Translations under genes and position numbers: made by a program
Assembly: GCF_000264455.2 (NCBI RefSeq)
Contig: NC_017956.1
Span: 2,772,001-2,836,000, forward strand
Direction of reading: 5' to 3'
DNA: 64,000 nucleotides
Origin: Tistrella mobilis KA081020-065
GTDB lineage: Bacteria > Pseudomonadota > Alphaproteobacteria > Tistrellales > Tistrellaceae
Notes under the pieces: generated by a model
Seen by the model: only the letters and a program-made list of their open reading frames with translations
Databases searched by the model: none
What the model was told of the DNA's origin: nothing
In this document: positions 1-64,000 of the stretch, one piece after another
Layout: every line of letters starts with the position of its first letter
Position numbering within the stretch: position 1 is the first letter of the stretch

Positions 1-1
1 C

Positions 2-184
2 GACACGGCCGGGCAGTTGTTGACCCGCATGTGGCGGGTGGCCGGTCAGGCGCCGGATGCCGCCGCCATGGCCGGGGCCGTGCCCGGCCGGGCGGGGCTG
101 TTCGTCGCCGATGGCGGCGGCGACTGGGACATGGGCGCGGCGCTGATCGCGGGCGAGCGTCTGGCCGGGCTGCTCGCCGCCTGA
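2..184 (+). CDS. C-terminal end of an unidentified protein (truncated by window start)
   Basis: An open frame enters from the left edge and stops at TGA 182-184; about 60 residues are visible. The tail is rich in Ala and Gly and ends in an amphipathic helix (ALIAGERLAGLLAA). A stretch reading LFVADGGGDWDMGAAL followed by such a helix resembles the C-terminus of FAD-dependent amine oxidases or dehydrogenases, where a Gly/Asp segment contacts the flavin and a last helix closes the domain. That resemblance is weak and only suggestive. It converges with the hydrolase gene on the other strand, with 11 bases between the stops. Confidence 0.45.
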   Translation, partial: DTAGQLLTRMWRVAGQAPDAAAMAGAVPGRAGLFVADGGGDWDMGAALIAGERLAGLLAA

Positions 185-195
185 CCTTGTCAGGA

Positions 196-1197
196 TCAGC
201 CGTAAAGGAAGGGTCGGGCCAGATCGACCACCTGGTCCGGCGCTTCCATCGGCGCCAGATGGGCGGTGTCGAGCGTGACGAAATCGCGGGTGCCCGGCAT
301 GTGCCGGGCCGCGATCGCAGACATGTTCTGAAACACCGGATGCGACCGGGCGGTCTTGGCCACCAGCACCGGCACATGCTGGTCGTGCAGCAGCAGGAAG
401 GGGTCGCCCGCCGGGTCGCCGCTATTGGCATTGCCCATGGCACGCGCGATCGGCCCCAGAATGTCGGCCTCGGTTTCCGGCTCGCAGGCCAGCACCAGCT
501 CGGCGCCGTCGCGGCGGAACCCCCAATCCAGATAAAGATCCAGCGCCGCCGGCGTCACCACGTCGAAGGGCGGGCGCGAGGCGAAGCGCGCCCGTGCGGT
601 CTCGCGGTCGGTGAAGCGCGGCTTGCGCCGACCGGCGGCCTCCACCAGGCCACGGCCGAAGGCCCAGCCTTCGGGCTCGGGTTCCACTCCGGCGCCCGGT
701 TCGGAAATCGTGGGCTCGATCACCACCATCCGCCGGAACAGCTCGGGCCGGAGTGCGGCCGCCAGCAGCACATCGGTGGCGCCGGCCGAATGGGCCAGCA
801 CGTCGATCCCGCGCCAGCCCATGGCATCGGCCAGCGCGATCAGATCCAACGCGAAGGCCCGGAACCCGTAATCGCCGGGGGTACGGCCCGACGCCCCATG
901 GCCGCGACGGTCATAGCTCCACACGCCCGAGGCATGGGCCGAAAGGTTCAGCGCCACCGGCTCCAGCGTCGCGCCGCAATAGCCGGTGCCATGGGTCATC
1001 AGCAGGGGCCGGCCGGCCGGATCGCCGCCGGGCCAGGACTGGACATGAAGAACCGGGCCGGAACCGGGATCGAACCGTCCGGAGGTGAAGCTGCCCGAAA
1101 GCGGGGACCCTTCGGCAGCCATGCCGGGCTCGGCCGGCCTGTCATCAACCATGGCGCGCATGCACTTAGTATCGCCCGAAGCCGGATGGCTGATCAA
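196..1197 (-). CDS. alpha/beta hydrolase
   Basis: A 333-residue alpha/beta-hydrolase-fold protein with no clear signal peptide, so probably cytoplasmic. Visible elements are the oxyanion-hole motif THGTG near residue 68, a strand followed by the nucleophile elbow AHSAGA with Ser137 (a variant of G-x-S-x-G with Ala at the first position), and a C-terminal TAHLAPMEAP segment giving catalytic His313. The acid residue should lie in the cap-to-core segment but cannot be assigned by eye. Met13 or Met16 are alternative starts, since the first dozen residues look non-conserved. The substrate is unknown; esterase, lactonase or epoxide-hydrolase-like activities are all possible. It stands alone between convergent and unrelated genes. 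Confidence 0.8.
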   Translation of the reverse strand: MISHPASGDTKCMRAMVDDRPAEPGMAAEGSPLSGSFTSGRFDPGSGPVLHVQSWPGGDPAGRPLLMTHGTGYCGATLEPVALNLSAHASGVWSYDRRGHGASGRTPGDYGFRAFALDLIALADAMGWRGIDVLAHSAGATDVLLAAALRPELFRRMVVIEPTISEPGAGVEPEPEGWAFGRGLVEAAGRRKPRFTDRETARARFASRPPFDVVTPAALDLYLDWGFRRDGAELVLACEPETEADILGPIARAMGNANSGDPAGDPFLLLHDQHVPVLVAKTARSHPVFQNMSAIAARHMPGTRDFVTLDTAHLAPMEAPDQVVDLARPFLYG

Positions 1198-1231
1198 GCG
1201 TCGGAAAATTCTCCCGTCTCTTCAAAGACAA

Positions 1232-1258
1232 ACCCCCGGCCTGGAACAGGCCGGGGGT
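1232..1258 (-). terminator. rho-independent terminator of the aap operon
   Basis: A perfect 12-bp inverted repeat (ACCCCCGGCCTG / CAGGCCGGGGGT) with a 3-base loop lies 28 bases beyond the aapP stop. Read on the minus strand it is followed by TTTGTCTTTG, a U-rich run. It therefore ends transcription of the amino-acid transporter operon. Confidence 0.85.
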
Positions 1259-1286
1259 CTGGATACAGCCAGAGGTTGCAGATCGC

Positions 1287-2099
1287 TCAGTGATGCAGGA
1301 TCTGCCCCAGGAAGGCCTTGGTCCGGTCGTTCTGCGGGTTGAGGAAGAATTCCTCGGGCACGTTCTCTTCCACGATCTCGCCGCGATCCATGAAGATCAC
1401 CCGGTCGGCGACGGTGCGGGCGAAGCCCATTTCATGGGTCACGCAGAGCATGGTCATACCGGTCTCGGCCAGCTCGATCATCACGTCGAGCACTTCCTTG
1501 ATCATCTCGGGGTCCAGCGCCGAGGTCGGCTCGTCGAAGAGCATGACCTTGGGGTTGGTGCACAGCGAGCGCGCGATCGCCACGCGCTGCTGCTGACCGC
1601 CCGACAGCTGGCCCGGATATTTGTTGGCCTGATCCGGAATCCGCACGCGCTCCAGATAGGACATCGCCGTCGCCTCGGCTTCCTTGCGCGGCACCTTGTG
1701 GACCCAGAGCGGCGCCAGGGTCAGGTTCTCCAGCACCGTCAGATGCGGGAACAGGTTGAAGTGCTGGAACACCATCCCGACCTCGCGGCGGATGTTCTCC
1801 ACCGCCTTGACGTCGTTGCTCAGCTCCACGCCGTTGACGACGATGCTGCCCTTCTGGTGTTCCTCCAGCCGGTTGATGCAGCGGATCATCGTCGACTTGC
1901 CCGACCCCGAGGGTCCGCAGATGACGATGCGCTCGCCGCGCGCGACATCCAGATTGATGTCGCGCAGCACGTGAAACTGGCCGTACCACTTGTTGACGTG
2001 ATCCAGTCGGATGATGCTGTCGGCACCGCGGGCAGAGGCGACCCGCGGCCCGGCGGCCTCGGGCATCTCGCCGGCGGCCATGTCGGTCTGATTGGTCAT
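1287..2099 (-). CDS. aapP: amino-acid ABC transporter ATP-binding protein AapP
   Basis: The ATPase of a polar amino-acid importer (PAAT family), acting as a dimer on the cytoplasmic face. It shows Walker A GPSGSGKS (residues 62-69), the signature LSGGQQQR (165-172), Walker B VMLFDE (185-190) and the H-loop VTHE (His222). The start at 2099 is chosen because the preceding bases give GAGGGAAGGATCGATCC, a good ribosome-binding site; a longer frame upstream runs into aapM. The 270 residues are slightly longer than the roughly 250 usual for the family because of an Ala/Gly-rich N-terminal extension. It is the last gene of aapJQMP, 16 bases after aapM, and is followed by a strong terminator. Confidence 0.93.
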
Positions 2100-2115
2100 C
2101 GGATCGATCCTTCCC

Positions 2116-3219
2116 TCAACGATGGGCACCGCGACCCAGATACCGCTCCAGCCACTGGCTGTAGCGCGAGATCGCGAAGCAGAAGACGAAGTAGACCAGC
2201 GCCGCGAAGACATAGGCCTCGGCGAAATAGGTCCGCCAGGGCGCGTCGTTCAGCGCCGCACGGGTCGCCAGCATCAGGTCGAAGATGCCGATGATGACCA
2301 CCAGCGAGGTGTCCTTCAGCGTCGACAGGAACGAATTCACGGTCGACGGAATGCTGATCTTCAGCGCCTGCGGCAGAATGATCAGCCGCATCTTCTGCCA
2401 GTAGCCGAGGCCGAGCGCGTCGGCCGCTTCGTACTGCCCCTTGGGGATGGCCTGCAGGCCGCCGCGCACCACCTCGGCCAGATAGGCGGCCGCGAACATG
2501 ATGATTGCGATCTGGGCCCGCAGCAGCTTGTTGATGTTGAGCCCTTCCGGCAGGAAGAGCGGGATCATGACCGAGGCCATGAACAGCAGCGTCACCAGCG
2601 GCACGCCGCGGATCAGCTCGATATAGGTCACCGACAGTGCCTTGATGATCGGCAGGTTCGACCGGCGCCCCAGCGCCAGCAGCACCGCGATCGGGAAGGC
2701 GATGCCGCAGCCGAAGACCGACAGCACCAGGGTGATCATCAGGCCGCCCCAGAGCCGGGTCTCGACCAGCGGCAGGCCGAAGACACCACCCCACATCAGC
2801 AGGCAGATCAGCAGCAGCGCCGCGATCCACACATAGACCAGCTTCCGGCTCCAGAACTTCCGGTAGCCGCTGGCGGCGACCAGGGTCACGAAGATCAGGA
2901 TGGAGGCGAGCGGCCGCCACTGTTCCTCGTAAGGATAGGTGCCGAACAGGATCAGGCGGTACTTCTCGCGGATGAAGGCCCAGCAGGCCCCTTCCGCCGC
3001 CTTGCAGGCCTCGGGCGCAGCACGGCCCCAGACCGCATCGACGAAGGCCCAGTCGATCAGCCCGGGCAGCCACGAAATCAGCGCCCAGGCGATGGCCACG
3101 GTGATCAGCGCGTTGTACCAGGTGTTGAACAGATTGCCGCGGATCCAGGCGATGGGTCCCACCGTCGCCGCGGGCGGCCGTTCTGCGGCCGTCTTTTCCG
3201 GTATGGTCTGAGCGGTCAT
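2116..3219 (-). CDS. aapM: amino-acid ABC transporter permease AapM
   Basis: One of two membrane subunits of the Aap general L-amino-acid importer. The 367-residue protein has several hydrophobic segments and, in the C-terminal half, the permease coupling motif around [20 protein letters not shown] (the EAA loop that docks on AapP). The length matches AapM of rhizobia (about 380), much longer than the simple HisM/GlnP type because of a large N-terminal membrane and loop region. It starts four bases after the aapQ stop, so the two permeases are probably translationally coupled. Confidence 0.92.
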
Positions 3220-3223
3220 CGGC

Positions 3224-4429
3224 CTAGCGCTCCACCAGCGCGATGCGCTTGTTGTACCAGTTCATGAACGCCGAGATCGACAGGCTGACCGTCAGGTATG
3301 CCAGCATGATCAGGGCGATGTTCTCGATGGCCTGACCGGTCTGGTTCAGGGTCGTATTGGCCACCGACACGATGTCCGGATAGCCGATCGCGACCGCGAG
3401 CGAGCTGTTCTTGGTCAGGTTCAGGAACTGGCTGGTGGTCGGCGGCACGATCACGCGCAGGGCCTGCGGCAGGATGATCAGCCGCATGGTGACGCCGGGC
3501 TTGAGGCCCAGTGCGGCAGCCGCTTCCCACTGGCCCTTGCCGACCGCCTGAATGCCCGACCGTACGGTTTCGGCGATGAAGGCAGCGGTGTAGAGCGTGA
3601 GGCCCAGCGTCAGCGCGGCAAATTCCGGCGAGACCGAGACGCCGCCCTGGAAGTTGAAGCCGCGCAATTCCGGCATGTCGAGCGCAAGCGGCGCGCCCAT
3701 CACCGCCCAGACCGCGACCGGCAGGCCGATCAGCAGGGCGAGCGAGGGGATCAGCGTCTTCGGCCGGTCGCCGGTCGCCGCCTGGATCCTGCGGGCACGG
3801 GCCAGCAGGAAGCGCACGGCCAGGATCGCGACGATGAGCGCGATCAGCGCCCCCCACCAGGCAGGATGGTCGGCCGGGGCCGGCATCTTGAAGCCGCGAT
3901 TGCTGAGGAACACGCCCTCGATCGGCTGCAGCGCCTGGCGTGGCGCCGGCAGAACCTCGGTGATCAGCCCGTACCAGAAGAACAGCTGCAGCAGCACCGG
4001 GATGTTGCGCAACGTCTCGACATAGATCGTCGCCAGCTTGGCGAGCAGCCAGTTGCTCGACAGGCGGGCGACACCGATCACCACGCCGATCAGCATCGCG
4101 AATACGATGCCGATCAGCGACACCTTCAGCGTGTTGACCACGCCCACCCAAAGGGCACGGGCATAGGTGTCGGTCGCATTGTACGGAATGAGAGACTCGC
4201 CGATCGCAAACCCGGCCTCGCGGCTCAGATAGTCGAAGCCGGTCTGGATGTTGCGGGTGGCGAGATTGTGCAGGGTGTTGCCCACCAGATACCAGCCGAT
4301 GGCAATCACGATTGCCATGGCGATGATCTGGAACAACACCGCACGCACGCCAGCGTCGTTCAGCATCGAACGACGGGGCGGCGTGCCGTCCGGGGCGGAG
4401 GTGCCCGGACGGCGGCTGGTGTCGGTCAT
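3224..4429 (-). CDS. aapQ: amino-acid ABC transporter permease AapQ
   Basis: Second membrane subunit of the Aap importer. The 401 residues include a proline-rich cytoplasmic N-terminus, a first membrane span (AVLFQIIAMAIVIAIGWYLV), a large periplasmic or loop region and the coupling motif ETVRSGIQAVGKGQWEAAAA near the C-terminus. The start at 4429 (MTDTSRRPGT) is preferred over a frame beginning 21 codons earlier because a GAAGGGC ribosome-binding site lies just upstream and the extra residues look non-conserved. AapQ is normally about 400 residues, in agreement. It lies between aapJ and aapM. Confidence 0.92.
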   Translation of the reverse strand: MTDTSRRPGTSAPDGTPPRRSMLNDAGVRAVLFQIIAMAIVIAIGWYLVGNTLHNLATRNIQTGFDYLSREAGFAIGESLIPYNATDTYARALWVGVVNTLKVSLIGIVFAMLIGVVIGVARLSSNWLLAKLATIYVETLRNIPVLLQLFFWYGLITEVLPAPRQALQPIEGVFLSNRGFKMPAPADHPAWWGALIALIVAILAVRFLLARARRIQAATGDRPKTLIPSLALLIGLPVAVWAVMGAPLALDMPELRGFNFQGGVSVSPEFAALTLGLTLYTAAFIAETVRSGIQAVGKGQWEAAAALGLKPGVTMRLIILPQALRVIVPPTTSQFLNLTKNSSLAVAIGYPDIVSVANTTLNQTGQAIENIALIMLAYLTVSLSISAFMNWYNKRIALVER

Positions 4430-4520
4430 CGGCTCTGGAAGCCCTTCGCTCGTCGCGGATGCGTTACGGCGGCCGGGGTCCACCGGTGGCACATCACGAA
4501 CAGCAGCCCGAGACGGCCGA

Positions 4521-4550
4521 GGGGGCCGTGATCAGCCGATCACGCCCCCC
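4521..4550 (-). other. intercistronic stem-loop between aapJ and aapQ
   Basis: Arms GGGGGCCGTGATC and GATCACGCCCCCC enclose a 4-base loop and pair almost fully, with one bulged C. The 177-base gap between aapJ and aapQ is otherwise empty. No U-run follows on the minus strand, so it is better read as an mRNA-stabilising or attenuating hairpin that keeps the binding protein more abundant than the membrane parts, as known for other binding-protein operons. Confidence 0.6.
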
Positions 4551-4606
4551 CTCAGACCTGTTGGGTCGCCGGCCCTCGGCGGTCGCCGGCGCCACCATGC
4601 AGGCGA

Positions 4607-5638
4607 TCAGCGGATCGGGTCGGCGTACAGCACGCCGCCGTCGCTCCACTGCGCGTTCAGGCCGCGCTCCAGCTTCAGCGGGCTTTCGGGGCCGACATTG
4701 CGCGAGAAGATCTCGCCGTAATTGCCGACCTGTTTGATCGGGCGATAGGCCCACTCGTCGTCCAGGCCCAGCGTCTGGCCCATGCCGGGCGAGGTGCCGA
4801 GGATGCGGCGCACGACCGGGTTCTCGGACGAGGACTTCATCTCGTCGACATTCTTCGACGAGATGCCGTATTCCTCGGCCTCGATCAGGGCGTTGCGGAC
4901 CCACTTCACGATGGTGAAGTACTCGTCGTCGCCACGACGCACCGCCGGTGCCAGGGGCTCCTTCGAGATCGCCTCGGGCAGGATCACGTGATCTTCCGGG
5001 TTCTGCGCGTTCACCGACCGCAGCGCCGCAAGGCCCGAGATGTCGGTGGTGTAGGCATCGCACCGGCCCGAGAAATAAGCCTTGTAGGATTCCTCGAAGC
5101 TCTCGAACACCACCGGCTGCAGCTTCATGCCATGGGCACGGAAGTAGTCGGTGAGGTTGAGCTCGGTGGTGGTGCCGGACTGAACGCAGACGGTGGCGCC
5201 GTCCAGTTCCTTGGCGCTGCTGACGCCCGCGGCCTTGGTGATCAGGAAGCCCTGGCCGTCGTAGAACCAGGTACCGACGAAGAACAGGCCGAGCGAGGCG
5301 TCGCGGGTCAGCGTGTTGGTGCTGTTGCGCGACAGGAGATCGATTTCACCCGACTGCAGCGCGGTGAAGCGCGCCTGGGCCGACAGCGGCACGAACTGGA
5401 CCTTTTCCGCGTCGCCGAGGATGGTGGCCGCGACCGCACGGCAGAAGTCGGCGTCCATGCCGCTCCAGCGGCCGGTGCTGTCCGGCGCCGAGAAGCCCGG
5501 CAGACCGGTGTTCACGCCGCAGCGCAGCGTGCCGTTCTTCTTGATCGCGTCCAGCGTCGCGCCGGCATGGGCGGGCGCGCCAAGCGCCGCGACGGCGACG
5601 GTAGCCGCAAGCGCGGCCACGAAGGTCTTGATCGACAT
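4607..5638 (-). CDS. aapJ: periplasmic amino-acid-binding protein AapJ
   Basis: The periplasmic solute-binding protein of the Aap importer. The 343 residues start with a Sec signal peptide (MSIKTFVAALAATVAVAALG, cleaved after ...APAHA). Family hallmarks follow: LRCGVNTGLPGFSAPD, the FCRAVAATI segment, and SGEIDLLSRNSTNT in the ligand cleft. It is first in the operon and is separated from aapQ by a stem-loop, as expected for a highly expressed binding protein. Met at 5659 (MRGFAIHMSIK) is an alternative start that also gives a workable signal peptide. Substrates are inferred from the family: broad polar L-amino acids. Confidence 0.92.
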   Translation of the reverse strand: MSIKTFVAALAATVAVAALGAPAHAGATLDAIKKNGTLRCGVNTGLPGFSAPDSTGRWSGMDADFCRAVAATILGDAEKVQFVPLSAQARFTALQSGEIDLLSRNSTNTLTRDASLGLFFVGTWFYDGQGFLITKAAGVSSAKELDGATVCVQSGTTTELNLTDYFRAHGMKLQPVVFESFEESYKAYFSGRCDAYTTDISGLAALRSVNAQNPEDHVILPEAISKEPLAPAVRRGDDEYFTIVKWVRNALIEAEEYGISSKNVDEMKSSSENPVVRRILGTSPGMGQTLGLDDEWAYRPIKQVGNYGEIFSRNVGPESPLKLERGLNAQWSDGGVLYADPIR

Positions 5639-5990
5639 GTGTATCGCAAAGCCCCTCATCTGCAGGTCGATGCCGCCTGATCGGCGGACTCCGGACGCAC
5701 ACATGCAGCCCCCAGGGCCCGCGATGCAAAACGTCCGTCCGACATGCGTCGTTTCGAGCGGAGCACGGTTGTCCGGCGGCCCTCCCGCCGGATCCGCGGA
5801 GCGCGCCCCCCCGGACGCGTTCCTGAAAGCTCCACATCTTCCCCTGTTCGTTGGTAGCACACCGGTCAATCGTCATGCAAGCGTGCGCCCTGAGGCATCG
5901 AGCCGGGTTGTCAGCGGCGGCTGCGCGCGTTGAAATGCGCCCGACGGCGCAAGGCCGCGCCGAATGCACGGATCGAGGAGAGCCGGAACC
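5639..5990. promoter_or_regulatory. divergent intergenic region between aapJ and metC
   Basis: About 350 bases without a gene; it must hold promoters for the aap operon on the minus strand and metC on the plus strand. A short inverted repeat TCCGGCGG-n5-CCGCCGGA sits at 5772-5792. I could not pick a convincing -35/-10 pair for either side, and no riboswitch fold is evident. Confidence 0.4.
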
Positions 5991-7223
5991 ATGTCCGACG
6001 AGACGCGTCCCGACGCGACAGGGGCACACAGGAACGAAGATCCCCACGGGATCGACACCCGGATCGTTCACGTCGGGCGGGATCCCTTCGCCAATCACGG
6101 CATCGTCAACCCGCCGGTGCATCACGCCTCGACCGTGCTGTTTCCCACACTCGACGCGCTGGTGAAGGCCGCGGCCGACCCCACCCGCGGGGTCTATTAC
6201 GGGCGCTACGGCACGCCGATCACCCATGCGCTGGAAGATGCCTATGCCGAGCTGGCGGGCGGTGCGCGCGGCATCGCGCTCGCCTCGGGCAAGACGGCGA
6301 TCCTGGCGATGCTTACCGCCTTTACCGGTGCCGGCGATCATGTGGTCGTGCTCGACAACGTCTACGAACCGACCCGGGCGCTGGCGGACCAGTTCCTCGG
6401 CCGCTACGGCGTCGAGGTCACCTATGTCGACCCGATGGCGGGGGCTGGGGTTGCCGATCATTTCCGGCCGAACACGAAGCTGCTGATGCTGGAAGCGCCG
6501 GGTTCGCTCACCTTCGAAGTGGCCGATCTGCCGGCGATGATCGCCGCGGCCAAGGCCGCGGGCGTGCGCACCGCGCTCGACAATTCCTGGGCGACGCCGC
6601 TCTATCTGAAGCCGCTCGCCATGGGGGTCGACGTGGTGATGGAGGCCGGAACCAAATATCTGGTCGGCCATTCCGACGCCATGATGGGCGTTCTGTCGGC
6701 CACGGAAGAGGCCTTTCCGGCGCTGCGCCGGGCGGCCAGCGAGATCGGCGCCCCTCCGGGACCGGACGACTGCTATCTGGCGCTGCGCGGGCTGCGCACC
6801 CTGTCGGTGCGCATGGCGCGGCACCGCGAAACCGGCCTGGCCCTTGCCCGACACCTGGCCGGGCACGACATGGTGCGTCAGGTGCTGCATCCCGCCCTGC
6901 CCGGCTGCCCGGGCCACGAGGCCTTCCTGCGCGACTTCCAGGGGTCGAGCGGCCTGTTCGCGGTGGAGCTTCAGCCGGGCAGCCGCGACCGGATCGCGGC
7001 GATGGTCGACCACATGGCCCTGTTCAAGATGGGCTTTTCCTGGGGCGGCTATGAAAGCCTGATCCTGCCGGCCGACCCGCGCCGGGCCCGCACCGCCACC
7101 CGCGACCGCTGGACCGGCCGCGGACCACTGCTGCGCATCCATGCCGGGCTGGAAGACCCGGCCGATCTGATCGCCGATCTGGACGCGGGCCTCGCCCGCT
7201 ATGCCGCCGCCGCCGACGCCTGA
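5991..7223 (+). CDS. metC: cystathionine beta-lyase (Cys/Met PLP-dependent enzyme)
   Basis: A cytoplasmic fold-type-I PLP enzyme of the Cys/Met metabolism family, expected to cleave cystathionine to homocysteine, pyruvate and ammonia. Visible are the YYGRYGTP segment that contacts the phosphate of the neighbouring subunit, the LASGKTAI loop, Asp197 in ALDNSWATP (pyridine nitrogen) and Lys222 in GTKYLVGHSD (Schiff base). The C-terminal FSWGGYESL motif is typical of beta-lyases. The start at 5991 follows GAGGAG; a Met nine codons upstream lacks this. At 410 residues it is close to the family norm of about 395. Other family members such as gamma-lyase are less likely but not excluded. Confidence 0.87.
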   Translation: MSDETRPDATGAHRNEDPHGIDTRIVHVGRDPFANHGIVNPPVHHASTVLFPTLDALVKAAADPTRGVYYGRYGTPITHALEDAYAELAGGARGIALASGKTAILAMLTAFTGAGDHVVVLDNVYEPTRALADQFLGRYGVEVTYVDPMAGAGVADHFRPNTKLLMLEAPGSLTFEVADLPAMIAAAKAAGVRTALDNSWATPLYLKPLAMGVDVVMEAGTKYLVGHSDAMMGVLSATEEAFPALRRAASEIGAPPGPDDCYLALRGLRTLSVRMARHRETGLALARHLAGHDMVRQVLHPALPGCPGHEAFLRDFQGSSGLFAVELQPGSRDRIAAMVDHMALFKMGFSWGGYESLILPADPRRARTATRDRWTGRGPLLRIHAGLEDPADLIADLDAGLARYAAAADA

Positions 7224-7266
7224 CGAACGGGCGGCGGCAGGCGGCCCCCGAGACGAGGGAGACGTC

Positions 7267-8544
7267 ATGACCGCCGCCATTCCCATCGCCCCGGCTGTTC
7301 TTGCGCTCGGCCTTGGCCTGAGCCTCAGCCTGGCAGGCCCCGCAGCTGCAACCGATCCGGCACCCGGAACCCGGCTCAGGGTCGATGCCGACCGCCTGCC
7401 GGCCCCGGGCAATGCCCCGAGCCCGGCCAATTCGCCGCAGACGGTCGACCGGCCCGCGGCCGCCACCCTGCGCGTTCCCGACGGCTTCCGTGCCACGCTC
7501 TTCGCCGAGGGGCTGGCGCATCCCCGGGTCATGGCGGTTGCCGCCAATGGCGATGTCCTGCTGGCCGAAAGCCGGGCCGGCAAGATCACCCTGCTGCGCG
7601 ACGCGGATGGCGACGGCCGGGCGGAGGTCCGCGAAACCCTGATCGACGGCCTGGCCCGCCCGCATGGCATCGGCTTCCGCGAGGGCACGATCTGGGTATC
7701 GGACACCAACGGGGTCTGGCGCTGGCCCTATACGCCCGGCGACACCCGCATCACCGCCGAACCCGAAGCCGTGACCCCGCCCGACGCTCTGGGCAGCGCC
7801 GGTGGTCACTGGACCCGCGGTCTTCAACTCGATCCCGAAGGGGAAGGGTTCTGGGTCTCCATCGGCTCCCGCGGGAATGTGGGGGTGGAGCCCGAGCCCC
7901 GGGCGACCATCCGCCGCTTCGACGGGCCGGGCGATGGCGGCCACAGCTTCGCGACCGGGCTGCGCAATCCGGTGGGGATGGCGATCCACCCCAAGACCGG
8001 CGCGCTGTGGACCGTGGTCAACGAGCGCGACGGGCTGGGCGACGATCTGGTGCCCGACTATCTGACCCGGGTCCGGGAGGGCGGCTTCTACGGCTGGCCC
8101 TATGGCTGGGCCGGCGCCGGCGGCGACCCGGTGGTCCAGCCCGGGCTGGAGGGGCAGGACGAAGGCCGGCTGGCCCGGCTGATCACCCCCGATTCGCGTT
8201 TTCAGGCGCATTCTGCACCGATCGGACTGACGTTCTACGATGGCACAATGTTCCCGGAACGATACAGCGGCGGTGCCTTTGTCGCCCTGCGCGGGTCCTG
8301 GAATGCGGCAGAGCCCCGCGGCTATGTCGTGGCCTTCGTGCCCTTCAATGCCGATGGCGCACCGGCGGATGGCGGGGTCTACGAGGTTTTCGCTTCAGGT
8401 TTCCGCCTCGATGACGGCGGGCGTGGGGAGCCTGCGCAGGTATGGGGCAGGCCGGCCGGAGTGGCGGTAGACCGCGCCGGCGCCCTGCTGATCGCCGACG
8501 ATACCGGCGGCACGCTTTGGCGTGTTGTCACAACGGGAAACTGA
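7267..8544 (+). CDS. exported PQQ-dependent sugar dehydrogenase (sorbosone dehydrogenase family)
   Basis: A 425-residue exported protein with a signal peptide (ALGLGLSLSLAGPAAA, cut near residue 28). The rest fits the six-bladed beta-propeller of soluble glucose/sorbosone dehydrogenases: repeated blades such as NGDVLLAESRAGKITLL, ARPHGIGFREGTIWVSDTNG, and THE ligand-site-like NPVGMAIHPKTGALWTVVNE with the conserved NERD following. These enzymes oxidise sugars or aldoses in the periplasm with PQQ. The start at 7267 is preceded by CGAGGGAGACGTC. No PQQ biosynthesis genes are in the window. The actual substrate is unknown, and some family members lack demonstrated activity. Confidence 0.82.
   Translation: MTAAIPIAPAVLALGLGLSLSLAGPAAATDPAPGTRLRVDADRLPAPGNAPSPANSPQTVDRPAAATLRVPDGFRATLFAEGLAHPRVMAVAANGDVLLAESRAGKITLLRDADGDGRAEVRETLIDGLARPHGIGFREGTIWVSDTNGVWRWPYTPGDTRITAEPEAVTPPDALGSAGGHWTRGLQLDPEGEGFWVSIGSRGNVGVEPEPRATIRRFDGPGDGGHSFATGLRNPVGMAIHPKTGALWTVVNERDGLGDDLVPDYLTRVREGGFYGWPYGWAGAGGDPVVQPGLEGQDEGRLARLITPDSRFQAHSAPIGLTFYDGTMFPERYSGGAFVALRGSWNAAEPRGYVVAFVPFNADGAPADGGVYEVFASGFRLDDGGRGEPAQVWGRPAGVAVDRAGALLIADDTGGTLWRVVTTGN
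8524..8534. promoter_or_regulatory. candidate upstream activator dyad for the sigma-54 promoter
   Basis: A perfect dyad GTTGT-C-ACAAC lies at the end of the dehydrogenase gene, about 60 bases upstream of the -24 element of the sigma-54 promoter. That distance suits an enhancer site for a bacterial enhancer-binding protein, and one is encoded next door. Only position and symmetry support this; it is a single short dyad. Confidence 0.3.
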
Positions 8545-8585
8545 CCGGATTTTCAAGCTGATTGCGCAGTGATGTGCCGGCGGCA

Positions 8586-8600
8586 TGGCACGGAGCTTGC
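8586..8600 (+). promoter_or_regulatory. sigma-54 (-24/-12) promoter
   Basis: TGGCACG at 8586-8592, four bases, then TTGC at 8597-8600: the full RpoN consensus with GG at -24 and GC at -12 in correct spacing. It lies 56 bases upstream of the start codon at 8657 on the same strand. The encoded sigma-54-dependent activator at 10414-11883 is the natural candidate to drive it. Confidence 0.85.
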
Positions 8601-8656
8601 CAGAAGAGAGGCAACCGAACCGGATGGTTCGCCCCTTTTCTCGAGCGAGACCCCCC

Positions 8657-10402
8657 ATGAGCGCGCTGATCGGCATTCTGAACGGCAAACCGGTCGGTGA
8701 CCGTTTGCATTCTGCACTGGACAAGCTGGACCCGGCACGCATCGTGCGGCGTGACACCCGTATGTTCGCGACCCACGGTGCCGCCGCTGGTCTGGCGGCG
8801 ATCGGGCCCGAGATTCCCGAACACGTCGCCGCACGCCAGGATGTCATCCGCCCCGATGCGCGGCTGATCCGGCTGGGCCAGACGACGCTGGGTATCGTGG
8901 GCCCGGCACCCGCGATCTGCCGGCTTGGCCTGGGCGACGGCGCGGTGGAGCCGACCTCCGCCGATCTGCGCCGCAACATCGCCCTGGCGGCGCTGCTGGC
9001 CGATCTGGACCGGCCCGGCCAGGATACGGAGCTGGCACTGCGCCGGCTGATGGACCGCACCGGCGGCGACATGTCCTTCACCCTGCTGATCGACGAGGAT
9101 CCGCGCCGGATGTTCGTCGCCCGCGGCGAGACGGCGCTGTGCTTTGCGGCAGGCGATCACACCGGCCTGGTCGCCAGCGACGAACGCCTGCTGAGCGGAG
9201 CGGATCCGGTGTCGGTGGGGCTCCGGCCCGGCGATGTCGCCACCCTCTCGGCCGACCGGGTGCGGGTCGCCGATGCCTGCGGCCGGGTGATCGCCCGCCG
9301 CATCGGCCCGGCCGCCCGGCCGGCCGATGTGCCGCCGATGCCGGCTGCCGGCCGCGATCTTACCGCACATGATCTGGATCATCTGGCCCATGCGGTGCGC
9401 CTGGGGGCCGGGCTGACCGCGCCGGATGCGGCACCGCTGCCGGTGTCGGCTGCGGCCGGCATCCATGGCCGCATCGCCTTCAGCGCAGCCGCCCCGCTGA
9501 TGCCGGCCGCAGCCGCAGCCGCGGATCTCTGGCGGCGCTGCTATGGGCTGGAGGTGATGGTCCGGCCGATCGAAGACGGCGCCCGCCCCTATCTGCCGGT
9601 CGATCTTGTGATCATCCTGCCGGACCCGGCCGATCTGGCCGGCGGGACGGATCTGCCGCGCCGGCTGCGCCAGGGCGGCGCGCGATCGGTGACCATGCTG
9701 GTGGCCGATGCCGGTGCCGGCCCCGCCGCTTCCGGGCTGGATGCCGTCTGGCGCCTGCCGCTGCCGCGCGAATACGGCGTGGCCCCCACGCTTTCGGCCC
9801 TCGGCCTCATCTCGGGTCTGGCCGCCATCGGCTCGCGCATCGCCGCCCTCGGCAATGGCGCCCCCCGGCCGCGGCCCGGGCTCCATGATGCGGGCATCGC
9901 CCCCCGGGTCGTCGCCCGCGTGCTGAACGCGACCGCCGACCGCCTCGCCGCGCCCCAGCCGGCGGCCTTTGCCGAGGCGGCGACGGCCCAGATCGACCGG
10001 ATCGCCGCGCGCATGATCGCGAGCGGTCAGCGCCGGCTGGATCTGGAGCTGGCGGGGCCGGTGCTCGACCCGCGTGTCTCGGGCGGGATGGCCGAGCTTG
10101 CCTGCACGCTCTTCGCCGAAATCGCGCAGGTGATCTGCCTGCCGGCGCAGGACCATGATCCGTTCGGCCACCCGTCATCGGGGGCGGCACCTGCGCGCGC
10201 CCTGCCATCGGCGCCACGCCTCGATCCCACCACGGCGATCGGCGCGGCAGCCGGCAGCGAGAACGCCACCACGGCGGCCGGGCTTGCCGGTGCGATGATC
10301 CTGGCCGCCGCAGGGGCGATGCGCACTGCCCATGCCTTCGCCCGGGCCAGTGGCGCCACGCTCGGCCGTCCTCGCTGCCTCACCGGTCTGCGCGGCAGCT
10401 GA
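8657..10402 (+). CDS. GlmS-like protein (GATase-II/SIS/SIS layout) without catalytic residues
   Basis: A 581-residue protein that reads as a degenerate glutamine-fructose-6-phosphate aminotransferase along its whole length. Start MSALIGILNG replaces MCGIVGILG, so the nucleophile Cys is gone. ATHG (38-41), GQDTEL (121-126), MFVARGETAL and LVASDERLL follow the glutaminase domain. In the first SIS domain, PREYGVAPTLSA (370-381) matches the PEIGVASTKAF motif, but the sugar-phosphate SQSGET loop is missing. FGHP (503-506) stands for KHGP and GRPRCLTG (570-577) for the QPRNLAKS tail, without the isomerase Lys. The second SIS domain is shortened. I infer a regulatory or binding protein, not a transaminase. 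Transcription should be sigma-54 dependent. Start 8657 is set by the GlmS alignment; the ribosome-binding site is poor. Confidence 0.75.
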   Translation: MSALIGILNGKPVGDRLHSALDKLDPARIVRRDTRMFATHGAAAGLAAIGPEIPEHVAARQDVIRPDARLIRLGQTTLGIVGPAPAICRLGLGDGAVEPTSADLRRNIALAALLADLDRPGQDTELALRRLMDRTGGDMSFTLLIDEDPRRMFVARGETALCFAAGDHTGLVASDERLLSGADPVSVGLRPGDVATLSADRVRVADACGRVIARRIGPAARPADVPPMPAAGRDLTAHDLDHLAHAVRLGAGLTAPDAAPLPVSAAAGIHGRIAFSAAAPLMPAAAAAADLWRRCYGLEVMVRPIEDGARPYLPVDLVIILPDPADLAGGTDLPRRLRQGGARSVTMLVADAGAGPAASGLDAVWRLPLPREYGVAPTLSALGLISGLAAIGSRIAALGNGAPRPRPGLHDAGIAPRVVARVLNATADRLAAPQPAAFAEAATAQIDRIAARMIASGQRRLDLELAGPVLDPRVSGGMAELACTLFAEIAQVICLPAQDHDPFGHPSSGAAPARALPSAPRLDPTTAIGAAAGSENATTAAGLAGAMILAAAGAMRTAHAFARASGATLGRPRCLTGLRGS

Positions 10403-10430
10403 CGCCGACCGGATCAGGGATCGGTCGGCG
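10403..10430. terminator. hairpin between convergent GlmS-like and sigma-54 regulator genes
   Basis: CGCCGACC-g-GATC and GATC-GGTCGGCG form a stem with one bulge and a 3-base loop, lying exactly between the convergent stops and covering the last codons of the regulator. No clear U-run follows on either side, so termination strength is uncertain. Confidence 0.5.
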
Positions 10431-11883
10431 CCTCCGACCAGGCCTGACGCTTGCGATAGATGGTGGAGGCGCTGATGCCGAGCAGGGCGGCGGCCCGGGG
10501 CACATTGCCACCACAAAGCTCGATCGCGCGTTCGATCGCCATCCGCTCCACCTGCCAGAGCGGCCGGATCTCACCCTCTGCACCATAGATGCCGGGAGTG
10601 TCCGGATCGCGCCCGCCGCCGACCTCGTCCACCTCCCCATCCGCGACCGGTTCGAAATCCAGCTCGGGCGGCGGCGCGCCGGTCGTCGCGGGCTTGAGCA
10701 ATCGCGCCTCTGCCTCGCGCAGCTGGGCGGGCAGCATGTCCAGGGTCAGGACCTCCCCGTCATTCAGCACCACCGCGCCGTGAAGCACGTTGTAGAGCTG
10801 ACGGATATTGCCGGGCCAGCGATAGGCCGCGAGCGCCGCCTCGGCTGCAGCGTCGATCCTGCGGAAGCCCTTGCCTTCCAGGGACGCCAGATCGTCCAGT
10901 AGATGGCGGGCGATCAGACGCACATCGTCGCCCCGCTGGCGCAGCGGCGGCAGGTGGATCGGCACCACATGCAGACGGTAGTACAGGTCCTCGCGGAAGC
11001 GGCCGGCCTCCACCTCCACCAGCGGGTCGCGATTGGTGGCGGACACGATGCGGATGTCGACCCGCTCGGTCACGCCCGAGCCCACCTTCTGGAAGGCGCC
11101 GGTCTGCAGGAAACGCAGCAGCTTGCTCTGCAGCGCCAGATCCATCTCGCAGACCTCGTCCAGGAACAGCGTGCCGCCATGGGCGCGGGTCGCCGCACCG
11201 TCGCGGTCGGTATGGGCGCCGGTGAAGGCGCCGCGGACATGGCCGAAGATCTCGCTTTCCATCAGATCGCGCGGGATGGCGGCGCAGTTGAGTGCGACGA
11301 AGGGTCCGCGGGCGCGCGGGCTGCGGGCATGCAGCGCCTCGGCCGCCAGCTCCTTGCCCGTGCCGCTCTCGCCCGTGATGAAGACCGAAGCCCGGCTTTG
11401 TGCCGCCCCTTCGATGATCCGATAGATGCCCTGCATGACCAGCGACCGGCCGATCATGCCGCAATAGGCTTCACGCTCGCCGATGCGGTCGACCAGCCGG
11501 GTGAGCGTGCCCAGCGCCAGTGCGTTGCGCACCGTCACCACCAGCCGTTCGGGCGGGAAAGGCTTCACCAGGAAATCGTGGGCGCCGGCGCGCATCGCCT
11601 CGACGGCCACATTCACCGAGCCATGCGCCGTCACCACCACCACATCGCAGCCGCCCCGGCGGCGCAGATCGGCCAGAATGTCGAGCCCGTTGGCGTCGGG
11701 CAGGCTGAGATCCAGCAGCACCAGCGCCGGGGGCGTCGCCGCAATCCGTTCGAAGGCGGCTGCCGCCGTCCCCACGGCCACGGCAGGAATGCCGGCGCCA
11801 CGGAGCTGTTCCGCGTAAAGGCGGGCCAGAAGGGCGTCGTCCTCGATGATCAGAACTTCGGATGCACTCTCGTCCGCCACCAT
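10414..11883 (-). CDS. sigma-54-dependent response regulator (LuxO/NtrC family)
   Basis: A 489-residue enhancer-binding protein with three domains. The receiver (about 8-125) has Glu14/Asp15, phospho-acceptor Asp58 in LLDLS, Thr85 and Lys107. The AAA+ domain (about 145-375) has Walker A GESGTGKE (171-178), the sigma-54 contact loop GAFTGA (218-223) and LFLDEV. A Fis-type helix-turn-helix closes the protein ([20 protein letters not shown]). The sequence after GAFTGA, with DRDGAA and [10 protein letters not shown], is closest to the LuxO subgroup. No histidine kinase is encoded nearby, so its phosphodonor is elsewhere. It converges on the GlmS-like gene that carries a sigma-54 promoter, its most plausible target. 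Confidence 0.9.
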
Positions 11884-12027
11884 ACCGCCACGTCACCATA
11901 CTGCCTGATGCGGTGACCATGGGTCCCCCCGGCCACCCGCAAAACAAGGCTAGCAGAAGACCGGGGCGCGGTCAGCGTCCACGACGACACCCGCATCAGG
12001 TGTAGGGCGCGCCAATCGGCGCCGGTG

Positions 12028-12765
12028 TCAGTTACCCGGCGTATCGAGCACCGGCTCCCGCGCGGTCGCAGCTTCCAGGAGCCCGGGATCCGCGGCAGCC
12101 GACAGCTGATCGAGCAGAGCACGCGCCGGCGCATATCCGCGCGCAACGGCGCGGCGGCATCGGGCCACCGCTTCCACCATGTCCGGCGGATCCCCCACGA
12201 GCGCACGCAGCGCCAGGGCGTGATCGGCGGCCCCGTCGCCGGCACGCGCCGCGCGCAGCAGGCGGGACCGCGCAGCAGCGGCATCGCCCCCGGCGGCACG
12301 GCCGTCGAGCTGCATCAGGGCAAGGCCGGTATCGGCGGCGACGATGCCGGCACGCGCCGCCTGTTCGTACAGCATCGCCGCCCGCACCGGATCGGCCGGC
12401 AGAGCCGGGCCTGCGCCCTGGTCCAGCAGGCGCGCCAGGTTGAAGGCGGCACGCGCATCCCCGGCATCGGCGGCGCGGCCGTACCAGGAGGCAGCCGCCG
12501 CCGGATCTGCTTCCCCGCCCTGCCCCTGCTCTGCCATCACCCCCAGATAAAAGGCGGCGCGGGCGTCACCAGCCTCTGCCAGCCTGCCGAACAGGTTACG
12601 GGCGGTGGCATAGTCGCCGGTCTCCCAGGCATGGGCAGCGGTGGCGAAGCCCTGCGGCGGCGTCCAGGCCTGGGCACCGACCGGCATCATGGCCGCCAGA
12701 CCGATCACGACCGCCCTGCGGAGTGCCGTCTGCACCCCACGCCCCTTCACCCTGGCCAGCCTCAT
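12028..12765 (-). CDS. exported Sel1-repeat (TPR-like) protein
   Basis: A 245-residue protein with an N-terminal signal peptide (AVVIGLAAMMPVGAQA) followed by about five Sel1-like repeats: ARAAFYLGVMAEQG, DPAAAASWYGRAADAG, ARAAFNLARLLDQG, DPVRAAMLYEQAARAG. Such alpha-solenoids mediate protein-protein contacts, often in envelope processes or signalling. The start at 12765 is preferred because it gives a proper signal peptide and follows GGGGGTGAC; an open frame extends 40 codons further upstream. It is transcribed in the same direction as the O-antigen ligase behind it, and a role in surface polysaccharide is possible but unproven. Confidence 0.78.
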   Translation of the reverse strand: MRLARVKGRGVQTALRRAVVIGLAAMMPVGAQAWTPPQGFATAAHAWETGDYATARNLFGRLAEAGDARAAFYLGVMAEQGQGGEADPAAAASWYGRAADAGDARAAFNLARLLDQGAGPALPADPVRAAMLYEQAARAGIVAADTGLALMQLDGRAAGGDAAAARSRLLRAARAGDGAADHALALRALVGDPPDMVEAVARCRRAVARGYAPARALLDQLSAAADPGLLEAATAREPVLDTPGN

Positions 12766-12869
12766 GTCACCCCCGATGCGCACCCCGCCCGGTGCCAATA
12801 AGTACTCTCCCGCGCAGCTAATATTCCGCAAGCGGCCGAGGGGATGCAAGCCGGAGCAGGTACCGTCGG

Positions 12870-14147
12870 TCAACCTGCGCGGCACGGCCGCGGGAGCGCC
12901 ACCCGGCTCACCATCAATCCGACCAGCGACCAGAAAACCACACCATTCCAGTTGTTGAAGAAGCTGCCATGCGGAACGACCGGCCAGAGAATCAACAGGA
13001 TGCCGAGCCCGGCCCCTACGGCCACCGGATCCATGCGCTGCGGCAGGAATGCTGCGACAAAACCACCGACCAATGCCAGGAAGATAACCAGGCCGATAAC
13101 ACCGTGCTCCGCAAAGAATTCAATGTAAGCGTTATGCGGATGAGTCGAACAAAACTCCAGATATTCCGAGTAGTCGGTGCCCCGCAGTCTGATGTTAGGG
13201 GATCGGATTTCCGGGCAGACATCCCGAAAATTCTTTCCTCCGGCGCCAACCGCAGGCGAGAGTTCGCCGACCTCGACGCCGGACTGCCAGAGCAGGCCAT
13301 AGGACGTCGTCGACAGACGTGACAGCGTCCCCAGGGTCGAGCCGATCTGACGGTCGAAACTTGCGGGAGACAGGATGTAGGCCACCACCGCGCCAACAAT
13401 TGCAATCAGCAACCCATACCGCATGAAACGACGGAGACCTGGCACGGGCACGATCAGAGCCATAATCAACAGACCAAGGCCTGCCAGCAGAAAGGCACTC
13501 CGCTCGCCTGACAGGAAGATTGCGAGCAGCACCAGAAACAGCCCGACACCGACGGGAGCCAGCCGTCGCATCGATCCTGCAGCTGCCCAGGCCAGGGCGA
13601 AACCCAGGCATGGGAACATCGTCTTGGTCAGAAAAATGCCGACCTTGCGATCATCGAATGGGCCGGTCAGCCGCAGGGGATGCGAATAGCTTTGGACAAT
13701 CCTGGTGACCCAGTACCATTCCATCAGCGCCCAGACGGCACTGAACAAAACGATGGCCAGCAAAACCGCCACGTAGCGGTCGCGCCATTTGGGTTCCGTC
13801 AGCAGCCAGAAACCGAGAGCCGCTGCGAGCATCGGAAATCTGATGAAAGTCCCGGCCCGGCTGAATGCATCAGACACGCTGGCCAGCGCAAAGGGCGCCG
13901 TAGCCAGCATGAACACCCATAGAACAAGCGCCAGACGAAACCACCAAGCCCGAAGCGCAACCGTGTCCCGATTGACGGCGCCATGGATGAGAAACAAAAG
14001 CGCAACCAAAGAGCCACCGACATCAGTCACCCCTGGCCCCAGTATCATCAAAATGGGCAAGATCATTGCAATCATGCGTCCCACGGCTCTAAGACGATCC
14101 TGCGCCTCCGCGCCCGCGGAACTCACATTATTTTGGGACAAGGTCAT
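12870..14147 (-). CDS. O-antigen ligase/polymerase family membrane protein
   Basis: A polytopic inner-membrane protein of about 425 residues with around ten hydrophobic segments. In the C-terminal half a long periplasmic loop holds the hallmark THPHNAYIEFFAEHGVIGL (H-x-x-N-x-x-L/I-E of the Wzy_C/WaaL family). These proteins join O-antigen or other glycans to lipid A core or polymerise repeat units at the periplasmic face. The gene is visibly lower in GC than its neighbours (28 of 60 bases are G/C at 13081-13140), as often seen for surface-polysaccharide genes gained by transfer. The start is uncertain: ATG 14147, or TTG four codons upstream; neither has a well-spaced ribosome-binding site. 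Confidence 0.85.
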   Translation of the reverse strand: MTLSQNNVSSAGAEAQDRLRAVGRMIAMILPILMILGPGVTDVGGSLVALLFLIHGAVNRDTVALRAWWFRLALVLWVFMLATAPFALASVSDAFSRAGTFIRFPMLAAALGFWLLTEPKWRDRYVAVLLAIVLFSAVWALMEWYWVTRIVQSYSHPLRLTGPFDDRKVGIFLTKTMFPCLGFALAWAAAGSMRRLAPVGVGLFLVLLAIFLSGERSAFLLAGLGLLIMALIVPVPGLRRFMRYGLLIAIVGAVVAYILSPASFDRQIGSTLGTLSRLSTTSYGLLWQSGVEVGELSPAVGAGGKNFRDVCPEIRSPNIRLRGTDYSEYLEFCSTHPHNAYIEFFAEHGVIGLVIFLALVGGFVAAFLPQRMDPVAVGAGLGILLILWPVVPHGSFFNNWNGVVFWSLVGLMVSRVALPRPCRAG

Positions 14148-14263
14148 CCTCTCGGGCAAAATCTGGCTGGAGAGATATGGAAGATCTTGCCTTATATCCC
14201 GAATCCGCCGTCAACGCGACGTTCTGATTGCTTACTTTCCCGGATTTTACCCGGCAGAAGCCG

Positions 14264-15184
14264 TCATGCCCCCAGCTTGAGATCGCCGAGCCCGGCGCCG
14301 GCAATGCCCAGCCCGTCCATGGCAGCGAAGCCGAAATGGCGCACCTCGCCGCCCACCCAGACTTTCACGCCGGAACGGCTGGCGGCACCGGTCTCGGAGA
14401 CGACCAGTTCCGCCCGGGCCTGCAGGGCCACCACCGGGGCGTTGAAACGGCCCTGCGCCACGGCAACCGGGCGCAGGCCGCCGGCCAGGCCCCGACGGGC
14501 CAGAGTGCCGACCAGGGCTGCCACGGCTTCGGGTCCGGGGGTTTCTTCGGTGCGCCCGGCCAGCGGGTCGAAAAGGCGCGCGATGAAATCGGCTCCGCCC
14601 ATCTCGCCATGGGCCGGCGCATAGGCCAGCACCGGCGCCTGCTCGTGGGCGGCGCTCCAGGCGGCAAGACGCGTGAAGGCGGGGCGGATGGCGCCGAGGG
14701 TCGCGGCATCCTCGATGGGCACCAGCAGGATGCGGCGCTGCGTCGCGGCCAGCCCGAAGGGCATGTTGCCGGGGACCCGCATCGGCGGTACGCCAAGGGC
14801 AGACAGAACTTCGGCCCCGTCGAAATGGCCGACGATTTCATGAGAGAGCGTCGCTCGATAGCGCAGCCGGCCGTCGGCCTCGCGCAGCACCGGGATCACC
14901 CGGCCGCCGGTTTCGAAGCGGATCGGGCCGCGGCCGTCGCGGCCGAGCAGGACATGGGCAGCCGCCAGCAGGCCGGTTCCGTCCACCTCCTGGCGCATAC
15001 CGTCGCGCCAGACGTCGAGCCGGGCATCGGCCTTGAGCGAGGGGGTCACGGCAACAGCCGTCGTCGCCGGCTCATCCAGCCGGGTCGCAACCTCGCAGGC
15101 ATTGTCCGCACCCAGGATCACCACCGCAGATACGCCGCCCTGGCCGCTCCGGGCGTAGAGCCGCACACGATGCAATTCCAGCAT
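14264..15184 (-). CDS. PhzF-like protein, divergent
   Basis: A 306-residue protein with the layout of the PhzF/diaminopimelate-epimerase-like fold. GTGLLAAAHVLL stands where PhzF has CGHATLAAAHVL, ARLFDPLAGRTEETPGPEAV matches the FAP...EDPVTGSA region, and the C-terminus has the VWVGGEVRHFG strand typical of the family. The catalytic Glu of PhzF isomerases, in a S-E-T motif near residue 45, is not visible here (TTAVAVTP), so it may bind a ligand or use other chemistry. The start at 15184 follows AAGGGGAAG; open frame continues upstream without a better signal. It has no phenazine genes around it. Confidence 0.6.
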   Translation of the reverse strand: MLELHRVRLYARSGQGGVSAVVILGADNACEVATRLDEPATTAVAVTPSLKADARLDVWRDGMRQEVDGTGLLAAAHVLLGRDGRGPIRFETGGRVIPVLREADGRLRYRATLSHEIVGHFDGAEVLSALGVPPMRVPGNMPFGLAATQRRILLVPIEDAATLGAIRPAFTRLAAWSAAHEQAPVLAYAPAHGEMGGADFIARLFDPLAGRTEETPGPEAVAALVGTLARRGLAGGLRPVAVAQGRFNAPVVALQARAELVVSETGAASRSGVKVWVGGEVRHFGFAAMDGLGIAGAGLGDLKLGA

Positions 15185-15284
15185 GGGACCGCTTCCCCTT
15201 GTGAGAGCGTGGCGCATTCCGACCGCTGACGCTCGTCCACGAATGCCGTCGCCGCCGTTGATCGCGTTCATTCGACACCCGCTC

Positions 15285-15315
15285 ATAATAGGCAAGAACC
15301 AGACCGTGATTTCAA
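15285..15315 (-). promoter_or_regulatory. weak promoter candidate for the PhzF-like gene
   Basis: In an unusually AT-rich patch the minus strand reads TTGAAA, 19 bases, TATTAT, about 100 bases upstream of the start at 15184. The -10 is good but the spacing is longer than ideal. The surrounding 280-base gap (15185-15464) holds nothing else I can recognise. Confidence 0.35.
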
Positions 15316-15464
15316 CTTTCAATTTAATGGACATGACATGCAGTGCCGGCCACACGGGCTGGCCGCCGCCTGTCGACGCCCGCGGAGGGTGTACCATGCC
15401 GCGGAAGTCATGGCTGTGATCGAACCATTACAACTTCCGGTCAGATCCCCAGGTCACCGATATG

Positions 15465-18400
15465 TCACGGCGCCGGCTCGGCCACGACGATCAGCCCGTC
15501 GCGCTCCACCAGCCGGCGGCGTTCCGTCAGCCGGCGGATCTCGTCTTCAGTCACCGAGCGCAGCCCGGCACTCAGCGCGCGGAAGCCCAGCATCCGGGCC
15601 AGCTGGCGCTGCAGCTCTTCGCGGGTGACGCCCAGATTCTCGGCGGCGATCCGCATCAGCCCGGCCTCGATCTCGGCTGGCGGCAACAATTCGGGCTTGC
15701 GCAGCCCCGCCGAGGTTACGGCACTGCGATCGCGGATGCGCACCGGCTCTCCCGGCAGGCTCAGGAACCAGCCTTCGTCGACCAGATGGCGGCGACGAAT
15801 GGCATAGGATGCCGCCGCCCGCACGGCGGCCTGGATCCGCGCCCCGGCGCGCCCCAGCCCCCAGGCATCGCGCAGCCGCGCCGTCACCTCGTCCAGATGC
15901 ACCGGCCCTTCGACCTTCACCACCGCCATCACCATCGGCGCCAGCTTCGCCGGCGTCACCTGGTGCAGCTCCATGCCCTGCAGCTCGGCCGGCACTTCCG
16001 GGTCCGCCTCGACATAGGCAGGGGTGATGTGGTCATCCTCGGCCGGCGCCTCGTCCTCGCCGCCTTCCAGCCCCAGTTCCGCGGCCAGCGCTGCGTCTTC
16101 GGGCGACATGGCCGCGGCCGCCGCGGCGCGGCCGTCATCGCGAGCCTCCAGCATCTCGCGGGCCCCGACGATGGCCGCCTCCACCGCCGCCAGCTGGCCC
16201 TCGGGGCGGGCGAACCAGTCGGCCGACCAGATCCGGTGGATGATCCAGCCGTGGTCTTCCAGCACCGCCTGGCGCAGCCGGTCGCGGTCCCGGGCCGATC
16301 GTGCGGCATGATAGCCGGCCCCGTCGCATTCGATGCCGAGCAGATAGCGGCCGGGCCGGTCGGGATCGACCACCGCCAGATCGATGAAGAAGCCGGCCAG
16401 CCCCACCTGTTCGTGGACGACATGGCCGCGCGCCCTGAGCGCCCGGGCGACCTGTTCCTCGAACACGCTGTCGGCCGGCCGGCCCGACCGGCGGGCGACC
16501 TCCAGGCTGCCGGTGCGGGCATAGCGCAGAAAGGTTTTGAGCGCCGCGACGCCGCGGCCGCGCGCCCGCTCCAGATCGATGTCCTCGTCGGTGATCGAGG
16601 CGAAGACCCGGCAGAACCGTTTCGCCCGGCTGATCAGCACGTTCAGCCGCCGCTCGCCGCCCTCGGCACCAACCGGGCCGAAGCGCATCGCCATATAGCC
16701 CTGGGCATTGCGGCCATAGGCGACGGAGATGAAGATCACGTCGCGCTCGTCGCCCTGAACGTTTTCCAGGTTCTTCACGAAGAACGGTTCGGCCGGATGG
16801 GCGTTGAAGAAGTCCTCAGTCTCGGGATGGGCCCGGCGCAGGGCCTCCAGCGCATCCAGGATCGCCCGGCGCTGGCGCACCGAGAAGGTGGCGACCCCAA
16901 GCGAGCGCTCGGGCGTGGTGCGGGCATGGGCGATCACCGCCTCGGCCACCCGCCGCGCCTCGGTCGGATTGGTGCCGCTGCCGCCGGTCTCGAACACGCC
17001 GTCGGTCACATGGACGAAATCGAGCCCCAGCCCGGCCTCCCCCGCATAGGGGCTCGGCACCACATGCAGCCGGTCCTGATAGAATTCATGGTTCGACACC
17101 GCGATCAGCGACTGATGCCGGCTGCGATAATGCCAGCGCAGCATGCGCTGCGGCAGGCCGCGGGCCACGCAGAGCCCCAGAATGCTCTCGACATCGGCGA
17201 TCCGGGTGGTCTCGTCGTCATCCTCCGCATCAGGCGCATCGGCGGTCATGCGGGCGAAGAAGGCGGTGGGCGGCAGCTGGCGCTCGTCACCCACCACCAC
17301 CATCTGCCGGCAGCGGGCAATCGCCCCCAGCGCATCCACCGGCTGGATCTGGCTCGCCTCGTCGACCACCAGCAGGTCGAAGCCGATCCGCCCCGGCTCC
17401 AGGAACTGGGCGACCGACAGCGGGCTCATCATGAAGACCGGCTTCAGCGCCTGAACCGCAGGGCCTGCCTGGCTCATCAGCTGGCGGATCGGCATGTGCC
17501 GGCGCTTCTTGGCCAGCTCTCCCCTCAGAACGCCCACAGGGCCCAGCCCATTCACCCGCGGACGGCTGCGGGCATGTTCGGTCCGCACTTCCGACCGGGC
17601 GAGGTCGATCCGGGCCCGGTCCAGCGCCGCGAAGCTCCGCACCAGCCCGTCCTGGGCGGTGCCGTCGAAACCGGCCAGCGCCGGCTCGGCCGCGGTCATC
17701 GCCTGCCAGATCGCCTCGAAAGCGGCCATCTCGAAGGCCGGCATCACGCCCGCCCGGTCCAGCCGCCCATCCTCCAGCCGGTCGACCAGCGGCGCCAGAC
17801 CGGCAGCACGTGCGGCCCGCGCCGCAGCCAGGATCGCAGCCCAGGCCGGCAGCCCCTCGGGCGCCGCCAGCCAACCGCGAAGATGGGCCGCCAGCGCATC
17901 GAGATCCAGATCCGGGATGCCGGTCTCGCCGAACATGGCCCGCGGATCGAAGGCCAGCCTGGACCACAGCCCGACCACCTGATCGACGATGCCGTGGCCG
18001 GCTTCCACCAGCGCGGCCGTGCGGCCACGAAGCGCGGCACGATCGGGGGTGCGGGCCGCCAGCGCCCGCAAGTCAGGCTCCGCCGTCAGCCAGGCCGCCG
18101 CCCGGGCGATGGTGTCCCAATCCGCCGCCGCGCGGTCGCCGGCCGGCCAGAGCGGCCCGAAAGCGGCGCGGCCGGTGACCGCGGCATCGGCGAGCACGGC
18201 CTCGCGCCGACGCATTTCGAGCAGATCGTCCAGGGCCGCCAGCCGCTCGCCGGCCAGGATGGTCGGAGCGATCAGGGCGGCGAAGGCCGCATCGACCACG
18301 GCCTCGGCCGCAACCACCGGCGCCAGAGCGGATGCCGCCAGCGGCGCCCGTTCTCCGCCCAGATCGGTGCCGAGCAGCGCCGGGGCCGCCGGCCCCACGA

Positions 18401-18491
18401 TCCTGGGCCAGCCGGTCCAGATCATCCGCGACCGCTGCAACCGCAGCCCCGAGACGCGCGGCCAGATCGCCCGCAAGCGGCCGGTCGGCAC
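15465..18491 (-). CDS. DUF4011-helicase-Vsr protein, C-terminal part (after +1 frameshift)
   Basis: Second part of a giant helicase-nuclease; about 1000 residues in this frame, though the genuine part begins near 18396. It carries Walker B VDEAS followed by QIQPVDALGAI (about 17350), VVVGDERQLPP, the SF1 motifs NVQGDERDVIFISVAYG and LNVLISRAKRF, then a Vsr/PD-(D/E)XK-type nuclease at about 16150-16450 (FEEQVARALRARGHVV, FFIDLAVVD, GIECDGAGYH), and a C-terminal DUF3320-like helical region. It lacks the N-terminal Walker A half, which is in the adjoining frame. DUF4011-helicase-Vsr proteins are known anti-phage candidates (Hhe). Alone this segment would not be an active helicase. Confidence 0.82.
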   Translation of the reverse strand: MPTGRLRAIWPRVSGLRLQRSRMIWTGWPRIVGPAAPALLGTDLGGERAPLAASALAPVVAAEAVVDAAFAALIAPTILAGERLAALDDLLEMRRREAVLADAAVTGRAAFGPLWPAGDRAAADWDTIARAAAWLTAEPDLRALAARTPDRAALRGRTAALVEAGHGIVDQVVGLWSRLAFDPRAMFGETGIPDLDLDALAAHLRGWLAAPEGLPAWAAILAAARAARAAGLAPLVDRLEDGRLDRAGVMPAFEMAAFEAIWQAMTAAEPALAGFDGTAQDGLVRSFAALDRARIDLARSEVRTEHARSRPRVNGLGPVGVLRGELAKKRRHMPIRQLMSQAGPAVQALKPVFMMSPLSVAQFLEPGRIGFDLLVVDEASQIQPVDALGAIARCRQMVVVGDERQLPPTAFFARMTADAPDAEDDDETTRIADVESILGLCVARGLPQRMLRWHYRSRHQSLIAVSNHEFYQDRLHVVPSPYAGEAGLGLDFVHVTDGVFETGGSGTNPTEARRVAEAVIAHARTTPERSLGVATFSVRQRRAILDALEALRRAHPETEDFFNAHPAEPFFVKNLENVQGDERDVIFISVAYGRNAQGYMAMRFGPVGAEGGERRLNVLISRAKRFCRVFASITDEDIDLERARGRGVAALKTFLRYARTGSLEVARRSGRPADSVFEEQVARALRARGHVVHEQVGLAGFFIDLAVVDPDRPGRYLLGIECDGAGYHAARSARDRDRLRQAVLEDHGWIIHRIWSADWFARPEGQLAAVEAAIVGAREMLEARDDGRAAAAAAMSPEDAALAAELGLEGGEDEAPAEDDHITPAYVEADPEVPAELQGMELHQVTPAKLAPMVMAVVKVEGPVHLDEVTARLRDAWGLGRAGARIQAAVRAAASYAIRRRHLVDEGWFLSLPGEPVRIRDRSAVTSAGLRKPELLPPAEIEAGLMRIAAENLGVTREELQRQLARMLGFRALSAGLRSVTEDEIRRLTERRRLVERDGLIVVAEPAP

Positions 18492-21105
18492 AGGCCGCGG
18501 CCGTGCGGCGGGTGGCGGCGTCGCCGGCCGGGCCGTTCACCCAGGCCAGCATCGCCTCCAGCCGCTCTGGCGCGCTGCGTGCCCCGCGCCAGACCGGGCC
18601 GAAAGCGGCACGGCCCAGGGCGTCGCCCGCTTCTGCCCTTGCCGCCGCCGCCTGGCCGGCGATCACCCGGTCGAGCAGCTGGATCAGTTCGCCATCTTCG
18701 GGCTTCGGCCCGGTCAGGATCGATTTGACCAGCCGGTTCGCCCGCCGCCAGCGGCCGCTGAAGATCCGGAACAGGCTGCCGCCGGTCTCGGCGATCGCCT
18801 GGCGGGCCTCGGCCAGCCCGGTCGACCAGGCGGCCTCGGTGACGCGGTCGCCGGCGGCAAGCCGTGCATCATGGGCGGCCCGCACCGCCTCGACCAGATC
18901 GGTGAGCGCGGCCCGCTCCGCCTCCCAGCTCTCGGCCGCCAGCTGCTCCGCCGGCAGGTCGGGGGCCGCGGCCACGGCCGCGCCGCAGCGGATCAGCGCC
19001 CCGGCCTCGCGCAGGGTTTCCGGCGCCGGCAGCCCCAGGTGACCGGCCAGACGGCTGCCCGCCTCGATCACCGCCGGCAGCGCCGCCACCACCCGGGCCA
19101 GCCGGTCGCGGGCGGCCGCATCGAAGCCTGCGGGCAGGACCGCCAGCCGGTCACGGGCTGCCTGAAGATCGGCGGTCGCCAGCCCGTCCGCCCCGGGGGC
19201 AAGCCCCGGCCGCAGCCGTGTCGCCTGATCGCGGAGCGCAAGCCCGGTCTCGACCAGCACCGCCACATCATCCGCGGCCACCGACCAGACCGGGTCCAGG
19301 AACACCGCGGGCGGCAGATCCGGTGCAGCCGCCAGCCGCTCGGCCCGGGCCAGCAGCCGGCTGCTGCCGTCCAGCGTGGCGGGGGCCGGCAGGTCCAGCA
19401 GGCCCGCCACCACCTCCGCCTCGGCGCGCCAGCCGGTAAGTCCGCGCTCCAGCGCCGCAATTTCGGCCAGCCGGCGGTCGGCATCCAGCGGGCTGATCGT
19501 ATCCAGCCCCACGCCGCGCCAGGGATGGGATGCGGGCGGCCCCTCCGCTTCGATCCGGCGGGCGAGATCGTCCAGCGTCGCGGCCAGGGCCGTCCGCTCG
19601 GGCGCAGTCCAGCCGGGGGCGGCCTCGGCCAGATCGAAATCGGCCGGCGCCACACCGGCCGCGCGCAGGCGCACCAGCTCGCCGATCACCTGATAGGGTG
19701 TGAGCCCGGTCGGCTCCAGCGCGCGATGCAGCCGTTCGGCATGGGCGTTCAGCTGCGCCCGGCTGCGACCCAGGCGATGGAACAGGGTCTCGTCATCGCC
19801 GATCCGGGGCGTGCCCAGCTCCCAGCTGCGCTTCAGATCCTCCAGAACCGCCCGTTTTGTCGCCTTGTGGCTGTGCAGTTCCAGGCAGACCTCGCCCACG
19901 CCCGCCTGATCCAGCCGGCGCTTCACCACCTCCAGCGCTGCCATCTTCTCGGCCACGAACAGCACGGTCTTGCCGTCGGCGACCGCGGCGGCGATGACAT
20001 TGGCGATGGTCTGCGACTTGCCGGTGCCCGGCGGGCCCTGGATCACCAGGTCGCGGCCGCGCCGCGCCTCGTGGATCGCCAGCGTCTGCGAGGCATCGGC
20101 ATCGACGATATGTACCAGATCCTCGGGCCCGATCAGCGGATCGACCGGCACGTCCTCGTCGAAATCGACATCCTCGACCCCGAAACCCTCGTCCAGCAGG
20201 CCGCGGATCAGCGGCCGGTCGGTCAGCGGCGCATCCGCCGGCCAGACCGCCGGATCCAGGTCGCGATACATCAGGAATTTCGAGAACGAGAAGAAGCCGA
20301 GGATCACCTCGTCGGGCCGCACCTCCCAGCCCTTGCGGCCGTGAACCGCCTCGGCGACCGCCGTCACATAGGCCGTGAACGGATCGGTCTCGCTCTCGGC
20401 TTCCGCGTCGAAGGCCGGCAGGGTGATGCCGTGTTCGCGGTCCAGGAAGGCTTCGAGCGACAGGTTGGTCGCGACGTCCTCGGGCCGTGCGGCCAGGCGG
20501 AAACGCTCGGTGGCGCTGCCGCGCTCCAGCTGCACCGGCACCAGCACCAGCGGCGCCCGGCGCAGCTGACCGCCCGCGGCGGGGTCGGTCCAGACCAGCG
20601 TGCCCAGCGCCAGGAACAGGATGTTGACGCCCTGCTCTTCCTCCAGCGTGCGCGCATCCAGATGCAGGTCCAGCAGACGACGCTGCAGCCCTTCCGAGCC
20701 GAGACGGGTCTGGAGCTTCGTGTCGGTGTGACGCGCGGCCAGCCCCCGCGCATCCACCGCCTCGTCCTCGGGCTGCGCCAAGGCCTCGCCGGCTGCAGCA
20801 CCCCCTTCCGCCCCACCCTCTTCCACCTGCTCCTCTTCGGTCTCGCGGCCGGGCAGGAAAGTGAAGCGCCGCCCCTCGCCCACCAGCAGCCGGTAGATTT
20901 CGGTCGCGCGCTCGTCGACGATGTCGAGCATGCGGCTGCGCCGGGCCTGAGGCAGGTTCAGCAGGCGATTGCGCGCCGAGAGATCGAGCAGGTCCATCCG
21001 CGCCCGGTCGAGCTTCGCTGCCAGCGGCAATCCGCTCCGCAGGACTGAAGGCTCGGTCGCCGCGGCGGTGACGGGCTCGTTCTCGGGGGACACCGTTTCG
21101 CTCAT
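18073..21105 (-). CDS. DUF4011-helicase-Vsr protein, N-terminal part (before +1 frameshift)
   Basis: The N-terminal part begins with the DUF4011 domain (LDLSARNRLLNLPQA, RRFTFLPGRETEEEQ), then the SF1 helicase Walker A GPPGTGKSQTIANVI near residue 355-370 and the long helical insertion common in this family. Meaningful homology ends near 18400; the remaining residues down to the stop at 18073 are Arg/Gly-rich out-of-frame translation. Deleting one base from either homopolymer at 18382-18385 or 18393-18396 joins this frame to the next and gives one 1879-residue protein, a normal length for the family. The gene is divergent from a LysR gene. Either a sequencing error or a true inactivating mutation explains the break. 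Confidence 0.82.
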   Translation of the reverse strand: MSETVSPENEPVTAAATEPSVLRSGLPLAAKLDRARMDLLDLSARNRLLNLPQARRSRMLDIVDERATEIYRLLVGEGRRFTFLPGRETEEEQVEEGGAEGGAAAGEALAQPEDEAVDARGLAARHTDTKLQTRLGSEGLQRRLLDLHLDARTLEEEQGVNILFLALGTLVWTDPAAGGQLRRAPLVLVPVQLERGSATERFRLAARPEDVATNLSLEAFLDREHGITLPAFDAEAESETDPFTAYVTAVAEAVHGRKGWEVRPDEVILGFFSFSKFLMYRDLDPAVWPADAPLTDRPLIRGLLDEGFGVEDVDFDEDVPVDPLIGPEDLVHIVDADASQTLAIHEARRGRDLVIQGPPGTGKSQTIANVIAAAVADGKTVLFVAEKMAALEVVKRRLDQAGVGEVCLELHSHKATKRAVLEDLKRSWELGTPRIGDDETLFHRLGRSRAQLNAHAERLHRALEPTGLTPYQVIGELVRLRAAGVAPADFDLAEAAPGWTAPERTALAATLDDLARRIEAEGPPASHPWRGVGLDTISPLDADRRLAEIAALERGLTGWRAEAEVVAGLLDLPAPATLDGSSRLLARAERLAAAPDLPPAVFLDPVWSVAADDVAVLVETGLALRDQATRLRPGLAPGADGLATADLQAARDRLAVLPAGFDAAARDRLARVVAALPAVIEAGSRLAGHLGLPAPETLREAGALIRCGAAVAAAPDLPAEQLAAESWEAERAALTDLVEAVRAAHDARLAAGDRVTEAAWSTGLAEARQAIAETGGSLFRIFSGRWRRANRLVKSILTGPKPEDGELIQLLDRVIAGQAAAARAEAGDALGRAAFGPVWRGARSAPERLEAMLAWVNGPAGDAATRRTAAACADRPLAGDLAARLGAAVAAVADDLDRLAQDRGAGGPGAARHRSGRRTGAAGGIRSGAGGCGRGRGRCGLRRPDRSDHPGRRAAGGPGRSARNASARGRARRCRGHRPRRFRAALAGRRPRGGGLGHHRPGGGLADGGA

Positions 21106-21326
21106 CTCCGCTCACCATCCGACGGGGAAGGGTACCGCGGACGGGCCGCGGCGGGGCTCGGCTCAAGCTGTAGAAGGAGCGCCGGCAAAATTCAACGCCG
21201 CAGCGGGTTCCTGGTCAACGCCCGGCGCGTCCCCGGCCAACCGACCGCGTACCGGCCTTCCCATCGGGTACCGCCCCGCGCCATGATGTCAGCGCCCGCC
21301 GCACCGCCCCCGGGAGCCCGACCCGC
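21106..21326. promoter_or_regulatory. divergent gap between the helicase-nuclease and LysR genes
   Basis: These 221 bases must hold both promoters. No clear -35/-10 pair, palindrome or LysR-type T-N11-A box stands out by eye. Confidence 0.3.
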
Positions 21327-22232
21327 ATGGCCTTCTCGCTGCGCCAGCTGCAGTATTTCGTCGCGATCGTCGAGCGCGGCAGCATCTCCTCCGCCGCCCA
21401 GGCGCTGTCGATCTCGCAATCGACGGTGACCGAAGCGCTGCGCGGGCTGGAGATCGATCTGGGCTTTCCGCTGGTCGAACGTCATGCCCGCGGTGTCGCC
21501 CCCACGCTCAAGGGCCATCAGTTCCTGGCCCATGCCCGGCGGATTCTGGCCGATGTCGCCGATGCCCGGCGTGCGATCCGCGGCGAGAGCGCCGTGCTGA
21601 AGGGCCAGCTGGCGCTGGGGGTCACGCCGCTGGTGGCGGGCTATGTCCTCGCCGATCTGCTCGCCCGCTTCCGCCGCGCCTTCCCCGATGTCGATGTCCA
21701 GACGGTCGAGGACAATGGCGACTATCTGGAACATCTGCTGGTCGGCGGCGAACTCGACGTGGCGGTGATGGTGCTGGCGCCCGGGCGCAGCAGTTCTGCC
21801 CTGCAGATCGAGGTGGTGGAGATTTCGCCCTATCGGGTCTGGCTGCCGCTCGGCCATGCCGCCACTGCCGAAGAGCGGGTCAGCCTGCGCGACCTAGCCG
21901 CCGAGCCCCATGTGCTGCTCACCATCGACGAGATCGCCGAGGCGTCGGAGGTGGTCTGGCGCCGGCTCGGCATCCGCCCGCCGGTCGCCTTCCGCACCCG
22001 CTCGGTCGAAGCGGTGCGCAGCCTGGTCGCCACCGGCACCGGCGTCGCGATCCTGCCCGACCTCACCTACCGGCCCTGGTCGCTGGAAGGCGACAAGATC
22101 GAAGCGCGGGGCGTGGCCGAGGATCTGCCCGCCATCCAGGTCGCCACCGCCTGGCGCCGCGGATCGCCGCTGTCTGCCGCGGCCGCCGGTTTTGTCTCGG
22201 TCGCCGCAACCCGCCAGGCCGCCCGGCGTTAG
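21327..22232 (+). CDS. LysR family transcriptional regulator
   Basis: A 301-residue LysR regulator. The N-terminal winged helix-turn-helix is textbook (LRQLQYFVAIVERGSISSAA, then QSTVTEALRGLE), followed by a two-lobed periplasmic-binding-protein-like sensor domain from about residue 90 (GQLALGVTPLVAGYVLADLL). The family binds a small-molecule effector and usually activates a divergent target; here the divergent neighbour is the helicase-nuclease, an unlikely target, so it may act elsewhere. It converges on the IclR gene with 22 bases between the stops. The effector cannot be inferred. Confidence 0.9.
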   Translation: MAFSLRQLQYFVAIVERGSISSAAQALSISQSTVTEALRGLEIDLGFPLVERHARGVAPTLKGHQFLAHARRILADVADARRAIRGESAVLKGQLALGVTPLVAGYVLADLLARFRRAFPDVDVQTVEDNGDYLEHLLVGGELDVAVMVLAPGRSSSALQIEVVEISPYRVWLPLGHAATAEERVSLRDLAAEPHVLLTIDEIAEASEVVWRRLGIRPPVAFRTRSVEAVRSLVATGTGVAILPDLTYRPWSLEGDKIEARGVAEDLPAIQVATAWRRGSPLSAAAAGFVSVAATRQAARR

Positions 22233-22254
22233 GGGGGGCCGATGCCATCAGAGA

Positions 22255-23001
22255 TCACCCGGGCAGAAAGCGGGGGATCGCCTCGCGCAGCAGGGCCAGG
22301 ATCATGTCGTGCTTCTCTTCCAGCCGGTCGACCGGGCCGCCGACGCCGACCGTGAAGCGGCGGCCATAGCTCTGCGGCGGCAGCAGCATGCCGATCACCC
22401 CGGCGCCCGGGGTGACAGTGTGGCGGGAATAGACATGGCCCAGCTGCCGGACCTCGGTCACGGGCACCATCAGCTCGTCCAGCGTCATCCGCCGGGCCGG
22501 GTCGCTCTCCTCGATGTTCACTCGCCGGAGCAGCTTGTCGATCTCGGCATCGGGCATGGCGCTCAACAGCAGCCAGCCATAGCCGGAGTGGGTCATCGAA
22601 CGCACGGTGCCGGGCCGCACGCGGTATTGCAGACCCTCGCGCGAGTAGAGCACGTGAACATACTGCATGTAGATGTCCGACTGGGTGCCGAGGCTCACCA
22701 TCTCGCCGGTCATCTCGTTCAGATACTGCATCAGCCTGAGGATCCGGCCCTCGCCGAACAGCGATGCCTGGATCCAGTCGCCCAGCATGGCGACGCGCAT
22801 GGTCGGCATATAGGTGCGCGTCGGCCGGTTGAAATCGACATAGCCCAGCTGCAGCAGGCTCTTGAGCAGGGCGGCGGTGCTGGACACCGGATAGCCGAAA
22901 TGGGCCGAGACCTCGCGCAGCGTCAGCGGCCGCTTCACCTCGTCGAAATATTCCAGCACCTCGAAGACCCGCCGGGCGGTCTTGATCGCGGCCGTCGACA
23001 T
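22255..23001 (-). CDS. IclR family transcriptional regulator
   Basis: A 248-residue IclR-type regulator. An N-terminal winged helix (RRVFEVLEYFDEVKRPLTLREVS is the region; VSSTAALLKSLLQLGYV is the recognition part) precedes a C-terminal GAF-like effector domain. It is the last gene of a minus-strand run crotonase-dctP-dctQ-dctM-iclR and probably controls this run and the divergent crotonase/CaiB genes. Palindromes in the shared promoter region at 27064-27135 are its likely binding sites. The ligand is probably the transported acid or its CoA ester (inference from context). Confidence 0.88.
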   Translation of the reverse strand: MSTAAIKTARRVFEVLEYFDEVKRPLTLREVSAHFGYPVSSTAALLKSLLQLGYVDFNRPTRTYMPTMRVAMLGDWIQASLFGEGRILRLMQYLNEMTGEMVSLGTQSDIYMQYVHVLYSREGLQYRVRPGTVRSMTHSGYGWLLLSAMPDAEIDKLLRRVNIEESDPARRMTLDELMVPVTEVRQLGHVYSRHTVTPGAGVIGMLLPPQSYGRRFTVGVGGPVDRLEEKHDMILALLREAIPRFLPG

Positions 23002-23047
23002 GATCCGTCGTCTCCTTCCCTGGTCGTCCTGTCCCGGATGTCTGCCG

Positions 23048-24343
23048 TCACGGACCGTACCACCAGCCGGGCAGGCCGAGCGAGAGCGCCGGGAACAGCA
23101 GCAGAAGCAGCAGGACGATCATGTCACCGATCAGCAGCCGCCACACGCCCGAGAAGGTCTTCTCCAGTGGCGCATCGGCCGAGGCCGAGACCACGAAACT
23201 GTTCAGCCCGAGCGGTGGTGTGACCAGGCCGATCTCGGAAGTCTTGGTCAGCACGATGCCCCACCAGATCGGGTCGTAGCCAAGCCCGACCACCAGCGGG
23301 AAGGTCAGCGGCAGGGTCAGCAGCATCACCGCCAGCTGGTCCAGGAAACAGCCGAGAATCAGATAGATCACGATCAGGATCGCGATGATCGCCCAGCCGG
23401 GAATGTTCAGCGCCACGATCGTCTCCAGCAGATCCTGGGGCAGCCGGGTGATGGCGAGATATTTCCCGAAGATCATCGCGCCGATGATGATGGTGAAGAT
23501 CAATGCGGTGCTGCGGATCGAAGCACGGAAGGCGGCCAGCATGCCCTCCCCGCGCAGCCCCCCGAAGACGACGCTGATCACCAGCGCCGCCAGCGCACCG
23601 ATCGCCGCCGCCTCGGTCGGCGTGGCTGCCCCTGAATAGATCGAGCCCGCGACGAACACCACCAGCAGCATCGCCGGGCCGATCGCGGTCAGGCTGCGCA
23701 GCCGCTCCGGCCAGGCGGTCCTCACCACCTGGGGCGCGATGGTGGGGTCCCGGCGCACCCAGATCATGATCGAGATCACGAAGCCGGTGGCGGAGAGCAG
23801 GCCGGGCACGATACCGGCCACGAACAGTCGGCCGATCGAGCTTTCGGTCAGGATGCCGTAGATGATCAGCCCCAGGCTGGGCGGGATCATGATCGCAAGC
23901 GTGCCGGCGATCGCGACCGTGCCGAGCGACAGCCGGTCGTCATAGCCGAAGCGCCGCATCTCGGGGATCGAGATCCGCGCCATCGCCGCCGCGGCGGCCG
24001 TGCTGGAGCCGCTGAGTGCGGCGAAACCGGCATTGGCCCCCACCGCCGCCAGCGCCAACCCGCCACGCAGATGGCCGACGAAGGCATAGGCGCAGCGGAA
24101 CATCGCCTGCACCACCGTGCCACGGGCCAGCAGTTCCGCCATCAGGATGAACAGCGGAATGGTGGTCAGCAGAAACGACGAGGCATGGCGGTAGGGCTCG
24201 GCCCGGAGGATGCCGAGCAGGGGCATCCAGCCGGCATTGATCCAGATGCCGGCGGCGCCGGCGACGATCAGCGAGAAGCCGATCGGCATGCCCAGAACCA
24301 GGGTCACCAGGAACAGGACGATCGGAAAGGCGGTGTCGAACAT
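23048..24343 (-). CDS. dctM: TRAP transporter large permease, DctM family
   Basis: The 431-residue membrane subunit that moves the substrate using a sodium or proton gradient. About twelve hydrophobic segments are present. Typical DctM features are the start FPIVLFLVTLVLGMPIGFSL, ALSGSSTAAAAAM (the P-loop-like hairpin) and MIPPSLGLIIYGI. The chosen start (24343) gives a standard first helix; an open frame further upstream is non-hydrophobic and overlaps dctQ. It works with DctQ and the binding protein DctP encoded just upstream. Confidence 0.92.
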   Translation of the reverse strand: MFDTAFPIVLFLVTLVLGMPIGFSLIVAGAAGIWINAGWMPLLGILRAEPYRHASSFLLTTIPLFILMAELLARGTVVQAMFRCAYAFVGHLRGGLALAAVGANAGFAALSGSSTAAAAAMARISIPEMRRFGYDDRLSLGTVAIAGTLAIMIPPSLGLIIYGILTESSIGRLFVAGIVPGLLSATGFVISIMIWVRRDPTIAPQVVRTAWPERLRSLTAIGPAMLLVVFVAGSIYSGAATPTEAAAIGALAALVISVVFGGLRGEGMLAAFRASIRSTALIFTIIIGAMIFGKYLAITRLPQDLLETIVALNIPGWAIIAILIVIYLILGCFLDQLAVMLLTLPLTFPLVVGLGYDPIWWGIVLTKTSEIGLVTPPLGLNSFVVSASADAPLEKTFSGVWRLLIGDMIVLLLLLLFPALSLGLPGWWYGP

Positions 24344-24387
24344 GGGGGCGATATCCCGTGCGGCAGGGGCTTCCGGAGCCCCGGCCC

Positions 24388-24936
24388 TCAATGGATGGCA
24401 CTGTCCGTCTCTTCGAAGGTCTCCGCGTCGGGAACCTCGCCCGAGATCAGGCATCGCAAAAGCTGCAGCGCCATGCGCAGCCAGAGCAGGATCACCCCGG
24501 CCGCCACCAGCACCCAGGACGGCCAGACCGGCATCGGCACCTGGCTGAACGGGAAGGGCGTCGCGATCACCCGGTCGCGGATGATGTTCGTCGAGACCTG
24601 TTCCACCGCCATCCAGCCAATGCCGGTGACGGCCGCGAGCGTCGCCGCCAGGAACACGGCCTCCAGCAGCCGGCGGACCGGACGCGGGAAGTTGCGCGAG
24701 ACGAAACTCACAGCGACATGGCCGCGCCTGGCCTGCAACTGGGCGATGCCGAGGAAGACCACGCCAACCATCAGATAGAACTCGACGAATTCATGCGTGC
24801 CGAAGACCGGGGCCGCGAACAGATAGCGGCCGCCGGCATCCATGGTGATGATCAGCATCATGATCGCGAGCAGCGCGATGGCGACGTATTCGAACAGGGT
24901 CTCCAGCCGGCCGATCAGATGGTCGAGCGTGTCCAA
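24388..24936 (-). CDS. dctQ: TRAP transporter small permease, DctQ family
   Basis: A 182-residue membrane protein with four hydrophobic helices, the usual size and topology of DctQ. No ATG exists near the start of homology; TTG at 24936 follows GAGGGAGGGCGGGG, a strong ribosome-binding site, and lies 14 bases after the dctP stop, so TTG is taken as the start. Motifs such as YLFAAPVFGTHEFVEFYLMV and LQARRGHVAVSFV match the family. An upstream frame of about 100 codons is out-of-frame dctP sequence. It forms the membrane complex with DctM. Confidence 0.85.
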   Translation of the reverse strand: MDTLDHLIGRLETLFEYVAIALLAIMMLIITMDAGGRYLFAAPVFGTHEFVEFYLMVGVVFLGIAQLQARRGHVAVSFVSRNFPRPVRRLLEAVFLAATLAAVTGIGWMAVEQVSTNIIRDRVIATPFPFSQVPMPVWPSWVLVAAGVILLWLRMALQLLRCLISGEVPDAETFEETDSAIH

Positions 24937-24950
24937 ACCCCCGCCCTCCC

Positions 24951-25997
24951 TCAGGCCCGGGCGTGCTTCTTGAGCGCCGCGACCCAGGCATCGACCACGC
25001 GCTCGGCCGGCAGGTTGCGGGTCTCGTACAGCTCCGCCCATTTCTGCCGGATCGGCGTCAGCCGCCGGGTGGTCTCGTCGATCACCTCGGGCGCCAGATC
25101 GTAGACCTCGATCCCCTGTTTGCGGAATTCCGTCCGCCAGGTATCGGACTGGCGCGAGATGGTGTCGCCCTCGAACCTGATCAACTCGCGGCCGACCTTG
25201 TCGAACACGGCCTGGATATCGGGCGGCAGATCGTCCCAAAGGTCGCGGTTCATCGCATAATAGCTGTTGAACACGCCCAGATTGAGGTTGTCGGTGCTGT
25301 AACGCACCAGATCGTTCAGCTTGTAGGAATGGATGCTCGGAATGTGGAAGACGGTGCCGTCCAGCGTGCCGTTCTGCATGGCGTTGTAGATCTCAGGCGG
25401 GGTGACGGTGACCGGGATACCGCCAAGCGCCGTGATCGCCTGCTGCTGGACATTGCCGCCGACCCGGATCTTCTGACCCGCGAGGTCGTCCAGGGTCACG
25501 ATTTTGCGGCTGACCATGTGCAGGTTGTAGGCCTCGGTCGACGAGGCCCTGAGCGCCCGGATGCCGGCATCCCTGAACTCCACCTCGTCCAGAATGCCCA
25601 GGCCGATCTCGTAATAGGCGGCTTCAAGCGCGTAGATATCGGCCTTGATCTCAGGGATCGGCAGGCTGCCGACCGTCGCCATCGGCAGCTTCTCGGAAAA
25701 ATACTGCGCGGGAATATAGGCGACGTCGGCGATGCGGGTCTGCACCGCATCCAGCAGGTCCCGGGCGCTGGCGAGCTGTTCGGCGGGGTAGTGCTCGAAC
25801 CTGATCCGCCCCTCGGTCCCCTCCTCGATCTGCTTGATCCAGTGTTTGATGATCGGCATCGAGTAATGGGTGGTCGGCAGCGAATCCGCCAGTTTCAGGG
25901 TGATCGGCTTCGCCGCACGAGCGATCCAGGGCATGCCGAAACTGCCCGCGGCCGCGCCGGCGGCGGCGAGCTTCACAAAACTGCGGCGATTGATCAT
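24951..25997 (-). CDS. dctP: TRAP transporter substrate-binding protein, DctP family
   Basis: The periplasmic binding subunit, 348 residues. The N-terminus has a twin-arginine signal (INRRSFVKLAAAGAAAGSFG), so it may be exported folded via Tat. DctP features are ITLKLADSLPTTHYS, the Arg-containing KIRVGGNVQQQAITALGGI (the Arg that binds the carboxylate) and EIYNAMQNGTLDGTV. A GGGAGGACAACGG ribosome-binding site fixes the start at 25997. The substrate is an organic acid, presumably the compound degraded by the linked CoA enzymes. Confidence 0.92.
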   Translation of the reverse strand: MINRRSFVKLAAAGAAAGSFGMPWIARAAKPITLKLADSLPTTHYSMPIIKHWIKQIEEGTEGRIRFEHYPAEQLASARDLLDAVQTRIADVAYIPAQYFSEKLPMATVGSLPIPEIKADIYALEAAYYEIGLGILDEVEFRDAGIRALRASSTEAYNLHMVSRKIVTLDDLAGQKIRVGGNVQQQAITALGGIPVTVTPPEIYNAMQNGTLDGTVFHIPSIHSYKLNDLVRYSTDNLNLGVFNSYYAMNRDLWDDLPPDIQAVFDKVGRELIRFEGDTISRQSDTWRTEFRKQGIEVYDLAPEVIDETTRRLTPIRQKWAELYETRNLPAERVVDAWVAALKKHARA

Positions 25998-26094
25998 CCG
26001 TTGTCCTCCCTTGTCTGATGCAGGGCGCAAGGATCCTGCCGCCGCGATCTTGAGCGTCGCGTGGAGCCGGCAGATCCGGGTGAGGTGTCTTTGG

Positions 26095-26877
26095 TCAGCG
26101 GGCGACGAAGCGGCCCGGGCGACGTTCGGCGACGGCGCGGATGCCTTCGCGGTGGTCTTCTGTCCGGGCGAGCCATTTCTGCTCGACGAATTCGTGATCG
26201 GTCTGGGCCTGCACCGCATCGGCCAATCCCCGGCGCAGGGTGGCGCGGGTCGACTGAACCGCAAGCGGTGCGCCCTCGGCGATCTCCTGCGCCAGGGCCA
26301 TCGCCTCGGCACGCAGCCGGTCGGCCGGGACCAGCAGATCAACGAGGCCGACGGCCGCGGCCTCCTCGCCGGTCAGGCGCCGCCCGGTCATGAACATCCA
26401 CTGCGCCTTCTGGACACCGATCACCCGCGGCAGGGTATGGGTCAGCCCGAAGCCCGGATGAATGCCCAGCTTGACGAAATTGGCCCCGAAGCGCGCTTCG
26501 GGTGCGGCCACCCGGAAATCCGCCACCAGCGACAAGCCCAACCCGCCACCGATCGCCGGCCCCTGCACCGCGGCAACGATCGGCTTGCGGTTGTGGAACA
26601 GGCGCACCGCCTCGGAATAGAGGGGGTTGCGGTCTTCAACCGCCCCGGCCAGTTCGGCCGGGCGGCGCTGGAAATCAGCGCCGGCGCAGAAGGCCTTGCC
26701 CTCCGAGGCGAGCAGGATAGCCCGACAGTCGCTGTCCTCGTCCAGCGCCTCGACCAGGCTCGACAGATCACGGATGAGGTCGAGGTCGAAGAAATTGTTC
26801 GGTGGACGCCGGATCTCGAGGACCGTGACATGGCCGTCGGTCGAGACGTGGACGTCTCCCTTCTGCGTGATCGACAT
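26095..26877 (-). CDS. crotonase-family protein lacking the two hydratase Glu residues
   Basis: A 260-residue crotonase-fold protein with the oxyanion-hole motifs KAFCAGADF and AIGGGLGLSLVADF. Canonical enoyl-CoA hydratases carry a Glu in GGGCEL and another in PExxLG; here these read GGGLGL and NFVKLG, so both are missing. It may be an isomerase, a hydrolase, a C-C lyase or a non-catalytic partner instead. It is the first gene of a probable operon with dctPQM and iclR, starting at ATG 26877. It is divergent from a second crotonase-family gene. Confidence 0.85.
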   Translation of the reverse strand: MSITQKGDVHVSTDGHVTVLEIRRPPNNFFDLDLIRDLSSLVEALDEDSDCRAILLASEGKAFCAGADFQRRPAELAGAVEDRNPLYSEAVRLFHNRKPIVAAVQGPAIGGGLGLSLVADFRVAAPEARFGANFVKLGIHPGFGLTHTLPRVIGVQKAQWMFMTGRRLTGEEAAAVGLVDLLVPADRLRAEAMALAQEIAEGAPLAVQSTRATLRRGLADAVQAQTDHEFVEQKWLARTEDHREGIRAVAERRPGRFVAR

Positions 26878-27063
26878 GGTTCGGACTGCCCGTTTTTTTG
26901 CCGGCGGATCTTCGATGTCTCCGGCAGGTGGCCGGCAGATCCGCCTCATTCTTCGGCGACTGCAGAGCATCACGCTCCGGCGTTCCTCCCGCCTTGCAGC
27001 GTCCAAAGTATAGGCAGAAGGGCCGCGACCCGGCGACCGTTTCGCAGATGTGTTTTGTTTTTC

Positions 27064-27073
27064 CATATATATG
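27064..27073. promoter_or_regulatory. palindrome CATATATATG (operator candidate 1)
   Basis: A 10-base perfect palindrome, centred 20 bases from the next palindrome (about two helical turns). It is similar in sequence to the other two but has no flanking extension. Confidence 0.4.
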
Positions 27074-27080
27074 TCTGCAT

Positions 27081-27096
27081 GTCCACATATGTGGAC
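27081..27096. promoter_or_regulatory. 16-bp palindrome GTCCACATATGTGGAC (operator candidate 2)
   Basis: A perfect 16-base palindrome with core CACATATGTG in the middle of the divergent control region. Its length, symmetry and position argue for a dimer-binding operator, most likely for the IclR regulator encoded at the end of the minus-strand operon. Confidence 0.65.
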
Positions 27097-27125
27097 GACG
27101 GCGCGGCCTGCGCTGCATCTGGATT

Positions 27126-27135
27126 CACATATGTG
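27126..27135. promoter_or_regulatory. palindrome CACATATGTG (operator candidate 3)
   Basis: The same core CACATATGTG as in operator 2, repeated exactly 42 bases away centre to centre, four helical turns on the same DNA face. A repeated core at integral turns supports cooperative binding by one regulator. Confidence 0.6.
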
Positions 27136-27230
27136 TATCTGATCTCCACAAACCTGAACCGTCTTCCGCGTCCTGTCGGCCGCTGTTATCCAGAAAAGGC
27201 CAAAACACGCGACAGGACGGGGAGAACGGC

Positions 27231-28055
27231 ATGGCCGACGCAGCGGAGACGGGCACCAACGCCGAGGTGCTCTATATGGTGACCGGGCGGGTTGCGACGC
27301 TCACCCTCAACCGCCCCGACAAGATGAATGCCTGGACACCGCGCATGGAGGCGGAATTCCGCGCGGCCATGGACCGTGCCGTCGCCGACGACGCGGTGCG
27401 GGCGATCATGGTTACCGGCGCCGGCCGCGGCTTCTGTGCCGGGGCCGATATGGGGCGGCTGACGCCTGCGGCACCGGGGGAGAGCAAGGCGGCACCGGCC
27501 GCCGCCCGTGACTACACGCCCGACAATTTCGGCCAGCGCTATTCCTGGCTGCTCGATGTGCCCAAGCCGATCGTGGCCGCGATCAACGGTGCTGCGGCCG
27601 GGGTCGGGCTCTGCATCACGCTCTATTGCGACCTGCGTTACATGGTCGAGGACGCCAAGCTCACCACCGCCTTCGCCCGCCGCGGGCTGATCGCGGAACA
27701 CGGCTCGGCCTGGATCCTGCCCCGGCTGATCGGGCCGATGGCCGCCGCCGACCTGCTGCTGTCGGGCCGCGTGCTGACCGGACGCGAGGCGGCGGCGCTG
27801 GGCCTGGTCAGGGCGCTGCCGGCCGAAGGTTTCATCGAGGCCGTACATGCCGTCGCGGCCGACCTTGCCGAGTTCTCCTCGCCACGCTCGATGCGGATCA
27901 TCAAGCAGCAGCTCTATGCCGGGCTGTTCCAGGACCTCGCCACCGCCACCCATCTTGCCGATTCAGAACAGGTGAAGTGCTTCGCGACCGAGGATTTCCG
28001 CGAGGGCGTCGCCCATTTCGTCGAACGCCGCGCCCCGGCCTTCACCGGTCGCTGA
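27231..28055 (+). CDS. enoyl-CoA hydratase/isomerase family protein
   Basis: A 274-residue crotonase-family enzyme. [13 protein letters not shown] and [16 protein letters not shown] give the CoA-ester oxyanion hole, and [18 protein letters not shown] is typical of a subgroup often annotated as enoyl-CoA hydratase. It would act on a CoA thioester made by the CaiB-type transferase encoded 13 bases downstream. The start at 27231 follows GGACGGGGAGAACGGC. It is divergent from the other crotonase and TRAP genes and shares their control region. Confidence 0.87.
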
Positions 28056-28068
28056 AGGAGCCCTGCCC

Positions 28069-28272
28069 ATGCTGCCCCCGGCATCAATCCTGCCCCTCGA
28101 CGGGATCCGCGTGATCGAGATCGCCCAGAATCTGGCCGGCCCCCATGCCGGCGAAATCCTGGCCACCCTCGGCGCCGATGTGATCAAGGTGGAACGTCCC
28201 GAAGGCGGCGACGATGCCCGTGGCTGGGGCCCCCCTTCGCCGGCGACACTGCCGTCACCTTCCATGCCATGA
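28069..28272 (+). pseudogene. CaiB/BaiF CoA-transferase, N-terminal fragment (frameshifted)
   Basis: The first 54 or so residues of a family III CoA-transferase: [20 protein letters not shown] and [20 protein letters not shown] are the classic N-terminus. Homology breaks in the C-run 28230-28235. With one more C, the reading continues as WGPPFAGDT and runs directly into the following frame. The last 16 residues of this frame are out of frame. It is either a sequencing error or a real loss of function. Confidence 0.8.
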
Positions 28273-29213
28273 ACCGCAACAAGCGCGGCATCACGCTGGA
28301 TCTCAAGGATCCGGCAGGTATGGCCGAACTGCGCCGGCTGCTGGCCGATGCCGATATCCTGGTCCAGAACATGCGACCGGGCATGATGGAACAGATGGGG
28401 CTGGATGCGGACAGCCTGGCCGCCATCAACCCGAAGCTCATCTACTGCTCGCTCTGGGCCTTCGGCGCCCGCGGGCCGATGCGGCTGACGCCCGGCTACG
28501 AACCGATCGTCCAGGCCTTCGCCGGCATTTTCAGCATCAACGGCACACCCGACGGGCCGCCGTCGCGGGTCGGCATGCAGGTACTCGATCTGGGCACGGG
28601 GGTCTGGGCGGCACTGGGCTGCATGGCCGCCCTGCTTCAGCGCGGGCAGACAGGGCGGGGCACCACGGTCGATGTCTCGTTGCTTGAAACGGCGATGGGC
28701 TGGCTGTCGATCTATTTCGCCGCCTTCAAGGTGACCGGCCGGCAACCCCAGCGCCATGCCAGCGGCAATCCCAATGTCGTTGTCTTCCAGTCGCTGCCCA
28801 CCGCCGACGGCGAAATCGTGGTCGCCGCCGCCAACGACCGGCTGTTCGCAAAGCTCGCCCGCGCGGTGGGCCGCCCCGACTGGGCCACGGATCCGCGCTA
28901 TGCCAGCAACGGTCTCAGGGTCGCCAACAAGGCGGTGCTACTGCCCGAGCTGGAGGCGATCATGCGCACCCGCAGCAAGGCAGACTGGGCCGAACGGCTG
29001 GAGGCCGCCGGCATCCCCTGCGCCCCGATCAACAGCCTCGCCGACATCGCGGCCGATGCCCAGCTCGCCGCCCTCGACATCGTGGAGACCATCCCCGAGG
29101 CCGGGCTGGAGGTGGTGGGCCTGCCGCTCTCGCTCGGCGGTGAACGGCCGGGCATTCATCGCCGCGCCCCGCAACTCGGCGAGCACAACGCCGACATCCT
29201 CGGCCACGACTGA
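28269..29213 (+). CDS. CaiB/BaiF CoA-transferase, main part (frameshifted)
   Basis: The remaining 314 residues of the CoA-transferase, beginning [17 protein letters not shown]. It contains the catalytic Asp in [13 protein letters not shown] and the C-terminal part of the intertwined dimer fold. Together with the preceding fragment the protein would have about 380 residues, normal for the family. Members move CoA from a donor thioester to a free carboxylate, which would activate the acid taken up by the TRAP system (inference). The fragment lacks the N-terminal CoA-binding segment, so without frame correction it is likely inactive. Confidence 0.82.
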
Positions 29214-29395
29214 CCCGTCCGACGACATGCCATCCAGGGCATCGGTTTTTCCGATGGAAACCCAACGATGCTTTGGTGTGGCGCGGTGGAGCCACACGCG
29301 CGCAGACTTGTTCCCGGACATCGGACCGCGGGGAGACGGCGGCAGGGCAGTGGCCCGGCGCCGTGCGGCCGGCTTGCACCGTCAGGGAGAGTTCC
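29214..29395. promoter_or_regulatory. leader region of the ydcS-like operon
   Basis: This 182-base gap has two short hairpins, CATCGG-n5-CCGATG at 29240-29256 and TGTGGC-n8-GCCACA at 29277-29296. They could end the CaiB transcript or shape the ydcS leader; no U-run follows either one. Confidence 0.3.
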
Positions 29396-30571
29396 ATGCG
29401 CATCAAGAGGTTGGTCGCGGGGGCCGTGGGCACCGCTTTGGCCGCGGGTCAGATCGCAGGCGCCGACGCCGCCATGTCGGCCGAGATGATGAAGGCCCTG
29501 GGCCCGGGGGAAGGCCGCGTCGATATCGTCGCCTGGCCGGGCTATATCGAACGCGGCGACACCGACAAGAATTATGACTGGGTGACCGGGTTCGAAGAGA
29601 AGACCGGCTGCAAGGTCAATGTGAAGACCGCCGGCACTTCAGACGAGATGGTGGCGCTGATGAACGAGGGCGGTTTCGACCTCGTCACCGCCTCGGGCGA
29701 TGCCAGCCTGCGGCTGATCGCGGGCAAGAAGGTCCAGCCGATCAACACCGACCTGATCCCGAGCTGGGGCACCGTCGACGACCGGTTGAAGAGCGCCGCC
29801 TGGCACACGGTCGGCGGGGTGCATTACGGCACGCCCTATCAATGGGGCTCCAACGTCCTGATGTATTCGACCGAGGTGTTCAAAGAGGCACCCACCTCGT
29901 GGAAGGTGGTCTTCGAAGAGACCACCCTGCCCGACGGCAAGTCGAACAAGGGCCGCATCCAGGCCTTCGACGGCCCGATCTACATTGCCGACGCAGCCCT
30001 CTACCTCAAGGCCCACAAGCCGGAGCTGGGGATCAAGGATCCTTACGAACTGACCGAGGCCCAGTACAAGGCGGCGCTCGACCTGCTGCGCGGCCAGCGC
30101 CAGATCGTGCACCGCTACTGGCACGACGCCATGGTCCAGATCGACGATTTCACCAATGAGGGCGTCGTCGCCTCGTCCTCCTGGCCGTTCCAGGTCAACC
30201 TGCTCAAGGCCGAGAACAAGCCGATCGCCTCGACCATCCCTGAAGAAGGCGCCACCGGCTGGGCCGACACCACCATGATGCATGCCGAAGCGGCGCATCC
30301 GAACTGCGCCTATATGTGGATGGAGCATTCGCTCTCGCCCAAGGTGCAGGGCGATCTCGCCGCCTGGTTCGGCTCGGTGCCCGCGGTGCCTGCCGCCTGC
30401 ACGGGCAATGCGCTGCTGGGCGACGAGGGCTGCGCCACCAACGGCATGGGCAATTTCGACCGGATCAGCTTCTGGCGCACCCCGGTTTCGAAATGCGAAA
30501 GCCAGGCCGAAGGCTGCGTGCCCTATTACCGCTGGGTCTCGGATTATATCGCGGTGCTGGGCGGCCGCTGA
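29396..30571 (+). CDS. ydcS: putrescine/spermidine-type ABC transporter substrate-binding protein
   Basis: A 391-residue periplasmic binding protein of the PotD/PotF/YdcS class. The signal peptide (VAGAVGTALAAGQIAGADAA) is followed by VDIVAWPGYIERGD, the EEKTGCKVNVKTAGTSDEMV segment and GVHYGTPYQWGSNVLMYSTE, all typical of polyamine-binding proteins of this subfamily. It starts the operon with an ATPase, two permeases and an aminoaldehyde dehydrogenase, the same order as ydcSTUVW of enterics. The start follows CAGGGAGAGTTCC. The symbol is by operon analogy; the ligand is probably putrescine or a related diamine. Confidence 0.85.
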   Translation: MRIKRLVAGAVGTALAAGQIAGADAAMSAEMMKALGPGEGRVDIVAWPGYIERGDTDKNYDWVTGFEEKTGCKVNVKTAGTSDEMVALMNEGGFDLVTASGDASLRLIAGKKVQPINTDLIPSWGTVDDRLKSAAWHTVGGVHYGTPYQWGSNVLMYSTEVFKEAPTSWKVVFEETTLPDGKSNKGRIQAFDGPIYIADAALYLKAHKPELGIKDPYELTEAQYKAALDLLRGQRQIVHRYWHDAMVQIDDFTNEGVVASSSWPFQVNLLKAENKPIASTIPEEGATGWADTTMMHAEAAHPNCAYMWMEHSLSPKVQGDLAAWFGSVPAVPAACTGNALLGDEGCATNGMGNFDRISFWRTPVSKCESQAEGCVPYYRWVSDYIAVLGGR

Positions 30572-30652
30572 TCGCGGCCCTCGCGAAGGCACGGTCATAT
30601 CGCCGTGCCTTCACCGCCATCCCCCGCGCCCTTCCGAACAGCTGAATGGCAC

Positions 30653-31717
30653 ATGTTCACGATGCCCTCTTCTCCCGACAGCTCGGCCGCCGGGGCCGGT
30701 CCGGCCGTCACGGCCGTTCGCTTCGCCAGGGTCTCGCGCCATTTCGGGCCGGTGCGGGCGGTGGATGCGGTCGATCTCGAGGTCGGCGCGGGCGAATTCT
30801 TCGCCATGCTCGGCCCCTCGGGATCGGGCAAGACCACCTGTCTCAGGCTGATCGCCGGGTTCGAGCAGCCGACCTCCGGCCATATCGAGATTTTCGGCGA
30901 GACGGCCGAGGGCGTGCCGCCCTATGCCCGGGCGGTGAACACCGTCTTCCAGGATTACGCCCTCTTCCCGCATCTCTCGGTGCTCGACAATGTCGCCTAC
31001 GGGCTGAAGATGCGCGGTATCGACCGCCGCCGCCGCCGCGACAGCGCCGCCCGGGCCCTGGCTCTGGTCCGTCTCGACGGCTTCGGCGACCGCCGGCCGG
31101 CCCAGCTGTCGGGCGGTCAGCGTCAGCGCGTGGCTCTGGCCCGGGCGCTGGTGCTGGAGCCGAAGGTGCTGCTGCTCGACGAGCCTTTGGGCGCCCTCGA
31201 CCTCAAGCTGCGCGAAGAGATGCAGGTGGAGCTGAAAGCCCTGCAGCGCCGGCTGGGTCTCACCTTCGTCTTCGTGACCCATGATCAGGGCGAGGCGCTG
31301 TCGATGGCCGACCGGGTCGCCGTCTTCGACCAGGGCCGCATCGTTCAGGTCGACACGCCCGAGGCGATTTACGAACGCCCGCGCACCCGCTTCGTCGCGG
31401 GCTTCGTGGGGGCCGCCAATGTGCTGGAGCCGGCAACCGCCGGGGCCGCCGGCGGCCCCGCCCGGCTCGCCTCGCTCCGCCCGGAAAAGATCGAGGTCCT
31501 GGCCGGCGCCGCCCCCGTGCCCCCGGGCCGGATGGCGCTGCCGGGCGTCCTCACCGACATCCTCTATCAGGGGCCCGTGCGCCGGTTGAGCGTGCGCACC
31601 GATGCGGGCCCCGTACTCGCCGCCGCCGTGCCCGCCGGCCGGGCGGTTCCCGCAACCGGCAGCCGGGTCACCCTCGCCTTCGATCCCGCGGCGCTGGCGC
31701 CGATGGAGGAGGCATGA
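30653..31717 (+). CDS. ydcT: putrescine/spermidine-type ABC transporter ATP-binding protein
   Basis: A 354-residue ATPase of the PotA/YdcT type. It has Walker A GPSGSGKT, Q-loop FQDYALFPHLSV, signature LSGGQRQRVALARAL, Walker B VLLLDEP and H-loop THDQGEALSM, then a C-terminal TOBE domain that senses or couples. Start options are GTG 30605 and ATG 30653; the ATG is preferred though neither has a strong ribosome-binding site. Its stop overlaps the next start (ATGA), so translation is coupled to the first permease. Confidence 0.88.
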   Translation: MFTMPSSPDSSAAGAGPAVTAVRFARVSRHFGPVRAVDAVDLEVGAGEFFAMLGPSGSGKTTCLRLIAGFEQPTSGHIEIFGETAEGVPPYARAVNTVFQDYALFPHLSVLDNVAYGLKMRGIDRRRRRDSAARALALVRLDGFGDRRPAQLSGGQRQRVALARALVLEPKVLLLDEPLGALDLKLREEMQVELKALQRRLGLTFVFVTHDQGEALSMADRVAVFDQGRIVQVDTPEAIYERPRTRFVAGFVGAANVLEPATAGAAGGPARLASLRPEKIEVLAGAAPVPPGRMALPGVLTDILYQGPVRRLSVRTDAGPVLAAAVPAGRAVPATGSRVTLAFDPAALAPMEEA

Positions 31718-32667
31718 GCACCGCCGCCGCGGCCGCCCCGCCGCCCGCCATGGCAGGCGGTCCCGTCCGCCGGCTTTCGGACCTGCTGCTGCGTCGCAGG
31801 CGCCTGCTGCTGCTCTCTCTGCTGGTGCCGCCGCTGCTCTGGCTGGGCGTGGTCTATCTGGGCGCGCTCTTCACCCTGCTCGCCCATTCGCTGTTCTCGA
31901 TCGACGAATTCGCCGGCACGCTGATCTACGAGCCGACGCTCAAGACCTTCGGCGAGCTGATGCGCCCGGCCAATCTCGACATCGTGCTGCGCACCATCAC
32001 GATCGCTGCCGTGGTGACGGTGCTTGCAGCGGTGATCGGCTTCCCCGTCGCCTGGTATGCCGCCCGCTATGCCCGCGGCCGGATGAAGGCCGCCTTCTAT
32101 CTGGCGGTGATGATGCCGCTCTGGTCCAGCTATCTGGTCAAGCTCTACGCCTGGAAGCTGCTGCTGGCCAAGGAAGGCGCGATCGGCTGGTTCGCGGACC
32201 GGCTGGGGCTCGCGGGCCTGCTCGATGCCTGGCTGTCGCTGCCGCTGGTCGGCGGCCCGTCGCTTTCGGTCAGCTATACCGGCATGGTGGTGGTGTTCCT
32301 CTATCTCTGGCTGCCCTTCATGATCCTGCCGATCCAGGCCGCACTGGAACGGGTGCCGGCCAGCATGATCGAGGCCTCGTCGGATCTGGGGGGCACGCCC
32401 GGCCAGACCTTCCGCAACGTCGTGCTGCCGCTGGCCATGCCGGGGGTGGTGGCGGGCGGCATTTTCACCTTCTCGCTCACCCTCGGCGACTACATCGTGC
32501 CGCAGGTGATCGGCACCTCGGCGCTGGTGCTGGGCCAGGCGGTCTACATGCAGCAGGGTGTCGCCGGCAACCTGCCGCTCGCCGCCGCCTTCGCGGTGGT
32601 GCCGATCCTGGTCATGGCCCTGTTCCTGACCGCCGCCAAGCGCATGGGGGCCTTCGATGCGGTCTGA
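31714..32667 (+). CDS. ydcU: putrescine/spermidine-type ABC transporter permease 1
   Basis: A 317-residue inner-membrane protein of the PotB/YdcU type with about six transmembrane helices. The coupling motif near the C-terminus reads [20 protein letters not shown] (EAA loop). It overlaps the ATPase gene by four bases upstream and the next permease by eleven bases downstream, showing a tightly coupled operon. It forms a heterodimer pore with the following permease. Confidence 0.9.
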
Positions 32668-33469
32668 CCTCTCCCGCCCCTCGCGCGGGCTGAAGCTCGC
32701 GGCCGGCTTCGGTATCCTGTTCATGCATCTGCCGCTGGCCTTCATCGTCCTCTATGCCTTCACGACCGAAGAGAAATCCTATGCCTTCCCGCCGCCGGGG
32801 CTGACGCTCAAGTGGTTCGCGGTGGTCTGGCAGCGTCAGGACATCTGGGATGCGGTCGGCCTGTCGCTGAAGGCGGCCGCCATGGCCACCGCGCTGGCCC
32901 TGGTGCTGGGCACGCTGGCCGCAGGCGCCCTTGCCCGCTTCGCCTTCTTCGGGCGCGAGCCGGTGACCCTGCTGCTGATCCTGCCGATCGCGCTGCCCGG
33001 CATCGTCACCGGCATGGCGATGCGCACCGCCTTCGGCGTGGCCGACATCCCCTTCTCGTTCTGGACCATCGTGCTCGGCCACGCGACCTTCTGCATCGTG
33101 GTCGTCTACAACAATGCCGTGGCCCGGCTGCGCCGGCTCAACCCGTCGCTGATCGAGGCCTCGATGGATCTCGGCGGCAACGCCTTCCAGACCTTCTTTC
33201 ACGTGATCCTGCCCAACACCGCGACGGCGCTGCTCGCGGGCGGCATGCTCGCCTTCGCGCTGTCCTTCGACGAGGTCATCGTCACCACCTTCACCGCCGG
33301 TCAGCAGTCCACCCTGCCGATCTGGATGCTGTCGGAACTGGTGCGCCCGCGGCAGCGGCCGGTGACCAATGTCGTCGCGGTGCTGGTCATCATCGTCACC
33401 TTCCTGCCGATCCTCGCCGCCTATTACCTCACCCGCGGCGGCGAAGCGGTCGAAGGCTCCGGAAAATAG
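32657..33469 (+). CDS. ydcV: putrescine/spermidine-type ABC transporter permease 2
   Basis: A 270-residue permease of the PotC/YdcV type. Features are [20 protein letters not shown] at the N-terminus, six hydrophobic segments and the coupling loop [20 protein letters not shown]. It pairs with the preceding permease, and the gene is followed after 11 bases by the aldehyde dehydrogenase. Confidence 0.9.
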
Positions 33470-33480
33470 GAGACCGTCCG

Positions 33481-34926
33481 ATGGATGCGAACACGCCCCT
33501 GGACACGCGCATGCTGATCGGCGCCGATTTCGTCGCGGGCACCGACACGCCCGAGACGATCCTGAACCCCAAGACCGAAGAGGTTCTGCTCGACCTGCCC
33601 GAGGCCTCCCCCGATCAGGTGGATGCAGCGGTGGCGGCGGCCGGCCGGGCCTTCACCGCCTGGTCGCGCACCACGCCGGCCGAACGTGCCGCCCTGCTGC
33701 TGAAACTCGCCCAGCGCATCGAGGACGAGGCCGAAGGCTTCGCGGCGCTGGAAGCCCTGAATTGCGGCAAGCCGCGCCATGCGGTGCTCGCCGATGAGAT
33801 CCCGGCGATCGTCGACTGTTTCCGCTTCTTCGCCGGCGCCGCGCGCTGTATGCACGGCGCGGTGGCGGGCGAATATCTTGCCGGCCATACCTCGATGATC
33901 CGCCGAGATCCGGTGGGTGTGGTCGCCTCGATCGCGCCCTGGAACTACCCGCTGATGATGGCGGCCTGGAAGCTCGCCCCGGCGCTCGCCGGCGGCAACA
34001 CCGTGGTGATCAAGCCCTCGGAACAGACCCCGCTCACCATGCTGAAACTGGCGGGTCTGATCGCCGAAATCTTCCCCGAAGGCGTGGTCAATGTGGTCGT
34101 CGGGCGCGGCGAAAGCGTCGGCCAGCGGCTGATCGATCATCCGGGCGTGTCGATGGTCTCGCTTACCGGCGACATCGCCACCGGCAAGAAGGTGCTGACC
34201 GCGGCGGCGCGCTCGGTGAAGCGCACCCATCTGGAACTGGGCGGCAAGGCGCCGGTGATCGTGTTCGACGATGCCGATCTGGAAGCGGTGGTCGAAGGCG
34301 TGAAGATCTTCGGCTACTACAATGCCGGCCAGGACTGCACCGCCGCCTGCCGGATCTATGCCGGGCCGAAGATCTACGACCGGCTGGTCGCCGATCTGTC
34401 CTCGGCCGTACAGGGGCTTCGGTTCGCACAGGCCGACGACAGCCAGAACGATATCGGCCCGCTGATCTCCGCCCGTCAGCGCGCCCGCGTCGCCTCTTTC
34501 GTGGAGCGGGCGAGCGAGCTGGATCATGTGGAGATCACCACCGGCGGCCGCCAGGCGCCGGGCCGCGGCTTCTTCTACGAACCGACGGTGGTCGCCGGCG
34601 CCCGCCAGTCCGACGAGATCGTCCGCCGCGAGGTCTTCGGGCCGGTGGTCTCGGTCACCCGGTTCTCGGATGTCGACGAGGCGGTGGCCTGGGCCAATGA
34701 CAGCGATTACGGCCTCGCCTCTTCGGTCTGGTCCAGCGACGTGAAGAAGGCGCTGGCGACGGCCTCGCGCCTGCAATACGGCTGCACCTGGGTCAACTGC
34801 CACTTCATGCTGACCAACGAAATGCCCCATGGCGGCATCAAGCAGTCCGGCTATGGCAAGGATATGAGCATGTACGCGCTGGAGGACTACACCGTCGTCC
34901 GCCATGTGATGGTCAAGACCGTCTGA
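33481..34926 (+). CDS. patD: gamma-aminobutyraldehyde dehydrogenase (aldehyde dehydrogenase family)
   Basis: A 481-residue NAD(P)-dependent aldehyde dehydrogenase. The general-base Glu is in [10 protein letters not shown] (about residue 250) and the catalytic Cys in [10 protein letters not shown] (about 285); the latter motif, with Q-D-C-T-A, is characteristic of aminobutyraldehyde dehydrogenases such as PatD/YdcW. The cofactor site includes [19 protein letters not shown]. Reaction: 4-aminobutanal to GABA in putrescine breakdown. The start at 33481 has AGGAGACCGTCCG in front; the same frame is open upstream inside the permease gene but is not coding. Last gene of the ydcSTUV-like operon. Confidence 0.88.
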
Positions 34927-34968
34927 CCGCTCCCCCGGAGCCCCGGACCGAGGCCCGCAAGCGCGGTG

Positions 34969-35565
34969 TCAGTCCGGGGCTCCGGCCAGGATCGCCATCA
35001 GCGCATCGCGCCGCTCCGGCACGACGAAGCCCAGCAGCACCGCGGCCGCCGCCTTTCGGGCCTGGACCGGCAGATCGGCATCGGTCAGCTCCCCCGCCGT
35101 CCAGAAGGACAGCACGCCACGAAAGCCGAAGGCCAGCTGGTCGGGCAGGACCGTCGCGGCATATGCCGGCGCCGCAAGCCCGGCGCCGGCGCCGATTGCC
35201 GCCGCCCAGAGCGCACGGGATGCGGCCAGAACCGTGCCTGGTTCTGCCGCCGGCGCCCCGATCGCGCCCATCACGGCACGGTTCACCGCCGGCTGTTCGA
35301 GCATCACCCCAGCCGCAACCCCGACCGCCGCCAGCACGCGCCCCGGCGCATCCGCCGGCGGCGGGGCGGCCGCGAAGCGCCGGTGCATTTCCGCGATCAG
35401 CGCCGCCGACATCGCCTGCATGATCGCAAGCTTGCTGCCGAACTGGTTGAAAGGCGTCGCGAAGCTGACACCGGCTTCCGCCGCCAGTTCGCGCATGGAG
35501 AAATCCGGCCGTCCCGTCCCCAGCAGACGTTCTGCCGCAATCAGGATCCGCTCGCGCGTGCTCAT
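34969..35565 (-). CDS. TetR family transcriptional regulator
   Basis: A 198-residue TetR-type repressor. The N-terminal helix-turn-helix covers ERILIAAERLLGTG and FSMRELAAEAGVSFATPFNQ; the remainder is an Ala-rich helical ligand-binding domain. It is divergent from the SDR gene with only 75 bases between, and a perfect 14-bp palindrome lies there, so it most likely represses the SDR gene and itself. The inducer is unknown. Confidence 0.9.
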   Translation of the reverse strand: MSTRERILIAAERLLGTGRPDFSMRELAAEAGVSFATPFNQFGSKLAIMQAMSAALIAEMHRRFAAAPPPADAPGRVLAAVGVAAGVMLEQPAVNRAVMGAIGAPAAEPGTVLAASRALWAAAIGAGAGLAAPAYAATVLPDQLAFGFRGVLSFWTAGELTDADLPVQARKAAAAVLLGFVVPERRDALMAILAGAPD

Positions 35566-35600
35566 GACGCCCTCGGGCTTGCAGAGCCGTATTTCAGATT

Positions 35601-35614
35601 TATATCATGATATA
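35601..35614. promoter_or_regulatory. 14-bp palindrome TATATCATGATATA (TetR operator candidate)
   Basis: A perfect palindrome in the 75-base divergent gap between the TetR and SDR genes, in an AT-rich patch that would also hold the promoters. Size and location match a TetR-family operator. Confidence 0.7.
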
Positions 35615-35640
35615 GTTTTTGATCGACTGGCGGAGCCGAC

Positions 35641-36489
35641 ATGATGAACGACCTCTCGAAAACCTTCCTGATCACCGGTGTCAGTTCGGGCCTTGGCCGC
35701 GCCTTCGCGGCCGGTGCGCTCGCCGCCGGCCACCGGGTGATCGGCACCGTGCGCCGGGCGGAAGATGCCGGGCGTTTCGCCGCCCTGGCACCGGATCGCG
35801 CCTGTCCGCTGGTGCTCGACGTCACGGATTACGACGCCATACCGGAGGCGGTTGCAAGGGCCGAGGCTGCGGCCGGCCCGATCGACGTGCTGGTCAACAA
35901 TGCCGGTTATGGTCATGAAGGCGTGCTGGAAGAATCGAGCCTCGACGATCTCCGGCGCCAGTTCGCTGCGAACGTCTTCGGCCCTGTGGCGATGATCAAG
36001 GCGGTGCTGCCGGGCATGCGTGCGCGGCGCCGCGGCCATATCGTCAACGTCACCTCGATGGGCGGGTTCATCACCATGCCCGGGATCAGCTTCTATTGCG
36101 GCAGCAAATTCGCGCTCGAAGGCATATCCGAAGCCCTGGGCAAGGAAGTGGCACCGTTCGGGATCCGGGTCACGGCGTTGGCCCCGGGGCAGTTCCGGAC
36201 CGACTGGGCCGGCCGTTCCATGGACCGCACGCCGCGCAGCATCGCCGACTATGACGGGGTGATGGATCCGATCCGCGCCGCCCGCCAGGCCAAGAGCGGC
36301 CATCAGCCGGGCGATCCGGACAAGGCGGCACAGGCGCTCCTTGCCCTGGTCGCGGCGGACGCACCACCCGTGCGGCTGTTTCTGGGCGCGGATGCGCTGG
36401 GCCTGGTGACGCAGAAGCTGGAGGCGATGCGGGATGAGATCGCGACCTGGGAGCCCCTGTCCCGATCGACCGGCTTTGCCGCCGGGTGA
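35641..36489 (+). CDS. short-chain dehydrogenase/reductase
   Basis: A 282-residue classical SDR. The NAD(P)-binding motif TGVSSGLGRAFA is near residue 12, NNAGYG follows, and the catalytic set is Ser in VNVTSMGGF together with YCGSKFALEG (Tyr-x-x-x-Lys read as Y-C-G-S-K). The subgroup is the oxidoreductase type often under TetR control, here probably repressed by the divergent regulator. The substrate is unknown. It converges on the glycosyltransferase gene with three bases between the stops. Confidence 0.88.
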   Translation: MMNDLSKTFLITGVSSGLGRAFAAGALAAGHRVIGTVRRAEDAGRFAALAPDRACPLVLDVTDYDAIPEAVARAEAAAGPIDVLVNNAGYGHEGVLEESSLDDLRRQFAANVFGPVAMIKAVLPGMRARRRGHIVNVTSMGGFITMPGISFYCGSKFALEGISEALGKEVAPFGIRVTALAPGQFRTDWAGRSMDRTPRSIADYDGVMDPIRAARQAKSGHQPGDPDKAAQALLALVAADAPPVRLFLGADALGLVTQKLEAMRDEIATWEPLSRSTGFAAG

Positions 36490-36492
36490 CGC

Positions 36493-37650
36493 TCAGCCCT
36501 GGGCCAGGGCCCGGGCATAGACGCCGAGCGTGCGCTCGACCATCGCCTCGACCGAATATTCCCGGGCAAGCCCGCCCGCCGCCTCGGCCATGCGGCGGCG
36601 GGCGGGTTCGTCGGCGAGCAGCCCGGCCACCGCCGCCGCCATCGCCTGAACGTCGCCCGCGGGGGTCACGATGCCGGCCTGGCCCGTGCCATGGACCTCG
36701 CGGGCACCGCCTGCATCCATGACCACCGTCGGCAGCCGGCGGTGCAAAGCCTCGATCAGGGTGTAGGGCAGGCCCTGCCAGCGGCTGGGCACGACCAGCA
36801 GGTCGAAGGCGGCCATGGCCCGGGCGCCGTTCTGCACCCCCAGCCAGGCCATCCGGTCGATGCCGCGCCGCTTCGCCTCGGCGCGGATCCGGCCGGCATC
36901 GCGGCCGTCGCCGACCACCGCCCAGACGGGATCCAGCCCCATCTGCCGCACCGCCTCGGCCAGTGCCGGCAGCCGGTCGGCGCCCTTTTCGGCGACCAGC
37001 CGACCGACGAAGCCCACCACCAGCGCCTCCTGGGGCAGGCCCAGTTCGGTGCGGGCCTGGGCGCGGGTCACCGGTTCGGGCGGTGCGATGCCGTTCGCCA
37101 CCCGCTCCAGCCGGCGGCGATCGATCTTCAGATATTCCCGGGCATGGACACGCTCGTCCTCGGAGACGGCGATGATCCGGGTCGCGCGCGCGGCAAGCAG
37201 CCGTTCCCGCAGCCCGGCGGTGATCCGCCCGATCATGCCCCGATCGGGGTCGAGCGTCGCCAGGCCGTGGGGGGTGTAGACCCTTGCCCGGATCCGCTGC
37301 CGCCGGGCCGCCAACAGGCCCAGCAGCCCGGCCTTGGACCCGTGAAGATGCAGCACGTCCAGCGGCCCCGAGGCCGCGATGATCGCACGGAGCGCCGCCA
37401 GATCCCGGCGGTCGCCCGGATGCAGATCGGGGCGCATCGACAGCTCCACCGTCTCCACCCGCCCGCCCAGCTGGCGCAGCCCGGCCAGGAAGGGGCCGTC
37501 GGCACGTTCGGCCGACCAGACCAGGGTGACCTGATGGCCGCGCGCCGCCATGCCCTCGGCCAGGTCGATGACATTGCGCCCGGCGCCCCCCAGGGTCGCC
37601 TCAATCACCTGCAGGATGCGCAAGGGGCGGTCGAAACGGACACCGGTCAT
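36493..37650 (-). CDS. glycosyltransferase family 4 protein
   Basis: A 385-residue GT-B glycosyltransferase. The N-terminal acceptor domain begins with the ILQVIEATLGGAGRNVIDLA loop, and the donor domain contains VVGFVGRLVAEKGADRLP and VPSRWQGLPYTLIEALHRRL, the E-x7-E region typical of GT4 that binds the nucleotide sugar. It probably adds a sugar in surface polysaccharide synthesis. The start at 37650 (MTGVRFDRPL) lacks a clear ribosome-binding site; an open frame extends 33 codons upstream, across the 16-bp repeats. Confidence 0.87.
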   Translation of the reverse strand: MTGVRFDRPLRILQVIEATLGGAGRNVIDLAEGMAARGHQVTLVWSAERADGPFLAGLRQLGGRVETVELSMRPDLHPGDRRDLAALRAIIAASGPLDVLHLHGSKAGLLGLLAARRQRIRARVYTPHGLATLDPDRGMIGRITAGLRERLLAARATRIIAVSEDERVHAREYLKIDRRRLERVANGIAPPEPVTRAQARTELGLPQEALVVGFVGRLVAEKGADRLPALAEAVRQMGLDPVWAVVGDGRDAGRIRAEAKRRGIDRMAWLGVQNGARAMAAFDLLVVPSRWQGLPYTLIEALHRRLPTVVMDAGGAREVHGTGQAGIVTPAGDVQAMAAAVAGLLADEPARRRMAEAAGGLAREYSVEAMVERTLGVYARALAQG

Positions 37651-37726
37651 GGAGGGGAGCTTTCTGGTACGGCGCGATGTGGCTGTGGATGAATGGCGGC
37701 GGGGATCTTCGGTCGCCGCCCGGTCT

Positions 37727-37774
37727 CCGTCAATCCCGGGCGCCGTCAATCCCGGGCGCCGTCAATCCCGGGGG
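37727..37774. repeat. three tandem 16-bp repeats
   Basis: CCGTCAATCCCGGGCG occurs at 37727-37742 and 37743-37758, and again with one final change at 37759-37774. It sits in the 218-base divergent gap between the glycosyltransferase and glmU genes. Such arrays easily change copy number by slippage. Each unit contains the hexamer CCCGGG. Confidence 0.85.
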
Positions 37775-37868
37775 GCGCAGCATGGGCGCGCTGCAGGCTG
37801 GCAGCGCCGCCCGTGCCGGGCTATCGTCGGCCCACCCATTCTGCCTGTCTTCGCTGAGGCCGTTCCCC

Positions 37869-39233
37869 ATGACCCCGATCACCTGCATCGTTCTCGCCGC
37901 CGGCAAGGGCACCCGTATGCGTTCCGACCTGCCCAAGGTGCTGCATGCCGTGGCCGGGCGCGCGATGGTGCTGCATGTGATCGACGGTGCGCGAAGCCTG
38001 GCGCCCGACCGGATCGCGGTGGTGGTGGGTGCCGGTGGCGATCGGGTGCGGGCGGTGCTGGCCAAGACCGCCCCCGACGTCACCGTCCACGACCAGACCG
38101 ACCAGCTGGGCACGGCCCATGCGGTGCTGGCCGCCCGGCCGGCGCTGGAGGCGGCCGCCGCCGACGGCGGCGACGTCATGGTGCTTTATGGCGACACGCC
38201 GCTGATCCGGCCCGAAACCCTGGCCGCACTGGCAGAGGCCCGGCGCGTGCAGGATGCCGCGGTTGCGGTTCTGGGCTTCCGCCCGGCCGATCCCGGCGCC
38301 TATGGCCGGCTTAAGCTCGATGCCGATGGCCGGCTGGAGGCGATCGTCGAGTTCCGGGAGGCGACAATCGAAGAACGCGCCATCGGCCTGTGCAATTCAG
38401 GCGTGATGTGCCTGGATGCCGCAGCCGCCCTGTCGATCCTGGACCGGATCGGCAACGACAACGCCAAGGGCGAATACTATCTGACCGATGCGGTCGCCAT
38501 CGCCCGGGCCGATGGCCGCAGCGCCGTGGCCGTCGAAGCCGCCGCTGCCGACGAGGTGCTGGGCGTCAATGCCCGCAGCGAGCTGGCCGCGGCCGAGGCC
38601 GCGCTGCAGGCCCGGCTTCGTCTGCGTGCCATGGATGAAGGGGCGACGCTGGTGGCGCCCGAGACCGTCTTCCTCTCGGCCGATACCCGCATCGGCCGCG
38701 ACGTGATCATAGAGCCGAATGTGGTGATCGGCGCCGGGGTCAGCATCGCCGACGGTGTCGTGATCCGCGCCTTCAGCCATCTGGAGGGCTGCACCGTCGA
38801 CGGCGGTGCGACGGTCGGTCCCTTCGCCCGGCTGCGGCCGGGGGCAGAGCTTGGCCGGAACGCCCATGTCGGCAATTTCGTCGAGATCAAGAATGCGACG
38901 CTCGGCGAGGGCGCCAAGGTCAACCATCTGTCCTATGTCGGCGATGCCCGGATCGGCGCGCGCAGCAATCTGGGCGCGGGCACCATCACCTGCAATTATG
39001 ACGGCGTCGGCAAATGGCAGACGGTGATCGGCGCCGATGCCTTCATCGGCTCCGACAGCTGCCTGGTGGCGCCGGTGACGATCGGCGACGGCGCCTATAT
39101 CGCCACCGGTTCGGTGATCACCGAAGATGTGGCCCCGGATGCGCTGGCCATCGCCCGCGGCCGCCAGGTGGAAAAGCCCGGGCGCGCCGCAGAGCTGCGC
39201 GCCCGGTTCAAAACCCGTGCGGGCCAGGACTGA
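37869..39233 (+). CDS. glmU: bifunctional GlcN-1-P acetyltransferase / GlcNAc-1-P uridyltransferase
   Basis: Makes UDP-N-acetylglucosamine for peptidoglycan and LPS. The N-terminal pyrophosphorylase domain has LAAGKGTRM (residues 9-17) and the Q-L-G-T-A-H motif, with GDTPLIRPETLAAL for metal and uridine binding. The C-terminal half (from about 250) is a left-handed beta-helix of hexapeptide repeats with NFVEIKNATLGEGAKVNHLS and the acetyl-CoA-binding region. At 454 residues it has the normal length. The ATG at 37869 is chosen by alignment; an open frame runs upstream through the repeats. glmS is not adjacent, unlike in many genomes. Confidence 0.95.
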   Translation: MTPITCIVLAAGKGTRMRSDLPKVLHAVAGRAMVLHVIDGARSLAPDRIAVVVGAGGDRVRAVLAKTAPDVTVHDQTDQLGTAHAVLAARPALEAAAADGGDVMVLYGDTPLIRPETLAALAEARRVQDAAVAVLGFRPADPGAYGRLKLDADGRLEAIVEFREATIEERAIGLCNSGVMCLDAAAALSILDRIGNDNAKGEYYLTDAVAIARADGRSAVAVEAAAADEVLGVNARSELAAAEAALQARLRLRAMDEGATLVAPETVFLSADTRIGRDVIIEPNVVIGAGVSIADGVVIRAFSHLEGCTVDGGATVGPFARLRPGAELGRNAHVGNFVEIKNATLGEGAKVNHLSYVGDARIGARSNLGAGTITCNYDGVGKWQTVIGADAFIGSDSCLVAPVTIGDGAYIATGSVITEDVAPDALAIARGRQVEKPGRAAELRARFKTRAGQD

Positions 39234-39259
39234 TCGGCAGAGGCCGATCAGTCCTGGCC
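39222..39259. terminator. bidirectional terminator overlapping two convergent stop codons
   Basis: A perfect 17-bp inverted repeat (GGCCAGGACTGATCGGC and its complement) with a 4-base loop. It contains the last codons and stops of glmU (TGA 39231-39233) and of the AGCS gene (stop 39248-39250), at mirror positions. Both proteins therefore end in AGQD. No U-run follows. Confidence 0.8.
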
Positions 39260-40597
39260 GGCCTTCCAGGCCTTCACGGTGGCGAACACCGTGCCCGACA
39301 GCGCCAGCAGGGCGATGAGGTTGGGCACCGCCATCAGCGCGTTCAGGATGTCGGCGATCGTCCAGACCAGGCCCAGATCGGCGACGGCGCCCGCGAACAG
39401 CGCCGCCACCCAGGCCAGCCGGTAGGGCAGGATGACCTTGGGGCCGAACAGGAACTGGGCGCAGCGCTCGCCGTAATAGCTCCAGCCCAGAATGGTGGTG
39501 AAGGCGAACAGCACCAGGCCGATGGTGACGATCCAGCCGCCGAAACCGGGCAGCCCCGCCTCGAAGGCCGCGGAACTGAGCGGGGCGCCGCTGGCACCCT
39601 CGGTCCACAGGCCCGACATCACGATCACCAGCGCCGTCATGGTGCAGACGATGATGGTGTCGATGAAGGTGCCGAGCATCGCGATCAGGCCCTGGCGGAC
39701 CGGATCATTGGTCCGGGCGGCGGCATGGGCGATCGGGGCGCTGCCCAGACCCGCCTCGTTCGAAAAGATGCCGCGCGCGACGCCGAAGCGGATCGCGGCC
39801 ATCACCGTCGCCCCGGCAAAGCCGCCGGCCGCGGCGGTGCCGTTGAAGGCGCCGTCGATGATCGTCGCGAACGCCGCCGGCACCCGGTCGATGCCGAGCA
39901 GGATGACCAGCAACGCACCGCCGATATAGAACACCGCCATCGCCGGCACCAGCTTCTCGGCCACCGCCCCGATACGGCGGACACCGCCGATCACGACCAC
40001 GAAGACCAGGACCATCATCACCAGCCCGCTGACCCAGAGCGGCACGCCGAAGCTGTGCTCCATGGCGGTGGAGATGGAATTGGCCTGCACCGTGTTGCCG
40101 ATGCCGAAGCCCGCCAGCATGCCGAACAGTGCGAAAAGCAGACCGAGCCAGGCCCATTTCGCGCCCAACCCGTTGCGGATGTAATACATCGGCCCGCCGA
40201 CATGGGCGCCGGACAGGTCGGTTTCGCGGTACTTCACCGCCAGCACGGCTTCGGAAAACTTGGTCGCCATGCCGAAAAGCGCGGTGATCCACATCCAGAA
40301 CACCGCCCCCGGGCCCCCGAGCGCGATGGCGGTGGCGACGCCGGCGATATTACCGGTGCCGATGGTGGCCGACAGCGCCGTGGCCAGCGCCTGGAAGGGG
40401 CTGATCTCGCCCGCCACGGCCGTATCGCCCGGTTTGCGCCGCCCGAAGGCCAGCGCGAAGCCGGTACCGATGCGCCGGAGCGGCAGGAAACCCAGCCCCA
40501 GCATCAGATAGACGCCGGTGCCCAGCAGCAGCACAAGCGTCACCGGCCCCCAGACGACGCCCGAGACGGCGCCCAGCAATTCGTTCAACTCGGTCAT
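39248..40597 (-). CDS. sodium:alanine symporter family protein (AGCS)
   Basis: A 449-residue sodium- or proton-coupled amino-acid symporter with about 11 membrane segments. Family features are SATIGTGNIAGVATAIALGG, MWITALFGMATKFSEAVLAV, the HVGGPMYYIRNGLG motif and GIFSNEAGLGSAPIAHAAA. Likely substrates are alanine, glycine or glutamine. The start at 40597 follows GAGGTGAAG. The C-terminus is encoded by the palindromic terminator shared with glmU. Confidence 0.92.
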   Translation of the reverse strand: MTELNELLGAVSGVVWGPVTLVLLLGTGVYLMLGLGFLPLRRIGTGFALAFGRRKPGDTAVAGEISPFQALATALSATIGTGNIAGVATAIALGGPGAVFWMWITALFGMATKFSEAVLAVKYRETDLSGAHVGGPMYYIRNGLGAKWAWLGLLFALFGMLAGFGIGNTVQANSISTAMEHSFGVPLWVSGLVMMVLVFVVVIGGVRRIGAVAEKLVPAMAVFYIGGALLVILLGIDRVPAAFATIIDGAFNGTAAAGGFAGATVMAAIRFGVARGIFSNEAGLGSAPIAHAAARTNDPVRQGLIAMLGTFIDTIIVCTMTALVIVMSGLWTEGASGAPLSSAAFEAGLPGFGGWIVTIGLVLFAFTTILGWSYYGERCAQFLFGPKVILPYRLAWVAALFAGAVADLGLVWTIADILNALMAVPNLIALLALSGTVFATVKAWKAGQD

Positions 40598-40834
40598 CTT
40601 CACCTCTTCTTCCGGCGCGGGGGCGGCCGGCGCGGGTCGAAAGCCCCCCGCGAGGTTCATCTTGCCGCCAAGATTGGCCGCTGACCGGTGATGACGCAAC
40701 CTTTCCGCACCCGAACACCGTTCAATTCCGCAGATTCATGCAGGACCATACGTCCGCTCTGCGACCGCAGGGATTGCACGCCAGCTCGGTGCGGATCATG
40801 CTTGGCGCCCCGCCCGTCCTCGCCGGATCGCCCG

Positions 40835-41761
40835 ATGACCGAGACCTTCCTTGCCCTGCTGCCCGTCTTCGCCGTCATCCTGCTCGGCGCCGGGCTCAGG
40901 CGGGCGAAGATCCCGGGCGATGCCTTCTGGCCGATGATCGACCGGCTGACCTATCTGGTGCTGTTTCCGGCCCTGCTGATCACCAGCACCGCCCGCGGCG
41001 CCTTTCCTGCCGCCAGCGCCGTGCCGATGGCGGCGGCGCTCACCGGCGGCATCCTGATCATGGCGGGCGCGCTGGTCCTGATCCGCCGCCTGCTGCCGGT
41101 GGACGGGCCGGGCTTCAGTTCGGTCTTTCAGGGAGCGTTGCGCTACAACACCTATGTCGCCTTCGCGGCCACCACCGCCATCGCCGGCAAGCAGGGCATG
41201 GCGCTCGCCGGTCTTGCGGTGGCGGCGATGGTGCCGCTGCTGAACCTGATTTCGGTGATCTGCGTGGCGGCCTGTGCCGTCCCGCCGGGCGAGGACGCGC
41301 CGCCACGCCCGCCTCTGCTCCGGCTGATCGTCACCAACCCGTTGATCATCGCCTGCGCGATCGGCATTCCGCTCGGTGTCTCGGGGCTGGGCCTGCCGCC
41401 GGTGGTCGACGGCGTGCTCGACATCCTGGCCCGCGGCTCTCTGCCGCTGGCGCTTTTGTCGGTGGGCGCCGGGCTGTCGCTGCATCTGGACGGCCGGGCG
41501 GCCTTCGCGATCGGGTTTTCGGGCGCCATCAAGCTGCTCGGTATGCCGCTGATCGCCCTGCTGATCCTCTGGCCCTTCGGCGCCGACGACACCACCCGGA
41601 CCGTGGCGGTACTCTTTGCCGCATGTCCGACGGCGACATCGGCCTATATTCTCGCCCGCCAGCTTGGGGGCGATGCACCGCTCGCCGCCGCCGTCATCAC
41701 CGTCAGCACCTTCGCGGCGCTGATCACCATGCCGCTGATGCTGGCCCTGGTCGTGCCGTGA
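40835..41761 (+). CDS. AEC family transporter (auxin efflux carrier-like permease)
   Basis: A 308-residue membrane protein with ten hydrophobic segments in two halves, the AEC/BASS-like fold. It begins MTETFLALLPVFAVILLGAG and the second half shows PTATSAYILARQLGGDAPLA, typical of bacterial AEC permeases. Known bacterial members move malonate, malate or auxin-like acids; the substrate is unknown here. The start at 40835 is chosen because hydrophobic homology starts there; an open frame runs upstream. Confidence 0.87.
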   Translation: MTETFLALLPVFAVILLGAGLRRAKIPGDAFWPMIDRLTYLVLFPALLITSTARGAFPAASAVPMAAALTGGILIMAGALVLIRRLLPVDGPGFSSVFQGALRYNTYVAFAATTAIAGKQGMALAGLAVAAMVPLLNLISVICVAACAVPPGEDAPPRPPLLRLIVTNPLIIACAIGIPLGVSGLGLPPVVDGVLDILARGSLPLALLSVGAGLSLHLDGRAAFAIGFSGAIKLLGMPLIALLILWPFGADDTTRTVAVLFAACPTATSAYILARQLGGDAPLAAAVITVSTFAALITMPLMLALVVP

Positions 41762-41873
41762 CGCCCCGCACAGCTTTCGGCTTGACCTCGTGCTTCCAAG
41801 GCGTTACCGCCAAGCCCAAAGGCGCCACCGCGTGCCGGAACGAGACGATCATCCGCCGCAGGGACAGGAAACC

Positions 41874-42832
<959 letters not shown>

Positions 42833-42833
<1 letters not shown>

Positions 42834-43645
42834 TGGCCGGAACCGAAACCACCCGCCCGCAGCAGGCCGGTCTCGCCCAGGTGGCGACGGCGCCCGCCGC
42901 ACCCGGTTTCGGCCGGCTGTTCGGCGCGCATCTGGCGGCCAATCTCAAGGAACTCGGCCGGTCCAGCTCGTTCGCCATGTCGACCGTGGCCATGCCCTCG
43001 CTGCTCTACCTGTTCTTCGGCGCAACCAACGCCTCCAACCCGGCCGAGGCCGGGCGCCTCGCCGCCGCCTGGGGGCTGTTCGGCGTGCTGGGGGTCGCCT
43101 TCTTCCAGTTCGGTGTCGGCGTCGCCCAGTCGCGGGAACGGCCCTGGTTCACCTATCTGCGCACCCTGCCGGCCGGCGGCGGCCCGCGCATCGCCGCCCA
43201 GGTGGCGACCGCCCTTGCCTTCTCGCTCGCGGCCGTGGCCCCGGTCATCCTGCTCGCGGTGCTGATCAACGGTGCCACGCTCACCTTTCTCGCCTGCCTG
43301 AAACTGCTGCTGGTGCTGGTGCTGGGCGGCGTGCCCTTCGCCCTGCTCGGTCTCGCCATCGGCTTCAGTGTCACGGCCCGGGCCAGCGTGCCGATCGCCC
43401 ATCTGGTCTATTTCCCGCTGGCCTTCCTGGGCGGGCTGTGGCTGCCGCCGGACATGCTGCCCGCGATCGTCAACCAGATCTCGCTGCTCACCCCCACCCG
43501 GCACTATGCCGAACTGGCCTGGAGCGCCATTGCCGACGGGCCGCTGCCGCTGGTGCACTGGGCCTGGCTGCTGGGCTGGGGCATCGTCTTCGCCTGGGTG
43601 ACGCTGATGGCCTATCGCCGGGACCGCGGCCGGCGCTTCGCCTGA
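42833..43645 (+). CDS. ABC-2 type transporter permease
   Basis: A 270-residue membrane protein with six hydrophobic segments, partner of the preceding ATPase. The region GFSVTARASVPIAHLVYFPL followed by FLGGLWLPPDMLPAIVNQ matches the ABC-2 family (DrrB/NatB type). The ATG overlaps the ATPase stop by one base, so the two are translationally coupled. Substrate unknown. Confidence 0.88.
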
Positions 43646-43678
43646 CCGGCCACACGCTCATCAGGGTTTGCACCGGGC

Positions 43679-43708
43679 TTGCGGAAGCGGTCCCCCCTCC
43701 CGTATAGT
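43679..43708 (+). promoter_or_regulatory. pyrB promoter candidate
   Basis: TTGCGG at 43679-43684 and TATAGT at 43703-43708 are 18 bases apart and lie about 100 bases ahead of the pyrB start. Both hexamers match sigma-70 consensus at four or more positions. Confidence 0.55.
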
Positions 43709-43721
43709 CCGCCGCCGAGGT

Positions 43722-43739
43722 GCGGAAGGGTCCTTCCGC
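43722..43739 (+). promoter_or_regulatory. palindrome in the pyrB leader
   Basis: GCGGAAGG-GT-CCTTCCGC, an 8-bp perfect dyad with a 2-base centre, starts about 14 bases after the -10. The loop is too tight for a good RNA hairpin with only two bases, so an operator is at least as likely as an attenuator. Confidence 0.45.
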
Positions 43740-43806
43740 GCCCGCCGTCGCACGCGCACGGCCGGCGACAGCCGCTCGCCGGGCCGTCGGGTCAAGGGAC
43801 TGCCAC

Positions 43807-44742
43807 ATGGACACCGGCTACGCACACCGCCACCTGCTCGGCATCGAGGGGCTGACCGCCGACGAAATCGGCTATCTTCTCGACCTGGCCGACGGCTATG
43901 TCGACCTGAACCGGCAGGCCGAGAAGAAGCGGTCGACGCTGAAGGGCCGGACGGTCATCAACCTGTTCTTCGAGAACTCGACCCGCACCCGCACCTCGTT
44001 CGAGCTGGCGGCGAAGCGGCTCGGTGCCGACGCGATCAACATGTCGGTGGCGACGTCGAGCGTGAAGAAGGGCGAAACCCTGATCGACACCGCCCAGACG
44101 CTGAACGCCATGCATCCCGACATCCTGGTGGTGCGCCATGGCGACAGCGGCGCGGTGAAGCTGCTCTCGGAAAAGGTCCATGCCGGGGTGATCAATGCCG
44201 GCGACGGCAATCACGAGCACCCGACCCAGGCCCTGCTGGATGCGCTGACCATCCGCCGCCGCCGCGGCCGGATCGCCGGGCTCAAGGTCGCGATCTGCGG
44301 CGACATCCTGCACAGCCGGGTCGCGCGTTCGAACATCCATCTGCTGAACGCCATCGGCGCCGAGGTGCGGCTGATCGCGCCGCCGACCCTGGTGCCGACG
44401 GCGATCGAGCGCATGGGTGTCAAGGTCTACAACCGGATGGAAGAGGGGCTGGAAGGCGTCGACATCGTGATGATGCTCCGCCTGCAGCTGGAGCGCATGC
44501 ACGGCGCCTTCATCCCCTCGATCCGCGAATACTTCCACTTCTACGGCCTGTCCTACCAGAAGCTGGCGGTGGCCGCCCCCGATGCGCTGGTCATGCATCC
44601 GGGACCGATGAATCGCGGCGTCGAGATCGACAGCGAGCTGGCCGACGACATCGACCGCAGCGTGATCCTGGATCAGGTGGAGCTGGGCGTCGCCGTGCGA
44701 CAGGCCTGCCTGGACGTGCTCTGCCGCAACCTGCCAGCCTGA
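43807..44742 (+). CDS. pyrB: aspartate carbamoyltransferase catalytic subunit
   Basis: Second step of pyrimidine synthesis: carbamoyl phosphate plus aspartate gives carbamoyl aspartate. The carbamoyl-phosphate loop STRTRTSFE is at residues 58-66, followed by [16 protein letters not shown] and the aspartate-binding MHPGPMNRG near the C-terminus. At 311 residues the length is normal. It is followed by pyrC and plsY in the classical alphaproteobacterial order. No pyrI regulatory gene is present; as in many alphaproteobacteria it may form a complex with the dihydroorotase. Confidence 0.95.
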
Positions 44743-44826
44743 TCCGCCGCCAGATCCGACAGCCGACGTTTTTCAGGGCCGGTCCCGCACCTGCCCGCCG
44801 CTTCTCCCCCAAGGGACATCTGCGTC

Positions 44827-46170
44827 ATGCCCACGCCCGTCTTCGCCGAAACGACGCCCGACCGCAGCCCGATGCCCGGCCGGGTCGCCTATGTCAACGC
44901 CCGGCTGATCGATCCGGCGACCGGCACCGACCGCATCGGCACGCTGCTGACCGAGGGTGAGACCATCGTCGATATCGGCGCCGGCCTCTTCGCCGATGGC
45001 GTGCCCGAGGGCGTGCAGGTCGTGGACTGCACCGGCCTGGTGCTGGCGCCGGGTCTGGTCGACATGCATGTCCATCTGCGCGAGCCGGGCCACGAGCACA
45101 AGGAAACCATCGAAACCGGCAGCCGCGCCTCGGCGGCGGGCGGTGTCACCACCATCGCCTGCATGGCCAATACCGCGCCGGTGATCGACGACATCGCGCT
45201 GGTCGATTTCATCCGCCGGCGGGCGCGCGAGACGGGCCTCGTCAACGTGCTGCCGGTGGCCGCGATCACCAAGGGGCTGAAAGGCGAACAGCTGGTCGAG
45301 ATGGGCCTGCTGGCAGAAGCCGGCGCCGCCTATTTCAGCGATGACGGCCTGCCGGTCCGCGACACGCTGGTGATGCGCCGGGCGCTGTCCTATGCCGGCG
45401 GCATGGGCCTGCTGGTCGCCCAGCATGCCGAGGATCACAGCCTGGCCGGCTGCGGCTGCATGAACGAGGGCGAGACCGCCACCCGGCTCGGCCTGCCCGG
45501 CATCCCGTCTGCGGCCGAGACCGTGATCGTGGAGCGCGACATCCGCCTGCTGGAGCTGACCGGCGGCAAGGCCCGCTATCACGTCGCCCATATCTCCACC
45601 GCCGAGGCGGTGGAGGCCGTGCGCCAGGCCAAGCGCCGCGGCCTGCCGGTGACGGCAGAGGTCACCCCGCATCACTTCACGCTCGACGACCGCGCGGTCG
45701 GCGACTACCGGACCTTCGCCAAGATGGCGCCGCCGCTGCGCGCCGCCCGCGATGTCGACGCCATGATCGAGGGCCTGGCCGACGGTACGATCGATGCGGT
45801 CGCAACCGACCACGCCCCCCACGACCAGGACAGCAAGCGCGTGCCCTTCGCCCATGCCGCCAATGGCGTGGTCGGGCTGGAAACCATGCTGCCGCTGACC
45901 CTGGAACTGGTCCGCGACGGCCATATGTCGCTGATCGATGCGGTGGCGGCGATGACGCTGAAGCCGGCCGATCTGCTCGGCATCGCCGCCGGCAGGCTTG
46001 CGAAGGGCGCACCCGCCGATCTGGTGCTGTTCTCCACCGAACATGAATGGGTGTTGAACGCGGCCCTGCTGCATTCGAAGTCCAAGAACACCCCCTTCGA
46101 TGGCCGCACCCTGCGCGGTCGGGCGCTGCGGACCGTGGTCCGCGGCCGTACCGTCTTCCAGCTCGCCTGA
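44827..46170 (+). CDS. pyrC: dihydroorotase
   Basis: Cyclises carbamoyl aspartate to dihydroorotate. Metal ligands are His81 and His83 in DMHVHLREPG, with the carbamate-binding Arg85, and later TDHAPHDQD carries the catalytic Asp. The 447 residues match class I dihydroorotases. It lies 84 bases after pyrB and 51 bases before plsY, with an AAGGGACATCTGC ribosome-binding site. pyrB and pyrC probably form one transcript. Confidence 0.94.
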   Translation: MPTPVFAETTPDRSPMPGRVAYVNARLIDPATGTDRIGTLLTEGETIVDIGAGLFADGVPEGVQVVDCTGLVLAPGLVDMHVHLREPGHEHKETIETGSRASAAGGVTTIACMANTAPVIDDIALVDFIRRRARETGLVNVLPVAAITKGLKGEQLVEMGLLAEAGAAYFSDDGLPVRDTLVMRRALSYAGGMGLLVAQHAEDHSLAGCGCMNEGETATRLGLPGIPSAAETVIVERDIRLLELTGGKARYHVAHISTAEAVEAVRQAKRRGLPVTAEVTPHHFTLDDRAVGDYRTFAKMAPPLRAARDVDAMIEGLADGTIDAVATDHAPHDQDSKRVPFAHAANGVVGLETMLPLTLELVRDGHMSLIDAVAAMTLKPADLLGIAAGRLAKGAPADLVLFSTEHEWVLNAALLHSKSKNTPFDGRTLRGRALRTVVRGRTVFQLA

Positions 46171-46221
46171 CCCGCAAGGCCCTCACCCCAGCCCCCCTGA
46201 TCCCCGCAGGAGCCCCCGCCC

Positions 46222-46857
46222 ATGGCTGCAGAGACCGCCCCCTGGCTGCTCGTCATCGCCGCCCTGGGCGGCTATCTGCTGGGCGCCATCCCCTTCGGTC
46301 TGGTGCTGACCCGCATGGCCGGGCTCGGCGACGTCCGCAAGATCGGCTCAGGCAATATCGGCGCCACCAATGTGCTGCGCACCGGCAATAAGCCCCTGGC
46401 GCTGGCGACGCTGATCCTGGACAGCGGCAAGGGGGCGGCCGCCACCCTGATCGCGCTGGCCCTGCTCGGCCCCGATGCGGCACTGGCGGCCGCCGGGGGC
46501 TCGGTTCTGGGCCATCTCTTCCCGGTCTGGCTGGGCTTCAAGGGCGGCAAGGGCGTCGCCACCGGGCTCGGCGTGCTGCTGGCCGCCGACTGGCGGATCG
46601 GTCTTGCCGCCTGCGCCATCTGGCTGGTCACAGCCTTCCTCACCCGCTTCTCGTCGCTGGCGGCGCTGGTCGCCTTCGCCGCCGCCCCGGTGCTGTCGTG
46701 GTTCCTGGCCACGCCGGAGCTGGCCGGCGTCACGCTGTTCATCGCCGTGCTGGTCTTCATCCGCCACAAGACCAACATCGCCAGGCTGCTGGCCGGAACC
46801 GAACCGAAGATCGGCAAGAAGAAGGACGGAGCGGGAACAGATCAGGCGGAGGGCTGA
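46222..46857 (+). CDS. plsY: glycerol-3-phosphate acyltransferase PlsY
   Basis: Inner-membrane enzyme that acylates glycerol-3-phosphate from acyl-phosphate, the first step of phospholipid synthesis. It has five hydrophobic segments and the three family motifs, including [13 protein letters not shown] near residue 40-54 and [13 protein letters not shown]. At 211 residues it has the usual length. The 3' end overlaps the convergent A-T-TE gene by 16 bases. In most relatives dprA follows directly; here two minus-strand genes intervene. Confidence 0.94.
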
Positions 46858-49586
46858 TCCGGCCAGGCGTCTCCGATCGCGGCCACGATGCGCGCAAGAT
46901 TGGCCTCGTCGGTCGCGAGCGCTGCATGATCGCCTGCAACCTCCACCAGCCGGACATCCGACGACACCCTGTCCCAGCCCAGAAGATGGCCATGCCCGGC
47001 ATATGACGACCGGGTATGCGATGTCACGATCAGCAGCAGACGGCAGTCAAGCCGGCCCGGCTGCCATCCCACGATCATGGCCCGGCGAATGGCCGAAATC
47101 AGCGCCCGTTCTACCCGGATCCGGTTCCGGCGTCCCGGTGCCGCCCGCCGCGCAAAGGCCGCGACCAGCCTGAGCGCCCGATGGTCGGGCCTCTGCGCCA
47201 GGGTGAAGAACAGCTTGGACATCGGCTGGCCGATCCCACGAACCAGCCGCCGTCGGAAGCCCGGCGACGGTTCGGGGATCCTGCCCGCCTGCAGCAGGGA
47301 GGCCGCATCGTCATGGCTGGCGACGATGTCGCCGACCACCACCATTCCGGCCACCAGACCGCGATCGGCCAGGATCTGCGCCGCGGCGACCGCCAGCCGC
47401 CCGCCGAAGGACAGACCGACCAGACCGAAATCAGGCGTGGCGCCATCGGGTCCGGCCGCGCCGGTCAGATGGGCGGCGATCCTGTCGGCCACCTCCGCCG
47501 CCAGATCCTCGATGCCCCGCCGCCGGGACAGTTCCGCATCCAGGTCCGGCAGGGCCACCAGACGCACCGTCGCCATCCCGGCACAGCGCGCGGCCAGGAC
47601 GATCAGATGCCGGGCCATGCCCATCACCCCCGGCACGAAAAACAGCAGGCGGTCCGTCACGCCCGCCATGCCGCCACTCAACGCCCGACGCAGATCGGCC
47701 GGCGTGATCGCGCCGTTCAGAAGAGTGACCGGCAACGGCCGGCCGGCCAGCGTCTCCACCCGTGTGGCGAAGCGCATCAACTCCAGGCTGTCGCCGCCCA
47801 GTTCGGTGAAGGTCATGCCGGCCAGGGGGGCGGCGGCGCCGAACATCTCGGCCCAGGCACGGTCGACGGCATCGGCCAGCGCCGGATCGCCCGTCTCGCC
47901 GACCGATACCAGTGCCGGCGCCGGAGATGCGAGAGGTACCGTCGGCAGGTCAGCCAGGCAGTCGGCAAGAGCGCGACCATCCAGCTTGAAATTGGCCAGC
48001 CGCGGCAGTTCCGCCATCACCAGCAGACGCCGCGGCACCAGATGCGGCGGCAGCTCCGCAGCCAGGCGGCTGCGCAGGGCCGCAGGGTCGATCAGCCGCC
48101 CCGGCGCCGGCACCACCACCCCCGCCAGGGCCGTCTCGCCCTGCGGTGTCCGGTCCGGCAGAACCGCGGCATCCCCCACCCCCGGCAGGGCGCGCAGGGC
48201 CGCCTCCACCTCGGCCGGCTCCACCCGATGGCCGCGGATCTTGAGCTGACCATCCGCCCGGCCCAGGAATTCGAGCTGCCCGTCGGCGCGGATCCTGCCC
48301 AGATCGCCCGGACGCAGCCGCCGTGCCCCCGGCGCCACATCGCCGCCGGTCAGAAAGGTGGCGGCGGTCAGCTCCGGATCCCGCCAATAGCCTGCCGCCA
48401 TATAACGGCTTTCGACCTCGATCTCGCCGATATCGCCATCCGGGACCGGCCGGCCCCCGGCATCCACCAGCCGCATGCTTCGGTCTGCAACCGGCCAGCC
48501 GACCGGCACCACCCCATTGGTGGGGCAGGTTTCGCGATCGATCAGCCAGTGTCGGTAGATGGTGGCATTCTCGGTGGAGCCGATGCCGACATAGATCCGG
48601 GCATCAGCCGGCGCATCGGCAAAGACGCGCGCCAGATCGGCGGCAAGGATCCGCTCCCCCGCCAGATAGGCGACACGAATGCCGCCCAGCGCCGCCGGGC
48701 CGGCCCCGCCATCGGCCAGGACACGCAGCACCGTCGGCATGGCGTGAAAGATGGTCGGGCGGGTGGCCGCGAAGCGCCGGCCGGCGGCGGCGACGCCTTC
48801 GGTCCTAAGGTCCACCGGAATGACGGCGGCTCCGGCGAGGAGCGCGCCATACATGTCGCGAATGGCACCGTTGACCGCTGGCGAATACAGCCAGGTCAGG
48901 CGATCGGCGGCAGAGATGTCCAGAACGTCCCGATACTGAAAAACGTCGTGCAGCAGCCCCCTCTGGGTCTGCCAGACCCCCTTGGGGCGGCCGGTGGAGC
49001 CGGAGGTGTACAGAACATAGGCGGCATCATCCGGCCCGCCCCGGGGCGACCAGCCGGCCGGCGGCGGCGCCAGATCGTCGATGGCGAGCACCGTGGCCCC
49101 TGCGGCCATGGCCGCCGCCATCAGCTCCGGTCGCCCGGCTGCGGTCGCCCGATCGGTCAGCACCAGCCGCACCCCGGCATGGCCCAGGATCAGCTCGTTG
49201 CGGGCTGCCGGAAAGGAGGGGTCGATCGGCACATAGGGCCGCCCGGCCGCAAGCGCCCCCAGCAGGGCCGCCAGGCAACCGGCCGAGGCGGGGATCGCCA
49301 CCGCCACAGGCTCCGGCCCCTCTCCGCCCGATCCCTCTCCGCCCAGGCCCTCTCCGCCCAGGCCCTCTCCGCGCGCCCCCCTCCGGCCGTCGATCGCCGC
49401 GGCGATCCGCAGCGCCTGCCCCAGCAGGTCGCCATAAGTCGTCGCAGCCCCGGGCCCCAGAACCGCAGGGGCGCGGGGGTTGCGGGCCGCGCAATCGGCA
49501 AAAACCGCGAAGACCGGCCGTTCCAGACGGTCGGGCGCGATCGGCACCAGCAGCGCCTCGGGCGTCGCGGCAGGCCGCCCGATCAT
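46842..49586 (-). CDS. stand-alone NRPS-like enzyme: adenylation, carrier, thioesterase (A-T-TE)
   Basis: A 914-residue single-module enzyme. The A domain (about 20-540) shows [11 protein letters not shown] (193-203), GSTEN (336-340), [19 protein letters not shown] (427-445) and the catalytic Lys534. A carrier domain follows with Ser600 in ELGGDSLEL, then an alpha/beta-hydrolase thioesterase with Ser726 in GLSFGG and His887. Where A domains for alpha-amino acids carry Asp235 in F-D-A-S, this has PAVNGA, suggesting a non-amino-acid substrate. There is no condensation domain, so it may activate and release, dimerise or transfer one acid. The ATG at 49586 overlaps the upstream stop (ATGA); a GTG at 49610 is an alternative. 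Residues 73-90 are Gly-Glu repeats. Confidence 0.85.
49318..49377. repeat. four 15-bp tandem repeats in the A-T-TE gene
   Basis: CCCTCTCCGCCCAGG and close variants repeat at 49318, 49333, 49348 and 49363, in frame, encoding a G-L-G-G-E type pentapeptide series on the minus strand. It forms a flexible loop inside the adenylation domain. The copy number may vary between strains. Confidence 0.8.
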
Positions 49587-50581
49587 GTCGTCACCCGGCG
49601 CAGCTGCCACATCATCCGCGCCGCAGCCCGCAGATCCACCGACAGCGGCAGCACGCAGGCACTGGCCAGGATCATGCCCCCGGCCCCCGGCCCGGCGCGC
49701 AGCCGGTCCACCACCGCAGCCAGATCGCGGCCGCCCCGGCCAATCAGCCGGTGGTCAAGCCCCACGGCCGGCAGGGCCCCCGCCAGCGCCTGTGCCGGCA
49801 GCGCCTCCAGCACGGCCTGATCCAGATGCACCGCCCAGCGCGCCGCCCCGGCCGGCAGGGGCCACCAGGCCGTGGCATCGGCCTCGTGAAGATGCAGCAT
49901 GTTGAACCCCAGCCCGTCCGCCGCGGCCATCACGCGGCGGTCGGTGTCGTCGATCGCGGCCGCCAGCCGGTCTCCGGCGGCACCTGCGGGCAGGGGCCAG
50001 CGGCCATGGCCGCGATGCTTCGCGGCAAGATAGACCCCGTCGGCACCCGCGGCCGCAATCGCCGCCACCAGCCGCACGGCCCGCGCGGCAACCGCGCCCA
50101 GCGCCGCAATCACGGCCTCGGGCGCCTCGGCCAGATGCCGGGCCAGCACATCCGTCGTCGCCAGCTGGGCCAGAACCGTCGCCGGGGCGAACAGCGTGGT
50201 CAGCAGCGGCACCGGCCGGGTGCGGGTCGCGGCCATATCGGCGGTCGCCTTCAGAACCGCCTGCTCGCGCGGATGCCAGGGGGCTGCCGCCGCAGCCCAC
50301 CCGATCCCTACCCAGTCCGACACGGCCGCGACCGGCCGGTGCAGAATGGTGCGCAGGCCCACCGGATCGGGCCGCCAGCAATCCGTCAGGCCGAAGGCCG
50401 CCGCCTGCCAGGTGCCGGCCGGGGTCAGCTTGATCAGATCGCCTTCGAGCCGCCGATCCAGAGCACGCGTGGCGGTGACCAGGGCCGGGGCGGTGACGTC
50501 ACGCCGCGGATGATGTCGCCACAGCGCGACCTTCGTCCGGCGCCCATCCGCCCGCCATCCTGTCCCGGCTCTGCCAGACAC
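49583..50581 (-). CDS. uroporphyrinogen decarboxylase (UROD/MetE) superfamily protein
   Basis: A 332-residue TIM-barrel protein of the UROD family, not HemE itself. The start of homology VALWRHHPRRDVTAPAL, then GDLIKLTPAGTWQAAAFGL, LLTTLFAPATVLAQL, GADGVYLAAKH and the last strand GGMILASACVLPL follow the family pattern seen in the methyltransferase-like (MtaA/CmuA) branch. HemE substrate residues such as the N-terminal R-Q-A-G-R are absent. GTG at 50581 is chosen for its ribosome-binding site GAGAGGTGAG; an open frame extends upstream. The stop overlaps the A-T-TE start, so both are co-translated and probably act in the same pathway. Function unknown. Confidence 0.7.
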   Translation of the reverse strand: MSGRAGTGWRADGRRTKVALWRHHPRRDVTAPALVTATRALDRRLEGDLIKLTPAGTWQAAAFGLTDCWRPDPVGLRTILHRPVAAVSDWVGIGWAAAAAPWHPREQAVLKATADMAATRTRPVPLLTTLFAPATVLAQLATTDVLARHLAEAPEAVIAALGAVAARAVRLVAAIAAAGADGVYLAAKHRGHGRWPLPAGAAGDRLAAAIDDTDRRVMAAADGLGFNMLHLHEADATAWWPLPAGAARWAVHLDQAVLEALPAQALAGALPAVGLDHRLIGRGGRDLAAVVDRLRAGPGAGGMILASACVLPLSVDLRAAARMMWQLRRVTT

Positions 50582-50777
50582 GGCCTCACCTCTCTTTATC
50601 CACAGATCCGCCTGGTATGAAGACCGCCGCACCCTACCCCGAGCCGCGCCCCGGCGGCCAGACCGGAGCAACACATTCCGGCGCCGCCCGGTGATGAATC
50701 TACAACTGAAAAGCGACGTACGCGCATAATTCCTGGATCATTGACGCAGAACGGGATGCGCATGCATTCTGTGGCCC

Positions 50778-51923
50778 ATGTCCAGAACCCGCGTCGGCGG
50801 GCTGACGCGGGCGGAGCGCCTCGACTGGTTGAGGCTGATCCGGACCGAGCAGGTCGGCCCCATCACCTTTTTCGACCTGCTCGACCGCTATGGCAATGCC
50901 GCGGCGGCGCTGGAGGCCATTCCGGAGCTGGCGAAACGCGGCGGCAGGTCCCGTCCGCTGACCCCGCCCTCGCGCAGCGCGGCAGAGGCGGAACTGCGCC
51001 GGATTACCGCGGCCGGCGCCCGGCTGGTGGCGCTGGGCGAGCCCGGCTATCCGGCGCCGCTGGCCCGCATCCCCGACCCGCCACCCCTGCTCCAGATCCG
51101 CGGCCATGATGCCGTCGCCGCCGCACCGGCGGTGGCCCTGGTCGGCGCCCGATCCGCCGCCCTGCCCGCCATGCGCCTCGCCGGCCGCATGGCCGCAGAT
51201 CTGGCCGCGGCGGGTGTGGTGGTGGTCTCAGGCCTTGCCCGCGGCATCGATGCCGCCGCCCATGACGGCGCCCTGCGCGCCGGCCCGGGCGGTGCCGGCA
51301 CGATGGCGGTGGTGGCGGGCGGGATCGATGTGGTCTACCCGCCGGAACACGCCGCCCTCCAGGCGCGCATCGCGGCCGAGGGGCTGCTGGTCGCCGAACA
51401 GCCGCCGGGCACCGAACCCCAGGCCCGCCATTTTCCCCGCCGCAACCGGATCGTCGCCGGCGCGACGCTCGCCACCGTGGTGGTGGAAGCGGCGCCGCGC
51501 TCGGGCTCGCTGATCACGGCCAGGCTTGCGGGCGATTATGGCCGCGAGGTGCTGGCGGTGCCGGGCTCCCCCGCCGATCCGCGTTCGGAAGGCGCCAACC
51601 GGCTGATCCGCGACGGCGCGACCCTGGTCCGCGATGCCGCCGACGTGCTGGAGGCGATCCGCCCGCTGATCGACCGGCCGCTTGCCGAACCGGTCATGGA
51701 GACGGCCGTCGCCCCGCCGCCCATGGCCCCGGATCCGGCGGAACTCGACCGTGCCCGACGCGAAATTCCCCGCCGGATCGGCGCGTCTGCCGCACGTCTC
51801 GACGATCTCGTCCATGAGTCCGGCTTGACGGCGGCGACCATTCTCACGATTTTGTTGGAACTGGAACTTGCCGGGCGGCTCGATCGCCTGCCCGGACAGA
51901 AAGTGTCGCTGAGCATGGGCTGA
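50778..51923 (+). CDS. dprA: DNA-processing protein DprA
   Basis: A 381-residue DprA/Smf protein that binds incoming single-stranded DNA and loads RecA during transformation. The N-terminal SAM-like domain (LDWLRLIRTEQVGPITFFDL) is followed by the Rossmann-like core with VALVGARSAALPAMRLAGRM, VVVSGLARGIDAAAHDGAL and HFPRRNRIVAG, and a C-terminal winged helix (DML1-like, from about residue 315). The start at 50778 is supported by family alignment. It precedes topA by 99 bases, the conserved order in alphaproteobacteria. Confidence 0.94.
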   Translation: MSRTRVGGLTRAERLDWLRLIRTEQVGPITFFDLLDRYGNAAAALEAIPELAKRGGRSRPLTPPSRSAAEAELRRITAAGARLVALGEPGYPAPLARIPDPPPLLQIRGHDAVAAAPAVALVGARSAALPAMRLAGRMAADLAAAGVVVVSGLARGIDAAAHDGALRAGPGGAGTMAVVAGGIDVVYPPEHAALQARIAAEGLLVAEQPPGTEPQARHFPRRNRIVAGATLATVVVEAAPRSGSLITARLAGDYGREVLAVPGSPADPRSEGANRLIRDGATLVRDAADVLEAIRPLIDRPLAEPVMETAVAPPPMAPDPAELDRARREIPRRIGASAARLDDLVHESGLTAATILTILLELELAGRLDRLPGQKVSLSMG

Positions 51924-52022
51924 TCCCCGCGCCCCGGCCGCGGCGCGAGGAAGGCCCGACGTTCCCTTCGTGAGATGGGTACCGGCGGGTCCGTTGAAGC
52001 GCGGAGACCAGCAAGGCAGCTC

Positions 52023-54851
52023 ATGAAGGTCGTCGTCGTCGAATCGCCTGCGAAAGCCAAGACGATCAACAAGTATCTCGGCGATGACTTCAAGGTCCTC
52101 GCGAGCTACGGCCATGTCAGCGATCTGCCGGCAAAGGACGGATCGGTGCGCCCGGATGAGGACTTCGCGATGACCTACGAGGTCGATCCGAAGTCCGAAC
52201 AGCATCTGAAGGCCATCGCCAGCGCGCTCAAGGGCGCCGATCAGCTCTTCCTCGCCACCGACCCCGATCGCGAGGGCGAGGCGATCAGCTGGCATGTCCA
52301 CAATGCCCTGACCCGGCGCGGCGCGCTCAAGGGCGTGCCCGTCAAGCGGGTGGTGTTCCACGAGATCACCAAAAGCGCGGTGCAGAAGGCGATCGCCAAT
52401 CCGCGCGACATCGACATGAACCTGGTCAACGCCCAGCAGGCGCGCCGGGCGCTGGACTATCTGGTCGGCTTCAACCTGTCGCCGGTGCTGTGGCGCAAGC
52501 TGCCCGGCTCCCGCTCGGCCGGCCGCGTCCAGTCGGTGGCGCTGCGGCTGATCTGCGAGCGCGAGGCCGAGATCGAGGCCTTCCGCAGCCGGGAATACTG
52601 GACGATCGATGCCGAATTCGCCGCAGGCGAGCGCCGGCTGCTCGCCCGGCTTCACGCGCTCGACGGCAAGAAGCTCGACAAATTCGCCCTTGGTTCCGAG
52701 GACGAGACCAAGGCTGTGCTGGGCCGGCTGGAGGCGCTCTCCGACTGGCGCGTCTCCGATGTCGAGCGCAAGCAGGGCCGCCGCAACCCGGCGCCCCCCT
52801 TCACCACCTCGACCCTGCAGCAGGAAGCCAGCCGCAAGCTCGGCTTCTCGGCCAAAAAGACCATGCAGGTCGCCCAAAAGCTTTACGAGGGCATCTCGCT
52901 CGGCCGCGAGACCGTCGGTCTGATCACCTATATGCGAACCGACAGCGTCAACCTGTCGAACGAGGCGGTGGCCGCGATCCGCGACATGGTCGACCAGGTC
53001 AACGGCCCCCGCTACCTGCCCGACCGGCCGCGCAGCTTCGCCAACAAGGCCAAGAACGCCCAGGAAGCACATGAAGCCGTGCGCCCGACCGACGTGTTCC
53101 GCCGGCCGAAAGAAATCCGTTCCCATCTCGACGACGATCAGTTCCGGCTCTACGAGCTGATCTGGAAGCGCACGGTGGCGAGCCAGATGGCGGCGGCGAT
53201 CCTGGATCAGGTCGCGATCGAGGTGACCGATGGTGCGAAGGTCGCAACCTTCCGCGCCACCGGCAGCGTCATCGCCTTCGACGGCTTCCTGGCGCTCTAC
53301 CAGGAAGGCCGCGACGACGAGGAAGAGGACGAGGAAAAGCGTCTGCCCAATTTCGAGCGGGCCGAACCGCTCGATCGCGGCCCGCTGAAATCCGACCAGC
53401 ATTTCACCGAGCCGCCGCCGCGCTATACCGAGGCGACGCTGGTGAAGAAGCTGGAGGAACTGGGCATCGGCCGCCCGTCGACCTATGCCTCGATCATCTC
53501 GGTGCTTCAGGACCGCAACTATGTGGTGCTGGACAAGAAGCGCTTCGTGCCGGAAGACCGTGGCTGGCTGGTCACCGCCTTCCTGGTCAGCTTCTTCGAC
53601 CGCTATGTCGAATATGATTTCACCGCCCGGCTGGAGAACGAACTCGACCAGGTGGCAGAGGGCGAGGTGGACTGGAAGGCCGTGCTGCGCGCCTTCTGGG
53701 ACGCCTTCCACATGGCGATCGACGGCACCAGCGACCTCAAGATCTCCGATGTGCTGACGGCGGTCGAGGCGCGGCTCGAATCCCATGTCTTCCCGGACAA
53801 GGGCGACGGCAGCGATCCGCGCGCCTGCCCGGCCTGCGCCAATGGCCGGCTGTCGCTGCGCCTCGGCAAGTTCGGCTCTTTCGTCGCCTGCTCCAACTAT
53901 CCCGAGTGCAAGTTCACCCGGCCGGTCGGCGGTGCCGCCGGCACCGGCGACGGGGCATCGGAAGCGGGTGCCACCGGGCTGGATGTCGGCCCCAAGCATC
54001 TGGGCGACGACCCGGCGACGGGCCTGCCCGTCACCCTGCGCAAGGGCCCCTATGGCGTCTATGTCCAGCTGGGCGACGGCGGCAAGGGGGAAGAAAAACC
54101 CAAGCGCGCCTCGCTGCCCAAGGGGCTGACGCCAGAGGCCGTCACCCTCGACATCGCCCTCGGCCTGCTGGCCCTGCCGCGCGAGATCGGCCAACATCCG
54201 GAAACCGGCGAGATGATCACCGCCGGCATCGGCCGGTTCGGTCCGTATCTGAAGCATAACGGCGCCTTCAAATCGCTTACCCCCGACGACGATGTTCTGA
54301 CCATCGGCATCAACCGGGCGGTCGCCCTGCTCGCCGAGGCGCCTAAGGGCCGCGGCGGTTCGGTCGCGCCGCTGCGCGTGCTGGGCGAACATCCCTCGGG
54401 CGGCGAGATCGCGCTCTACAAGGGCCGCTACGGGCCTTACGTGAAGCATGGATCGGTGAACGCCACCCTGCCCCGCGCGGCCGATCCCGAGGCGCTGACG
54501 CTGGACGAGGCCGTGGCCCTGGTCGATGCCCGCGCGGCCGCGACCGGCAAGAAGGCAAAGCCGGCGAAGAAGACGTCCGCATCGAAGGCCAAGGCCGAGA
54601 AGCCCGCGGCCAAGGCGACGAAGGCATCCACCGCCAAGGCCGCCCCCAAGCGCAAGGCCGCCGCAGCGGCCGAGCCCGACGAGGTGCCCTTCGACGATGC
54701 CGTGCCGGCGAAGGCGGCTGCGAAGACGGCAGCTGCGCGCAAGCCGGCTGCGAGCAAGGCGGCCCCGAAGAAGGCAGCCACCCCCAAGGCGGCCGCTGCG
54801 AAGAAGCCCGCGCCGAAGAAGACTGCCGCGAAGACGAGTGCCGCCGGCTGA
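52023..54851 (+). CDS. topA: DNA topoisomerase I
   Basis: Type IA topoisomerase that relaxes negative supercoils. The TOPRIM domain starts MKVVVVESPAKAKTINKYL (Glu7) and includes LATDPDREGEA; the active-site Tyr is in GLITYMRTDS around residue 303. C-terminal zinc finger-like repeats (CPACANGRL ... CSNYPEC near 600) are followed by several repeat modules and a Lys/Ala-rich basic tail of about 110 residues that aids DNA binding. The 942 residues match the alphaproteobacterial form. The start is at 52023 by alignment; an open frame extends 16 codons upstream. Confidence 0.95.
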   Translation: MKVVVVESPAKAKTINKYLGDDFKVLASYGHVSDLPAKDGSVRPDEDFAMTYEVDPKSEQHLKAIASALKGADQLFLATDPDREGEAISWHVHNALTRRGALKGVPVKRVVFHEITKSAVQKAIANPRDIDMNLVNAQQARRALDYLVGFNLSPVLWRKLPGSRSAGRVQSVALRLICEREAEIEAFRSREYWTIDAEFAAGERRLLARLHALDGKKLDKFALGSEDETKAVLGRLEALSDWRVSDVERKQGRRNPAPPFTTSTLQQEASRKLGFSAKKTMQVAQKLYEGISLGRETVGLITYMRTDSVNLSNEAVAAIRDMVDQVNGPRYLPDRPRSFANKAKNAQEAHEAVRPTDVFRRPKEIRSHLDDDQFRLYELIWKRTVASQMAAAILDQVAIEVTDGAKVATFRATGSVIAFDGFLALYQEGRDDEEEDEEKRLPNFERAEPLDRGPLKSDQHFTEPPPRYTEATLVKKLEELGIGRPSTYASIISVLQDRNYVVLDKKRFVPEDRGWLVTAFLVSFFDRYVEYDFTARLENELDQVAEGEVDWKAVLRAFWDAFHMAIDGTSDLKISDVLTAVEARLESHVFPDKGDGSDPRACPACANGRLSLRLGKFGSFVACSNYPECKFTRPVGGAAGTGDGASEAGATGLDVGPKHLGDDPATGLPVTLRKGPYGVYVQLGDGGKGEEKPKRASLPKGLTPEAVTLDIALGLLALPREIGQHPETGEMITAGIGRFGPYLKHNGAFKSLTPDDDVLTIGINRAVALLAEAPKGRGGSVAPLRVLGEHPSGGEIALYKGRYGPYVKHGSVNATLPRAADPEALTLDEAVALVDARAAATGKKAKPAKKTSASKAKAEKPAAKATKASTAKAAPKRKAAAAAEPDEVPFDDAVPAKAAAKTAAARKPAASKAAPKKAATPKAAAAKKPAPKKTAAKTSAAG

Positions 54852-55043
54852 GGCCGGCGGCAACCTTTCGCGCCCCCGGATGTTCGCCCGAAACAGCGGG
54901 CACCGACCTCCAACCACTTGATCGCACACGGCAGGTTTGCGTGCCCACGGCTTGCGGGGCGGACGCGGGCGGCGTACCGTGCCGCAGGATGATGCCGGCC
55001 GTGTGTCCACGGGCGGCGCCCGCAGAGAAAGCCACCAGCAGCC

Positions 55044-57389
55044 TTGACCTCCTCCTCGGACGACGGCACCGACCGCCTGCCCACCCGCGAACAGATCCTG
55101 GCCTTCATCGCCGAGAGCGACCGACCGGTCGGCAAGCGCGAGATCGCGCGCGCCTTCAACATCACCGGCGGCGCCCGCATTGCGCTGAAACGGATCCTGC
55201 GCGAGCTGAAAGAGGACGGCTCCCTGAAGCGCGCCGGGCCGCGCCGCGTCGCCGAACCCGGCGTCCTGCCCTCGGTGCTGGTGGTCGACGTGGTCTCCAT
55301 CGACGACGAGACCGGCGAGGCCGAAGCCCGGCCGGCGGTCTGGGACGACGACGAGCGCGGGCCCCCTCCGCCGATCGTGGTGCTGCGCGAAGGCGGTCTG
55401 CGCCCGCGTGACGAGGCGGCCCCCGGCTTCGGCGACCGGCTGCTGGTCCGCCTGCATCGCGGCGATGCCGATGCCTATGAAGCGCGGGTGATCCGCCGGC
55501 TGGAAACCCGGTCGCGCCGGGTGACCGGGGCCATCCGCTCGATCGATTACGGCTGGCGGCTGATCCCGGCCGACCGCCGCGCGAAGACCGATTATTCGAT
55601 CGAAGAGGCCGATCTGGGCGGCGCCGAGGACGGCGAATTCGTCGTCGCCGAAACCCTGCCCGGCCGGCGGCTGGGCCTGCCGCGGGCCCGGGTGGTGAAG
55701 CGGCTGGGCCAGGAGCAGACGGCGCCCGCCATCATCGACCTTGCGATCGAGGCCCACGGCATTCCCGATCACTTCCCGGCCGCCGCCGTGCGCGAGGCCG
55801 AGGCGGCGACGGCGCCGAAACTTTCCGCCGGTCGCGAGGATCTGCGCTCCATCCCCTTCGTCACCATCGACGGCGAGGATGCCCGCGACTTCGACGATGC
55901 GGTCCATGCCGAGCCCGACCCGGATCCGACCAATCCCGACGGCCACATCATCCGGGTCGCGATCGCCGATGTCGCCCATTACGTCACCGCCGGCAGCGCG
56001 CTCGACCGGTCGGCCGAAGAGCGCGGCAATTCGGTCTACTTCCCCGACCGGGTGGTGCCGATGCTGCCGGAAGCACTGTCCAACGGGCTGTGCTCGCTGC
56101 GCCCGCACGAGGATCGCTACTGCCTGGCCGCGATGATGCGCATCGACGGCCAGGGCACCCTGCTGGAACACTGCTTCGTCCGCGGGCTGATGCGCTCGGC
56201 CGCGCGGCTGACCTATAACCGGGTTCAGGCCGCGCATGAGGGCCGGCCCGATGCCGAGATCGAGCCGCTGATGGCGCCGGTCATCCGGCCGCTCTACGCC
56301 GCCTTCCAGGTGCTGGATGCCGCCCGGCGCCGGCGCGGCGCGCTCGAGATCGACATGCCCGAACGCCGGGTGGTCATGGACGAGACCGGCCGGGTGACCG
56401 ATATCCGCACCCGCCAGCGCTTCGACGCCCACAAGTTGATCGAAGAGTTCATGATCCTGGCCAATGTGGCCGCCGCCGATACGCTGCTGCGGCGCAACCG
56501 GCCCTGCCTGTTCCGCGTCCACGACCAGCCGCCGGCCGACAAGGTCTCGGTGCTGCGCGACTATGTGAAGTCGCTGGGCCTCAGCTTCACCAACTCGGTG
56601 CATGTCGACCCGCGCGACTTCAACCGCCTGCTCAAGGCGGTGGCGAACACGCCGCTGGAGCATCAGGTGAACACCACCGTACTCCGCAGCCAGTCGCAGG
56701 CGACCTACAGCCCCGACAATATCGGCCATTTCGGCCTGTCGCTGGAACGCTACGCCCATTTCACCTCGCCGATCCGGCGCTATGCCGATCTGATCGTGCA
56801 CCGCTCGCTGATCAAGGCGCTGAACCTCGGCTCCGACGGGCTGGACGGGGCGGCCGCCGACGGTCTGCATGCGCTGGGCGAGCATCTGTCGATCACCGAG
56901 CGCCGCGCCGACCTGGCCGAGCGCGAGGTAACCAACCGCCTGCTGGTGGTGTTCCTGGCCGACCGGGTCGGCGCCACCTTCGGCGGCCGGATCACCGGCA
57001 TCCACGGTGTCGGCCTGTTCATCGAACTCGACGAGACCGGGGCCGACGGTTTTGTCCCGATCTCCACCCTCGGCCGCGAATTCTTCATCCTGGATCCGTC
57101 GGAACAGGCCCTGATCGGCGAACGCTCTGGCATGCGTTTCACCCTGGGCGACCGGGTGGAGGTGCGGCTGCGCGAGGCCGATATCGTGGCGGGCGGGCTG
57201 CTGTTCGAACTGATTGAAGGCGGCCGTGCCGGCAAGCCGCCGACCCCGGGCCAGGTCAAGCGCCTGAAGGCCATCGCCCGCGAGGTGGCAGCCGAACGGG
57301 CCCGCAACCGCCGCGATGGCGGCGGCGGCCGGGGTCCGAAAACCGGCCGCAACCAGAACGGCCGTCATGGGGGATCGAGGAGACGCTGA
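55044..57389 (+). CDS. rnr: ribonuclease R
   Basis: A 3'-5' exoribonuclease that degrades structured RNA. The N-terminal helix-turn-helix/cold-shock region (REQILAFIAESDRPVGKREI) is followed by the RNB catalytic domain with DARDFDDAVHAE near residue 281 (the Asp cluster binding magnesium) and HFTSPIRRYADLIVHR, then an S1 domain and a basic tail. TTG at 55044 is the start that fits alignment (MTSSSDD...); no ATG is well placed. 781 residues is a usual length. The stop overlaps the next start (TGATG). Confidence 0.93.
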   Translation: MTSSSDDGTDRLPTREQILAFIAESDRPVGKREIARAFNITGGARIALKRILRELKEDGSLKRAGPRRVAEPGVLPSVLVVDVVSIDDETGEAEARPAVWDDDERGPPPPIVVLREGGLRPRDEAAPGFGDRLLVRLHRGDADAYEARVIRRLETRSRRVTGAIRSIDYGWRLIPADRRAKTDYSIEEADLGGAEDGEFVVAETLPGRRLGLPRARVVKRLGQEQTAPAIIDLAIEAHGIPDHFPAAAVREAEAATAPKLSAGREDLRSIPFVTIDGEDARDFDDAVHAEPDPDPTNPDGHIIRVAIADVAHYVTAGSALDRSAEERGNSVYFPDRVVPMLPEALSNGLCSLRPHEDRYCLAAMMRIDGQGTLLEHCFVRGLMRSAARLTYNRVQAAHEGRPDAEIEPLMAPVIRPLYAAFQVLDAARRRRGALEIDMPERRVVMDETGRVTDIRTRQRFDAHKLIEEFMILANVAAADTLLRRNRPCLFRVHDQPPADKVSVLRDYVKSLGLSFTNSVHVDPRDFNRLLKAVANTPLEHQVNTTVLRSQSQATYSPDNIGHFGLSLERYAHFTSPIRRYADLIVHRSLIKALNLGSDGLDGAAADGLHALGEHLSITERRADLAEREVTNRLLVVFLADRVGATFGGRITGIHGVGLFIELDETGADGFVPISTLGREFFILDPSEQALIGERSGMRFTLGDRVEVRLREADIVAGGLLFELIEGGRAGKPPTPGQVKRLKAIAREVAAERARNRRDGGGGRGPKTGRNQNGRHGGSRRR

Positions 57390-58159
57390 TGATCGAGAAC
57401 CGGCTGCGCCGCATCATTCAGGAAGCGGACGGCTTCGCCGTCGGCACCTTCCTGATGTCCGACAGCGCCACCTCGGCGGCGCTGATGGATGCCGCGGGCT
57501 ACGATTTCCTGGCGATCGACCGCCAGCACGGCGTGATCGACGACGCCACCTGTCTGCGCCTGCTGGCCGAATGCGGCCGTCACGGCACCACGCCGATCGT
57601 GCGCATCCCGGCCAACCGGCCCGAGGATGCGATGCGGGCGCTGGACCATGGGGCGCTGGGCGTGATCGCACCGCTGATCGACGACGACGTCGGCGCTGCG
57701 GCACTGGCCGCCGCCTGCCGTTTCCCGCCCCGCGGCGGGCGCAGTTTCGGGCCGGTGCGCGCAGCCCCCATCCATGGCCGCAGCTATCTGCAGGCCATCG
57801 ACGACAGCGTGCTCGCGATCGCGATGATCGAAACCCGCGCCGGGCTGGATGCGCTGGACCGGATTCTGGCGGTGCCCGGCCTGGATGCGATCTTTGTCGG
57901 CCCCAATGATCTGGGGCTGGCACTCGGCCTCGGCTTCACCGGCGGGCGGACCGACACACAGCCGGCGCTGGCCGAAGCCGTGACCGCCATCGTCACCCGC
58001 GCCCGCGGTGCCGGCATTCCGGCCGGCATCCATTGTACCGATCCGGCGATGGCCCGGGCGATGCGCGGCCTTGGCTACCGCTTCGCCACGGTCGGCAGTG
58101 ATCTTGGGCTGATGGCCCAGGCGGCCGCCGCCAGCGCCGACCAGTCCCGCGCCTCCTGA
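57389..58159 (+). CDS. HpcH/HpaI aldolase family protein
   Basis: A 256-residue class II (metal-dependent) aldolase of the HpcH/HpaI family, which splits 2-keto-3-deoxy or 4-hydroxy-2-oxo acids to pyruvate or a similar ketoacid. Visible are DRQHGVIDDA (catalytic His), VRIPANRPEDAMRALDHGA, MIETRAGLDAL (metal-binding Glu) and VGPNDLGLALG (metal-binding Asp). It is translationally coupled to rnr by one shared base. The actual substrate cannot be told; rhamnonate- or homoprotocatechuate-type products are possibilities. Confidence 0.87.
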   Translation: MIENRLRRIIQEADGFAVGTFLMSDSATSAALMDAAGYDFLAIDRQHGVIDDATCLRLLAECGRHGTTPIVRIPANRPEDAMRALDHGALGVIAPLIDDDVGAAALAAACRFPPRGGRSFGPVRAAPIHGRSYLQAIDDSVLAIAMIETRAGLDALDRILAVPGLDAIFVGPNDLGLALGLGFTGGRTDTQPALAEAVTAIVTRARGAGIPAGIHCTDPAMARAMRGLGYRFATVGSDLGLMAQAAAASADQSRAS

Positions 58160-58183
58160 TCCACACGAAGGCCAATCCTTTCC

Positions 58184-59434
58184 ATGTCTGTCCGCCCCGA
58201 GCATGCCGCCGCCGCCGGTGCCGGCCAGCCGCCGATGTTGAAGCTTGCCCTGATCCTGGGGCTGCTCGCGGCCTTCGGGCCCCTGTCGATCGACATGTAC
58301 CTGCCGGCCTTCCCGGCGATCGGCGCCGATCTGAAGGCGGATGCCGCGGCCGTGCAAGCGACGCTGGCGCTGTTCTTTATGGGCATCGCCGGCGGCCAGC
58401 TGGTCTATGGGCCGCTGGCCGACCGCTTCGGCCGACGGCGGCCGCTGCTGGCCGGCTGTCTGCTCTACGCAGCCGGCAGTATCGGCTGCGCGCTGGCGAC
58501 CGATGTCGACCAGCTGATCGCCTTCCGTCTGGTGCAGGCGCTGGGCGGCTGTGCGGGCATGGTGATGTCGCGGGCGGTGATCCGCGATCTGTTCGATGAA
58601 CGCCATTCGGCGGTGATGCTGGCCCGGCTGATGCTGGTGATGGGTGCCGCCCCCATCCTGGCACCGCTGATCGGCGGCCAGCTGCTGGAGATCGCCGGCT
58701 GGCGGGCGATCTTCTGGCTGCTGTCGGGGGTGGGCGTGCTGGCACTGGTGGTGGTGGCGCTGTTCCTGCCCGAAAGCCTGCCGGCCGAACGCCGCCGGCG
58801 CCAGGGGCCGGGAGAGATCGCCCTCACCTATCTGCGCTTCGCCATCGACCGGCGCTTCATCGCCCCGGCGCTCGCCAGTGGTGCGGCGATGGGGGCGATG
58901 TTCGCCTATATCTCGGGCTCGCCCTTCGTCTTCATCGAGCTGCACCAGGTGCCGCCGGCCGCCTATGGCTGGCTGTTCGGCGCCAATGCCGCCGGCCTGA
59001 TCCTGGCCTCGCAGTTCAACGCCCGGCTGGTGCGGAGCACGAGCCCGGCCGCGATCATGCGCCGGGCCAATCTGGTCCAGGCCGTGGCGGGGCTGGTGCT
59101 GGTGGCAGTGGCGATCAGCGCCGTTTCCACCCCCGGCACCACGCTGGCGCTGGTGGCGATCATGCTGCCGCTGTTCCTGTGCATCGCCATGAACGGGCTG
59201 ATCAATCCCAATGCCACCGCGGTCGCCATGGCCCCCTTCGGTGCCCGGGCCGGCAGTGCCGCCGCCCTGCTGGGGCTGATCCAGTTCGGCACCGGCGCCA
59301 TCTCGGCCGCCATCGTCGGCGCGCTCGACGACGGCACGGCCTGGCCGATGGCGGCGGTCATCGCGGGCATGGGGATCGCCGGGGCGATCGCGGCACGTCT
59401 TGCCGCACCGGCACCCGCGGGGACGAGGCGATGA
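58184..59434 (+). CDS. Bcr/CflA family multidrug efflux MFS transporter
   Basis: A 416-residue major-facilitator protein with twelve hydrophobic helices. The motif FGPLSIDMYLPAFPAI in helix 1 and GQLVYGPLADRFGRRRPLL in the 2-3 loop are diagnostic of the Bcr/CflA subfamily (bicyclomycin, chloramphenicol and similar drug:H+ antiporters). An MFS gene near rnr/topA is also common in this alphaproteobacterial block. The start at 58184 follows GAAGGCCAATCC. Substrate not known. Confidence 0.9.
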   Translation: MSVRPEHAAAAGAGQPPMLKLALILGLLAAFGPLSIDMYLPAFPAIGADLKADAAAVQATLALFFMGIAGGQLVYGPLADRFGRRRPLLAGCLLYAAGSIGCALATDVDQLIAFRLVQALGGCAGMVMSRAVIRDLFDERHSAVMLARLMLVMGAAPILAPLIGGQLLEIAGWRAIFWLLSGVGVLALVVVALFLPESLPAERRRRQGPGEIALTYLRFAIDRRFIAPALASGAAMGAMFAYISGSPFVFIELHQVPPAAYGWLFGANAAGLILASQFNARLVRSTSPAAIMRRANLVQAVAGLVLVAVAISAVSTPGTTLALVAIMLPLFLCIAMNGLINPNATAVAMAPFGARAGSAAALLGLIQFGTGAISAAIVGALDDGTAWPMAAVIAGMGIAGAIAARLAAPAPAGTRR

Positions 59435-59488
59435 TTGCCATGCCCGGACGAAACCACTACTAATCGAAGAAGCGCGACCATCTTAAAA

Positions 59489-59521
59489 CGCGAAACGAAT
59501 TTGTGTTTTTCTCGTTTCGCG
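59489..59521. promoter_or_regulatory. 10-bp inverted repeat upstream of fpr
   Basis: CGCGAAACGA and TCGTTTCGCG are perfect complements separated by 13 bases, in an AT-rich gap between the MFS gene and fpr, 40 bases ahead of the fpr start. It may be an operator for a redox or other regulator controlling fpr, or a transcript hairpin. On the plus strand no U-run follows. Confidence 0.55.
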
Positions 59522-59560
59522 ATGCGGCCCTCTCCACGCCAGACCTTGGAAGCTTGAGCG

Positions 59561-60334
59561 ATGAGCAACATCCGTACCGAGCGCGTGATCGACGTTCACC
59601 ACTGGACAGACCGGCTGTTCAGCTTCACGACGACGCGTGATCCGGCATTCCGCTTCGAAAACGGCCAGTTCACCATGATCGGGCTCGAGGTCAACGGCAA
59701 GCCGCTGCTTCGCGCCTACAGCGTCGCCAGCCCGAACTATGAAGAGACGCTGGAATTCCTCAGCATCAAGGTGCAGGACGGCCCGCTGACCTCCAGGCTT
59801 CAGCACATCAAGCGCGGCGACGCGCTGCTGGTCGGTGCCAAGCCGGTCGGCACGCTGGTGAAGGACAATCTGCGCCCGGGCCGCACGCTCTATATGCTGT
59901 CGACCGGCACCGGCCTTGCCCCCTTCATGAGCCTGATCCGCGATCCCGACGTCTATGACCGCTTCGAGAAAGTGGTGCTGACCCATACCTGCCGCGAGGT
60001 CAGCGAGCTGGCCTATCACGACTACATCTCGAAAGAGATGCCGGCGCACGAGTATTTCGGCGATGCGGTGCGCGAGCAGCTGATCTACTACCCCTCGGTG
60101 ACCCGAGAGCCGTTCCGCAACCAGGGCCGGATCACCGACCTGATCGACAGCGGCAAGCTGTTCACCGATATCGGCCTGCCGGAATTCACGCCCGAGCATG
60201 ACCGGATCATGATCTGCGGCAGCCCGGAAATGCTCGCCGACCTGCAGAAACGGGCCGAGGACCGCGGCTTCACCGAGGGCAACAGCAGCCGCCCCGGCGA
60301 ATACGTGATCGAGAAGGCCTTCGTCGACCGCTGA
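59561..60334 (+). CDS. fpr: ferredoxin-NADP(+) reductase
   Basis: A 257-residue flavoprotein that shuttles electrons between NADPH and ferredoxin or flavodoxin. The FAD site is RAYSVASPNYEETLEF (R-x-Y-S), the NADP site starts MLSTGTGLAPFMSLIRDP, and the C-terminus is the alphaproteobacterial subclass with EKAFVDR in place of the terminal aromatic residue of the enterobacterial type. It acts in the cytoplasm, in oxidative-stress defence and biosynthetic electron supply. The preceding inverted repeat may control it. Confidence 0.92.
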   Translation: MSNIRTERVIDVHHWTDRLFSFTTTRDPAFRFENGQFTMIGLEVNGKPLLRAYSVASPNYEETLEFLSIKVQDGPLTSRLQHIKRGDALLVGAKPVGTLVKDNLRPGRTLYMLSTGTGLAPFMSLIRDPDVYDRFEKVVLTHTCREVSELAYHDYISKEMPAHEYFGDAVREQLIYYPSVTREPFRNQGRITDLIDSGKLFTDIGLPEFTPEHDRIMICGSPEMLADLQKRAEDRGFTEGNSSRPGEYVIEKAFVDR

Positions 60335-60365
60335 TCGACGCGCCACCTTCAGGCCCCGGCCCGGC

Positions 60366-60962
60366 TCAGCCGGCCGGGGACGGCACGCACGGCCTGCAGA
60401 CGACATCCCGCCGCCTGGCCGGCAGCTCGGCACTTTCCAGCAGTTCCCAGAGCGGCAGGGACAGCGGCGGCACCACCCGCCAGTGGAAGGCGACCAGCAG
60501 CCGGGTCACAACCGGCCTGGCGCCATTGCCGTCGCCCTGGCCCAGCGGCAGCACCATCCGGGCGTAATGCAGCCGGCGCCGGCTGCCGGGCCGGACATAG
60601 AGCGCCAGCGCCAGCCAGCACAGCCCCTCGGCCGTGGACGGCCCATAGCTGGCGGCGGCGCGGCTGCGCAGCTCTTCCGGCAGCGCGTCGGGCAGCTCAC
60701 GCCCGGTCAGATCCCGGTCGAACATCTCGCGCAGGCGCTCGCCCGCCGTGCGCACCCGCCAGCGATCGGCGGCCAGCACGTCGAGCAGCATCAGCTGGGG
60801 CAGGATCCGGCGCAGGGCCTGCGGATCGACGGCAGACGGGGGTGGCAGGGCCGCTGAAGCCGGCCGCCAGTCGCGCCAGAGGTCGAACAGGGTCGCGAAG
60901 GCGCCCCTCCGCCCCAGCAGCCGCCGGAACCCCTCTTCATCAACCTCGTATGCCACCGCCAT
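60366..60962 (-). CDS. PAS_5-domain protein
   Basis: A 198-residue cytoplasmic protein. The central region PPPSAVDPQALRRILPQLML followed by LDVLAADRWRVRTAGERL and GRELPD matches the alphaproteobacterial PAS_5 (PF07310-type) domain, a PAS-like sensor without a linked output domain. The function of this family is unknown; signalling is presumed. The start at 60962 (MAVAYEVDEE) is chosen by homology. It is divergent from rpmG and convergent with fpr. Confidence 0.72.
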   Translation of the reverse strand: MAVAYEVDEEGFRRLLGRRGAFATLFDLWRDWRPASAALPPPSAVDPQALRRILPQLMLLDVLAADRWRVRTAGERLREMFDRDLTGRELPDALPEELRSRAAASYGPSTAEGLCWLALALYVRPGSRRRLHYARMVLPLGQGDGNGARPVVTRLLVAFHWRVVPPLSLPLWELLESAELPARRRDVVCRPCVPSPAG

Positions 60963-61277
60963 TCCCCGATCTGGTCCGGGCAGCCGGTCTGCCGCCCGCC
61001 TCCGCACGCGGCCCGCAGCTTAGCCGCACCGGGGTGAAATGGGCAGTGCCCCCTTGGAAATCATCACAACCGGACACGGCGCTTGACAAGGCTGCGCCCA
61101 TGAATAAGGTGCACGTCTCTACGTCCGGCGCCGACGTTACGGCGCCGTCAACGAACACCCGCGCGATCGGCCGCCAGCCGGTCGCCCGCCCCCGGGAGAC
61201 CGGGGGACGGCGGGGCGCCGGTGGCCCAGATGCCGCCGCCCTCCGGGGCAACCGGATAGCGATACGAGGATTGAGCG
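60963..61277. promoter_or_regulatory. divergent gap between PAS_5 gene and rpmG
   Basis: This 315-base region holds the rpmG promoter and a long rpmG leader of about 160 bases with two GGCGCC-centred palindromes (61125-61148). No further gene is evident. Confidence 0.45.
61083..61110 (+). promoter_or_regulatory. rpmG promoter
   Basis: TTGACA (perfect -35) at 61083-61088 and TAAGGT at 61105-61110, 16 bases apart, upstream of rpmG on the same strand. A strong -35 fits a ribosomal-protein gene. Confidence 0.6.
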
Positions 61278-61445
61278 ATGGCCAAGCCCGCCACCGTGCA
61301 GATCAAGCTGGTCAGCTCCGAGGGGACCGGCTTCTTCTACGTGACCAAGAAGAACCCGCGCACCCAGACCGAGAAGCTCCAGCTGCGCAAGTACGACCCG
61401 AAGCTGCGCAAGCACGTGCTGTTCAAGGAAGCCAAGATCAAGTGA
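61278..61445 (+). CDS. rpmG: 50S ribosomal protein L33
   Basis: A 55-residue basic protein of the large ribosomal subunit. It begins [20 protein letters not shown] and continues with YVTKKNPR and [20 protein letters not shown]-like residues, the typical L33 pattern without Cys pairs, so it is the zinc-independent form. It starts after GAGGATTGAGCG. It lies between the PAS_5 gene and pleD, as in other alphaproteobacteria. Confidence 0.95.
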
Positions 61446-61451
61446 TCCCGC

Positions 61452-61467
61452 CCTCCCTTCGGGGAGG
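61452..61467 (+). other. UUCG-loop hairpin after rpmG
   Basis: CCTCCC-TTCG-GGGAGG, a 6-bp stem with the very stable UUCG tetraloop, starts seven bases after the rpmG stop. It probably protects the rpmG mRNA 3' end or adds to termination. Confidence 0.6.
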
Positions 61468-61498
61468 ATGCGGATCGCTCAGGCGACCGACGACGCGA

Positions 61499-61535
61499 AA
61501 AAGGCCGCATGCCCGATCCGGGTACGCGGCCTTTT
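61499..61535. terminator. bidirectional rho-independent terminator between rpmG and pleD
   Basis: AAAAGGCCGC and GCGGCCTTTT enclose a 17-base loop that itself pairs CCCG/CGGG. It ends in TTTT on the plus strand and TTTTT on the minus strand, so it can stop both rpmG and pleD transcripts. Confidence 0.88.
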
Positions 61536-61595
61536 CATTTGGCAGACTTTTTACCTGAGGCATCCGAGGCGCGTCTTGAGCGTCCGGAGGCAGGA

Positions 61596-62972
61596 TCAGG
61601 TGGGCCGGTCGAAGATGAAGCAGTCGCGCCCGGCGGCCTTGGCCCGATAGAGCGCCTGGTCGGCGCGGCGGAGCATGTCGTCGGCATCCTGGTCGGCCGG
61701 GATGCGCTGGGCCCCGCCCAGGCTGGCGGTGACGGTGACCTTGGTGCCCTCGTCGTCGATCACGATCGGCTGGCCCGAGATCACCGCCCGGACCCGCTCG
61801 GCCACTTCGTGCGCCGAGCGGTGGTCGCTGTCGGGCAGCACCATCACAAATTCCTCACCGCCATAGCGGGCCACCAGATCGACGCCACGGACATGGCGGC
61901 TCATCCGGTCGGCGATCGCCTGCAGCACCCGGTCGCCGGCATCGTGGCCATAGGTGTCGTTCAGCTGCTTGAAGCGGTCGATGTCCAGCATCAGCACCGC
62001 CAGCGGGCGGCCGTCATTGCCGGCGCGCATGAACATCCGGTGCAGATGCGCCGACAGATAGCGGCGGTTGTACAGCCCCGTCAGGCCGTCGGTGGCGGCC
62101 AAGGCAATGGAGCGCTGATAATTCTGCCGCAGCCGGTCCTGATAGCGCTTGCGGCGGACCTGGGTACGCACCCGCGCGCCCAGTTCGTTCACGTCCAGCG
62201 GCATCATCAGATAGTCGTTCACGCCCAGATCCAGCGCCTTGGCCATGCGCTCGACATCGTCATGGCCCACGATCACCAGGATCGGGGTCTGGCGGGTTTC
62301 GTCGATCGCCCGCAGCTGGCTGCACAGGCGTAGCGGATCGAAGCTTTCGATCAGCAGGTTGATCACGATCAGGTCGAAACCGGCGGTGCGCGCCAGATCC
62401 AGCGCCTCGGTCGCCGTGCCGACCGCCGAGACGCTGTGCGTGCGCTTCAGCCGGTCGGCCAGAAAGTCGCGCTCGATCTCGCTGTCGTCCACCACCAGCA
62501 CGCGGGCATTGTCGCCGCTTTCGTCCAGCGGCAGCGGCGCCGCGGCACCGCCCCCGAAATCCGAGATGGTCTGCTCGCGCAGACGCAGCTCGTCGAGCAT
62601 CATCTTGAGCCGGGTGAGAGAGCGCACGCGCGCGAAGAGCGCCAGATCGTTGATCGGCTTGGTCAGGAAATCATCGGCGCCGGCTTCCAGCGCCCGCACC
62701 CGTTCCACGCTGTCGCTGAGGGCCGTGACCATCACCACGGGGATATGGGCGGTCTCGGGGTCGCTCTTCAGCCGGCGGCAGACCTCGTAGCCGTCCATGC
62801 CCGGCATCATGATGTCGAGCAGAACGATGTCAGGGGGATGGGCATGGGCACGGGCAAGCGCCATCTCGCCGTTCTGCGCCAGATCGACGTCGTAATACTC
62901 CGCCGCAAGCTTCGCTTCGAAGAGCTTGAGGTTGGGCAGGAGATCGTCGACCACCAGAACGCGACCGGGCAT
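61596..62972 (-). CDS. pleD: response regulator diguanylate cyclase PleD
   Basis: A 458-residue protein with two receiver domains and a GGDEF domain, the PleD layout. The first receiver has phospho-acceptor Asp53 in LLDIMMPGMDG; the second receiver is a dimerisation adaptor with no conserved Asp pattern. The cyclase has RYGGEEF near residue 370 and the inhibitory RxxD site (RGVD) just before it. It makes c-di-GMP to direct the swarmer-to-sessile transition and polar development. It lies six bases after divK on the same strand, and both are probably co-transcribed. Confidence 0.94.
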   Translation of the reverse strand: MPGRVLVVDDLLPNLKLFEAKLAAEYYDVDLAQNGEMALARAHAHPPDIVLLDIMMPGMDGYEVCRRLKSDPETAHIPVVMVTALSDSVERVRALEAGADDFLTKPINDLALFARVRSLTRLKMMLDELRLREQTISDFGGGAAAPLPLDESGDNARVLVVDDSEIERDFLADRLKRTHSVSAVGTATEALDLARTAGFDLIVINLLIESFDPLRLCSQLRAIDETRQTPILVIVGHDDVERMAKALDLGVNDYLMMPLDVNELGARVRTQVRRKRYQDRLRQNYQRSIALAATDGLTGLYNRRYLSAHLHRMFMRAGNDGRPLAVLMLDIDRFKQLNDTYGHDAGDRVLQAIADRMSRHVRGVDLVARYGGEEFVMVLPDSDHRSAHEVAERVRAVISGQPIVIDDEGTKVTVTASLGGAQRIPADQDADDMLRRADQALYRAKAAGRDCFIFDRPT

Positions 62973-62978
62973 TGCCCC

Positions 62979-63344
62979 TCAATCCAGAAACTTGCGCACC
63001 GTTTCGAGGAACGGGGTCACCGAGATCGGCTTCGAGATATAGCCCTCACAGCCGGCATCCAGGATCTTCTCCTCGTCGCCCTTCATCGCGAAGGCCGTGA
63101 CCGCGATGATCGGGATCGTGCGGAGATCGTCGTCGGCCTTGATCCACTTGGTCACGTCCAGTCCTGACACTTCAGGCAACTGAATGTCCATCAGAATCAG
63201 ATCGGGATGCTGATCCCGTGCGATCTTCAGGGCCTCCATACCGTCACGGGTCTGCAGAGTCACGTAGCCGTTCGCCTCAAGGAGGTCATTGAACAGCTTC
63301 ATGTTCAGTTCGTTGTCTTCGACGATCAGAACCGTCTTCGGCAT
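62979..63344 (-). CDS. divK: single-domain response regulator DivK
   Basis: A 121-residue receiver-only protein with acidic residues Glu9/Asp10, phospho-acceptor Asp53 in [11 protein letters not shown], and Lys in the YISKPI loop. The sequence [19 protein letters not shown] is nearly identical to well-studied DivK proteins. It controls the CtrA cell-cycle pathway through DivJ/PleC and DivL. The start at 63344 is the first ATG; a TTG two codons upstream is not needed. Operon with pleD, the conserved arrangement. Confidence 0.95.
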
Positions 63345-63577
63345 GGCCAATTCCGCCCCGCGCCATCAGGAGGTCCCCTCGGCCGCCGCGGCGGCCCGAC
63401 CTCACGTCGAACGGCCCGCGACCGGCGGTTCGCCTCGTACCGGCGCACGATGCCCGGTTCCGATGACCGCAGCAATCATTTTGTGGCCATCCGTCAGGCG
63501 GTGCAACATCATGCGTGTCCGATGGGCCGTTTCCGATCATGCCCCGGCCCGGTCAAGCTGGAGGAGAACGGCCACAC
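63345..63577. promoter_or_regulatory. divergent gap between divK and the ROK kinase gene
   Basis: These 233 bases must hold the divK-pleD and ROK promoters. No convincing hexamers or CtrA-type TTAA-n7-TTAA box were found by eye. Confidence 0.3.
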
Positions 63578-64000
63578 ATGTTGGACCCGGCTGCCGCAAA
63601 CGATGGCTCCCGTATGCAGTCCCGGGTGCTTGTCGGCATCGATCTGGGCGGCACGAAGATTGCGGCAGTCGCCATCGAACGGGCAACAGGGCGAACGCTT
63701 GCACATTTACGCATGCCGACGCCGCGTGGCGACTATGATGCCACCATACGGACCATCGACGAGATTGCCGCCCGCGCGGAACAGGCGGCCGGAGTGACGG
63801 AGCGCCTGCCGCTGGGCATCGGCATGCCCGGCGCCATCAGCCCCAAAACCGGTCTGGTGAAGAACGCCAACTCCACCTGGCTGAACGGCCGGCCGCTGGA
63901 CCGCGATTTCACGGCACGCACCGGCAGGGCCGTGCGACTTGCCAATGATGCGAATTGCCTGGCGGTGTCGGAAGCCGTCGACGGGGCGGCGGCGGGGGCC
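63578..64000 (+). CDS. ROK family sugar kinase (truncated by window end)
   Basis: The first 141 residues of a ROK-family protein. The ATP-phosphate motif [16 protein letters not shown] is near residue 18, [20 protein letters not shown] is the sugar-site loop, and [20 protein letters not shown] carries the catalytic Asp of the family. Glucokinase, fructokinase or N-acetylglucosamine kinase activity fits; no helix-turn-helix precedes the kinase domain, so it is not a NagC-type repressor. The start follows GGAGGAGAACGGCC. It runs past the right edge. Confidence 0.88.

What the first reader, a model, noticed from the sequence alone, without database searches (positions are those of the whole stretch)
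8657..10402. A GlmS-shaped protein that has lost every catalytic residue
The protein is collinear with glutamine-fructose-6-phosphate aminotransferase from end to end: the ATHG, DTE and LVASD landmarks of the glutaminase domain, an EIGVASTKAF-like segment (EYGVAPTLSA), a KHGP-like FGHP and a QPRNLAKS-like GRPRCLTG tail. Yet the N-terminal nucleophile Cys is Ser-Ala, the SQSGET phosphate loop is absent and the isomerase Lys is gone. I infer a repurposed sensor or regulatory protein, for example binding GlmS, glucosamine-6-phosphate or a hexosamine ligand. This differs from ordinary GlmS paralogues, which keep the Cys.
Basis: partly seen in the sequence, partly recalled or inferred. Interest (0 to 1): 0.75.

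Follow-up and report, generated by a model that had tools for sequence, protein, structure and literature searches.

The report
Dead GlmS look-alike behind sigma-54 promoter
This gene encodes a diverged, probably non-catalytic copy of GlmS, the enzyme that makes the first amino sugar for the bacterial cell wall; it is kept by selection in one small bacterial genus and appears to be switched on by the alternative sigma factor sigma-54, so it is probably a regulator rather than an enzyme.

Summary
The 581-aa protein at 8657-10402 (+) is a very divergent GlmS paralogue. Homology is solid at residues 1-25 and 105-222 (half of the glutaminase domain), moderate for the first SIS domain (268-400) and the C-terminal tail (543-581), and not detectable at 26-104 or in the second SIS domain. 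The nucleophile Cys is Ser, the SQSGET loop is PDPADL, and the isomerase residues are replaced. The gene is intact and under purifying selection (omega about 0.2, against 0.03 for true glmS). It was found only in the three held genomes of this genus, which have one intact glmS each. New here: an exact sigma-54 promoter (TGGCACG-N4-TTGC, 8586-8600) in the 112-bp leader, invariant in all three genomes while its spacer changes; the convergent neighbour is a sigma-54 response regulator. Best reading: a sigma-54-induced GlmS pseudoenzyme, most plausibly acting by protein contact, perhaps with GlmS. Hexosamine-phosphate sensing is unlikely because the phosphate loop is lost. The step "acts on GlmS" is untested.

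The parts
8657..10402 (+). GlmS-like pseudoenzyme CDS, 581 aa; ATG at 8657 (the upstream ATG at 8585 is out of frame in the mates because of a 1-nt indel)
8657..8731 (+). aa 1-25, GlmS N-terminal strand and helix; nucleophile Cys replaced by Ser2
   Evidence: hhalign to GlmS 1-25, E 5e-5, 0/60 shuffles; Z 8.3
8969..9322 (+). aa 105-222, C-terminal lobe of the glutaminase domain (contains LVASD and GDVATLSADRVRV)
   Evidence: hhalign E 5e-13; Z 13.6
9458..9856 (+). aa 268-400, degenerate first SIS domain
   Evidence: Z 5.1, 0/400 shuffles, 1/400 real segments; collinear hhalign
9620..9637 (+). PDPADL in place of the SQSGET phosphate loop
9770..9790 (+). EYGVAPT, counterpart of EIGVAST; Ser401 of GlmS is Pro here, and Lys403 (next residue after this motif) is Leu
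10139..10261 (+). aa 495-535, fast-evolving segment at the place of the KHGP loop
   Evidence: omega 0.45
10283..10399 (+). aa 543-581, degenerate GlmS tail GRPRCLTGLRGS (QPRNLAKSVTVE in GlmS)
   Evidence: Z 3.8, 0/400; omega 0.10 for aa 535-581
8545..8656 (+). conserved 5' leader between the sorbosone-dehydrogenase-like gene and the CDS
   Evidence: 6.8% substitutions between G000 and G001 against dS 0.41 in the CDS
8586..8600 (+). sigma-54 (-24/-12) promoter-like site TGGCACG-GAGC-TTGC
   Evidence: exact match; 9 in the 6.5-Mb genome against 2 for the reversed pattern; kept in mates with spacer GGGT
8616..8631 (+). hairpin CGAACC-GGAT-GGTTCG near the inferred mRNA 5' end
   Evidence: folds in all three genomes, with a G-U wobble and a changed loop in G001
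10414..11883 (-). convergent neighbour: sigma-54 enhancer-binding response regulator (LuxO/NtrC-like); candidate activator
   Evidence: Pfam Sigma54_activat 3.5e-65, Response_reg 5e-24, HTH_8; best NCBIfam LuxO below its cut-off

Best explanation
The gene is an old, highly diverged duplicate of glmS whose product can no longer make glucosamine-6-phosphate. It keeps part of the GlmS scaffold: the N-terminal strand and helix, half of the glutaminase domain, the first SIS domain and the C-terminal tail. It is transcribed from a sigma-54 promoter in its own leader, possibly activated by the adjacent NtrC/LuxO-type response regulator, so it is made under particular conditions. Most likely it then acts by protein-protein contact, the leading candidate being hetero-oligomerisation with, or competition against, the intact GlmS, so as to tune amino-sugar supply for the envelope. 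Shown: homology by region, residue losses, purifying selection, promoter consensus and its conservation, restriction to this genus in the genomes searched. Inferred: loss of catalysis (about 0.85), sigma-54 control (about 0.75), action by protein contact rather than catalysis (about 0.6), GlmS as the partner (about 0.35). Activation by the adjacent regulator is only a candidate.
For: Region-by-region homology. Cys to Ser, SQSGET to PDPADL, Glu488 to Cys, Lys485 to Glu, isomerase Lys603 absent. omega 0.196 (0.145-0.269) and 0.154 (0.088-0.239) in two comparisons; the three orthologues have no frameshift or stop. The most constrained regions are recognisable ones: aa 110-225 (0.12) and 535-581 (0.10). 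One intact glmS elsewhere in the genome, and one over the cut-off in each mate. Exact sigma-54 site on the sense strand, 56 nt before the ATG, invariant in three genomes although the 4-nt spacer changed; 9 sites in the genome against 2 for the reversed control, and several others precede transporter or catabolic genes. RpoN is encoded. The adjacent gene is a sigma-54 activator.
Against: No direct evidence of any interaction with GlmS. The second SIS domain is not recognisable, so contacts that GlmS makes through it may be lost. The fold could not be predicted independently: the single-sequence model is useless and its structure search finds nothing; the model that resembles E. coli GlmS had GlmS rows in its alignment and mean pLDDT 40. 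Only three genomes carry the gene.
Confidence: 0.45

Rival explanations
1. A GlmS-derived protein with a different job, unrelated to GlmS: a scaffold or sensor for another ligand or partner in the nutrient or envelope response set by sigma-54 and perhaps the neighbouring regulator.
For: Sugar-phosphate residues are lost; the SIS2 half has diverged beyond recognition; several other exact sigma-54 sites in the genome precede transporter and catabolic genes, not envelope genes.
Against: The retained regions are GlmS scaffold segments; no ligand, partner or linked pathway gene was found.
Confidence: 0.3
2. A neofunctionalised enzyme: after Met removal, Ser2 becomes an N-terminal nucleophile (Ntn-hydrolase style) acting on a substrate other than glutamine.
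For: Ser at the nucleophile position in all three genomes; residues 1-20 fully identical; R35, T39 and D103 might replace R73, T76 and D123.
Against: The region holding the oxyanion Asn-Gly and the substrate residues (26-104) is unrecognisable; the omega there is not unusually low; Cys-to-Ser replacements in class II amidotransferases are generally near-inactive (from knowledge, not tested here).
Confidence: 0.15
3. A decaying duplicate on its way to a pseudogene.
For: omega is about six times that of glmS; a hypervariable segment at aa 495-535.
Against: omega is far below 1 (upper bound 0.27); no frameshift or stop in three genomes; the leader and promoter are more conserved than synonymous sites.
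Confidence: 0.06
4. Chance or compositional resemblance; not a GlmS homologue.
For: Pfam finds nothing; the unbiased fold prediction fails.
Against: E 5e-13 for aa 105-222; 0/400 shuffles and 0/400 real segments for three collinear regions.
Confidence: 0.02

Closest known systems
GlmS, glutamine-fructose-6-phosphate aminotransferase (TIGR01135; E. coli 2J6H)
   Same: Length, order of recognisable regions, N-terminal strand and helix, glutaminase C-lobe, first SIS domain, C-terminal tail.
   Different: 25 bits against a cut-off of 418; no Cys, no SQSGET, no EGALKLKE, no KHGP, no tail Lys; about 18-24% identity; the 26-104 and SIS2 regions are unrecognisable.
PDX1.2, non-catalytic paralogue of the vitamin B6 enzyme PDX1 in eudicots (PMC6829848)
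   Same: Clade-restricted, conserved pseudoenzyme paralogue that regulates a biosynthetic pathway; working analogy only.
   Different: Unrelated family; PDX1.2 has demonstrated expression and regulation, this protein has no experiment.
Protein regulators of GlmS: EIIA-Ntr in Salmonella (PMC5024086) and GlmR/YvcK in Bacillus subtilis (PMC6171935)
   Same: Would likewise tune GlmS post-translationally; EIIA-Ntr is encoded in the rpoN operon.
   Different: Neither is a GlmS homologue; direct binding and inhibition are shown for EIIA-Ntr, nothing is shown here.
QseF (GlrR)/sigma-54 control of glmY in E. coli (PMC6075780, abstract)
   Same: A sigma-54 response regulator controls an amino-sugar regulator.
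   Different: There the output is an sRNA; here it is a GlmS-like protein, and the activator is only a candidate.

Membership tests
GlmS (TIGR01135 equivalog) | Score above the curated cut-off, 418 bits | tested here: not met
   25.3 bits
GlmS (TIGR01135 equivalog) | N-terminal nucleophile Cys | tested here: not met
   Ser in all three genomes
GlmS (TIGR01135 equivalog) | SQSGET phosphate loop | tested here: not met
   PDPADL, PEPAET in G001
GlmS (TIGR01135 equivalog) | Isomerase residues Glu488, His504, Lys603 | tested here: not met
   Cys, variable, absent; the SIS2 alignment is weak
GlmS (TIGR01135 equivalog) | Common descent with GlmS | tested here: met
   hhalign E 3e-11; four regions beat shuffles
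SIS domain (PF01380) | Two SIS domains | tested here: inconclusive
   No Pfam hit; SIS1 supported by profile alignment, SIS2 not
Pseudoenzyme paralogue of GlmS | Catalytic residues lost while the gene is under purifying selection, with an active-type paralogue present | tested here: met
Pseudoenzyme paralogue of GlmS | No catalysis; acts on the active paralogue or pathway | not testable with these tools
   needs biochemistry
Sigma-54-dependent gene | -24/-12 TGGCACG-N4-TTGC on the sense strand upstream, conserved; RpoN present | tested here: met
Sigma-54-dependent gene | Transcription depends on RpoN and an enhancer-binding protein | not testable with these tools
   needs an rpoN or activator deletion

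The most novel reading that the evidence does not exclude
A GlmS pseudoenzyme, induced through sigma-54, that joins or competes with GlmS subunits to set the flow of fructose-6-phosphate into cell-envelope amino sugars: post-translational control of GlmS by its own dead paralogue, for which my limited paper searches found no precedent.
Probability: 0.3. Interest if true: 0.75.

Novelty: new variant of a known kind. Interest (0 to 1): 0.52.

Why it matters
GlmS is the committed step of amino-sugar supply for the cell envelope. In different bacteria it is regulated by a ribozyme, by small RNAs with RapZ, by EIIA-Ntr and by GlmR. A conserved, sigma-54-linked dead paralogue would be a further and different control device, and a clear bacterial case of a pseudoenzyme kept after gene duplication. 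It is directly testable with one deletion and one co-purification.

Tried and rejected
Pfam, PADLOC and phmmer against PDB found nothing. Relatives outside the genus: 385 class genomes, 398 phylum genomes, a genome-contig scan, viral contigs and plasmids gave none; the non-genus hits whose loci were fetched and read keep the GlmS landmarks (a few lack one exact landmark string or are cut short, and hits without a fetched locus were not read). AlphaFold without an alignment failed and its fold search found no match at E <= 0.001; genus-mate sequences could not be used there because the tool admits only loci from other searches. The GlmS-aided model is not counted as independent evidence. The longer ORF from 8585 was rejected because of a 1-nt indel in the mates. 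The antisense ORF 8528-10171 was rejected as a shadow (codon-position pattern). No Rfam match in 3000-13000. No sigma-70-like promoter in 8400-10600. No exact sigma-54 match in the locus of the true glmS (L005).

Full report
What is there. The + strand ORF 8657-10402 codes for 581 aa. The genome has 6.5 Mb in 5 contigs; the window lies on the 3.9-Mb contig. Two further genomes of the same genus carry an orthologue at 86% and 96% identity; in G001 the sorbosone-dehydrogenase-like gene before it and the convergent response regulator after it are also kept. The start is ATG 8657: the protein from MSALIGI onward is shared, and a 1-nt indel in the mates puts the upstream extension out of frame.

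Is it GlmS-like? NCBIfam glmS hits at E = 5e-6 over aa 111-215, collinear with model 129-233, but at 25 bits against a cut-off of 418. Pfam finds nothing. A profile of the three proteins against 17 GlmS proteins from other genomes gives E = 3e-11 across aa 109-381 / GlmS 126-402. Testing pieces separately, with shuffled sequences and with segments of other proteins encoded in the window as controls, shows where the resemblance is real: aa 1-25 and 105-222 beyond doubt, SIS1 (268-400) and the tail (543-581) clearly, aa 26-104 and the second SIS domain not at all. Region limits were chosen after seeing alignments, so the moderate Z values (5.1, 3.8) should be read with that in mind; local hhalign on SIS1 alone or the tail alone did not stand out from shuffles, so their support comes from collinear global alignment.

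Catalytic residues. On the collinear alignment Cys is Ser; SQSGET is PDPADL; Ser401 and Lys403 are Pro and Leu; Glu481, Lys485, Glu488 are Gly, Glu, Cys; Lys603 is missing. Arg, Thr and Asp of the glutaminase site may have counterparts (R35, T39, D103), but that stretch cannot be aligned with confidence. Synthase activity is very unlikely; glutaminase activity is unlikely.

Not a pseudogene. omega is 0.196 (bootstrap 0.145-0.269) between the two species and 0.154 within the species, with differences at codon positions 50/36/166. True glmS has 0.033, the neighbours 0.05-0.12, in the same species comparison. One intact glmS lies elsewhere, and the mates have one each over the cut-off.

Distribution. 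In 385 genomes of the class and 398 of the phylum (overlapping samples) no other relative was found; the hits that were read are ordinary GlmS. The order is represented by only three genomes, so 'genus-restricted' really means 'not seen outside this small order'.

Promoter. Not in the finding: the 112-bp leader 8545-8656 has only 6.8% substitutions between species whose synonymous distance in the gene is 0.41. It contains TGGCACG-GAGC-TTGC at 8586-8600, an exact sigma-54 consensus, the only exact one in the window and one of nine in the genome, against two for the reversed pattern. In both mates the -24 and -12 elements are unchanged while the spacer is GGGT. RpoN is encoded. Several of the other exact sites are followed by genes such as a dicarboxylate symporter, substrate-binding proteins and a hydantoinase, which are plausible sigma-54 targets (family knowledge). 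A small hairpin (8616-8631) just after the expected transcript start is kept in all three genomes, once through a G-U pair. The convergent neighbour 10414-11883 is a sigma-54-activating response regulator of LuxO/NtrC type. Adjacency alone makes it a candidate activator.

Mechanism. The evidence points to a protein that is made under sigma-54 control, keeps part of the GlmS scaffold and has lost the chemistry. The most economical role is contact with a partner; GlmS itself is the natural first candidate, by analogy with regulatory pseudoenzyme paralogues such as PDX1.2 in vitamin B6 synthesis (PMC6829848). Protein control of GlmS exists in other forms (EIIA-Ntr, PMC5024086; GlmR, PMC6171935), and in E. 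coli the sigma-54 activator QseF drives the amino-sugar regulator glmY (PMC6075780, abstract). Loss of the phosphate loop argues against a fructose-6-P or GlcN-6-P sensor. None of this proves the partner.

Structure. AlphaFold from the single sequence failed (pLDDT 36; no fold match). With four GlmS rows pLDDT was 40, with the best parts near 115-215 and 270-350, and E. coli GlmS was the top structural match. Because GlmS sequences were supplied, this is consistency, not proof.

Verdict.

Noticed in passing
8586-8600 (+): Exact sigma-54 promoter consensus, kept in two other genomes of the genus while its spacer changed.
   Followed up: yes
8545-8656 (+): Leader far more conserved than synonymous sites, including a block (about 8542-8574) identical in all three genomes that could be an activator site; no activator motif was identified.
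   Followed up: partly
8616-8631 (+): Terminator-like hairpin followed by CCCCTTTTCT, kept in three genomes; could end the upstream operon or act as an attenuator.
   Followed up: partly
10414-11883 (-): LuxO/NtrC-like sigma-54 response regulator; best NCBIfam model is LuxO at 576 bits, below its cut-off of 800.
   Followed up: partly
7201-8544 (+): Glucose/sorbosone dehydrogenase-like protein overlapping the end of a cystathionine beta-lyase gene (5964-7223); this gene pair precedes the finding.
   Followed up: no
L064-L067, L069-L072 (G000): Eight other exact sigma-54 sites in the genome, several before transporters or catabolic genes (Bmp and NMT1 substrate-binding proteins, hydantoinase, SDF symporter).
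   Followed up: partly
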